This document shows, piece by piece, positions 1 to 40,160 of a DNA stretch of 40,160 nucleotides (within the stretch, counting starts at the first letter, position 1; each line of letters starts with the position of its first letter). The translations under genes were made by a program, and so were the position numbers. The DNA lies in assembly GCA_024743355.1 (NCBI GenBank), contig JANSWS010000021.1, forward strand, positions 1 through 40,160. The letters run 5' to 3'. The notes beneath the pieces are model-generated. The model saw nothing but the letters and a program-made list of their open reading frames with translations, had not been told where the DNA came from and ran no database searches. The DNA comes from a bacterium. Lineage in GTDB: Bacteria; Planctomycetota; Planctomycetia; Pirellulales; Pirellulaceae.

Positions 1-779
1 ACGGCGGCATCGATACCGGACACACGCTGATTGTCGTGGAAGAAGGCGCGCAAGCAACATTCCTCTACGAATCGAACAGCGATTCTCCGGAGTCCAAGGG
101 ACTGCACTTGGGTGGCGTGGAGATCGTGGTCCAACCGGGAGGAAATCTGCGCTACGTCAACTTACAGGACTGGGGGCGCGGCGTTTGGCACTTTGCTCAC
201 CAACGGGCAACCATCGATCGGGACGCCTCGATCCAGTGGACGATCGCCGCCATTGGCAGCCGCTTCTCGCAAGTCAGTCAAAAGGTCTCGTTGGTCGGTC
301 AGGGTGCCTACAGCCAAGTCAATGGTGTACTGTTCACTCAGGACTCGCAGCAACTCACTTACAACACCTTGCAGCACCATCAGGCTGCTCACTGTCGCAG
401 CGATTTCCTCTATAAGGCCGCATTGCAGGACAAGTCTCGCACCGTTTGGCGCGGCATGATCGACGTCGCGCCCGGCGCCCAGAAGACGGATGGATACCAG
501 CGGAATGACAATCTGCTGCTGAGTGACCATGCCCGGGCCGACTCCATCCCGGGACTGGAAATTCTGGCCGACGACGTGCGCTGCACGCACGGCAGCACCT
601 CCGGCAAAGTCGACGAGGAATTGATTTTCTACGCCCAAAGCCGCGGTTTTACGCGTAAAGAGGCGGTACGAATGATCGTCACGGGCTTCTTCCAACAGAT
701 ATTCGATCGCATCACGATTGAAAGCGTTCGTGAAGCGCTGGGATTGTCGATCGCTCGTCAAGTCCGAGAGTACACCTAA
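1..779 (+). CDS. sufD: Fe-S cluster assembly protein SufD, C-terminal part (cut by the window start)
   Basis: Reading is open from the first bases (codons start at position 3) to TAA at 777-779, about 258 residues, so only the N-terminus is missing. The protein shows the SufB/SufD beta-helix pattern and the SufD-type C-terminal stretch with CTHGSTSGKVDEE followed by LIFYAQSRGF. In known systems SufD joins SufB and SufC in the cytoplasmic scaffold that builds Fe-S clusters. The histidine of the CTHG segment matches the region important in SufD. A Rieske ferredoxin gene starts 16 bp downstream on the same strand, so this is probably the end of a suf operon. SufB is the alternative, but the SufD-type histidine motif fits better. 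Identification is firm; only the start is unknown. Confidence 0.92.
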   Translation, partial: GGIDTGHTLIVVEEGAQATFLYESNSDSPESKGLHLGGVEIVVQPGGNLRYVNLQDWGRGVWHFAHQRATIDRDASIQWTIAAIGSRFSQVSQKVSLVGQGAYSQVNGVLFTQDSQQLTYNTLQHHQAAHCRSDFLYKAALQDKSRTVWRGMIDVAPGAQKTDGYQRNDNLLLSDHARADSIPGLEILADDVRCTHGSTSGKVDEELIFYAQSRGFTRKEAVRMIVTGFFQQIFDRITIESVREALGLSIARQVREYT

Positions 780-795
780 GGAAAGTTGAACTTCG

Positions 796-1113
796 ATGAG
801 TGATTTCATCCCTGTTGCCAAAACCCATGAAATTCCCGCCAGCGGAAAGCTTTGCTTGGAAGTAGAAGATCGCTTCGTAGTGCTGGTGCGAGTCGATGAC
901 GATTACTTCTGCATCGATGACCTATGCACACATGACGGCGGAACGCTGGGCGATGGAGAACTGAAGGGGAACTGCCTGGTCTGTCCCCGTCATGGAGCGG
1001 AGTTTGACGTCCGCACCGGAGACGCGGTGACCATGCCTGCCACCGAGGCCACGGTGGCGCACGAGGTTAAGGTCGAGGGCGACCAAATTTTGGTCAAGCT
1101 GAGCGAAGAGTAG
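796..1113 (+). CDS. Rieske-type [2Fe-2S] ferredoxin of the suf operon
   Basis: This 105-residue soluble protein is a single Rieske domain. The two cluster-binding boxes are visible: Cys44-x-His46 (CTHDGG) and Cys63-x2-His66 (CPRHG), separated by a short loop. There is no signal peptide or membrane segment, so it resembles the small NirD/dioxygenase-ferredoxin class rather than a bc1 subunit. A purine-rich GGAAAG lies about 10 bp before the ATG. It follows sufD closely on the same strand. By position it probably supplies electrons to Fe-S assembly or is itself a client; this role is inferred from context only. Confidence 0.9.
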   Translation: MSDFIPVAKTHEIPASGKLCLEVEDRFVVLVRVDDDYFCIDDLCTHDGGTLGDGELKGNCLVCPRHGAEFDVRTGDAVTMPATEATVAHEVKVEGDQILVKLSEE

Positions 1114-1165
1114 GGCAGGTCCGCAAGTAGCTGCGGCTCGCATTGCGGAGTTGTTGGACCGACGA

Positions 1166-2311
1166 TTATTCCCAGCCATTATCCCCAGCCAAGTGCCGGC
1201 GAACTCGCTCTTCATTCGGAGTCTGCACCACTCCCTTTTCCGTGATCAAGGCCGTGATCAGTTCGGCCGGCGTGACATCGAAGGCCGGATTGTAGACCTC
1301 AACACCATCCGGCGCCAGTCGCGTTCCGTAGGGAGCTACGATTTCGGCACCGTCGCGTTGCTCAATGGGAATATCCGCCCCATCGACCAAGTTCAAGTCG
1401 AAAGTACTGCTGGGAGCTGCCACGTAAAATGGAATCCCATGGTAGTTTGCATTGACCGCCAGCGAGTAGGTGCCGATTTTGTTCGCGGCGTCACCCCGTG
1501 CCGTAATGCGATCGGCACCCACGATCACAGCATCGATACGCTGCGTCTTCATCAGGTGCGCGGCCATGTTATCGCAAATAACCGTGACTGGAATCTCGCG
1601 TTGATGGAGTTCCCAGGCAGTCAGCCTGGAGCCTTGCCATAATGGACGCGTCTCGTCGGCGAAGACTCGGATACTCTTGCCTTGGTCCTGGCAGGTGAAC
1701 ATCACACTCAGCGCCGTACCATATTCTGCTGTGGCTAATCCACCGGCATTGCAATGGGTGATGATGGTCGCCTGATCTGGAATCAGGGCGGCCCCATTCC
1801 GACCGATGGCATGGCACATATCACGATCTTCGCGGTGGATCCGCTGAGCCTCGGCCAACAATCGGCTCGCCAGTTGCCCGTCTGCTGCAACGGATTCGGA
1901 ATCGATAATGCGACGCATTCGATCCAAGGCCCAGAACAAGTTAACAGCAGTTGGACGGCTGGTGGCCAGATAGTCCGCAGCCTGTCGGGCTTGCTCCAGC
2001 GACGCTCCCGCACCTTGCGAAAGAACAACTCCATAGGCGGCCGCGATGCCAATGGCAGGAGCGCCGCGAACCCGTAACATTTTGATCGCTTCCCAGACTG
2101 TTTGCACATCACGGCATTCGATTACTCGCAATTCCGTCGGCAAACGCGTTTGGTCGATCAGCTTGAGAAATCCATCAGGTCCTCCATCCCATTGGATGGC
2201 GGGCGGTGCTTTTCCAACCGTCCGCTTGGCTTCTGCGCTAGAGGAATTAGCACCTCCAGATGATTTCTTTAAATCAGTGGAAGTCGTTGGATTCGAACTC
2301 GATGAGGACAT
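1166..2311 (-). CDS. mtnA: methylthioribose-1-phosphate isomerase
   Basis: The product (381 residues) matches the MtnA/eIF2B-like isomerase family, which converts 5-methylthioribose-1-phosphate to 5-methylthioribulose-1-phosphate in the methionine salvage pathway. Visible marks are RGAPAIG (82-88), the catalytic cysteine Cys187 in THCNAGGLAT, and the catalytic aspartate Asp267 in GADRI. The first ~35 residues are a Ser/Thr-rich, probably disordered extension not usual in the family; the core starts near residue 38. The ATG at 2311 has an AGG about 6 bp upstream. It lies 57 bp downstream of ald on the same strand. No other salvage gene is nearby. Family certain; N-terminus a little less so. 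Confidence 0.94.
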   Translation of the reverse strand: MSSSSSNPTTSTDLKKSSGGANSSSAEAKRTVGKAPPAIQWDGGPDGFLKLIDQTRLPTELRVIECRDVQTVWEAIKMLRVRGAPAIGIAAAYGVVLSQGAGASLEQARQAADYLATSRPTAVNLFWALDRMRRIIDSESVAADGQLASRLLAEAQRIHREDRDMCHAIGRNGAALIPDQATIITHCNAGGLATAEYGTALSVMFTCQDQGKSIRVFADETRPLWQGSRLTAWELHQREIPVTVICDNMAAHLMKTQRIDAVIVGADRITARGDAANKIGTYSLAVNANYHGIPFYVAAPSSTFDLNLVDGADIPIEQRDGAEIVAPYGTRLAPDGVEVYNPAFDVTPAELITALITEKGVVQTPNEERVRRHLAGDNGWE

Positions 2312-2368
2312 GGCCAGCCTATGCGACGAAGAAGCAAGGGACAGGATTTTCGACGACGGCCAAGCGTA

Positions 2369-3475
2369 TCAGCTGGCCAGCGGAACAAATGGAAAATCGA
2401 AGGTTTCGGCCACTGCCTGATTGGTAACGCGACCAGCCAGAATATTGGCGGCCGTCGCCAAGGGCCTCAGCTCGGCGATGGCTCGATCGACTCCCCGCTC
2501 GGCTAATCTCAACACCCAGGGCAGCGTGACATTGCACAGGGCAAAGGTACTGGTGCGTCCCACCGCACCCGGCATGTTGGTAACACAGTAGTGCAAAACG
2601 TCCTCTACCATGTAGGTCGGTTCACGATGGGTTGTGGGACGGCTTGTTTCCACGCAACCGCCTTGGTCGATGGCCACGTCGATGATCACGGAGCCTGGCT
2701 TCATCACCTTCAAATCTTCGCGGGTTACCAGACAGGGAGCTTTGGCTCCGGGGATTAGCACGGCGCCGATTACCAGGTCCGCCAGTCGCAGTTCTTCGCG
2801 TATCGTGTGCCGATCGCTGAATAATACGTTGACGTTAGCAGGCATAATGTCATCCAGATAGCGTAGCCGATCCATGTTGACATCCAAAATCGCCACGTCT
2901 GCTTGAAAGCCGGCTGCAATCTTTGCGGCATTTGCCCCCACAACGCCGCCACCAATAACGGTGATGTGGGCTGGTGCCACTCCGGGCACACCGCCCAGCA
3001 ATATTCCCCTTCCTTGTTGAGGGCGTTCCAAATACTTCGCGCCCTCTTGGATGCTCATGCGTCCCGCCACCTCACTCATGGGGGTCAACAGTGAAAGCCG
3101 ACGCTGTTCGTCTTCTAGAGTTTCATAGGCCAGACAGTTTGCCCCGGTTTCGACCATGGCCTCCGTCAATTCTCGACTGGCCGCGAAGTGGAAATAGGTA
3201 AATAGCGACTGACCAGGGCGAATCAAACCATATTCCTGGGGCTGTGGCTCTTTGACCTTCACAATGAGTTCAGCCGCGGCATACACATCTTCAATGGTTG
3301 CCACCATTTCAGCTCCGGCGCGCAGATATGCGTGATCTGCCAATCCCGATCCCAGGCCTGCTCCGGACTGAACCACAACTCGATGGCCTCTGCGGGTCAG
3401 TTCCTCAACACCTACCGGTAACATGGCTACACGATATTCGTCCTGTTTGACTTCAGCCGGTACACCTATGATCAC
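2369..3475 (-). CDS. ald: alanine dehydrogenase
   Basis: The enzyme makes or degrades L-alanine by NAD-dependent reductive amination of pyruvate. I start it at a GTG (3475) because GGAAAG lies 7 bp upstream and the product then begins [10 protein letters not shown], the standard Ald N-terminus; an upstream TTG at 3490 is in frame but has no ribosome site. With this start it has 368 residues, normal for the family. Lys75 and His96 (FTYFHFAA) fall exactly where the known substrate-binding and catalytic residues are, and Arg15 is present. A Rossmann NAD site reads [11 protein letters not shown], and a conserved Asp sits in [10 protein letters not shown]. It is probably cotranscribed with mtnA downstream. 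Confidence 0.95.
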
Positions 3476-3612
3476 TGTTTTTCTTTCCAAAAGGACCAGG
3501 ATTCGAAATAACGGATGCGGATCTCGTAGTCAGGACGCATGGCAAGCAACCGTGCACCTAAAATCGTGACTCCCATCCGCACGAGCTCAAATTTGCAACC
3601 AACGGCCCACCC

Positions 3613-3672
3613 GGATCCGCGTCCAGGCACACCAGGATCCGCGGCCAGGCACACCAGGATCCGCGGCCAGGC
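3613..3672. repeat. 22 bp tandem repeat, about 2.7 copies
   Basis: GGATCCGCG starts at 3613, 3635 and 3657, giving an exact 22 bp period with one base difference in the first unit (CGT versus CGG). The unit contains GGATCC and a CCAGGCACACCA stretch. It lies in the 337 bp gap between the divergent ald and Nramp-like genes, where both promoters should be. No coding sequence crosses it. Confidence 0.85.
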
Positions 3673-3812
3673 TGCGGGGCTTCGCAGGCTGGCGGGTGCA
3701 GGCGTGATTGTAGATGGAACAGGACATCGACGGGAGCCTTCACATACGTGCCCTGATCCAAGGTATCATGCGCCGCTGATGTTCAAAGTACGGACTGGAG
3801 GAAAGCAGCTCG

Positions 3813-5243
3813 ATGGACCCCTATCTATTGACCGACGCCATGGTCAAGGCTCCGCCCACGACGCTCCGGGAAAGCCTCAAGTATATCGGCCCTGGCTTTA
3901 TCCTTTCGGCGTCGATTGTCGGCTCTGGTGAATTGATCGCAACCACCATCGTGGGCGCCAAGGCTGGCTTTGTGCTCATGTGGTTCATCATCTTCAGTTG
4001 CCTGGTCAAGGTGGCCGTGCAGCTGGAATTTGGCAAACACGCGATCTGCTCCGGCGAATCGACCATGGCCTCGTTCAATCGTCTGCCAGGTCCGCGAATC
4101 GGCAAGGCGAATTGGACGATCTGGACATGGCTTCTGCTGATGCTGGCCAAGATGATCCAGGTCGGGGGCATCGTAGGTAGCGTCGTTTTGGCGATGGTGC
4201 ATTTCTTTCCGTGGCTCATGGAAAACACCGCGGACGGATCCCGATTGGGCATGGCCGGAATTGCCATGACCTACGCAGTGGCCGCTTCGGTAGCCTTGTT
4301 GGTGTACCGCGGATATTACCAACTGATCGAGAAGGCATCCCTGGTCATGATCGGAGCCTTTACCTTGTTCACTTTGGCCTCGCTCATCGCCTTGCAGACG
4401 ACCGATTTTGCCATCACCACGTCGGAATTCATGAGTGGCGTCGTACCTAGCATTCCGAAAGAAGCCTATGTGTTGGTGGTTGCCATGGGGGCTTTCGGGA
4501 TCACGGGCGTCGGTGGTGACGAAATCATGGCCTACAACTATTGGCTGATTGAAAAGGGTTACGCATCGTACACAGGCCCCCGAAACGATAGTGACGAGTG
4601 GGTAGAAAGGGCCCGCGGGTGGATCCGCATTATGTATTGGGATGCTCTGCTGTCGATGGTCGCCTACACCTCGATGACCGTCATGTTCTATCTGCTAGGC
4701 GCGGCTATTCTGCACCGACAGGGGTTAGTTCCTGACGATCAGGCGCTGATTGAGACGTTGGGGAATATGTACACGGCTTCCCTGGGGCCCTGGGCAAGGA
4801 ACTTGTTCGTGATCGGTGCCATCGTGGTGCTGTACAGCACACTCTTTGCGGCCTTGGCCGCCTGGACCCGATTATTCGCAGATGCCTTCGGACGCGTTGG
4901 CTGGTACAACTTTCAAGACGAAAAATCTCGCAGACTGGCGATCGCGATTCTGGCTTGGTTGATTCCCATGGGCTGGGCCACGCTGTTCTTGTTCATGCAA
5001 AAAAGCCCGGGCTTCATGGTTATTCTTGGTGGCTTGGCGACCGTGGTGATCCTGCTAATTGTCGTCTTCGCCACCCTCTATTTTCGCTATCGGCAGAATG
5101 ACCCACGCCTACTGCCACGCAAGACCTACGACGCCTGGTTGTGGTTAAGCTCCTTGGCAATTTTTTTGGTGGCTCTGTTCGCACTTTACAAGCAAGTCTT
5201 GGAGCCCATCCAAGTCATGTTATCCGCCAAAACCGGTGGCTAA
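3813..5243 (+). CDS. Nramp-related membrane transporter lacking the usual metal motifs
   Basis: This 476-residue protein has about 11-12 hydrophobic segments and the Nramp-family opening GPGFILSASIVGSGELIATT. In classical Nramp proteins this helix carries DPGN, whose Asp and Asn bind the metal; here the aligned residues read GSGE. The helix-6 MPH motif is also absent, replaced by a stretch reading GITGVGGDEIMAYNYW. It therefore belongs to an Nramp-like side branch whose substrate I cannot name; divalent metal transport should not be assumed. A strong GGAGGAAA lies about 9 bp before the ATG. It is transcribed divergently from ald, with nothing closely linked downstream. Confidence 0.85.
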   Translation: MDPYLLTDAMVKAPPTTLRESLKYIGPGFILSASIVGSGELIATTIVGAKAGFVLMWFIIFSCLVKVAVQLEFGKHAICSGESTMASFNRLPGPRIGKANWTIWTWLLLMLAKMIQVGGIVGSVVLAMVHFFPWLMENTADGSRLGMAGIAMTYAVAASVALLVYRGYYQLIEKASLVMIGAFTLFTLASLIALQTTDFAITTSEFMSGVVPSIPKEAYVLVVAMGAFGITGVGGDEIMAYNYWLIEKGYASYTGPRNDSDEWVERARGWIRIMYWDALLSMVAYTSMTVMFYLLGAAILHRQGLVPDDQALIETLGNMYTASLGPWARNLFVIGAIVVLYSTLFAALAAWTRLFADAFGRVGWYNFQDEKSRRLAIAILAWLIPMGWATLFLFMQKSPGFMVILGGLATVVILLIVVFATLYFRYRQNDPRLLPRKTYDAWLWLSSLAIFLVALFALYKQVLEPIQVMLSAKTGG

Positions 5244-5402
5244 ATGAAGGCGAAGCGAGGGAAAAGGGGAGTTCCTTGCGGTGCAAGTGTGGCAGAATAC
5301 GCGCAATTAATCGACTGAACCCTTTAGTCGCCGTAGTTGCCCCAGCAAGCAAGCCCAAGCCTCGATCCGGGATCGATTTAAGCTGCGGTTTGTGGCGAAA
5401 CC

Positions 5403-5430
5403 TTCACCTCGGTCAACAGACTGCTATACT
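5403..5430 (+). promoter_or_regulatory. possible sigma70 promoter for the UVR-motif gene
   Basis: TTCACC (5403-5408, 4/6 match to the -35 consensus) and TATACT (5425-5430, 5/6 to the -10) are separated by 16 bp. The inferred start of transcription near 5437 would leave a leader of about 35 bases before the ATG at 5471, with AGGAATAAGG as ribosome site. Seen by eye only; such matches occur by chance. The rest of the 227 bp gap shows nothing I recognise. Confidence 0.4.
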
Positions 5431-5470
5431 TGCCGTGTAAGCAACCTATTTTCAGCTAGGAATAAGGCAG

Positions 5471-6238
5471 ATGCATTCCGACCAACATTTAGACCATCTA
5501 TTGGCCGATTGGCCATTCGAACCGGATTCTCTGTGTGTTCGACTTGTTAAAGGGGTCGATGGTCGCAACGTGATCCAGCTGCGGGTGGACTTGGGTATTC
5601 TCCAATTGGAGACTCAGGGAAGACCGGATGGCCTGCGCCCCGAAGATCACGACACGCTGTTGGATCTTCTGCTTCATCGGGAAGCGGAAGACCCCGATCT
5701 CGAATTGGACGACGATACTTGCGTCGAGATTGACCGTGAATTCGTCCAGTTCTACCATCGCCGGGTTGCTTGGCTACGGCTGCAACGATTCGATCTGGCA
5801 GTTCGAGACGCCGATCACACTTTAGCATTGATGGATTTCTGCCGCGAACATTCGCCTTGCGAGGACTGGTCTTTCCAACACGAACAGCATCGACCGTTTG
5901 TCCTGTTCCATCGCACACAAGCCGCCGCTCTGCTCGCCATCGAGAAGCAACAACCGGAAGATGCCATCGGCGAGATCAATTCGGGATTAGAATTGATCGA
6001 AGAAAGCTTTTTCGAGTTGGGCTGGGAAGACGGATTTGAATCGGATGAACTAGTAGAGCGACTCGTCACTCTTCGCGAATCCCTGCGTAACGACTTCTCG
6101 ATCGGCAAGAGTCTCAGCGAGCAACTGGCTGAAGCTGTGGCCGCCGAGAAGTATGAATTGGCCGCCGAACTCCGCGACGAAATGGCCCGACGCGAAAAAC
6201 TAAAACGCGGCAACCATCAATTGGATGAAGGCCGCTAG
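5471..6238 (+). CDS. UVR-motif protein of unknown role
   Basis: The 255-residue product is acidic and soluble. Its last ~40 residues (about 216-240) form a UVR motif, LSEQLAEAVAAEKYELAAEL, the helical hairpin by which UvrB and UvrC bind each other and which also occurs in McsA and other proteins. The central part (about 90-190) is helical and TPR-like. The first 90 residues, with VIQLRVDLGILQLE, resemble nothing I can name. No nuclease or helicase motif is present, so a repair function does not follow from the UVR motif alone. It precedes panD by 119 bp on the same strand. Confidence 0.8.
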   Translation: MHSDQHLDHLLADWPFEPDSLCVRLVKGVDGRNVIQLRVDLGILQLETQGRPDGLRPEDHDTLLDLLLHREAEDPDLELDDDTCVEIDREFVQFYHRRVAWLRLQRFDLAVRDADHTLALMDFCREHSPCEDWSFQHEQHRPFVLFHRTQAAALLAIEKQQPEDAIGEINSGLELIEESFFELGWEDGFESDELVERLVTLRESLRNDFSIGKSLSEQLAEAVAAEKYELAAELRDEMARREKLKRGNHQLDEGR

Positions 6239-6357
6239 AGAACCAGACTACCAGTCTAAAATCCAGCCTCGATGGTTTACGTTTGAGTCGATCTTATCTA
6301 CTGTGGCCGGGAAGGTTGCCGCCAGGCCTTCTACTCATCTAGCATTGTTTTACGTTA

Positions 6358-6777
6358 ATGCACCGCAAGTTTCTTCGCTCAAAAATTCACCGTGCCACAG
6401 TGACCCAAGCTGACCTCGACTACGAGGGTTCGTTGACGCTGCCTCCGAATCTCATGCGTGCCGCCGATATCCAAGGATACGAGGCAGTGCATGTCTGGAA
6501 TGTGACGCGTGGTACGCGGCTGGAAACTTACGCCATCGAAGGGGAAGAAGGCAGTTGCGACATCTGTGCTAATGGAGCCGCGGCACACTTGATCCAACCA
6601 GGTGACCTGATCATTGTCGCCGCCTTTGCCTACCAGATGGACGACAAGCAGGCTCATCCCGTCGAACCAAGAGTCGTGTTCGTGGATGAGTCCAATCGCA
6701 TGGTGCAAGTCGGTCACGAAATTCCCGGACCACGCCGTCGAGGTGTCCCGCTTAAGGCGGCCGACAGCTGCTGCTAA
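6358..6777 (+). CDS. panD: aspartate 1-decarboxylase proenzyme
   Basis: PanD converts L-aspartate to beta-alanine for pantothenate and CoA. The self-cleavage site Gly24-Ser25 is present in YEGSLTL at exactly the standard position; Ser25 becomes the pyruvoyl cofactor. TRGTRLETY (about 50-58) contains the substrate-binding Arg, and NGAAAHL is the conserved family segment. At 139 residues it is slightly longer than usual, with a basic tail (GPRRRGVPLK) ending in Cys-Cys. The ATG at 6358 gives the canonical spacing to the cleavage site. The next gene starts 3 bp after the stop, so the two are very likely cotranscribed. Confidence 0.96.
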   Translation: MHRKFLRSKIHRATVTQADLDYEGSLTLPPNLMRAADIQGYEAVHVWNVTRGTRLETYAIEGEEGSCDICANGAAAHLIQPGDLIIVAAFAYQMDDKQAHPVEPRVVFVDESNRMVQVGHEIPGPRRRGVPLKAADSCC

Positions 6778-6780
6778 TCG

Positions 6781-8028
6781 ATGAAGCCATCATCCCTCGG
6801 CTCGGGCCGCATAGCTTTCTGGTTGCTAGAGGTTGCCGCTCTGGTTCCCATTCTGCTGTCACCTACATCAGCCGCTGAAACGCTCGATCCGTCTACAGAG
6901 TCCGCAAATCCTCCGTGGATTCTCGCCCATTACATGCCCTGGTACACGGCCAATCCAGCTTCCAGCGAATGGGGTTGGCACTGGACGATGAATCACTTTG
7001 ATCCCAACAAACTGGCAGACGGCAAACGAGAAATTGCCTCCAAGTTCTATCCACTAATCGGCCCCTATGACTCGGGAGATCCGCATGTGCTGGAATATCA
7101 CCTGTTGCTCATGAGGCTGGCTGGGATCGATGGCGTGATCGTGGATTGGTACGGATTGACGGACTATCGCGACTATGCCCAGCTTCATCGCAATACAACG
7201 CGGCTGTTGCAGCAGTGTGAGCGGCTGGCAATGAAATTCGTCATCTGTTACGAGGACCAAACGATTCCAGCCTTGGTTCAGGCCGAACGGATTAGCGCGA
7301 GCAACAGAGTCGGACATGCCACCGAGGAGCTTCAATGGCTCGGTAAATACTGGTTCAATTCCCCCGCCTATTTGCGGCTCGATAACAAGCCGGTCTTGCT
7401 ATCCTTTGGTCACTCCGGGCTGAACGATGAAGAATGGACCCAGTGTTTATCACAGTTACCTTTTCCCGTCGCTTATTTCAGTCAAGATGTCCGTCGCCAG
7501 GCCGCCATGGGAAGCTTCGGTTGGCCCGCTCCCAAAGTCGGCATGCAGCAAGTCGATCGGTTCCTGTCCGAGGCGAGCAACTGGCCCAGCGCCATTCCGG
7601 CTGCCTTCCCAAGATTCGTGGACGTTTACCGAGAAGCCAAAGTTGGCTCGGGTTTCCCGACACTAGCCGACAACGACGGAAAGACGCTCGAAACGACTCT
7701 CAGAAAAGCCCTCCGCTCCGCCGCTCCGATTGTTCAGATCGCTACCTGGAACGATTGGGGAGAAGGCACGCAGATCGAGCCGAGCATTGAATTTTCTTAT
7801 CGCGACCTCAAGATCGTACAGCGAATCTGCGGTGAAGTGCTGGACGGCAAATCCAATCCGCCTGATGACGCCTTCGAATTACCGAAAAGGCTACTCGGCT
7901 TGCGCCAATCATCGGAGCAACAACCACCACAGGCGAATCGAATTGCAGAATTGATTCGCCTTGGAAAGCTTCAAGAAGCCGACGAACTCTTGGACACTCT
8001 GACAGGCGAGCCGGCTGCGACGCCGTAG
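6781..8028 (+). CDS. secreted GH99/WbsX-like glycan-active protein
   Basis: The 415-residue product has a likely signal peptide (hydrophobic 11-28, cleavage near SAA-ET) and then a TIM-barrel-like domain typical of the GH99/WbsX-like group. The visible signatures are HYMPWY (50-55), [11 protein letters not shown] (about 113-123) and [12 protein letters not shown] (about 323-334). Related domains act on mannose-containing or other surface glycans, but many members are uncharacterised and I cannot name the substrate. The short tail (about 375-415) is helical. It follows panD by 3 bp, an odd pairing with no clear shared pathway. Family assignment is fairly sure, activity is not. Confidence 0.8.
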
Positions 8029-8046
8029 AGTGGCAACCGCACTAGC

Positions 8047-8967
8047 CTAGCGTTCCAGCCAGTCGAAACCGCTCATGTCGGCCAGGGCCAGGGCCAGGGC
8101 GTGGGTTCCATTTTTGTCCCAACCTTTAGCCGCAACGGTATTGTAAAGCTGTTCGGCCAATGCCAAGCCTGGCATGGAAAGTCCCATGCGACGACTCTCG
8201 GCCAGGGCTATCCCCATGTCTTTAATGAAGTGCTCTACAAAAAATCCCGGATCAAAATTATTGTCGATAATCCGCGGCGCTAGATTCGTCAGCGACCAGC
8301 TTCCAGCCGCCCCGGAACCAACCGACTTCAGCACGGTTTCCAGATCCAAACCCGCTTTGTAGCCATACACCAAGGCTTCACAGACGCCGATCATCATGGT
8401 CGAGATGAGCACTTGATTGACCATCTTGGTGTGCTGTCCCGCGCCGGCAGGACCTTGATGCACGATGGTCTTTCCCATCGCTTCCCAACAGGGCTGCAAA
8501 GCGGCAACGACTTCGGCTTCTCCTCCGATCATAATGGATAGAATGCCTTCACGCGCGCCTTTATCACCGCCCGAAACGGGCGCGTCCAGCATGTGCACTC
8601 CCTTCTGCTTTGCCGACTCGAACATTTCAACTGCCAACGAAGGCTCGCTAGTGGTCATATCCACCAGGACATTCCCGGGCTTGCTTCCCGCCAAGGCACC
8701 CCATTCGGAATCGAGGAATACCTGCCTCACATCATGCGGGAATCCCACGATGGCAAAAACCACATCGGACGCTTCCGCGACGGCCCGCGGGCTGTCAGCC
8801 CAGGTGGCACCCGCGTCAAGCAAGCCTTGGGCTTTCTCTTTGCTGCGAGTGTAGACGGTGGCTTGGAATCCTGCCTGCATGAGGTGGCCGCACATGCTTG
8901 CCCCCATGACTCCGGTTCCAATCCAGCCAATCTTCGTTTGCCCCGGTACGATTTCGATGACAGCCAT
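8047..8967 (-). CDS. NAD(P)-dependent beta-hydroxyacid dehydrogenase (3-hydroxyisobutyrate/tartronate semialdehyde reductase type)
   Basis: The 306-residue enzyme has the complete family pattern: Rossmann motif GTGVMG (17-22), substrate-binding [11 protein letters not shown] (128-138), the catalytic lysine Lys181 in GQHTKMVNQ, and the C-terminal FIKDMGIAL segment. Such enzymes oxidise or reduce small 3-hydroxyacids; sequence alone does not separate 3-hydroxyisobutyrate dehydrogenase, GarR/GlxR and glyoxylate/succinic-semialdehyde reductases. GGGAGT precedes the ATG at 8967 by 4 bp. The last codons contain an in-frame 6 bp repeat coding for Ala-Leu. It converges with the GH99-like gene, whose stop is 18 bp away. 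Confidence 0.9.
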
Positions 8968-9038
8968 AATTACTCCCTGTTTTCCTACTGAAATACCAAG
9001 TACTCAGTCCTAAGGCCAGCGGCAGATGAATTCTAACC

Positions 9039-9144
9039 CGTAGCCACGCTCGCCAGAGCGTAGTCGACTTCGTCCACCGTCAGGCGACCGTGGCTACGAT
9101 TGGTAAGTCGTCCACCGTCAGGCGACGGTGGCTACGATCGGTAA
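9039..9144. repeat. palindromic intergenic repeat cluster (GTAGCCACG / CGTGGCTAC)
   Basis: CGTAGCCACG (9039-9048) is the exact reverse complement of CGTGGCTACG (9089-9098). In addition a 36 bp unit beginning CGTCCACCGTCAGGCGAC occurs twice in tandem (9071-9106 and 9109-9144) with two differences. Each unit can fold through CCACCGTC / GGCGACGGTGG. This looks like a REP-type intergenic element. It lies in the 503 bp gap between the dehydrogenase and permease genes. Confidence 0.8.
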
Positions 9145-9272
9145 ATTCTCAGCTGCCTCTCGCCTAATCGCTCAAATTTTACCCAAGCAGTTGACGCCCA
9201 ACCTTGGGTCCAAAGGTTCCATATCCAAAAACCGCGACACAACGCCCTCCGACGCCATTTGGCTAACGCTGG

Positions 9273-9473
9273 CGAACACCGGCGAACACTTCTAACCCGG
9301 ATTATTCACCGGTGTTCGTGGTTGAGGGCTCAAGTCTCATGGACGCCGTAACTTCGGTCGCAAACAGTCGTCGCGTTGCAGTCGCGAACTGCGTTTAGCT
9401 CACTTCCTTCGAAACTCATAATCCGCAGCCCATTTGCGACCTTGTTAGCGGCCTACATGAATAATCCCGGCTA
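9273..9473. repeat. inverted repeats at the end of the permease gene
   Basis: CGAACACCGG (9273-9282) and CCGGTGTTCG (9309-9318) form a perfect 10 bp inverted repeat. A second pair, TAACCCGGATTATTCA (9293-9308) and TGAATAATCCCGGCTA (9458-9473), is inverted with 14 of 16 matches and encloses about 150 bp. The right copy contains the TAG stop of the lactate permease gene. This may be a small decayed mobile repeat or a set of REP hairpins. I see no reading frame in it. Confidence 0.6.
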
Positions 9474-11261
9474 ACTCTTGCTCTGTCCTCGCAGGCTACT
9501 TGATACAAGCAAGCCAAGGACTGTCAACACGACCCCGGCCGCAATCCAGGTACCCACGTTGTTCCAGCCTTTGGTCGGCGCCCACACCAACGCGTAACCG
9601 ACCGCACCGGCCAGCAAAGCATAATAGGAAAAGACGATGAGCGTGCTGCGAATCACCGTGCCTTCCTTGCCCGACAATCCGACCACCGCTGAGGCGGTGA
9701 CGACGTTGTGGACACAAATCGTATTGCCGGCCGCTCCCCCCACCGCCTGCAAAGCCACAATCCAAATGGGATCCACTTGGATTTGTTGTCCAACTTCGTA
9801 TTGAAACATGGAAAACATCATGTTGCTGACCGTATTGCTGCCGGCAACCGCTGCGCCGATCCCTCCAATAAATGTGGCACATATTGGCCACAACTCGCCC
9901 ACCACTTCCCGAACTCCGCTGGCCAAAGCGATTGGCATCTTTTCGTAGGCCGCCAGTCCACCGCCGCTGTTGATAAACACCTGCACCATGGGAATCGTAA
10001 AGATCAGCGCTACAGATGCCGCAATCACCGTCCGTGCGGAAGCTCGCAGCGCCGAACCATAATCGCCTGGCCGCATCCGGTGCACCAGGCAGGCAATCAT
10101 CGAAGCCATAATAAACACGGTTCCAGGCAGATAAGCAGGCTTGATATCCTGCGAGATCTCGGTCCCGAAAATGCCGCCCGTGGAAAAGGATAGGGACTGG
10201 ATCCAGGTGGCTGGTGAGAATCCAAACAGCTCTCGCTGCCGTGTGATTACCAACAGTAGAGCCACTACCAGATAGGGCACCCAGGCGGCAAACAAGCCGA
10301 TGCTTCTCTGGCTGATTTCTTCGCGCGTTTGCAGTCCCGCACCCGTCCATTCGCCCGGCCAATCCGATTTGTCTTGAAAATCCCAGACATCTTCGGCCCT
10401 GGGAGTGAGAAAGCCCATCTTTGCCGCCGGGATCACAATGGCCATTCCGATCAGCCCGCCAATCAAGGAAGGAAACTCGGGGCCCAGGAACTTCGCCACA
10501 ATCAGATAGGGAACGATCATGGCCAGCGCTGCGAAAACGGCAAATGGCCAAACGGCCAAGCCTTCTCGAAATGAACGCCGAGCGCCAAACAAACGCGTCA
10601 TTAAACAAACGACCAACAGGGGTATCAGCACACCCGCGGTCGCGTGCAACAGGGCGACTCGCCAACCAATCAGCGTCAATAACGCAGAGGCGTCGCCAAA
10701 GCCTTGTTCGACAGCGAAGTCCGCGATGGTCCCCTCTCCGGCCAGCCCAGTACTGACCCCCACCAGAATCGGAGTTCCGACAGCACCAAAGGAAACCGGA
10801 GTACTTTGAATCAGCATGCCGGATATGACAGCCGACAGTGCCGGGAATCCCAAGCCAACCAGCAGCGGCACGGCCACCGCCGCTGGCGTGCCAAAGCCAG
10901 CCGAACCCTCAATAAAGGAACCGAACAGCCAGGCTACAATGATCACTTGGATCCTGCGGTCCTTGGAAATACTGCGAAACGAATTGCGAATCGTTTCTAA
11001 GCCGCCGCTTTCCTTGAGCGTATTCAGTAGCAAAATCGCTCCGAAAATGATGTAGAGCAATTCCAGAGCTACGATGAAGCCCTTGACAGATGCTGCGGCC
11101 ACTTGCATCCCTGGAATCTGCCAGACGAAGAGGGCCAGAAAGACGCAGGACAAATAACTAAGTGGCATCGCCCTGCTGGCCGGCCACCGCAACATGACCA
11201 GAAACAAAGCCACTACTGCGATCGGCACAAGCGACAGAGCCGCGAGCAAAAGAGAGGACAT
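9471..11261 (-). CDS. L-lactate permease family transporter
   Basis: The 596-residue product is almost entirely hydrophobic, with about 12-14 membrane segments, and matches the LctP/LldP family of lactate/glycolate:proton symporters. Conserved family stretches are visible: [36 protein letters not shown], and near the C-terminus [14 protein letters not shown] and [18 protein letters not shown]. It is somewhat longer than typical members (about 550). Lactate, glycolate or a related 2-hydroxyacid is the likely substrate. No dehydrogenase for lactate is adjacent; the 3-hydroxyacid dehydrogenase downstream is a possible metabolic partner but lies 503 bp away. I see no clear ribosome site at the ATG. 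Confidence 0.92.
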
Positions 11262-11581
11262 GGCAAGTGGTCTAGCTGCTGAGGATCAAAATAAACCAAG
11301 CTGACAACGTCATCACTGCCACGCAACCTGTGTTCGCCTCGAGCGGAAACCAGGAACAAGTCCGCAATCGGGGCACGCTTCAAATCGCACCAGTCGCGGG
11401 AATGGCCTGGCGACCACCATACAGCGCCCATCCAGGATCCCCACGGACAAATTGAGAACCTGGCCGGAAACGAATCTCTTTGTCGAGCAAAACAAACGAA
11501 GGTGGCGGGATGTCTGGGAAACGCGGCCATTGTAGCAGAGCAGGCAGAGAGTTACTGTTGCGTGGCCGCAACGGTGCTCCA
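11262..11581. other. gap between the permease and EVE genes, no gene seen
   Basis: This 320 bp stretch separates two minus-strand genes. No open frame looks like a protein. A perfect 6 bp hairpin, GTTGCG/CGCAAC, lies near 11550-11566, just downstream of the EVE gene stop. On the minus strand a TACAAT hexamer near 11533 could be a -10 box for the permease gene, but I see no matching -35. The function is otherwise unknown. Confidence 0.5.
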
Positions 11582-12235
11582 CTACTTTGTTGAGCCCATC
11601 GCCAGGATCAGCTCAAAATGGGGTTTCTCGACAGGTTGAACACTCAATCGCGAACCGCGTTGAAGAAGCACCATGCCGTCCAACTCGGGGACTTGCTTCA
11701 GCTCCGGTAATGGCAACTCCTTGCGGAACTTCTTAACCAACTTGATATCCACCATATACCAGGTAGGCGCTGCGGCCTTCGATTTGGGATCGTAGTGCTT
11801 GTCATTCGGATCCCATGCGGTGTGATCGGGGTAACCCGCTTGCACGACTTTGCAAACCCCCACGATCCCCGGCGGCTCGGCGTTGCTGTGGTAAAACAAG
11901 ACCTGGTCCCCAACCAGCATTTCGTCGCGAAGCATGTTGCGAGCCTGGTAGTTGCGAACTCCATCCCAACAAGTCGTTTTCTGTGGGGCCTTAGCCAAGT
12001 CGTCAATGCTGAACACGTCTGGCTCGCTCTTTACCAACCAATACCGAATTTCTCCGGGTGCCCGCGGGGGCCTGGCCTGTGGTGCCTTGCGAACAGCCTG
12101 GGCAGCCTTCGTGCGGGATTTACCGGCTGGCTTTCGCTTGCCAGCAGTCGACTTTGCCCCGACTTTCGATATCGGTTCACCGCCGGTGCTTAGCGTTGAA
12201 GACTTGCTTGCGTGAGATTGCGATTTCTTGGCCAT
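11582..12235 (-). CDS. EVE-domain protein with a lysine-rich N-terminal tail
   Basis: I start it at the ATG at 12235 because GGAGGA lies 12 bp upstream; the frame is open further upstream but that part does not look like protein. The 217-residue product has a basic, disordered tail (1-62, rich in Lys, Ala and Ser) and then an EVE domain: RYWLVKSEPDVFSIDDL, TCWDGVRNYQARNMLR, GDQVLFYHSNA, and the end SVQPVEKPHFELIL. EVE domains belong to the PUA-like fold with YTH and ASCH, and are thought to bind modified bases in DNA or RNA. The tail suggests nucleic-acid contact. Domain call is sure; the ligand is not known. Confidence 0.92.
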   Translation of the reverse strand: MAKKSQSHASKSSTLSTGGEPISKVGAKSTAGKRKPAGKSRTKAAQAVRKAPQARPPRAPGEIRYWLVKSEPDVFSIDDLAKAPQKTTCWDGVRNYQARNMLRDEMLVGDQVLFYHSNAEPPGIVGVCKVVQAGYPDHTAWDPNDKHYDPKSKAAAPTWYMVDIKLVKKFRKELPLPELKQVPELDGMVLLQRGSRLSVQPVEKPHFELILAMGSTK

Positions 12236-12264
12236 GCTGATCGGGCATCCTCCACAGACGCATA

Positions 12265-12573
12265 ATGAAACGATCGTGCAGTGCACGACTCGGAACACTG
12301 GTTGGCTTATTGTCGGTATTCTCCAAGCCCAGGCTGCAAGGTCAATGCAATGTGCGCGTCGAGGAAACGATTCTTGCTGACCGCCAATCGACATTCGCTG
12401 CGCGGATGGCACGTGGCTTGCTGTTAGCAGGATGCGATCGGGCATCGATCATCGAGAGGTTGTTGCATAACCTTGGATTGGCCCGCTTGACCGAATTGGA
12501 TTTGGGTCGCGAACAGAGAAGAGCTAAGCAGTTGATGCAGAGCAATCGTGTGCGTTGGAACGCAGGTTATTAG
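12265..12573 (+). CDS. possible small hypothetical protein
   Basis: An open frame of 102 residues whose second half (LLLAGCDRASIIERLLHNLG and following) reads as amphipathic helix, rich in Leu, Arg and Glu, unlike random translation. No ribosome site precedes the ATG, and the first 30 residues look unconvincing, so a later start is possible. It is divergent from the EVE gene and overlaps the space where that gene's promoter should be. I recognise no family. It could be spurious. Confidence 0.3.
   Translation: MKRSCSARLGTLVGLLSVFSKPRLQGQCNVRVEETILADRQSTFAARMARGLLLAGCDRASIIERLLHNLGLARLTELDLGREQRRAKQLMQSNRVRWNAGY
12274..12288. promoter_or_regulatory. 15 bp palindrome upstream of the EVE gene
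   Basis: TCGTGCA-G-TGCACGA is a perfect odd palindrome with 7 bp arms, centred 46 bp upstream of the EVE start codon on the minus strand. Its size and place suit an operator for a dimeric regulator. I cannot assign it to a regulator family. Confidence 0.4.
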
Positions 12574-12994
12574 AGGCTGGCGCACGCTTCGTTCTCATTT
12601 TTCGGGAGTTCGCTCCTGAGCTTAGAAGCGTCCTGGATGAGCTCGGAACAAGCGGGCCATTTTTTGTTCTGCGGGCTGCGAATTGCCTTTCTGACTGTGG
12701 GTAGCTGCCGCAAATCGCGTGAGGATGTCGCATTTTCCTTCGGCAAAATGGGACAAGCGTTGCATTTTGCCGCACTAGAGTTTGCTTCTTGGCGCCTTAA
12801 AGACTTGGCTAACGGCGGTATCTTGGCAATAATTTAAACAGGGCGGTGTATGCTGTATAAAACCTCCCTCTTCCCCAAACCCCACCTTTGGCAGGCATTC
12901 CGTGCAACGTGAACTGTCCAGCCGCCTGCCGGTTGAGTAGGGGAGGCCGGCCAGAGTTCTCTTACCCGCGTTAGCCCTTTTCACTTCGAAATCC
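12574..12994. promoter_or_regulatory. upstream region of the DoxX-like gene
   Basis: No gene is visible in these 421 bp. TATAAA at 12856-12861 with TTTAAA 17 bp before it (12833-12838) is a possible promoter for the DoxX-like gene, leaving a leader of about 130 bases. The match is modest and was found by eye. The region is otherwise featureless to me. Confidence 0.3.
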
Positions 12995-13936
12995 ATGCAC
13001 AACTACGCTCGACTGTCCATCTTCGGAATTCTGGCTTTGATCGCTCTTCGCGTGGGAGTTGGCTGGCACTTCTACATGGAGGGGGCCTCCAAGGTGCGGG
13101 GTAGCGGATTTTCTTCCCAGGGTTTTTTAGTCGCCTCGCAAGGGCCTTTGGCTGACAAGTTTAAGAGCTTGATCTGGGACCACGATGGGAAATTGCGTTT
13201 GGACCAAGCCAAAATGAATGGATTGCTGGATCAGGCGACGGAGCGGGCGATCAAGCATTTTCAGTTTACCGAAGACCAACAGAACGAAGTTGCCGAGCTT
13301 CGCAAGATGTACTTTGGCTTGGATGACAAGGGAGAGCGTTGGGTGGGTAAGCTCAACACTGTCTATGCCGACTCGCAGGAGGACATCTTCAAATTCTGGG
13401 AAGGCATTCACCGTGTGGAAGAGATGAAAGACTCGCCGACCTGGACGCAGGTCTCCAGCCTCCGCGGGCAGAAGGAAAAAATCGAAAATGATCGCCTCTC
13501 CGCCGTGCGGCCCGCATTGAGTTCGATTGATGCCATTTGGAATCAATATGAAGGGGAACTCAACGCGATCGCCTCCGACGTGCAACGCAGTCAGTCAGGT
13601 TACTTCCACATCGCCCGGCCCGGTGAGGGGCTTATGAGCGCTCGGGTTGCAGACCAAGTCATTCCCATCTTCGACATGGTGGTAGGCATCCTGTTGATGA
13701 TCGGCTTACTCACTCCCTTGGCGGCGTGGGCAGCTGCACTGTTTTTGATCAGCGTGATTCTGTCTCAAATGCCCGGATACCCGGGCTCAGAACCCACTTA
13801 CTATCAAGCGATCGAGTGTCTGGCTTGCATCACTCTTGCTTGTACGGATGCGGGTCGATACGCGGGTCTGGATTTCCTGCCTTGGTCGTGGTGGCACAAT
13901 AAACACAGGGAAGCAGAGTCTTTAGCCTCCACGTAA
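12995..13936 (+). CDS. DoxX-like membrane protein with a large soluble insertion
   Basis: The 313-residue protein opens with a membrane helix (about 8-26, ending GVGWHFYMEGASKV, the DoxX-type first segment) and closes with three more (about 218-240, 243-260 and 268-285). Between them lies a charged, helical domain of about 160 residues (45-205) not found in ordinary DoxX proteins of about 130-150 residues. DoxX-family proteins are small membrane proteins linked to quinone or redox functions; the exact role here is unknown. The Tat-signal oxidoreductase gene starts 54 bp downstream on the same strand, so the two probably form an operon. The ATG has no clear ribosome site. Confidence 0.8.
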   Translation: MHNYARLSIFGILALIALRVGVGWHFYMEGASKVRGSGFSSQGFLVASQGPLADKFKSLIWDHDGKLRLDQAKMNGLLDQATERAIKHFQFTEDQQNEVAELRKMYFGLDDKGERWVGKLNTVYADSQEDIFKFWEGIHRVEEMKDSPTWTQVSSLRGQKEKIENDRLSAVRPALSSIDAIWNQYEGELNAIASDVQRSQSGYFHIARPGEGLMSARVADQVIPIFDMVVGILLMIGLLTPLAAWAAALFLISVILSQMPGYPGSEPTYYQAIECLACITLACTDAGRYAGLDFLPWSWWHNKHREAESLAST

Positions 13937-13990
13937 GCAACCTTCACCACTGACAAATCATTTCATTTTATTCGCGATAAAGGATCAGCC

Positions 13991-15817
13991 ATGCTTGCTC
14001 TGACACCGGAACAGAAGCAGACCGGAAAAGACAATTTTCACGAAGCAGTTGGCGTTACGCGTCGAGATTTTATCAAGGGAGTTGGCGCCGCGGGCGTTGT
14101 TTCAGGCGCTGGGCTGGGAGCCATGTATTTTGGCTATGGCAAAGTGCAAGATCCCGTGCGGATTGGAGTAATCGGCACCGGTGATGAGGGCAATGTGCTG
14201 ATTGGTGGCTGCACACCGGAGTACGTTCAAGTCAAGGCCATTGCTGACATCCGCCCGAGCAGCTGGCATCGGGCTTTTCACGGCGACTGGGCCAGCCCCG
14301 CCGCCCTGGCCGCCCGTCCCGGTTTGATTAAGCAATACGGCTACAGCTCCGAGTCGGAAGCCCTGCGGAACGTCAAGATCTACAACCAACAAAACGGCGG
14401 GATCAAGGCACTGCTGGATGACCCAGAAATCGAGGCTGTGATCATTGCCTTGCCCTTGCACTTGCACGCCCCCATTGCAATCCAGGCAATGAAGAAAGGC
14501 AAACACGTGCTGACCGAAAAGCTGATGGCTCACAATGTGGCTCAGTGCAAGGCCATGGCGCGTGCGGCTCAAGTCTACAAAGACGTGAACGGCAACCCGA
14601 TCCATTTGGCAACCGGTCACCAGCGGCATTACAGCGTTCTTTACGATAACGCCGTGCACCTGCTGAGATTCGGTCTGCTGGGCCAACTACACCATATTCG
14701 CGCTCAGTGGCACCGCGGCAATCTTCCAGGCAGCGACAGTTGGAAGATGCCTCTGCCGGGCGGCGAGAAATCGGTGGACGGAAAGATGGTCGACCGAATC
14801 ATGGATCAACTGAATGCCTACGAGCGTGCTTTGGCGAAGGCCACCGATCCCAGAGAGATCATGGAACTGGAGAAAAAACGTGATCAATGGCTGAAGTGGG
14901 ACGAAGACAAGAACGTTGTCGCGGAAGACTTCGGCTATCTGAACATGAAGATGCCCGATGGCAGCGTACGCTCCGCTATGGAAGAACTGTGCCGCTGGCG
15001 TCTCTGGCAACGTACCGGCGGTGGACTGATGGCAGAATTGGGCAGCCACCAGTTGGATGCGTCCACCATTTTCTGCTCCGCCCTGAGGCAAGATGGCAAG
15101 AAGGCTCATCCGCTGACCGTGCATGCTGTCGGTGGACGCCATATCTTCCCCATCGACCGCGAAGCCGAAGATCATGTCTACTGCATGTATGAATTCCCCG
15201 GACCCGAGTACGAAGATCGTTTCGATGTGGGATACTACGATCCCGCGCAGAATTATCCACCCAAGGGTGCCGGCATCGAAGGCTACAGCCAAGATCCGAA
15301 TAAGAAGATCGTCGTTACCTACTCCACTATCAACGGCAACGGATTCGGCGGTTATGGCGAGGTCGTCATGGGAACCAAGGGAACTCTGGTGCTTGAGCGT
15401 GAAAAGGAAATCATGCTCTATCAGAAGGCTGACACTTCGGCGAAAGTAAGTGTCAAGGAGGATAAGGGCGGCTACCAGTTGGATACCCAGGCCAGCGGAA
15501 ATTACGCGGCAGCCGCCATCTCCAAAGCAGCCACTCAAGACGATGTGAGTCGTGGTTACACGGAGGAAATTGAACACTGGGCTTTCTGCATCCGTAATCC
15601 GGACCCCGCGAACAAACCTCGCTGCTATCCGGAAGTCGCCATGGCCGATGCGGTCATCGCCTTGACCACCAATGTGGCCATGGACCAAGGAAAGCGCGGC
15701 GGCCCCGGCTACATCCAATTCAAGGACAGCTGGTTTGAACGCGATTCGGATGAAACTCCGGACGGTTCCGATGTGCAGCGTGAGATGAAGGAATTGGAGA
15801 ACTTCAAGGTTCTGTAG
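13991..15817 (+). CDS. Tat-exported Gfo/Idh/MocA family oxidoreductase
   Basis: The 608-residue protein has a twin-arginine signal, TRRDFIKGVGAAG (Arg24-Arg25), so it is likely exported folded. A Rossmann NAD(P) fold follows, with IGVIGTGDEGNV (59-70) and the family's EK motif as TEKLMAHNVAQC. The C-terminal sugar-dehydrogenase-type domain contains GGGLMAELGSHQLD. Family members act on sugars, inositols or related compounds, and planctomycetes carry many exported ones of unknown substrate. AAAGGA lies 7 bp before the ATG. It follows the DoxX-like gene, which could link it to the membrane electron chain (inference). A strong terminator lies 41 bp after the stop. Confidence 0.92.
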   Translation: MLALTPEQKQTGKDNFHEAVGVTRRDFIKGVGAAGVVSGAGLGAMYFGYGKVQDPVRIGVIGTGDEGNVLIGGCTPEYVQVKAIADIRPSSWHRAFHGDWASPAALAARPGLIKQYGYSSESEALRNVKIYNQQNGGIKALLDDPEIEAVIIALPLHLHAPIAIQAMKKGKHVLTEKLMAHNVAQCKAMARAAQVYKDVNGNPIHLATGHQRHYSVLYDNAVHLLRFGLLGQLHHIRAQWHRGNLPGSDSWKMPLPGGEKSVDGKMVDRIMDQLNAYERALAKATDPREIMELEKKRDQWLKWDEDKNVVAEDFGYLNMKMPDGSVRSAMEELCRWRLWQRTGGGLMAELGSHQLDASTIFCSALRQDGKKAHPLTVHAVGGRHIFPIDREAEDHVYCMYEFPGPEYEDRFDVGYYDPAQNYPPKGAGIEGYSQDPNKKIVVTYSTINGNGFGGYGEVVMGTKGTLVLEREKEIMLYQKADTSAKVSVKEDKGGYQLDTQASGNYAAAAISKAATQDDVSRGYTEEIEHWAFCIRNPDPANKPRCYPEVAMADAVIALTTNVAMDQGKRGGPGYIQFKDSWFERDSDETPDGSDVQREMKELENFKVL

Positions 15818-15858
15818 CGCGAACCATCCCTACCAGATCGTTTACGATCCACATCTTT

Positions 15859-15893
15859 AAAGAGCCGATGTTCTCAGGGACATCGGCTCTTTT
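15859..15893 (+). terminator. rho-independent terminator after the oxidoreductase gene
   Basis: AAAGAGCCGATGT (15859-15871) and ACATCGGCTCTTT (15880-15892 or so) form a perfect stem with an 8-base loop, and the right arm runs into a short T-run. It lies 41 bp after the oxidoreductase stop codon. It is the best terminator in the window. Confidence 0.9.
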
Positions 15894-15941
15894 CATGGCC
15901 TGTAGCCTTACCGATGTAGCCCCCTACGATCCGAAAGGTGG

Positions 15942-16016
15942 GACCTGAGGCTTGGCTTTCAAGGGCTTGCATTGCCGCATGTCGACCGAAACTCTCCACG
16001 AGTTTCGCTACGCGGC
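15942..16016. repeat. dispersed 75 bp repeat, copy 1
   Basis: This segment is repeated at 30632-30707 with few differences. Both begin GACCTGAGGC and contain the perfect hairpin GAAACTC-TCCAC-GAGTTTC followed by GCTACG. Both lie just beyond the 3' end of a minus-strand gene and next to CTAGC heptamer arrays. Confidence 0.85.
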
Positions 16017-16030
16017 TTTTCTCACCTCTC

Positions 16031-16058
16031 GCTTCTAGCTTCTAGCTTCTAGCTTCTT
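16031..16058. repeat. heptamer tandem repeat GCTTCTA, four units
   Basis: Three exact GCTTCTA units (16031-16051) and a fourth with one change run in a 7 bp period; on the minus strand they read as AAGCTAG units. The TAG stop codon of the polymerase X gene (16051-16049) is part of the third unit, so the repeat supplies the end of the gene. Confidence 0.9.
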
Positions 16059-17785
16059 TTCTCCAGCCACTTCAACAAATCCTCCAGTGGCCAACAATTC
16101 ACGACTTGTTTCGTCAACAGGCCGGCTCGTCGAGCTTGAATGATGCCGTAGCGCATCACGAGCATGCCGTCTGTCGAATGGGCGTCGGAATTAATCGTGA
16201 TGGGAATGCCGTGAGCCACGGCCTGCATCAGATGTTCCTCGCACAAATCGAGTCGCCTGGGATTGGCGTTCAGCTCCAGTGTCTTGCCGTATTCGGCGGC
16301 CGCCTGAAAAACCGCCGCCATGTCCACCTCATAGGGTGGTCGAGAGCCGATCAAGCGGCCGGTGGGATGCCCGATGGTATGCACGTTAGGATTGGCCAGG
16401 GCTCCTACGATGCGATCGGTGATTGCTTGTCGCGACTGTTTTTGACCGTAGTGAACACTGGCCACCACCCAGTCGGCTTCCGCCAGCACTTCGTCGCTTA
16501 TATCCAGCGGGCCCGATTCCAGAATATCGCACTCAACACCTTTGAGCACTCGGAAGCCATCTTTCTGCCGTGTATTGAACGCATCAATCTGCTTCCACTG
16601 ATCGAGCAAGCGGGCTTCATCGAGTCCATTGGCCATGCTCACGCGTTTGGAATGATCGGTAATCGCAATATGCGTCCGGCCGAGTTCGCGAGCGGCCTGG
16701 ACCATCTGCTCCAAGGATTGCGAGCCATCGCTGGCGGTGGTGTGCATGTGAAGATCGGCCACGATATCTTCCAAGCTCAACAGCTCCGGAAAGCCCTCAG
16801 CGGATGCCGCCCACTCCAGTTCCTTACGTCCTTCCCGTAACTCGGGTGAAATCCAACGCAGTCCGAGTGCTTCATAAACACTTTCCTCGGTCGCGCCCGC
16901 GATATATTCCTGCCCATCGTCGAGCTTGGCCACGCCGTATTCATTGACGGTCATCCCCAGCTTGCGAGCCAAGCCGCGGACCGCCACGTTATGCTCCTTC
17001 GACCCGGTGAAGTACTGCAAGGCCGCCCCGAAAGACTCTGCCGGCACCACTCGCAAATCAACTTGAAAATGGTCATCGACGCGGACCGACATCTTGGTCT
17101 CGCCCCGGGCGATAACATTCAACAGACCGGGAAACTCCGCTAACCGATCCATCACCTGTTGATGATCCTGGCTGACAACCAGAATATCGATATCACCAAC
17201 CGTTTCCTTTCCTCTGCGGAAACTGCCGGCAAACTCCAGTTGATCAATTGCCTGACACTCTTTCAGATGCAAATCCAGTCGCTCCACCAGCCTTTCCGCT
17301 TCGTCGATCCTGAGACGTTGTGAGGCGGCTTCGGCGATCGCAATCCCGTCCAAGATCAGTTGCTCAGTTTTGGCGGCAAAGCCTTTTAAGGCTCGCACGC
17401 GCTGGTCGACACATGCCTGCCGGAGATCTTCCAAGGTCTCCAATTTCAGTTCCTTCTGCAGTGCCATAGCCTTCTTGGCCCCCAAGCCTGGTATGCGTGT
17501 CATTTTGAGCAGTACTTCAGGCGTATTGGCCTTGAGCTCTTCCAACTGCGGCAGCTTGCCCTGCTTGATGAGAACCGCGCACTTTTCCGCCAGAGTCGAC
17601 CCGATCCCGGCGTAAGACTTGAGATCTCGCTCGGGATCAGCCAGGATTTCCGCCACGGGCTCGGCGAGTTCATGAATCGCCTTGGCTCCATTTCGGTATG
17701 CTCTGACACGAAATGCGTTCTCTCCACGCAGTTCGAGCAAGTCGGCCATTTCTTCAAAGACGCGGGCAATATCTGGGTTATTCAT
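16049..17785 (-). CDS. polX: bacterial DNA polymerase X with PHP domain
   Basis: I start at the ATG at 17785 (product [20 protein letters not shown]), which matches the family; the frame is open upstream but overlaps the neighbouring gene. The 578-residue protein has an HhH-type N-terminal region (IPGLGAKKA, 98-106), a Pol beta-like nucleotidyltransferase with [16 protein letters not shown] and catalytic Asp198 and Asp200, third Asp243 in QVDLRV, and a C-terminal PHP phosphoesterase (about 341-578) with [16 protein letters not shown] and other metal ligands. PolX enzymes fill gaps in base-excision repair, with 3'-5' exonuclease activity in PHP. It is the last gene of a four-gene minus-strand cluster, 19 bp after the GTPase gene. 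Confidence 0.95.
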
Positions 17786-17804
17786 CCGCCGGAGTCCTAT
17801 TCCC

Positions 17805-18800
17805 TCACGATGTGTGCAATTCGACGACATCTCCATCCACGGGTTGGTAATCTGGCTTAACCAGCGTGCCATCATGTACGGCACTTCCCCAAACTCGTGC
17901 GGACTTCAGGTCTTCTGCCATCTGGCGATGTACGTTTTGAGCGACTTCAAACAGGGTCTCGCCCTTGCGAATTGTGAACGGCTTGGAACGATCGGCCTCT
18001 TTTTCTTTGGGGTGTTTGGTGTAGACGCGAACTACCTCCAAAGTGTCAAAGACATACTTTCGCAGTTCTTGCAGTCCCCGATCTTGCGTGGCACTGACTT
18101 GCATGCGCTCGAAGGGCAGTTCGAGAAATTCATCCAGCAAGGCCAGTCGCTCTGCCGCCGCCGGATCATCGATCTTGTTCAAGACCAGCAGAGTTTGCGT
18201 GTAGCTAACTCCGATGTCGTCTTCATCCAGCATCGAAATTCGCCCCAAGCGAGTTTTCGATGCCGCAAAGCGGTCCAGAACCGCTTGCGTATCCTCAATG
18301 AGATTGTCACTAGCCAGATCCACCAACAAGAACACCAAGTCCGCGCCACGAATCAAGCCAATCGTAGCCGGGTCCATGAAGTCTTCGGTAACGGGCGGTA
18401 GATCAATCAGCTGAAAGGGGCAGTCCTCATACGCCATCATGCCTGGCAGGGGAGCCTGAGTGGTGAACGGATAGGGGGCGATTTCGGGTTGAGCGCGTGT
18501 CAGAGCCGCCAAAAGCTGGCTTTTTCCGCAATTGGGTGGCCCCAACAGAACAATCCGACCGGCTCCTTGCTTGGGGATTTTAGCCGCCGTTTTACCACTG
18601 GGTTTCGACGCCTGCTTCTGCACCTCGGCCTTGACCTTGGCGATCTTCGCCTTGAGGTCTGCTTGCAGCTTGTCCGTCCCCTTGTGCTTGGGAATCTCGC
18701 GCAGCATGAGCTGTAAGCAATCAAGTTCCTCTTGCGGTGATTCGGCCGCGCGATAGGCAGCTTCAGCTCGATGGTACTGAGGCGTCAGGTTGGCAGGCAT
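17805..18800 (-). CDS. OBG/DRG-type GTPase with C-terminal TGS domain
   Basis: The 331-residue protein has a helical, Lys-rich N-terminal region (1-75), then a GTPase domain: P-loop GPPNCGKS (87-94), switch region with DLPP near 133 (in place of the usual DxPG), and NKID near 219. A TGS domain fills about 270-331, with FTIRKGETLFEVAQNVHRQM. This layout resembles the DRG branch of the OBG GTPases, whose members bind ribosomes or RNA. It lies 18 bp after the kinase gene and 19 bp before polX, so all are probably cotranscribed. Function in this setting is unknown. Confidence 0.88.
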   Translation of the reverse strand: MPANLTPQYHRAEAAYRAAESPQEELDCLQLMLREIPKHKGTDKLQADLKAKIAKVKAEVQKQASKPSGKTAAKIPKQGAGRIVLLGPPNCGKSQLLAALTRAQPEIAPYPFTTQAPLPGMMAYEDCPFQLIDLPPVTEDFMDPATIGLIRGADLVFLLVDLASDNLIEDTQAVLDRFAASKTRLGRISMLDEDDIGVSYTQTLLVLNKIDDPAAAERLALLDEFLELPFERMQVSATQDRGLQELRKYVFDTLEVVRVYTKHPKEKEADRSKPFTIRKGETLFEVAQNVHRQMAEDLKSARVWGSAVHDGTLVKPDYQPVDGDVVELHTS

Positions 18801-18818
18801 GCTGAGAAATTTTGCGGG

Positions 18819-20897
18819 TTAGTTGGCGGTCAGAAGAATGTAGATGGAATTATTACGTTGCGGGAAGACAAGCCGATTCGCGTACACCTCGCGGTCCGGG
18901 TCCATGTATTCGCAGCCATCCACCAAGGTCGTTTGAATCTCGTCCCATTTGCTGGTGATTTCCGAGGCCATCTTTTTCAGTGCCGAAGTATCGCGTGATG
19001 AGGTAAACATCACGTGGCCGCTACCATCCACCAGATAAACCTGTTGTGGCGTATCCATCAACTCCAGTTCAGGCCGAACCAGATTGCCTACCTCAGCCTC
19101 AGCCACCACCAATCCGAAAGGCTCTTCCGATCGCGCGTCAAAGACAGGCACCCCGCAAGTCACGCGGACTGCCCCCGAGGCCGTGCATTCGAAATCCATC
19201 ACACCGTCGCCCGGATATTGCTCGAAGACTGCCCGCTGAAAGTTGTTGGCCACGCCGCTCCGCAGACGACTTTGCGGCACGCTTCGAATGTGGGAAAAGT
19301 CATGCAGACTCCGCTCAACCCGCACGATTTCCTGAACGCGATCGTCGGCCAGACGACTGAAGCTATATCCCGACACATTGGGCTTAGAACGGGCAAGGGC
19401 AATCAAGATCTGCGAAAGTCGCTCACGCCAGATGGCGTACTCATCCGAATCGCCGTCGAAACTGTCGACCAGTTCCTGGATCGGCGGCAATTCGACCATG
19501 AACTGAGTACTCGTTCCTAACTGTCGAAGCTGGACGCACAATCGCGACTTCAGATCGCGTCCCGCCAAACGCATGGCATCGTAGCGCGTTTCCTTTTCGT
19601 GCTTGCCTGCAATCCAACGCTCGACTTCGGCAGCCAGATCCGTGGCGGTTGCATGACGGGCGAACCTTTCGCGAGCCATCGCCCGCTGGCAGATGGCGGC
19701 CAGATCATGCGGAATATCAGAATTCACCGCGCGGGGATCGGGAGCTTCGCGACCGGCTATGCAGTTCAAAAACTCCTCCACCCGCAGACTGCCATCCACC
19801 GAACGGTGACTGTTCTCGTGGGGCGCGTTGCCAGTCAAGATGGCGAATAAGATGGCGCCCAGTCCATAAACATCGGTTCGAGCGTCCAACTTGTCCAAAT
19901 CGCCGGCCGCCTGCTCGGGAGACATGTACAGCGGCGTACCCACCACATCTCCGTCGATGGTCTGGCTTAAATGGGCGTTGCTTGCGTCACCGGCCAGCGA
20001 CAAACGCAGGGCTAGCTCCCCATCACTATCCAACTTGGCCAGCCCCCAGTCCAGGACAATCACTTGCCCAAAATTGTCCAACACCACATTCTCAGGCTTC
20101 AAATCGCGATGAATCACGCCCCGCGAATGCGCAAAGGCAATGGCCTGGCAAACTTTCAAAAATACGTTCAGCAATCGATGCAGATCGATCGGCTCATCCA
20201 CATGCGCCTTGACCTTCGCGTGAAATTCACGAATGGCCTCAGCCAGAGTCTGCTTGCCCACAAAACGCATGGCGTAAAAGGGCATCTTCGTCTCGGGATT
20301 AACTCCACTCATGTACAACGGAACAACATTCGGATGCTCCAAGTGACCGGTTATTTCGGCCTCCCGCTGAAATCGCCTCCATAATCTCGGTGAAGCGGCC
20401 GCTTTGGGCGACATCTCCTTGATGGCCACGTTGCGCCGCAGCCTTTCATCTCGAGCCAACCAAACCGTACCCAACCCACCTTCACCAATCTTGCTGAGCA
20501 GCGTGAAGCGGCTGACCGCCTGTCGAATATCGGCGGACTCGGTGGCATCCTGAGAGAGATACGAAGTCGGCGTCTCAGCCACTTTGCTGGCCGTGTCATG
20601 CCAGCCGTTGCCAGCCGACCAGGAATCGCGTTGGGCGCTGCGAATCGCCCTCTTGAGCCGCTCCTTGGATAACTCGCTGAGGCCATCGGAATCTCGGCTC
20701 ACATCTTCCTTGCCCTGAGCGGCAGACCGCTCAATCCAAGCTGTCAGCGATTCAAAGGCCTGGACCGCCTCGGTTTGTTGTGCGTCCATCTGTGATTTGT
20801 AGCTTTCGAGCTCGCGCAACTCCTCACGCGAAAGCTCACCACTCATCGATCGTGAAATCAGCTCCGAGGCCGTTAAATCGCTGTCAATCTTTGTCAT
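18819..20897 (-). CDS. Ser/Thr protein kinase with a C-terminal Cache-like domain
   Basis: The 692-residue protein has an N-terminal helical region (1-125), a Hanks-type kinase (about 131-430) and a C-terminal sensor-like domain (about 445-692). Kinase marks are the glycine loop GEGGLG (138-143), Lys160, Glu179, the HRDLKPEN loop with Asp265, and DWG (283-285) in place of DFG, a variant I recall as common in planctomycetes. The C-terminal part, with GYSFSRLADDRVQEIVRVER and later VYLVDGSGHVMFTS, looks like a double Cache sensor. There is no membrane segment between the two, so the sensor would be cytoplasmic. The start codon overlaps the sigma factor stop by 4 bp (ATGA), implying translational coupling. 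Confidence 0.92.
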   Translation of the reverse strand: MTKIDSDLTASELISRSMSGELSREELRELESYKSQMDAQQTEAVQAFESLTAWIERSAAQGKEDVSRDSDGLSELSKERLKRAIRSAQRDSWSAGNGWHDTASKVAETPTSYLSQDATESADIRQAVSRFTLLSKIGEGGLGTVWLARDERLRRNVAIKEMSPKAAASPRLWRRFQREAEITGHLEHPNVVPLYMSGVNPETKMPFYAMRFVGKQTLAEAIREFHAKVKAHVDEPIDLHRLLNVFLKVCQAIAFAHSRGVIHRDLKPENVVLDNFGQVIVLDWGLAKLDSDGELALRLSLAGDASNAHLSQTIDGDVVGTPLYMSPEQAAGDLDKLDARTDVYGLGAILFAILTGNAPHENSHRSVDGSLRVEEFLNCIAGREAPDPRAVNSDIPHDLAAICQRAMARERFARHATATDLAAEVERWIAGKHEKETRYDAMRLAGRDLKSRLCVQLRQLGTSTQFMVELPPIQELVDSFDGDSDEYAIWRERLSQILIALARSKPNVSGYSFSRLADDRVQEIVRVERSLHDFSHIRSVPQSRLRSGVANNFQRAVFEQYPGDGVMDFECTASGAVRVTCGVPVFDARSEEPFGLVVAEAEVGNLVRPELELMDTPQQVYLVDGSGHVMFTSSRDTSALKKMASEITSKWDEIQTTLVDGCEYMDPDREVYANRLVFPQRNNSIYILLTAN

Positions 20898-20914
20898 GAT
20901 CCATCTTTGTCATG
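20887..20914. repeat. 12 bp direct repeat at the sigma-kinase junction
   Basis: ATCTTTGTCATG occurs at 20887-20898 and 20903-20914, a 16 bp offset. The first copy holds the kinase start codon on the minus strand; the second is inside the last codons of the sigma factor gene. It looks like a small tandem duplication that changed the tail of the sigma factor. Confidence 0.75.
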
Positions 20915-21526
20915 GAAAAAACTCATCTTGTCACTCGCCGGCCACTTCAAACTGACGCACCTCGCCAAGCTCAGACGGGCTCGATGTAGACGTACCCATA
21001 AGTTAGACGAAGAAATCTGCAATTCCTTACAAATTTCTTCGCTGGTCCATTCTTCCATGACGCTCAAAACGAATACATCCGCCTGGCCGGCGGGCAGCTG
21101 CTCCAGACACTTCTGCACCACCGACCACAACTCGCTTGTATTCAATCGGTCGTCGGGACCAACTTGCGGCAGAGTATTGGGCTTCCACCGCCCCTTCTCG
21201 TCGAAAAAGAACACGGTGGGATCCGTTTCTCCTCCCCAAGACTGCTCCAACTTGGCCCGTTTCCGCAGCAAATCGATCAGCTTGCGACGCAAAATGGCGT
21301 GTAGCCAAGCTTTCTGCGAACCGCGGCCCGAATACTCTTCCTGATGCACAATTCCCGCCAAAAAAGTCTCCTGAACGACTTCCTCAGCTGCCTGCGAATC
21401 GCGAAGCCTGGACCGCGCGTACCGATAAAACTCGTCTCCATACGCGTCCACCCACTCCTCAGGATCCAATTGCGCTTGAAAAACCTTGGTCTCGGGAATT
21501 TCGAAGTCAGATTCTTTGCTTGCCAT
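20894..21526 (-). CDS. ECF-type RNA polymerase sigma factor (kinase-associated)
   Basis: The 210-residue protein has region 2 (about 27-95: EFYRYARSRLRDSQAAEEVVQETFL, with AWLHAILRRKLIDLLRK) and region 4 (about 135-195: LEQLPAGQADVFVLSVMEEW then a helix-turn-helix SEEICKELQISSSNLWVRLHRAR), joined by a linker of about 40 residues. No anti-sigma gene is nearby. Instead the kinase gene overlaps its stop by 4 bp, the arrangement of the planctomycete ECF groups paired with Ser/Thr kinases, where the kinase is thought to control the sigma factor (known for the group, inferred here). The upstream region is gene-free for over 1.5 kb. Confidence 0.93.
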   Translation of the reverse strand: MASKESDFEIPETKVFQAQLDPEEWVDAYGDEFYRYARSRLRDSQAAEEVVQETFLAGIVHQEEYSGRGSQKAWLHAILRRKLIDLLRKRAKLEQSWGGETDPTVFFFDEKGRWKPNTLPQVGPDDRLNTSELWSVVQKCLEQLPAGQADVFVLSVMEEWTSEEICKELQISSSNLWVRLHRARLSLARCVSLKWPASDKMSFFHDKDGS

Positions 21527-21847
21527 GCCGCAACTTGCAGAAGATGTCTACGAAGCCCACCACGCCCGATTGCCCGCTACCCGAACCACCCCAAATTCAG
21601 TCGCGTCCCAATTCCTTGAAGCCTTCGGCGCCGCACAGCACCTGAATGCCACACGCAGCCCTGAATGCCACAGCAGCCGCCAAACGCTATACAGCAGCCT
21701 AGTCCCGAGTAGCCGAGGTCTAGGACACCGCAAACGACGCGGCGGACAAGCAGCATTCCGGCAGGGGCCTATGCCAGCCGCCCACAGGGATCCGCTGAAG
21801 TATACCGATAAGCAGTGCGAAGAACCATGAACGCAGACACGGATCCT
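21527..21847. other. upstream region of the sigma factor gene, no gene seen
   Basis: These 321 bp precede the sigma-kinase cluster on the minus strand and should hold its promoter. A CCTGAATGCCACA/CCCTGAATGCCACA direct repeat is visible near 21641-21675. A TATACT hexamer near 21801-21806 on the minus strand is a possible -10 box, without a convincing -35 partner. No reading frame looks like protein. Confidence 0.5.
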
Positions 21848-22411
21848 GTCGCTTACCCGGGGCTGGTATGTCGCGCTACCTACGGGGCGAAATCCTGCGG
21901 GCTCACCCAGCAAACGACCAAACCTTGTCGGGGGCATACCCATGATGCATTTTACGCCATCATGCATTTACCTCAGGGATCCGTTACAGGGAGGGATCCG
22001 TTACGGGGCAGACCACTTCGGCAACTTGCCGCGGGGCAGACCACTTCGGCGGCCTACCAATGCAGCGTTCGAGAGCGGCCTGAAAGGCCAGGAACATACC
22101 AGCCCAGGGCAGAGCGTCGCGGCGGAGCCGCATAGCGCCGCCCTGGGATCGCGGCCAAATCAAACACCGAAAAGCCCTGAAAGGCAACGCTGTGCAGCAT
22201 TTTTGCATGGATTTACAAGCACGAAGCGCTAGCGAGTGTGTACTCGATGGCGACTGAAACTCACTTGCTGGCGCGTCGTGCTTGTATTTTCGGGGGAACC
22301 GTTTGACACAAAATGCTGCACAGCGTTGCCTGAAAGGGCGTCACAAATCGATGGGAGTCAGGGTACGCGTCCTAGCGGCAAGCCGTACAGGGATGTTGCG
22401 GACTCAAGAAC
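21848..22411. repeat. long structured repeat, copy A (interrupted)
   Basis: This block matches 22497-22884 along its whole length, once the inserted element at 22185-22328 is removed (about 411 versus 388 bp). Internal features include a tandem GGGGCAGACCACTTCGGC, CATCATGCAT repeats, CCTGAAAGG motifs, and a nested hairpin at 22103-22147 with outer arms CCCAGGGC/GCCCTGGG and inner arms GCGGC/GCCGC. No reading frame is shared in a way that suggests protein coding. Confidence 0.9.
22185..22328. mobile_element. 144 bp MITE-like element with 19 bp inverted ends and a 9 bp target duplication
   Basis: The ends CAACGCTGTGCAGCATTTT (22185-22203) and its exact reverse complement (22310-22328) are perfect 19 bp inverted repeats. 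The flanks carry CCTGAAAGG on both sides (22176-22184 and 22329-22337), while copy B of the surrounding repeat has this sequence once, as an empty site. Inside, TACAAGCACGA (from 22214) begins a 25 bp arm matched in inverted form at 22262-22286 (22 of 25). It encodes no protein, so it would have been moved by a transposase elsewhere. Confidence 0.85.
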
Positions 22412-22496
22412 AACTCACGTTCGGACCATCACCAACCTTCGTCCGCGGGGTGCGGACCCTCTAACCCCGGGCGACGCTCCCTTCGGCAAAACCGAA
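22412..22496. other. spacer between repeat copies A and B
   Basis: The 85 bp spacer contains GTCCGC/GCGGAC arms (CGTCCGCGGGGTGCGGACC, 22440-22458) and CTTCGGCAAAACCGAAG (22481-22497), both able to form hairpins. No coding sequence is seen. Confidence 0.6.
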
Positions 22497-22884
22497 GTCG
22501 CTTGCCCGGGGCTGGTATGTAGCGCCACCTACGGGGCGAAATCCTGCGGGCTCACCCATCAAACGACCAAACCTTGTCGGGGGCATACCCCATCATGCAT
22601 TACCCCATCATGCATGTACTCCAGGGATCCGTTACGGGGCAGACCACTTCGGCAACTTGCTGCGGGGCAGACCACTTCGGCGGCCTACCAATGCAGCGTT
22701 CGAGAGCGGCCTGAAAGGCCTGGAACATACCAGCCCAGGGCAGAGCGTCGCGGCGAAGCCGCAGAGCGCCGCCCTGGGATCGTAGCCAATCACACCGAAA
22801 AGCCCTGAAAGGGCGGCACAAACAGATGGGAGTCACGGTACGCGTCCTACGGCCAGCCGTACAGGGTGTTGCAGACGTAAGAAC
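22497..22884. repeat. long structured repeat, copy B (uninterrupted)
   Basis: This is the intact partner of 21848-22411. It keeps the same order of motifs: CCGGGGCTGGTATG, tandem GGGGCAGACCACTTCGGC, the nested hairpin at 22734-22778 (CCCAGGGC/GCCCTGGG around GCGGC-GAA-GCCGC) and the tail GTACGCGTCC...GCCGTAC. At CCCTGAAAGGGCGG (22803-22816) it shows the insertion site of the MITE without the element. Confidence 0.9.
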
Positions 22885-23146
22885 GTTGGGCCATGCCTTT
22901 GGGATGTTGGACCAGTCGCAGTTGGTCCTGTGCAGAGGCAGGCTTCCTGTTAAGATTTCCCCCTAATTGACGGTTTTCCAAGCAGCGGAAGGGAATTAGG
23001 TTCCAGTATTGCTCGGCCAATCCGCAGCCCCCCATAGCCCCCGGCTTTCAACATCATGCGAGCCGCTTGGGAGGGATAAGTAAGCTGGAGAGTTGTTATT
23101 CATCCGTTTCAATCGTTCCATTTTGCCAGCCAACAAGCGGTGTCCG
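22885..23146. other. upstream region of mqnA
   Basis: This 262 bp stretch joins the repeat block to mqnA. It contains GGGAGGG at 23070-23076 and GGAG at 23087-23090, purine runs that might serve an upstream TTG start at 23093 in the mqnA frame. I see no convincing promoter and no other gene. Confidence 0.4.
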
Positions 23147-23941
23147 ATGCCACTCCGAATGGGTGCTGTTTCCTACCTCAACACCAAGCCATTAATTCAC
23201 GGCTTGCAGGAGCGATTTCCCGAGGCGGAATTGGTGCTGGACCTTCCCAGTCGCCTGGCCGACCAGCTGCGAGAGAATAAGTTGGATGTGGCTTTGATTC
23301 CCTCCGTTGAATTTCTTAGAAGCCAAGATTGGAGCATTGTTTCCGACGCCTGCATCGCCTGCCACGGCCAGGTGCGGAGCGTCAGAATCCTTTTTCGCCG
23401 ACCGCCAGCGGCTGTTCGCAGTTTGGCGCTAGACGAGGGTTCACGAACCAGTGTGGTGCTGGCGCGGGTGTTGCTTGCACGACGATTCGGTATTCGGCCT
23501 GAAGTGCATAACTTGGGAATCAATCAAGATTTTATGGCCGAAACAGCCGACGCCGTGGTGATTATTGGCGATCGAGCGATGCAAGTCGACGAATCTCAGT
23601 TCCACAGTGTTTGGGATCTGGGCGAAGTCTGGAATCGAGAAACGGGACTGCCCTTCGTGTTCGCCATGTGGGTCACCAATAACTCGGCCTTGGCACCCGA
23701 CGTTGCAACCCGACTGCAGGAATGTCGCGACGACGGCCTGACAAACTTGGATCAGCTGGTGGCCACCTACGCCAGTCACCATGACTTGACGGCATCCGAC
23801 TGCAAAAAATACTTTAGTGAACAGCTTTACTTCCATTTAGGAGAATCTGAGCTGCTTGCCTTGGATCGTTTTCGCGGTGAAGCAATCGAGCTTGGCCTCA
23901 TCCCTAGCAGCAGCTCTCAACTCTCTCTGCAACCATTATGA
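23147..23941 (+). CDS. mqnA: chorismate dehydratase of the futalosine menaquinone pathway
   Basis: MqnA removes water from chorismate to give 3-enolpyruvyl-benzoate, the first step of the futalosine route to menaquinone. The 264-residue product from the ATG at 23147 begins MPLRMGAVSYLNTKPL, the standard family start; a TTG at 23093 would add 18 residues that do not fit. Other family stretches are LDVALIPSVEFL, LDEGSRTSVVLARVLL and DAVVIIGDRAM, in a periplasmic-binding-protein-like fold. The ribosome site is weak. Its stop overlaps the start of mqnC by 4 bp (ATGA), so the two are one operon. Confidence 0.93.
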   Translation: MPLRMGAVSYLNTKPLIHGLQERFPEAELVLDLPSRLADQLRENKLDVALIPSVEFLRSQDWSIVSDACIACHGQVRSVRILFRRPPAAVRSLALDEGSRTSVVLARVLLARRFGIRPEVHNLGINQDFMAETADAVVIIGDRAMQVDESQFHSVWDLGEVWNRETGLPFVFAMWVTNNSALAPDVATRLQECRDDGLTNLDQLVATYASHHDLTASDCKKYFSEQLYFHLGESELLALDRFRGEAIELGLIPSSSSQLSLQPL

Positions 23942-25074
23942 TCAAACGCATTCTTGACCGAGCAACCAACGGAGAGCGACTTTCCCCGGACGAGGGCCTT
24001 GAGCTTCTTAAGAGCCGGGACTTGACCGCCATCGGCAATGCAGCCGATCACGTCAGCCGCCGCCTGCATCCAGAAAACTTCCGTACTTACAACATCGATC
24101 GGAATATCAATTACACCAACATTTGCACGGCGGTCTGCGACTTCTGCGCCTTTTACCGCTCGCCTAAAAGCGAAGAAGGCTACGTGCTTCCTCGGGCTGA
24201 ACTGCTGAAAAAGATTGAAGAGACGGTAGCCCTAGGGGGAAATCAAATCCTGATGCAAGGAGGCTTGCACCCGCATTTCAAATTGGAATGGTACGAAGAA
24301 CTTTTGACAGACATCAAGCAGCATTTTCCTGATGTCAACGTTCACGGATTCAGTCCGCCTGAAATCTACCATTTCACCAAAGTCAACAAACTTCCGCTGC
24401 GCACCGTTTTGGAGAGGTTAAAAGCTGCGGGATTGGGCAGCCTGCCGGGTGGGGGGGCCGAGATTCTAGTGGACCGCGTGCGGAAAGAGATTACCCGAGG
24501 CAAAGTGCTCAGCGACGATTGGCTGAATGTGATGCGGGTTTGGCACGAGCTGGGGGGAATTAGCTCGGCCACGATGATGTTCGGTCATGTCGAAACGCTG
24601 CAAGAACGCATCGAGCACTTGGAACGCATCCGACAACTACAAGATGAAACCGGTGGATTCTCAGCGTTTATTTGCTGGACATTTCAACCGGACCATACCG
24701 ACATGTCGCACATTCCGCCCTCGGGAGCTTTCGAATATCTGCTCACGCAGGCGGTTTCGCGACTGTATCTGGACAACATCAAAAATATTCAAAGTAGCTG
24801 GGTCACCCAGGGCTTGAAGATCGGACAACTCTCCTTGCTCTACGGTGCCAACGATATGGGCAGCCTGATGCTCGAGGAAAATGTGGTGGCCGAGGCTGGA
24901 ACAGTGCACTACCTGACGCTCGATCAAATTCGCGAAGCCATCCAGGAACTGGGCTTTGAGCCGCGACAACGAGACGTGTTTTACCAGCTGGTTGACCCCA
25001 AGTTGGAGAGCTTCGCCATACAAGCCAATCGCCAAAGAGATGCCCAACCGGCCCTGCCTGTGGTAGCCGTGTGA
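23938..25074 (+). CDS. mqnC: cyclic dehypoxanthine futalosine synthase (radical SAM)
   Basis: MqnC cyclises dehypoxanthine futalosine in the futalosine menaquinone pathway, using a [4Fe-4S] cluster and S-adenosylmethionine. The 378-residue protein has the radical SAM motif Cys63-x3-Cys67-x2-Cys70 (CTAVCDFC), followed by AFYR, the family pattern. GGNQILMQGGLHP, SLPGGGAEIL and the C-terminal SLMLEENVV stretch are also typical. The CAFYR sequence favours MqnC over the related MqnE. Translation is coupled to mqnA by a 4 bp overlap. The other genes of the pathway (mqnB, mqnD, mqnE) are not in the window. Confidence 0.94.
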   Translation: MIKRILDRATNGERLSPDEGLELLKSRDLTAIGNAADHVSRRLHPENFRTYNIDRNINYTNICTAVCDFCAFYRSPKSEEGYVLPRAELLKKIEETVALGGNQILMQGGLHPHFKLEWYEELLTDIKQHFPDVNVHGFSPPEIYHFTKVNKLPLRTVLERLKAAGLGSLPGGGAEILVDRVRKEITRGKVLSDDWLNVMRVWHELGGISSATMMFGHVETLQERIEHLERIRQLQDETGGFSAFICWTFQPDHTDMSHIPPSGAFEYLLTQAVSRLYLDNIKNIQSSWVTQGLKIGQLSLLYGANDMGSLMLEENVVAEAGTVHYLTLDQIREAIQELGFEPRQRDVFYQLVDPKLESFAIQANRQRDAQPALPVVAV

Positions 25075-25249
25075 TGGGTGTTTGCATCCTGAGGTCGATG
25101 TCGAAATAATTGGGGTGAGTGCACGCGGCACGGGCGACGCTGTAATTCTCGGGTGCAACGCGTGTCAACGCGATACGATTCTGCGAGCCGCCTCGAAGGG
25201 CGCCTGCTCACTATCCCAGCAATGGTTTCCCAACGATCGGTAACCCGAC

Positions 25250-25732
25250 ATGGCCATCAGCAACAACCCGTACGGTATTCATTCTGAAAGCCATTGGGAC
25301 CCGAAGACCAGAATCGATCTGGATGGGCGTTCCGCTTCCGATAGCCGCGTACCAGATTCTATCATGCACTTGCTGGAGCAAACCCGAGGCTGGGTGCTTT
25401 TTTTCTCGCTCCTGGGGTTTTTGCTGACGGCTCTCTTCGCGTTTGTTTCGGCCTTTATGATCTTTGGCGGATTTCTGTCTACCACCTCGGGAACCGGCTT
25501 CTTCTTCAGTTCCGCAGCCTACGTACTGGCGGCGATTGTCTTCGCCATACCATCGCATTTCCTGTGGCAACTTAGCTACTGGATCGAGAGGGCATCGCTA
25601 CAACCCACCTGGCGAGAATTGGAGGAAGTAGTTCGCGCTCAAAGACTGTTCTGGCAAGTAAGCGGCATCTTGGCAGCTTTTCTAATTGCGCTGATATTAT
25701 GCTTGGCGGCGTGTGCGGCCTTCGTACTTTGA
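25250..25732 (+). CDS. small membrane protein, DUF5362-like
   Basis: The 160-residue product has a polar N-terminus (1-45) and three membrane segments (about 48-75, 83-107 and 138-158). LEEVVRAQRLFWQVSGIL between the last two, and LLEQTRGWVLFFSLLGFLL at the start of the first, match what I recall of the DUF5362 family, whose function is unknown. The ATG at 25250 gives MAISNNPYGIHS. It follows mqnC by 175 bp on the same strand but need not share its function. Confidence 0.7.
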   Translation: MAISNNPYGIHSESHWDPKTRIDLDGRSASDSRVPDSIMHLLEQTRGWVLFFSLLGFLLTALFAFVSAFMIFGGFLSTTSGTGFFFSSAAYVLAAIVFAIPSHFLWQLSYWIERASLQPTWRELEEVVRAQRLFWQVSGILAAFLIALILCLAACAAFVL

Positions 25733-25775
25733 TTTCCCACACGCCGCGAAGAAATAGACGCTGTTGGATAGTCGC

Positions 25776-25793
25776 CTTTCGCTCCCGCGAAAG
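25776..25793. repeat. REP-like hairpin upstream of the decarboxylase gene
   Basis: CTTTCGC-TCCC-GCGAAAG is a perfect 7 bp stem with a four-base loop, with further partial pairing outside it. Such hairpins recur between genes in planctomycete genomes as I recall. It lies 163 bp before the decarboxylase start codon, between two same-strand genes. Confidence 0.55.
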
Positions 25794-25955
25794 TAGCGTT
25801 TTCCGTAGCTTCGGTGGCGACAGTTATTGATCGAACAGGGCTTCAGCATGCTCAGGAATGCTTGGTTCGAGTCATTGACATCGGCGTTCCAGTCCATAGC
25901 GTCCAGACGACGCCCACAGCACATCAAACCATTTTTTTATTCATTGGAGTCCACC

Positions 25956-27626
25956 ATGCCCTCGCAACAACGACGATCTGCTGATCTTTCGATTGGTCAG
26001 TACCTGATAAATCGTCTGCAGGACTACGGCATCCAGGACATCTTCGGCATTCCAGGCGACTACGTTCTATCGTTTTACAGCATGCTGGAAGAGAGCCCCA
26101 TCAATGTGGTTGGCAGCACGCGAGAGGACTGTGCTGGGTTCGCGGCGGACGCCTACGCGCGGATCAACGGCATGGGGGCGCTGTGCATTACTTACTGCGT
26201 GGGTGGACTGAGTGTCTGCAATAGCGTGGCCGGTGCATTCGCCGAAAAGTCTCCCGTCGTGGTCATCAGCGGTGCACCTGGAATCAACGAACGTGTCAAC
26301 AATCCTTTGTTGCACCATAAGGTTCGCGAATTCCGCACCCAAATGGACGTGTTCGAAAAACTGTGCATCGCCGGCGCTGAGCTGAGCGATCCATTAACGG
26401 CTTTCTCTGAAATTGAGCGCGTCTTGGACGCTTGCGACCGCTTCAAACGCCCTGTCTACATTGAAATCCCCCGCGACATGGTGCACGTCGTGCCGCCCAC
26501 GGCCCAAGGATTTCGCCGGCCCAAACTGGATGTGGATCCAGACGCATTGGCCGAAGCCATTCGCGAGGCCAAGACATTGCTGGACCAATCCCAAAAGCCG
26601 ATCATCATCGCCGGCGTCGAGATCCACCGCTTTGGACTGCAAGATCAAGTACTACAGCTGGCCGAGCAAGCCAAGATACCCATGGCTGCAACCATGTTGG
26701 GCAAGAGCGTTGTTCGCGAAACGCATCCGCTGTACGTGGGATTGTATGAAGGCGCACTGGGTCGGGCCGCAGTTACCGAGTTCGTGGAAGACAGCGATTG
26801 CGTGCTGCTGCTAGGCACCTTCATGACCGACATCAATTTGGGCATTTACACAGCCAACTTGGATCTCAAGAAGTGTATCTACGTCACCAGCGAGCAACTA
26901 CAAATTTCACATCATCACTATCACAACATTCCCCTCCAGGATTTTTTGGAGGGTCTTACAAAGAGCCAGCCGCAACCCGGACTGAGGCCCGTCCCAGCTG
27001 AATTCCACCCCGCAGCGGAAGCATTTGAGGTCTCAGCCGATGAGCCGCTGCGAGTGAGCCGCATGATGAAGATTCTCAACGGCTACCTGGGTAAGGAGAA
27101 TATCGTGGTGGCGGATATTGGCGACTCCTTGTTTGCCGCCACGGAACTGGTCGTCCACGAACGCACGGACTTCATCAGTCCAGCTTACTACACGTCCATG
27201 GGATTCGGTGTACCTGCTACCGTCGGCGCCTGTGTGGCCAGACCCGACGAGAGAATCATAACGATTTGCGGAGATGGGGCTTTCCAGATGACCGGCCAGG
27301 AGCTTTCGACTTTGATTCGCAGAGGCGACTCGCCGATTCTGATCATTCTGGACAACCATGGCTACGGGACCGAACGCTACCTGCACGCCGGTGACTGGGA
27401 GTACAATGAAATTCTTCCATGGAATTATTACAAGCTGCCCGAGGTTTACGGTGGCGGCAAGGGCTATCTGGTAACTACCGAAGGTGAATTTGCGGATGTC
27501 TTGCAGCAAGCCTGGAATGATCGAAGCTGCGTACAGATCATCCAAGCCAAATTGGCTGAGGGCGACGCCAGCACGACCTTGCTTCGACTGGCAGAACGAC
27601 TGGGCGCACGCGTGCAAGGTCGTTGA
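25956..27626 (+). CDS. thiamine-diphosphate-dependent pyruvate/indolepyruvate decarboxylase
   Basis: I start at the ATG at 25956, 7 bp after TTGGAG; the frame is open upstream but that part does not look like protein. The 556-residue enzyme decarboxylates 2-oxo acids to aldehydes. It has the ThDP-activating Glu57 (STREDCAGFAADAYARI), the two adjacent histidines His120-His121 of the decarboxylase branch, the GDG motif (439-441) with Asn467 for the cofactor, and Glu473 in the GYGTE segment, as in pyruvate decarboxylases. These active-site residues separate it from acetolactate synthases. Pyruvate, phenylpyruvate or indolepyruvate are all possible substrates; no alcohol or aldehyde dehydrogenase is adjacent. 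Confidence 0.9.
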   Translation: MPSQQRRSADLSIGQYLINRLQDYGIQDIFGIPGDYVLSFYSMLEESPINVVGSTREDCAGFAADAYARINGMGALCITYCVGGLSVCNSVAGAFAEKSPVVVISGAPGINERVNNPLLHHKVREFRTQMDVFEKLCIAGAELSDPLTAFSEIERVLDACDRFKRPVYIEIPRDMVHVVPPTAQGFRRPKLDVDPDALAEAIREAKTLLDQSQKPIIIAGVEIHRFGLQDQVLQLAEQAKIPMAATMLGKSVVRETHPLYVGLYEGALGRAAVTEFVEDSDCVLLLGTFMTDINLGIYTANLDLKKCIYVTSEQLQISHHHYHNIPLQDFLEGLTKSQPQPGLRPVPAEFHPAAEAFEVSADEPLRVSRMMKILNGYLGKENIVVADIGDSLFAATELVVHERTDFISPAYYTSMGFGVPATVGACVARPDERIITICGDGAFQMTGQELSTLIRRGDSPILIILDNHGYGTERYLHAGDWEYNEILPWNYYKLPEVYGGGKGYLVTTEGEFADVLQQAWNDRSCVQIIQAKLAEGDASTTLLRLAERLGARVQGR

Positions 27627-27687
27627 AGTTAGTGGCTGCCAAGGCCTGTCCGGCAAGCTCTGCTCCCAAACGAACCACCGTTGGAGC

Positions 27688-27757
27688 CTATCCGAAAACC
27701 GAAGAGAACCGCGGCTAACGCCGGCTAATGCCCATGAGGCTAATCGTTTTCGGATAG
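27688..27757. repeat. palindromic repeat family, copy 1
   Basis: CTATCCGAAAAC (27688-27699) pairs exactly with GTTTTCGGATAG (27746-27757). The inner part reads GAAGAGAACCGCGGCTAACG. Two relatives occur at 33854-33913 and 35313-35380. It lies between the decarboxylase and HrpB genes, 62 bp after the first stop. Confidence 0.9.
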
Positions 27758-27815
27758 ATTCTTAGTCTCGCCGTTCAGTTTTTCCCTTTACCCGAATTGA
27801 TTCTTTTCCCTAGCT

Positions 27816-30377
27816 GTGGCTTCCGTGCTCGAGCTCCCCATCGACAATTATCTGCCCGAGATTCGACAGGCAGTATGCGATCACCCGTGCGTCATCATCG
27901 AAGCTCCCCCCGGAACAGGAAAGACAACCCGCGTCGCGCCAGCTCTGCTCCAAGGCGATGCGGCACAAAAGACGCTCTTGGTACAACCTCGACGGCTAGC
28001 CGCACGTACCGCGGCTCAGCGTATAGCGTCCGAGTCTGGTAACCAACTTGGAGATCGCATCGGTTATCAGATTCGATTCGATAGCCGTCAGTCAGCGAGT
28101 ACAGAATTGCTGTGCGTTACGCCCGGGATACTGCTCCGAAAACTGCAGAGTGACGCCGTACTCGAGCACGTGCGTTGCGTGCTGCTGGATGAATTTCACG
28201 AACGATCCGTGGATTACGACTTGATCCTGGGTATGTTGCGTCGCATTCAATTAGAACTGCGTCCGGATCTCAGAATTGTGGTCATGTCGGCCACGCTCGA
28301 CAGTGAATCCTTGCAAGACTATCTCCAGAATCCGCCTGTCATCCGTGTGGATGCGAATGTTTTTCCCGTCGATATTCGCTACGCCAACTTTCGATCACAA
28401 CCCTCGCCAGCCGGCAGACGCAGCCTGCCTAGACAGATCGTAGAATCGACGGCCAAGCTGACCGTCGATGCCATGCATGAATCCCAAGGAGACTGTCTGG
28501 TCTTTCTGCCCGGGGTTGGCGAGATCCAACAAGCTGCTCGTCTACTGGAAACGGACGCCAGCAAACAGGACTGGCTGATTCTGCAGCTTTACGGTGACAT
28601 GCGAGCCGAGGACCAGGACCAAGTCTTGCAACCCGCCTTGCAACGCAAGCTTATTCTGGCCACGAACGTCGCCGAAACTTCGTTAACCATCGACGGAGTC
28701 CGCGTGGTCGTGGATAGCGGATACGCGCGAGTTCAAAGGTTCGATCCTGAATCTGGACTGGACGCACTGATGCTGGAGCCCATTTCCATGGCTTCCGCAA
28801 CTCAGCGAACGGGCAGGGCAGGGCGGACCGCTACCGGTGTTTGCTATCGGTCTTGGGATCGTCTGGCGGAACGCGCCCGTCCCGCTCAATTGGACCCGGA
28901 GATCCGTCGTGTTGATTTGGTGGGCCCCGTGCTTCAGCTGATTTGCTGGGGTGAACAAGAAGTCAGCCAGTTCCCCTGGCTCTCACCACCATCCGCCGAG
29001 TCCATCGAACAAGCCCTTCAGCTGCTCGATTGGCTGGGTGCGGTGCGGAACCACAAAGCCACCCAACTCGGCCAACAGATGCTGCGACTGCCCGTACACC
29101 CGCGACTGGCTAAGTTGCTGGTTACCGGTCATCAGCTGGGCATCCCACAAACCGCATCGCTGGCCGCGGCGATCCTGAGCGAACGGGATATCATCCAACG
29201 CCATGGGCATCCGCATGCGAATCCGCGAGGACCGACCAACTACGGCCAGCAAAGCTGGGATTGCGATGTCGCGCAACGTGTGGACGCCCTGAAACAGTTC
29301 CAAGCAACGGGACGCTCCGAATGCGAACTGGGAACCATGCATCATTCGGCGGCCCGCAACGCGCTGCGAGTTGCAGCTCAATTAGAACGCATACTGGTGG
29401 ATGAATTGGGGAGCATCGACGCGAGTCGACATGCCGGTGAACTCGAAGGCACGGAGCTGCAATGGTCCCTGCTGAGCGCTTTCCCGGACCGCTTGTGCAA
29501 GCGCCGAGCTGCAGGGGATGCGCGGGGAGTCATGGTCGGCGGTCGTGGAGTGAAACTTGCAGCCGGCAGCGGCGTGACCAGGGGCGATCTCTTCCTGGCC
29601 ATTCATGTAGATGGTCGGGGGAGCGAAGCACAAGTTCGTATGGCCTCCGCCATCGATGACGCATGGTTGCCAGGCAATTTGCTCTCCGAAGAAATCCATC
29701 GCTTTTTCAATCCAACGACCGGCTCCGTTGTTAGTCGCGAACGCACCTGCTGGCATGACTTGGTGATCCGCGAGCAGCCCATATCAACACCCGACGACGA
29801 GGAAACCGCTCAGCTCCTGGCGGAACAGCTGGCGAAAAACTTTAACAGGCTGCTGCCGGCAAAGGACAAGCAATTGCATGCCTGGATCGACCGCGTCAAT
29901 TGGCTCAATGCAGCCATGCCTGAATTGCAATTGCCGTCTCTGGCACCAACGGATCTACCACAACTACTGGCTCCCTATTGCTACGGCATCAAGTCGATCG
30001 CCGAAGCCAAAAAAATTCCGTGGAAGCCCACCTTGATGGGATTGCTTGATCAGCACCAGCGAACGCAACTCGAACAGCATGCCCCTGAGAGCTACCAGCT
30101 GCCTACTGGGCGTACGGTGCTTCTGCGTTACGAAACAGGCAAGCCTCCCGTATTAGAAGCTCGCATACAGGAGTTTTTTGGACTCCTCGACACACCCAAG
30201 ATCGCCGGGGGCCGCATTCCACTGCTACTTCATCTGCTGGCTCCCAACGGCCGTTGTCAGCAGATCACCGACGATCTGAGAAGCTTTTGGGAAAACACCT
30301 ATCCAGTTGTGCGCAAAGAGCTCCGCGGGCGTTACCCCAAACACAAATGGCCCGAGAATCCATGCGATCGTGAGTAA
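27816..30377 (+). CDS. hrpB: ATP-dependent RNA helicase HrpB
   Basis: The 853-residue protein is a DEAH/DExH helicase of the bacterial HrpB family. Visible motifs are Walker A APPGTGKTT (30-38), DEFH (125-128), SAT (158-160), and motif VI QRTGRAGRT (about 329-338), followed by helicase-associated domains and the family's own C-terminal domain (about 700-853, with KIPWKPTLMG and YPKHKWPENP). The start is a GTG at 27816 without a ribosome site; a second GTG at 27831 is possible. HrpB proteins are RNA helicases whose cellular targets are poorly known. A gap with many repeats separates it from the convergent M16 gene. Confidence 0.93.
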   Translation: MASVLELPIDNYLPEIRQAVCDHPCVIIEAPPGTGKTTRVAPALLQGDAAQKTLLVQPRRLAARTAAQRIASESGNQLGDRIGYQIRFDSRQSASTELLCVTPGILLRKLQSDAVLEHVRCVLLDEFHERSVDYDLILGMLRRIQLELRPDLRIVVMSATLDSESLQDYLQNPPVIRVDANVFPVDIRYANFRSQPSPAGRRSLPRQIVESTAKLTVDAMHESQGDCLVFLPGVGEIQQAARLLETDASKQDWLILQLYGDMRAEDQDQVLQPALQRKLILATNVAETSLTIDGVRVVVDSGYARVQRFDPESGLDALMLEPISMASATQRTGRAGRTATGVCYRSWDRLAERARPAQLDPEIRRVDLVGPVLQLICWGEQEVSQFPWLSPPSAESIEQALQLLDWLGAVRNHKATQLGQQMLRLPVHPRLAKLLVTGHQLGIPQTASLAAAILSERDIIQRHGHPHANPRGPTNYGQQSWDCDVAQRVDALKQFQATGRSECELGTMHHSAARNALRVAAQLERILVDELGSIDASRHAGELEGTELQWSLLSAFPDRLCKRRAAGDARGVMVGGRGVKLAAGSGVTRGDLFLAIHVDGRGSEAQVRMASAIDDAWLPGNLLSEEIHRFFNPTTGSVVSRERTCWHDLVIREQPISTPDDEETAQLLAEQLAKNFNRLLPAKDKQLHAWIDRVNWLNAAMPELQLPSLAPTDLPQLLAPYCYGIKSIAEAKKIPWKPTLMGLLDQHQRTQLEQHAPESYQLPTGRTVLLRYETGKPPVLEARIQEFFGLLDTPKIAGGRIPLLLHLLAPNGRCQQITDDLRSFWENTYPVVRKELRGRYPKHKWPENPCDRE

Positions 30378-30391
30378 CCCCAAGCTCAATT

Positions 30392-30466
30392 CAGGTCTCA
30401 GGTCTCAGGTCTCAGGTCTCGTGACTCGGGTCTTAGTTCTAGCAACTAGCAACTAGCAACTAGCAA
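30392..30466. repeat. heptamer arrays CAGGTCT x4 and CTAGCAA x4
   Basis: Four exact CAGGTCT units fill 30392-30419 and four exact CTAGCAA units fill 30439-30466, both with a 7 bp period. They lie 14 bp beyond the HrpB stop, in the 443 bp convergent gap before the M16 gene. The second array shares CTAGC with the arrays at 30756 and 16031. Confidence 0.95.
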
Positions 30467-30500
30467 CTTTCCCCAGTGCGGAACGCACGGCAGGAAATAG

Positions 30501-30520
30501 CCTCGGACTTTAGTCCGAGG
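30501..30520. repeat. REP-like hairpin CCTCGGAC/GTCCGAGG
   Basis: CCTCGGAC and GTCCGAGG flank a four-base loop (TTTA), giving a perfect 8 bp stem, followed by GAAAAAG. It could work as a weak terminator but lacks a T-run. A second stem, TCGC-AAA-GCGA, lies just after it near 30546. Confidence 0.6.
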
Positions 30521-30631
30521 GAAAAAGCGACACATAATGAATTAGTCGCAAAGCGACGACAGGAAAACGCGTTGCCATGAAATATCCACGAAGCACATTC
30601 TGCACTGGAAAGCACGAGACCCGAGAACTGA

Positions 30632-30707
30632 GACCTGAGGCTCGGCTTTTTATGGGCTTGCAATGCCGCTTGTCGACCGAAACTCTCCACGAGTTTCGCT
30701 ACGTGGC
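30632..30707. repeat. dispersed 75 bp repeat, copy 2
   Basis: It matches 15942-16016, including the hairpin GAAACTC-TCCAC-GAGTTTC. It lies 114 bp from the stop of the minus-strand M16 gene, again next to CTAGC heptamers. Confidence 0.85.
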
Positions 30708-30755
30708 CCTCTTCTGGCCTTGTCCGCTGCCTGAAACCGACTCTCTTCGGCTTTT

Positions 30756-30819
30756 CTAGCCACTAGCTTCTAGCCGCTAGCCACTTCTTCTTTCTCCCGG
30801 CTTTTCTAGCATCTAGCAA
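30756..30819. repeat. degenerate CTAGCNN heptamer arrays next to the M16 stop
   Basis: 30756-30783 reads CTAGCCA, CTAGCTT, CTAGCCG, CTAGCCA: CTAGC is constant and the last two bases vary. After a short gap, 30806-30819 adds CTAGCAT and CTAGCAA, ending one base before the M16 stop codon (30823-30821). Confidence 0.9.
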
Positions 30820-30820
30820 C

Positions 30821-33598
30821 TTACTTTTTAAAATCGCCAGCCAAGCATATTACCAAACGATCGGGTTCAATGAACTTCCGCAATGCCTCGTTCACTTGGC
30901 TACTGCTCAATTTGGCGACCCGCTCTTCAAAGTCTGCGTAATACTGCATATTGCGATCGGCGAAGATGGTGCCTCCCAGCATGGACGCCAGAACGTTATC
31001 ACGCGTGCGTTCCAGCTGACTACTCTGCAGTATTCCCTGCTTGGCAGCCTCCAACTCTTCCTCAGTGATGCCTCCCTCCAGCAGCAACAGGATTTCTTCT
31101 CGAATGACCTTGATCAGCTTGTCCTTGTTCTCTGGATTGCAGATGGCAAACACGGTAAAGACCGTTCGTTCGTCGATTGGATGTGCATTCAGACCCGATG
31201 CGACGCTGTAAGACAAGCCTTCCTTTTGACGAACACGATTACCGAGCCGTGAGGAAAGTGCGCTGGCACCCAGTATGTAATTCCCGACGACCAATGCGGG
31301 ATAATCGGGATGGTCGTCGCGCATCGCGATCTGTTCGCTACCGTAATAGAGAGCATTCGCCTTGTCGGGCGTCACAATCTCTTTCAGCATGCCAGCGACT
31401 TGCGTATTGGCATCGGTCGGTATGCGAGCGAATTCCACCTCGGACTTCCATCCCGCCAATGCCTCGTCCATCATCTCGGCCAGTTCTTGTGGATCAAAAT
31501 CACCCACCGCGGTCACTTCACCATGCAGTGAACTCAGCTGCGTTGCATGCAGTTCTTCAATCTGCTCAATCTGGACGCTACGAATTCGCTCAATGCGTTC
31601 TTCCAAAGTTGGGACATAGCGCATATTGTCGGGCTCGTAGGGAGCGAGAGCCCTCAGCACTGCAACGGAGGCCAGTGCCGTCGGCTCCGTCATCGAGGAT
31701 TCGATGTTCGTGATCGCCTGTCGCTTAAGAATTTCCAATTCAGCGGGGTCAAACCTGGGCTGTCGCAAGATCTCGCCAAGCAGCGGTACAATGTCCGCTA
31801 GGTATTCGCGTTTGGTATCAAGCGTCAATGTCAGCAGTCCACTGGTCCCCGACGTGCTGACGACAGCTCTGAGTTCGTCCAGCACATCTTGCAACTGGGT
31901 GTAATCCAATTTCTGCGTGCCGCGCATCAGCATCTCAGGCAGAAATTCCAACGCAGCTCGGTAGGGCAGCAATGATTGCTCGTTACCATACCGCAGGTTA
32001 ATGGACAAATTGACGGTACTGCCACGCGTCTTCTTGGGAAGCCAGGCTGTCTTCAGACCGCAATCCAACTCGCCACGCAGGGTTCTCTCCTCGATGGACA
32101 TTGGCGAAGGATCAAAGGCCTCACCCTGCTGAATTTCCTCGCGTCCCTCGTAACCAGCCAGCAAATCCTGCAAGTTGGGCTTGGCCGGAATTTCAACGCG
32201 TTCACTCTGCTCCGCCGGCACAAACAGACCGACGGTTCGGTTATTGCGAGTCAGATATTTCTGAGCAGCCTGCGTGCATTCCTCCGGCTCGAGGCTTTCC
32301 ACGAAATCGCGGAATAGAAAGTACAGCCTCCAATCACCTTGGGCGGCCCATTCGCTGAGCTCGATGGCCAGCCGCTGAGTATTGGTGGCACGCAGTTCAC
32401 GGTCCTTGGAAAATTGACGCTTGGCCCGCTCCAGTTCCTCTTGCGTAATCGGTTTGTCCGCCACACCTTCAATGGTTTGCAATAGCGTTTGCTGCGCCGA
32501 TTCGATCGACTTCGAAGTCGGAACTTGAGCCATGAACATGATCATTCCGGGATCATGCAGGGCCATGGACATGGTGGATACCTCCGTGGCCAGTTCCGGA
32601 ACGACCAGCTCTTGGTAGAGCCGACCGCTTGGCTGAGCATCAAAAATGTAAGCCAACATCTCAATGGCTGCATAGTCTCGATTGGCACCGCTGGGGGCAT
32701 GATACATGCTGCCTACCAGCTGCGTATTGCCGACCCGGCGTAGCACTACCGAACGCTCTCCATCCTGGGCAGGCTCGGTCGTGTAAGTCCGATCCAAGGG
32801 CGTCGAGGGGCGTTCAAGAATTCCGAAATACTTGGCTACCAATTCAAGTGCTTGACGCGGATCAAACTTGCCGGCCACCACCAACATGATGTTGTCCGGG
32901 CGATAAAACTTGCGATAGAAAGCTTGCAGTCGATCGATGGGCACTCGTTCGATATCCGAGCGGTTCCCAATCGTGCTGCGACCGTAGTTATGCCAATCGT
33001 AGGCCAGCGACTGCATCCGCTGCATCAGCACGCGGCGTGGACTGTTTTCACCGCGCTCAAACTCATTGCGGACAACGGTCATTTCAGAAGCCAAGTCCTC
33101 TCCGCGGATGTAGCTGTTTACGAGCCGATCGGCTTCTAAACGAATCGCAAACTCCAGGTTTTCCGCAGCCTCCTCAGGCGTGGTCGCCGGAAGTGTCTCA
33201 TAGTAATTCGTGCGGTCGAGCCAAGTGGTTCCATTGAACTCCGCTCCGCGGTTCTTCAAGATTTGCGGAATCTGCTCGTGCGAGGGCGTGCCCTTAAAAA
33301 GCATGTGCTCCAGCAAGTGCGCCATGCCAGCCTCACCATAGCCCTCGTGCCGAGACCCCACGAAGACCGTCATGTTGACGGTCACCTTGGATTTACTATC
33401 GTCGGGAAACAGCAATATTTGGGCCCCATTAGCAAGCTCAAACTCGGCAATCCCCTCGACCGCAGTCACCGGTTTCACGCCTGCGGGCAAACCTGCGTTT
33501 TCTTGAGCCGCCATCTCTCCTGTTATCGACATCAGTACTCCCAAACCAAGAAAAAACGGAATGCATGCGGCGTATCGCCCCTTGCTGCGGTGAGCCAC
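30821..33598 (-). CDS. secreted M16 family zinc metallopeptidase (two-domain)
   Basis: I start at the GTG at 33598 because GGGAGA lies 5 bp upstream; an in-frame TTG at 33631 has no such site. The 925-residue product has a probable signal peptide (hydrophobic 10-26, cleavage near MAA-QE). The first M16 domain carries the inverted zinc motif His94-Leu-Leu-Glu97-His98, with the third ligand expected in the ENLEFAIRLEADR region. A second, catalytically inactive M16 domain covers about 500-925, with NRVRQKEGLSYSVASG typical of the partner half. Such pitrilysin-type peptidases degrade peptides inside a clamshell. It is convergent with hrpB. Confidence 0.93.
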   Translation of the reverse strand: MAHRSKGRYAACIPFFLGLGVLMSITGEMAAQENAGLPAGVKPVTAVEGIAEFELANGAQILLFPDDSKSKVTVNMTVFVGSRHEGYGEAGMAHLLEHMLFKGTPSHEQIPQILKNRGAEFNGTTWLDRTNYYETLPATTPEEAAENLEFAIRLEADRLVNSYIRGEDLASEMTVVRNEFERGENSPRRVLMQRMQSLAYDWHNYGRSTIGNRSDIERVPIDRLQAFYRKFYRPDNIMLVVAGKFDPRQALELVAKYFGILERPSTPLDRTYTTEPAQDGERSVVLRRVGNTQLVGSMYHAPSGANRDYAAIEMLAYIFDAQPSGRLYQELVVPELATEVSTMSMALHDPGMIMFMAQVPTSKSIESAQQTLLQTIEGVADKPITQEELERAKRQFSKDRELRATNTQRLAIELSEWAAQGDWRLYFLFRDFVESLEPEECTQAAQKYLTRNNRTVGLFVPAEQSERVEIPAKPNLQDLLAGYEGREEIQQGEAFDPSPMSIEERTLRGELDCGLKTAWLPKKTRGSTVNLSINLRYGNEQSLLPYRAALEFLPEMLMRGTQKLDYTQLQDVLDELRAVVSTSGTSGLLTLTLDTKREYLADIVPLLGEILRQPRFDPAELEILKRQAITNIESSMTEPTALASVAVLRALAPYEPDNMRYVPTLEERIERIRSVQIEQIEELHATQLSSLHGEVTAVGDFDPQELAEMMDEALAGWKSEVEFARIPTDANTQVAGMLKEIVTPDKANALYYGSEQIAMRDDHPDYPALVVGNYILGASALSSRLGNRVRQKEGLSYSVASGLNAHPIDERTVFTVFAICNPENKDKLIKVIREEILLLLEGGITEEELEAAKQGILQSSQLERTRDNVLASMLGGTIFADRNMQYYADFEERVAKLSSSQVNEALRKFIEPDRLVICLAGDFKK

Positions 33599-33853
33599 TG
33601 TGATCTCCCTATATTCAGCTGTCTGTATCAAAATTGAAGAAAGCCGGGCTGGTCAAGTTCCTGTCAACCGCGGCGTGGCCGAGCCATCCAGACGGCCTCT
33701 CTTTGCTCGCGAAACACTGATGCAAGCCACAGGTCGACCCGTTAGTTATCAGACGCCCAGCCCAACTCAGCAAGCCCAACTCCGATGGATCGTGGAAAAG
33801 GCGTCGGGCAGCAATAGCCCGCAAGGGCTCTGTCGGCATTTCGCATTCTGAAC

Positions 33854-33913
33854 CTATTCGAAAACCGAAGAGAACCGCGGCGGATGCCATAGCGGCTAAT
33901 GGCTTCCGGATAG
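33854..33913. repeat. palindromic repeat family, copy 2 (degenerate)
   Basis: CTATTCGAAAACC at the left and GGCTTCCGGATAG at the right pair imperfectly, and the core keeps GAAGAGAACCGCGGC. It lies in the 396 bp gap between the M16 and endonuclease-like genes, upstream of the first on the minus strand. I see no other gene in that gap. Confidence 0.8.
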
Positions 33914-33994
33914 CTTGTTAATGCCCGCAGCCATTCCTGCGCTCAATACCTTTTCCCAAATACACCTTTCTTGTTACCCCTGGCCGAAGCTTTA

Positions 33995-35209
33995 CTAACG
34001 AATATCAATCCACACCAGATGATGATCCGACGCAGCCATGCATTGCCGAACCGCCTCACGCTGCTGAGAGGCTACGTCATCCAGAGCAGGCCAAAACACG
34101 CCGGTCGCCAGCACTTCGAAATTCGCACTGGGCAAGGCGTAATCGACCCGCAAATTACCAACGCTGCGATCCGAGAAGTCCCCCGTATCTTGAGCCGCGT
34201 CTCCTTGATGGCTGCGATTTGCCTGGCCTTGTTCTTTGGCCGCCTGAACGGCTCCGGTACTGACTGGAGGATCGAACTGAGCCACTCGGCGATGTGAAAT
34301 CAAGTCGCGGATCGCCTGATGGAAGCTATTCCCATCTACGGGATCGCAATTCAAATCACCGAGAATGACAAAGCTGTCCTGATCGCTCATGCCAGAGCCC
34401 AGCTGCTGATCATCGCGAATGGCCGTTGAGCCTTCAATGTAGTACTGAACCAATCGAATCTCATCGTGATTGCGACAGCCATTCCGATCCTCGGCGCCAT
34501 CGAAGCCTGGCGGAGTAGGGTGACTGGCCAACACATGCACCACACCTTTGGGCGTCTGTATCGGAACGTCCCAGAAACTCTTGGAACTCAAACGCAAACG
34601 CTGCCAAACCGCTTCTTCGTAATAGGGCGGCTCGCCTTCCGCCTGAGGCTTCAAGGCACCCGGCAACTCGGCCCAAGCAAACAAGCGAAACGATCGGATC
34701 TGCTGCTCGTCCAATGGAAAACGACTGTAAACGGCCATTCCATATTGGCCGGGGAATCGTCCGTAGCCCCATGCATCCTCGGGATCCGTCACGCTCCCGT
34801 TGCGATTCAAGTCCAGGCCACTGGGAACTCCAGTGTTCACCTCACTACTGAAAACATGGGGCATGCTCCATGGCTTGCCACCCAACAAATCTTCGCGCTC
34901 TGCATCGAGATAACGCTCGCGAAATAGCATCGCATTGTTTTCCGCCGCCGAGTAATCCAGTTCATTGATCAGCAGGACGTCTGGCTGTACGGCCCGAATG
35001 ACACTGGCCACCGCCCAAGCCTGCTCATCGGCTTGCAACAAGTCCCGAGTCAGACCACCCTCCTCAGGCCGATTGAGCGAGACGTTGTAGGTCGCGACTC
35101 GTAATGCCCCTGCCGCTTTTTCGGGCACCAACTCTTGGGACTGGGCGGACACCGGAAAAAAAGCGAACAACAAGCAGCCGGCAAGGCTGCTACCAAATCT
35201 CAATTGCAT
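33995..35209 (-). CDS. secreted endonuclease/exonuclease/phosphatase family protein
   Basis: I start at the ATG at 35209, preceded at 5 bp by GAGGG; the product then opens with a signal peptide (MQLRFGSSLAGCLLFAFF, cleavage near SAQ-SQ). The 404-residue protein has the EEP fold: ATYNVS near 43, the metal-binding Glu in LLINELDYS, ASHPTPPGFDG, GDLNCDP (about 290-296) and the C-terminal ASDHHLVW. Family members cut DNA, RNA or phosphoesters; sequence does not say which here. Similar exported proteins with a nested PSGLDLNRNGSVTDPED insert are known in planctomycetes, to my recollection. It has no close neighbour in the same operon. Confidence 0.88.
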   Translation of the reverse strand: MQLRFGSSLAGCLLFAFFPVSAQSQELVPEKAAGALRVATYNVSLNRPEEGGLTRDLLQADEQAWAVASVIRAVQPDVLLINELDYSAAENNAMLFRERYLDAEREDLLGGKPWSMPHVFSSEVNTGVPSGLDLNRNGSVTDPEDAWGYGRFPGQYGMAVYSRFPLDEQQIRSFRLFAWAELPGALKPQAEGEPPYYEEAVWQRLRLSSKSFWDVPIQTPKGVVHVLASHPTPPGFDGAEDRNGCRNHDEIRLVQYYIEGSTAIRDDQQLGSGMSDQDSFVILGDLNCDPVDGNSFHQAIRDLISHRRVAQFDPPVSTGAVQAAKEQGQANRSHQGDAAQDTGDFSDRSVGNLRVDYALPSANFEVLATGVFWPALDDVASQQREAVRQCMAASDHHLVWIDIR

Positions 35210-35312
35210 CCAATCCCTCGCACTCTGGTGATTTACACAGAAGTTTATTCGCTGGTCCAGCCCCGATGCTGGGTTACTCACAGCCACGCACATGCAGGTT
35301 ATCTACGATCTA

Positions 35313-35380
35313 GAACCTATCCGACAACCAAAGAGAACCGCGGCTAACGCCAAAGCGGCTCATGGTTGTCGGATAGGTTC
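35313..35380. repeat. palindromic repeat family, copy 3 (perfect stem)
   Basis: GAACCTATCCGACAACC (35313-35329) and GGTTGTCGGATAGGTTC (35364-35380) are exact reverse complements, a 17 bp stem. The core reads AAAGAGAACCGCGGCTAACG. It differs from copy 1 by a paired change, A to C on the left and T to G on the right. Confidence 0.92.
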
Positions 35381-35530
35381 TCAGTTGGACAGCGCCACTT
35401 TCGATTAGCCGTAAGGGCATTAGCCCCGGTTTTCGAAGGGCTTAGGCACCACTCCACCAGAAATCGTGTTATCACGTTTAACCAAGGATTTGCCAAGAGT
35501 TTTATCGAAAGTGACGGTGCCCAGTTAGTA
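35381..35530. other. gap after the ankyrin-dehydratase gene
   Basis: A 10 bp inverted repeat CACTTTCGAT (35396-35405) and ATCGAAAGTG (35504-35513) spans most of this 150 bp stretch, which also has GGCATTAGCCCCGG. It may be another decayed repeat element. No gene is seen. Confidence 0.5.
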
Positions 35531-37264
35531 TCAGCCTGCCGCGACCGATTTCCAAGCCTCATTCAGGCCCTGCAGAATCTCGACCGAAGTGACATAGGAC
35601 AGCGAGTTGCATTGCGAGGCCACCTCTCCGGCCAGCCCATGAACGTGGGCAGCCAGATAGGCAGCATCAAATGCTTCGATGCCTTGCGCGAGCAAAGCCG
35701 CAATCATACCCGTTAGAACATCGCCCGAACCGCCCGTTGCCAATGCCGAGTTGCCAGTTGTATTGATCGCCAATCGGGTTCCATCCGTGATGATGGTTCC
35801 AGGCCCCTTCAACAGCAGCACCACATCCCATTGTTCGGCATATGCCACTGCCAGTTCTTGTCGGTTGGCTGTTATTTGGGGAATGGTTTTGCCGGTCAGC
35901 CGTGCGAATTCGCCCAAATGCGGTGTCAGCACGCGAGGTGCGTTGTTGTTGCGGATCTTCAATAACTCCGCGGATTCCGAAAAAGCATTCAAGCCATCCG
36001 CGTCCAGCACAACGGGCACTTCTAGCTGACTATAGAGCTTATGCACCAATGCTCGAACAGCGAAACTCTGCCCCAATCCCGGGCCAACCGCGACCGCATC
36101 CGCTCGTGCCAAGGTTTTTTGCAGATCCTTCCAGGACTCACCGCAAGCCTTGCCATCTTGCTCTGCAAGCGGAACAGTCATCAAGGAAGGATGCGATGCG
36201 GCAACCACTTCGACCACGGATACTGGAGTGGCTACTGTCACCAGACCGGCGCCCGAATGCAGTGCTGCCTGGCCTGCCAGACAGGCAGCACCTGACATTC
36301 CACGGCTGCCAGCCACCACGCATGCAGTCCCAAAGGTTCCCTTGTGACCATCTTCCGGTCGGGGCATCAAGCCAGATGGGCGACGTATGCGAGTCAGCCT
36401 TCGGTCGCTGCTGACTTCCGCCGAGCGATTCATCGATGCGCTCAACTCGGCAGCAATCCTGGCATTGCCCTGGGACTGGGCGATGTCCAAAGCGGTTTGA
36501 CCGTCTCGCTTTCGATGGACGTCAGCTCCGGCTTTCAAGAGCAAACGCGTGACCTCTACACAATCCTCACGTTGCAATGCGTTCATCTGCAAAGGCGTCA
36601 TCCCATAGAACTTGGACTCCGCGCGTATGTTTTCAGAATCCACTCGGGCACCGCGTTCCAGCAACAGCCGCACAACTTCCGGCTCGTGCTCACTGGCCCA
36701 ATGAAGCGGTTTACCACCATAGCAATTCAATTCATCGGCTTCGATATGCGCCCCGGCGTCGAGCAGCATCTTGACAATTTCCACATGCCCGTTGTGACAG
36801 GGCCAATGCAGGGGAGTATCACCCAATCTACCGCGTTGATGGACGGCCAGTGGATCCATCTCCAGATGCCGGCGCACGATTTCAGTAAAGCCCAGTCTTG
36901 CGGCAATATGAATCGTCGCCCCCGTCGCCAAGGTTCCCTCGGCTTTGTCCGGAATCTCATTCAAGAAGTAGTCAATGATCGGTTCGGCATTGGGGCGATC
37001 GGAAAAATACCGGCATTGGGCCGCGACGAATATTGCCGGATAGCTGCTACCGGGATGCGAGTAAACTTCTGCCCCGCGCTCCACCAGGAGTTTGACGATC
37101 TCGAGTTGTGCATGACCTGCCGCACAGTGCAGTGCCGTGCGCTCTTCCCAGGCATCGGGGGACAGGTCGCGAGCATTCAACAAATCGGGATTGGCATCCA
37201 GTGCCAATCGAACTTGCTCCACGTCTCCATTTCGAATGAGTTGCTTGAATTCTTGAAATCTCAT
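35531..37264 (-). CDS. ankyrin-repeat protein fused to ADP-dependent NAD(P)H-hydrate dehydratase
   Basis: The 577-residue product has two parts in one frame. Residues 1-280 are about six to seven ankyrin repeats (for example RTALHCAAGHAQLEIVKLLV, DTPLHWPCHNGHVEIVKMLL, KPLHWASEHEPEVVRLLLER). Residues about 290-577 are a full NnrD/NAXD domain: HKGTFGTACVVAGSRGMSGA, AVGPGLGQS, VLDADGLNAF, TPHLGEFARLTG, KGPGTIITDG and NTTGNSALATGGSGDVLTG, with catalytic Asp515. The dehydratase repairs hydrated NADH and NADPH. Its usual partner, the NnrE epimerase domain, is missing. The ATG at 37264 has AAGG close upstream. Confidence 0.92.
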   Translation of the reverse strand: MRFQEFKQLIRNGDVEQVRLALDANPDLLNARDLSPDAWEERTALHCAAGHAQLEIVKLLVERGAEVYSHPGSSYPAIFVAAQCRYFSDRPNAEPIIDYFLNEIPDKAEGTLATGATIHIAARLGFTEIVRRHLEMDPLAVHQRGRLGDTPLHWPCHNGHVEIVKMLLDAGAHIEADELNCYGGKPLHWASEHEPEVVRLLLERGARVDSENIRAESKFYGMTPLQMNALQREDCVEVTRLLLKAGADVHRKRDGQTALDIAQSQGNARIAAELSASMNRSAEVSSDRRLTRIRRPSGLMPRPEDGHKGTFGTACVVAGSRGMSGAACLAGQAALHSGAGLVTVATPVSVVEVVAASHPSLMTVPLAEQDGKACGESWKDLQKTLARADAVAVGPGLGQSFAVRALVHKLYSQLEVPVVLDADGLNAFSESAELLKIRNNNAPRVLTPHLGEFARLTGKTIPQITANRQELAVAYAEQWDVVLLLKGPGTIITDGTRLAINTTGNSALATGGSGDVLTGMIAALLAQGIEAFDAAYLAAHVHGLAGEVASQCNSLSYVTSVEILQGLNEAWKSVAAG

Positions 37265-37594
37265 TGCCTTAGGATTGCGGTTCGATGAATACGGGCGTGA
37301 ATGGAAAAACTCGCAGAGCGACGCTTAGTATAAGATTTTTGGATCTACCCCACATGCAACACGCGTGAAAGACTCTACAAGTCGCTGCAATCGGGATGAC
37401 GGCAACACGGCAGTTGTTCTTTGCACGATGCGTCAGAGCACTTGCTGCAAGAGAATACAAGCGATCCGCCGCATCTCCCTGAACCCGTGATGCTCGTGGC
37501 TGCGGCAGCCGACAGCCCTAAGCTTGCCCAAATTGGGTTAAACTGGTCGCTTGGAACTCGCGCCTGCCACCTCTCATCCCAACAAGCTCCGCAG
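37265..37594. promoter_or_regulatory. divergent promoter region of the ankyrin and SLC13 genes
   Basis: These 330 bp lie between two divergent genes. CCCAA-A-TTGGG (37527-37537) is a perfect 11 bp palindrome 58 bp before the transporter start and may be an operator. The transporter frame is open back to a TTG at 37421. No convincing -10/-35 pair was seen. Confidence 0.35.
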
Positions 37595-39193
37595 ATGCAA
37601 GAAGATTCTAAGAAGTTCAGGGTTCAATGGATCGGTTTCTTTCTAGGCCCTATTCTGGCCATAGCCTGCCTGTTCTGGCTGCCCGACAGTTATCAACTCA
37701 AAGATAGTCTCACAGTTCCTGGCGAGACGAGCTCCGTCGAACAACAAGTCGTCTCTGGCTCCGGGACCACACAGAGCTTTTCCTGGGCCGGTCGTGCGAC
37801 CCTGGCGGTCATGATCTGGATGGGAGTGTGGTGGCTCACCGAGGCAATCGATATCAGCGCGACCGCGCTCTTGCCGCTGGTTCTGTTCCCTCTGCTCGGT
37901 GCCAGCGACATCAAAGCAGCAGCCTTCCCCTATGCCGACCACTTGATCTTTCTCTATTTCGGCGGCTTCATTCTTGCCATGTCCATGGAACGCTGGGGAC
38001 TCGGTAAACGCATTGCATTGATGACCTTGCGGCTAATCGGTACCACGGCACCGCGGATGATAGCCGGCTTTATGTCGGTAACGGCGGTGCTCAGCGCCTT
38101 TGTATCGAACACTGCCACCACCGCCATGATGTTGCCGATTGCGATCAGCACCATCGGCCTGCTCCGCAGCCAGCAAACGCCGCAGTCGAGCGCAAGTGAA
38201 AAGGCGCGGATCGACAGCTTCAGCACCTGCCTGCTGCTCAGCATCGCTTATTCGGCAAGCGTGGGTGGCATCATGACGATCATCGGCACACCCACCAACG
38301 CTTTTCTGATCGGCTTTCTCCGCGATGGCATCGCCGAGCCTTACCGAAGCGACTTCAGCTTCGCCGGCTGGTTGCCCATCGGCGTTTCCTTAGCCGCCAT
38401 ATTCCTGCCCATCATTTATATCGTCATGACACGCTTTCTATTCCCGATTCAAGGCGTGGAACTATCGGGCGGCAAGGCCATGATCGACGGCCAGCTCCGC
38501 GAGTTGGGAAGCGTGCATCGGGGCGAATGGAATACGTTGCTGGTTTTCCTGGCCACCGTCACTCTGTGGCTCGTGCGACCGCTGATCACTCCGCTCGAGC
38601 TCACTCTGGGCGGGCGGACGTTTCAGCCACTAGCCGGACTAACTGACACGGGGATCGCCATGGTCGCGGCAATCCTGCTCTTTCTGCTGCCAGTACGTCT
38701 GCGAGAGCGGCAATTCACCATGGATTGGACGACGGCGAACCAAATGCCTTGGGGTATTCTGATTCTGTTCGGTGGCGGATTGAGCCTGGCTGCCGCGGTC
38801 AAAGCGAATGGAGTGGCAGAGTTCATTGGAAGCTACGCGGGAGTGTTTGGCAGCCTTCCGACCCTAGTGACCGTGCTCATGGTCACTACGGCCATCGTCT
38901 TCCTGACCGAATTGACCTCCAATGTGGCCACGACGACTTCGCTGGTCCCGGTGCTGGCCGCCTTGGCGCCGGCGGTCGGCGTCCATCCCTATCTGCTGAT
39001 CATACCAGCCACCGTGGCTGCCAGTTGCGCATTCATGCTGCCTGTGGCCACTCCCCCCAATGCCATCGTATTTGGCTCCGGAGAAATTGCCCTGCCACAG
39101 ATGGTCCGAACCGGCTTCGTTCTGAACCTGCTGGCCATTCTGGTTGTGACCGCCTTGACATTTCTGGTCGTGCAACCCTTTCTGGGGATTTAG
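37595..39193 (+). CDS. SLC13/DASS-type sodium-coupled anion symporter
   Basis: From the ATG at 37595 the product has 532 residues and about 11-12 membrane segments. The two family signatures are present: SNTATTAMMLPIA in the first half and SNVATTTSLVPVLAAL in the second, the Ser-Asn-Thr type motifs that bind sodium and the carboxylate. The end, FMLPVATPPNAIVFGSG, is also typical. Likely substrates are dicarboxylates such as succinate, or sulfate; I cannot choose. The start is uncertain: there is no clear ribosome site at 37595, and a TTG at 37421 is in frame, but the extra 58 residues are not membrane-like and not family-like. Confidence 0.9.
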   Translation: MQEDSKKFRVQWIGFFLGPILAIACLFWLPDSYQLKDSLTVPGETSSVEQQVVSGSGTTQSFSWAGRATLAVMIWMGVWWLTEAIDISATALLPLVLFPLLGASDIKAAAFPYADHLIFLYFGGFILAMSMERWGLGKRIALMTLRLIGTTAPRMIAGFMSVTAVLSAFVSNTATTAMMLPIAISTIGLLRSQQTPQSSASEKARIDSFSTCLLLSIAYSASVGGIMTIIGTPTNAFLIGFLRDGIAEPYRSDFSFAGWLPIGVSLAAIFLPIIYIVMTRFLFPIQGVELSGGKAMIDGQLRELGSVHRGEWNTLLVFLATVTLWLVRPLITPLELTLGGRTFQPLAGLTDTGIAMVAAILLFLLPVRLRERQFTMDWTTANQMPWGILILFGGGLSLAAAVKANGVAEFIGSYAGVFGSLPTLVTVLMVTTAIVFLTELTSNVATTTSLVPVLAALAPAVGVHPYLLIIPATVAASCAFMLPVATPPNAIVFGSGEIALPQMVRTGFVLNLLAILVVTALTFLVVQPFLGI

Positions 39194-39234
39194 GCATGAG
39201 TCGCTAGGCAAAAGGAATCGGAATTCCCGCCAAC

Positions 39235-39262
39235 TTGACTTTTCTGACGAACCGTCAATAAT
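39235..39262 (+). promoter_or_regulatory. promoter and TetR operator upstream of the regulator gene
   Basis: TTGACT (39235-39240, 5/6) and AATAAT (39257-39262, 5/6) are separated by 16 bp. The spacer contains the palindrome TGACG-AAC-CGTCA (39245-39257), placed so that a bound repressor would block RNA polymerase. Transcription should begin about 7 bp after the -10, at or next to the ATG at 39269, so the message may be leaderless. Confidence 0.6.
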
Positions 39263-39268
39263 GTTCGC

Positions 39269-39991
39269 ATGGCAACAATGACGAGAAAACAACGAGAGAT
39301 CCAGGAGCGGGAACAGCAAATACTGGCCCTGGCGCGGGCGATTTTGGTTCGCGAGGGCTATCAGGCACTCAGCATGGATCGATTGGCGGCGGAAATGGAA
39401 TACGCCAAGGGCACGATTTACAACCACTTCCCCAACAAAGAGGAAATCGTTGCCGCCTTAGCTCTGAAGTCCTTAGAAAAACGGCGCAAGATGTTTGAGA
39501 GGGCAGCTTTGTTGGCTCAAGGGTCGCGAAAGCGAATGACTGCTATCGGCTGCGCTTGCGACATTTATGCCAGCGAATGCTGCGAACACTTCGCCGTTGA
39601 ACAGATGCTTCGCATTTCAGCAATCTGGGAAAAATCTTCTCAAACGCGGCAAAAATTGATTCAACAGTGCGAATTCCGATCCATGTCCATCGTAGCTGGT
39701 ATCGTTCGCGACGCTCAAGCGGCAGGCGACCTGAAGTTACCGGTTGGATTGTCGGCCGAAGAATTCGTGTTTGGCTTCTGGTCACTCACCTATGGTAGTC
39801 ATGCCTTGATATCGTCCAGCCCATCCCTGGCGGAAATCGGAATTGAGAATCCGGTCCGCAGCATTCGCTACCATGGCTGGACCCTGATGAACGGTTTTGG
39901 TTGGCAGCCGCTGGAGACTTTCGAGCAAACGGAAGCCTGGACAGCGGAACTGGCCGAGGGAATTGTGAAACATGCTCATGAAGATGAATAA
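39269..39991 (+). CDS. TetR/AcrR family transcriptional regulator
   Basis: The 240-residue protein has a TetR-type DNA-binding region (about 15-65) with the helix-turn-helix LSMDRLAAEMEYAKGTIYNH then FPNKEEIVAAL, and a helical ligand-binding domain in the remainder. A cysteine-containing stretch, CACDIYASECCEHFAVEQML, lies near 95-115. It is probably autoregulated through the palindrome in its own promoter. The next gene overlaps its end by 14 bp, so the regulator likely controls it; this is the usual layout of TetR with a membrane-fusion/efflux operon. Start could also be the ATG at 39278. Confidence 0.92.
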   Translation: MATMTRKQREIQEREQQILALARAILVREGYQALSMDRLAAEMEYAKGTIYNHFPNKEEIVAALALKSLEKRRKMFERAALLAQGSRKRMTAIGCACDIYASECCEHFAVEQMLRISAIWEKSSQTRQKLIQQCEFRSMSIVAGIVRDAQAAGDLKLPVGLSAEEFVFGFWSLTYGSHALISSSPSLAEIGIENPVRSIRYHGWTLMNGFGWQPLETFEQTEAWTAELAEGIVKHAHEDE

Positions 39992-40160
39992 GCAACCCGG
40001 ATCAACACCTTTTTTTGGCCGTTTTATGACACATCGTCAATTACTGACTCGGCGTGCAGCCAGCGTGGTAGCTTTGGTTGTGCTGCTGTCCACCTTGGTT
40101 GTAGCCGCCCTCCGCCACGAACTCTCGAATGAGACCGACGGCTCCCAGTTAACCCACCGC
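39978..40160 (+). CDS. membrane-anchored protein, N-terminal part (possible efflux membrane-fusion protein; cut by the window end)
   Basis: An open frame of 61 codons runs from the ATG at 39978 to the window edge. It has a basic N-terminus (THRQLLTRRAAS) and one hydrophobic helix (about 29-45, VVALVVLLSTLVVAAL), so it looks membrane-anchored. It overlaps the tetR end by 14 bp. By context it may be the periplasmic adaptor of an RND or ABC efflux system, but the visible part has no diagnostic motif. ATGs at 39984 and 40026 are other possible starts. Confidence 0.55.
   Translation, partial: MKMNKQPGSTPFFGRFMTHRQLLTRRAASVVALVVLLSTLVVAALRHELSNETDGSQLTHR
40027..40039. promoter_or_regulatory. possible second TetR operator
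   Basis: TGAC-ACAT-CGTCA has the same half-sites and the same 13 bp length as TGACGAACCGTCA in the tetR promoter, and the flanks also agree (TT before, AT after). It lies inside the beginning of the downstream gene, at the ATG at 40026. Confidence 0.35.

Follow-up and report, generated by a model that had tools for sequence, protein, structure and literature searches.

The 144-bp element described here shares its 19-bp terminal inverted repeats with an insertion sequence (IS) of its own genome, while its inner arms form a REPIN that also occurs without the surrounding shell, a feature beyond the sequence-only reading from which the analysis started. As far as sequence can tell, the self-complementary interior is thus one mobile element packed inside another. 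We consider it very likely that this MITE was moved in trans by an IS4-family (IS4Sa-like) DDE transposase, and that its REPIN cargo was captured once in the lineage and then copied together with the MITE.

Anatomy, copies and target sites of the element

The window, i.e. the whole analysed stretch of 40,160 nucleotides from a member of the Pirellulaceae, is one whole contig of an 8.31-Mb assembly of 823 contigs (G000, the own genome in what follows). The element is situated between a minus-strand gene for an ECF sigma factor (20894-21526) and a pair of menaquinone biosynthesis genes, the first frame of which begins at 23093, and its immediate flanks read ...AAAAGCCCTGAAAGG on the left and CCTGAAAGGGCGTC on the right. 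Direct reading and the repeat finder confirmed the perfect 19-bp inverted ends reported by the sequence-only reading (Table 1). Its claim of a 9-bp target duplication, CCTGAAAGG, with an empty site in a neighbouring repeat copy was borne out as well: the 9-mer is present singly in copy B, and copy A, once the element and one 9-mer are removed, aligns to copy B over 412 columns, of which 366 are identical and 25 are gap columns. The inner arms, described there as making the element nearly self-complementary, are 28 nt each with 17 nt between them and 86% complementary according to the repeat finder, and the 144 bp folded with a z of about -10 relative to shuffled sequences, whether treated as DNA or as RNA. 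Insertions favour the 13-nt palindrome GCCCTGAAAGGGC, which is found in the window both interrupted (22174-22184 with 22329-22339) and intact (22802-22814).

Table 1. Features of the element and of the two repeat copies, in window coordinates
Feature	Position	Strand	Basis
MITE, non-autonomous, IS4-type, non-coding, 144 bp	22185..22328	+	direct reading, repeat finder, copy search
Left terminal inverted repeat CAACGCTGTGCAGCATTTT, 19 bp	22185..22203	+	identical to both left IS ends of own genome
Right terminal inverted repeat, 19 bp, perfect, ends AAAATGCTGCACAGCGTTG	22310..22328	-	identical to both right IS ends of own genome
Left target duplication copy CCTGAAAGG, 9 bp	22176..22184	.	direct reading
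Right target duplication copy CCTGAAAGG, 9 bp	22329..22337	.	direct reading
REPIN arm 1, REP-like unit TACAAGCACGAAGCGCTAGCGAGTGTGT	22214..22241	+	repeat finder, arm matches in relatives and own genome
REPIN loop, common to MITE copies of own genome	22242..22258	.	segment conservation
REPIN arm 2, inverted REP-like unit	22259..22286	-	repeat finder, arm matches in relatives and own genome
Empty site, single CCTGAAAGG in repeat copy B	22804..22812	.	direct reading, repeat finder, A/B alignment
Repeat copy A, recipient of MITE (part alignable to B)	21848..22411	.	repeat finder, alignment
Repeat copy B, without MITE (part alignable to A)	22497..22884	.	repeat finder, alignment

A search of the own genome with the whole element (40 of 134 candidates scored) found at least 40 places with 83-100% identity, a few of them partial; a further search scored 40 of 118 candidates, and the true copy number is probably above 55. 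Sixty-four raw end pairs were present in the fetched loci; 55 were kept as copies, and the other nine, spanning 188-493 bp, were set aside as long pairings due to chance. Among these, the 9-bp duplication was perfect in 18 and matched at 8 or 9 positions in 33, versus 8 or more matches in 1.1% of cross-pairs, in which the left and right flanks came from different copies. When duplication lengths of 4-12 were compared, 9 bp performed best with a mean identity of 0.78, followed by 10 bp (0.44) and 8 bp (0.38). The remaining 22 copies had 1-7 of 9 matches, some with shifted or exchanged flanks on inspection. The targets have a symmetrical consensus of about GC-CCTNNNAGG-GC, and a 17-nt piece of the end, searched with up to 3 mismatches, occurred at 170 genome sites versus 10 for the reversed control. 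Other ends, or flanks never carrying 9-bp duplications, would have spoken against the MITE-like nature originally proposed; neither was seen among the other copies, and the 55 copies with the same ends, 33 of them with a duplication matching at 8 or 9 positions, support that proposal.

The element is therefore classed as a MITE on the grounds that it is short, non-coding and multicopy, has terminal inverted repeats and a duplication of constant length, has left an empty site, and shares its ends, the 19-bp repeat being identical, with an IS in the own genome. Bacterial MITEs such as RUP, NEMIS, Nezha and others span 70-300 bp, have terminal inverted repeats of 15-30 bp and are non-coding (PMC3733652). 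Our element resembles them in size, inverted ends and lack of coding capacity, and in the present case the target is also duplicated and an IS shares the ends; unlike RUP, NEMIS and Nezha-type MITEs, it holds a RAYT-linked REPIN core, and the shells of its relatives hold different REP-type cores.

Several further features of the copies were observed. Exactly CCTGAAAGG served as target for 3 of the 55 MITE copies and for one inferred IS insertion. Five loci (L025, L055, L112, L119 and L121) have a common flank, TTGTACGGG or GTGTACGGG, on one side and mostly different flanks on the opposite side, as if recombination between MITE copies had exchanged their flanks. A second small element of 191 bp, with ends TTTTGATGTTGCGCTA and an 8-bp duplication AGCGCTAG, is inserted inside a REPIN arm at L042:2323-2513 (contig C124 of G000). 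Its end sequence also interrupts the arm in L027, L043, L046, L048, L049, L053, L059, L116 and L289, mostly at one of two mirrored arm positions (by inspection), and this second element looks REP-targeted.

The cognate IS and its transposase

Contigs C215 and C675 stop 121 and 137 nt, respectively, into one sequence that starts with the 19-bp end, while contigs C623 and C271 start 140 nt inside another sequence that finishes with it. The sequences are identical within the left pair and within the right pair, and their flanks pair as CAGCAAAGG/CAGCAAAGG (C675, C271) and CCTGAAAGG/CCTGAAAGG (C215, C623). We take these four ends to represent a single IS inserted twice, its body having been lost to assembly; the pairing of contig ends into two insertions is based on the matching 9-mers. 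The two inferred IS insertions, like the MITEs, thus have direct repeats of 9 bp, in keeping with the ~10 bp used to recognise IS4 elements.

The visible part of the own-genome transposase comprises a C-terminal peptide of 39 residues and perhaps a few residues from its start, with the body unassembled. This peptide, located beside the right IS end, is present in 13 of 241 family genomes, the own genome included, and a related terminal repeat (up to 5 mismatches) was found at 15 of the 16 peptide loci of relatives. In three relatives the transposase occupies a whole single open frame, stop to stop and without frameshift (G137, 533 codons; G131, 517; G181, 530), and the YREK motif, Y-(2)-R-(3)-E-(6)-K, which De Palmenaer et al. 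(2008, PMC2266710) name as a distinguishing mark of IS4-family transposases, is present in all four ORFs of relatives, one of them partial. The relatives' transposase matched Pfam DDE_Tnp_1 with an E-value of 1.1e-14 (55 bits versus a cut-off of 23), and its best NCBIfam match was IS4 (NF033592, IS4_1) at 94.8 bits, below the cut-off of 115. The IS of G131 measures 1600 bp end to end, has CA ends, and is flanked by 9-mers matching at 8 of 9 positions (counted by eye).

These properties were compared with the IS4Sa row of De Palmenaer et al. (2008, PMC2266710), which gives duplications of 8-10 bp, a length of 1150-1750 bp and ends of the form CA------T. The IS resembles IS4Sa in its YREK motif, its one ORF without frameshift, its CA ends with T at position 9, its length of 1600 bp and its 9-bp duplication; it differs in that no close named relative was found on plasmids or in the PDB and in its NCBIfam IS4_1 score below the cut-off. 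On plasmids, the C-terminal peptide had no matches, and the whole transposase matched 13 records, all distant (the best at 23-33% identity over at most 52% of the query) and mostly annotated 'IS4 family transposase'; a search of solved structures in the PDB gave no match to the transposase. Judging from the relatives, the own-genome IS would encode the same kind of transposase and would be autonomous. The transposon with the same ends and 9-bp duplications that the sequence-only reading had proposed to look for was therefore recovered in part: both of its ends were found, and the IS4 family is assigned from relatives, the body in the own genome being unassembled.

Comparison of the MITE with the IS in the own genome detected no similarity beyond the 19-bp ends, and derivation of the MITE by internal deletion of the IS was rejected for this genome on that basis. 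In relatives, one long-side spacer of G140 is similar to left subterminal sequence of the IS in G137 (p 0.002 with 500 shuffles, a hint given 48 comparisons), and weaker signals were obtained in G003 and G175 (p 0.008, likewise a hint among the 48 comparisons), while the spacer/IS comparison in G238 and G027 gave nothing below 0.05.

The REPIN core and its link to a RAYT-like gene

Searching 59 relatives together with the own genome with the whole element gave matches in 13 relatives, and the matches listed are mostly to the inner hairpin and not to the ends. The arm motif ACAAGCACGAAGCGCNAGCGAGTG, with up to 2 mismatches, is present in 37 of 296 genomes of the order, with 586 occurrences in one of them, whereas the control had 0 among the rows listed. 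The arms listed in relatives often form inverted pairs, and the flanks of eleven arm loci in relatives are unrelated. By inspection, GCCC...AGGG replaces GCAC...AGTG in some genomes, a double substitution with which a small stem inside a single unit would be preserved, and a mixed form is seen in G012 and G403.

The own genome has 134 arms in total, many in MITE copies, and most may belong to MITEs. At 7 of 21 further own-genome loci (L161, L270, L272, L273, L274, L278 and L284), arms lie outside the shell, with neither the MITE loop nor a surrounding end pair, several of them as arrays. The core accordingly has two properties of a REPIN, namely an inverted REP pair around a loop and copies independent of the MITE. 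REPs usually bear a GTAG tag, which is absent from the own-genome unit; this begins with TACAAG (by inspection). Known REPIN/RAYT systems comprise inverted REP units of ~25 nt with a loop, units beside a Y1 HUH transposase gene, and many copies per genome (Bertels and Rainey 2011, PMC3116915; Di Nocera et al. 2013, PMC3733652). The present core shares with them the inverted REP pair with a loop, the units flanking a Y1 gene and the multicopy state; it is unlike them in lying inside DDE-transposon ends and being amplified with these, and in its untagged own-genome REP.

Segment identity among MITE copies, calculated for 52 of the 55 copies with three longer ones omitted, was 0.86 for the loop, 0.86-0.88 for the arms, 0.85 for the ends and 0.81-0.82 for the spacers. 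No extra conservation of the arms was seen in these 52 copies, since arms, loop and ends are about equal; the loop being as conserved as the arms and ends indicates that the REPIN moved as part of the MITE.

On contig C274 of the own genome, a Y1 transposase gene (Pfam PF01797, above cut-off) lies between arrays of arms, and a related gene of G012 sits between arm pairs. Homologues of the C274 gene were found in 75 of 296 genomes (E <=1e-12). A flank scan of 30 loci among the matches from these genomes revealed arms in the fetched flanks of 19, versus 0 of 30 with the reversed control, and none at the other 11; the arms stand on both sides of the gene in 18 of the 19 (16 by script, L218 and L230 by gene coordinates). 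A homologue is present in 25 of the 37 genomes with arms versus 50 of the 259 without (Fisher p 6e-9, a value that ignores relatedness), and 12 of the 37 arm-bearing genomes, including G020 with its 129 arms, have none at E 1e-12. Against NCBIfam, the C274 protein scored 20.9 bits for RAYT (NF047646, cut-off 80) and 27.7 for IS200 (NF033573, cut-off 55), while IS200 was the sole match of the G012 protein, at 19.7 bits. Because the RAYT and IS200 scores are below cut-off and the REP has no GTAG, we refer to the gene as RAYT-like.

Y1_Tnp genes were present in all 19 genomes tested, with or without arms. Among 64 scanned Y1 loci, 61 of them distinct, arms were found at 7 (near the gene in L123, L169 and L187; 1.3-3.2 kb off in L161, L163, L178 and L185), and 54 of the 61 had no arms nearby. 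The arms thus appear to be tied to one RAYT-like lineage and not to Y1 genes generally. A TAGCGG-type REP (Table 2) flanks the RAYT-like homologues of G400, G195 and G446, so that both types of REP are connected with a single RAYT-like group. At L161 (contig C795 of G000), with a Y1_Tnp at 208-552, GTAGCGAAA-type REP units (up to 4 mismatches) occur from ~0.6 kb onward, and the own genome may hold more than one REP/RAYT pair.

One shell with different cores, and its possible origin

Elements with both exact ends and 60-120 nt between them numbered 140 in 10 of 241 family genomes, spread over 4 genera, versus 0 in the control (Table 2). The duplication matched at 8 or 9 positions in 12 of 17 fetched loci outside the own genome and in 6 of 10 loci of named records, namely Stieleria sedimenti, Rhodopirellula sp. 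SM50, Planctomycetes bacterium TBK1r and a Planctomycetaceae MAG; the two sets overlap, L253 and L256 of the named records being G140 elements also within the 17 loci, and L254/L255 represent one insertion site in two strains. The cores within these shells differ. Those of G003, G140, G175 and G027 carry the GTAG tag (by inspection), and the inspected cores contain an inverted pair or a stem-loop. In five genomes, G003, G232, G235, G237 and G238, the REP family of the core is far more abundant than the MITE. Within genus g86, the TAGCGG REP (575-924 matches) and the exact-end MITE co-occur in G232, G235, G237 and G238; ten other genomes of this Stieleria-like genus have 0-5 REP matches and are without the exact-end MITE.

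Table 2. Exact-end elements, cores and TAGCGG-type REP matches (one pattern, up to 2 mismatches) by genome
Genome	Exact-end elements	REP-like core in shell	TAGCGG-type REP matches
G000	9	see Table 1	0
G003 (genus of G000)	15	GTAGCGGTTGGGCGCAAGCCCTCCGG	218
G140	6	GTAGCGAAACTCGTCAAGAGTTTCGG	50
G027	2	further core kind	
G174	1	further core kind	
G175	12	GTAGCGAAACTCGCAGAGAGTTTCGG	70
G232	17	TTAGCGGTAGGGCGCGAGCCCTCCGG	704
G235	20	TTAGCGGTAGGGCGCGAGCCCTCCGG	575
G237	16	TTAGCGGTAGGGCGCGAGCCCTCCGG	677
G238	42	TTAGCGGTAGGGCGCGAGCCCTCCGG	924
G012			2

In the mechanism that we favour, the IS4-family transposase would recognise the 19-bp ends, and the element would be cut out and pasted into GC-CCTNNNAGG-GC-like sites with a 9-bp stagger, which would give rise to the 9-bp target duplication. 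Cut-and-paste transposition is general knowledge for the IS4 family, and these steps are proposed by analogy with it; the IS would probably act on the MITE in trans. The REPIN would have been captured once in the own lineage and afterwards copied within the MITE, one capture per lineage presumably being the rule, and in other lineages other REP-type cores may have been captured or swapped into the same ends. Since the cores are non-homologous across lineages, capture or core replacement probably happened more than once. Going further, we tentatively propose, with less confidence than we would need to favour it, that the IS4-type MITE shell of the Pirellulaceae repeatedly takes the host's REPIN as cargo, so that REPINs would gain a second, DDE-driven means of spread and the MITE a host-suited core.

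A different history, conceivable although we would not bet on it, is that the REPIN was no part of the MITE at its formation: REPINs moved by RAYT would have inserted by preference into the palindromic middle of a MITE that already existed, a single time in each lineage, after which the filled MITE spread. The REP dimers of A. variabilis, T. roseum and H. neapolitanus offer a parallel, as they too are inserted within longer palindromes (Di Nocera et al. 2013, PMC3733652); the parts of that paper that deal with these palindromes term them targets and assign them no transposon, transposase or target duplication. Most shells are also alike in layout, with a short side of 0-10 nt and a long side of ~20-30 nt between end and core (by inspection). 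However, no empty MITE consisting of terminal inverted repeats only was recognised in the own genome among pairs 100-500 bp apart in the fetched loci, and loops as conserved as the ends argue against repeated insertion within one genome.

It is unlikely, in our judgement, that the core is a convenient hairpin, such as a terminator or host-factor site, that was selected for MITE activity and resembles a REP incidentally. The inverted pair or stem-loop of every inspected core would suit such a role, and G140 and G175 hold the TAGCGG-type REP (50 and 70 matches), yet their MITEs carry another core, of which, for G140, five loci of ~38 kb showed no copy outside the shell. The presence of this REP in G140 and G175 beside MITEs with another core somewhat lowers our belief in the favoured mechanism and in repeated cargo uptake and raises it for the incidental hairpin. 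Against it stand the 575-924 core-REP matches versus 16-42 exact MITEs in G232, G235, G237 and G238, with 0-5 matches in the ten other congeners, the 218 versus 15 in G003, and the arms flanking a RAYT-like gene in G000. Finally, one might regard all 144 bp as a large element of REP/BIME type, moved by RAYT alone, with the outer 19-bp repeats as another REP layer. This notion might draw on the almost complete self-complementarity and on the RAYT-like gene of the own genome, but it is highly improbable and largely refuted by the 9-bp duplications, which HUH single-strand transposition is not known to make, and by the IS, which is bounded by these ends and has relatives coding for a DDE transposase; the REP arms without shell at 7 of 21 further loci also oppose it.

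We therefore retain transposition of the MITE by the IS4-family enzyme, with the REPIN as captured cargo, as the preferred reading. Di Nocera et al. (2013, PMC3733652) note that R. baltica contains numerous genes for tyrosine transposases flanked by repeats, and REPs in planctomycetes are consequently not new. In the open literature, to the extent that its text could be searched, no published description was found of these 19-bp ends or of MITEs with a REPIN core; the packing of a REP into IS4-type ends is thus the part for which we found no earlier description there. The palindromes of A. variabilis, T. roseum and H. neapolitanus may deserve inspection for transposon ends.

Descriptions of REPINs link them to a RAYT gene present as a single copy in the same genome. 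A MITE shell carrying REPINs would allow them to amplify, and perhaps also to be transferred, independently of the RAYT, and it makes it possible to examine which of the two, the RAYT or a DDE transposase, determines how abundant REPINs are in a genome. The different cores within one shell offer a natural experiment on how MITEs gain their middles.
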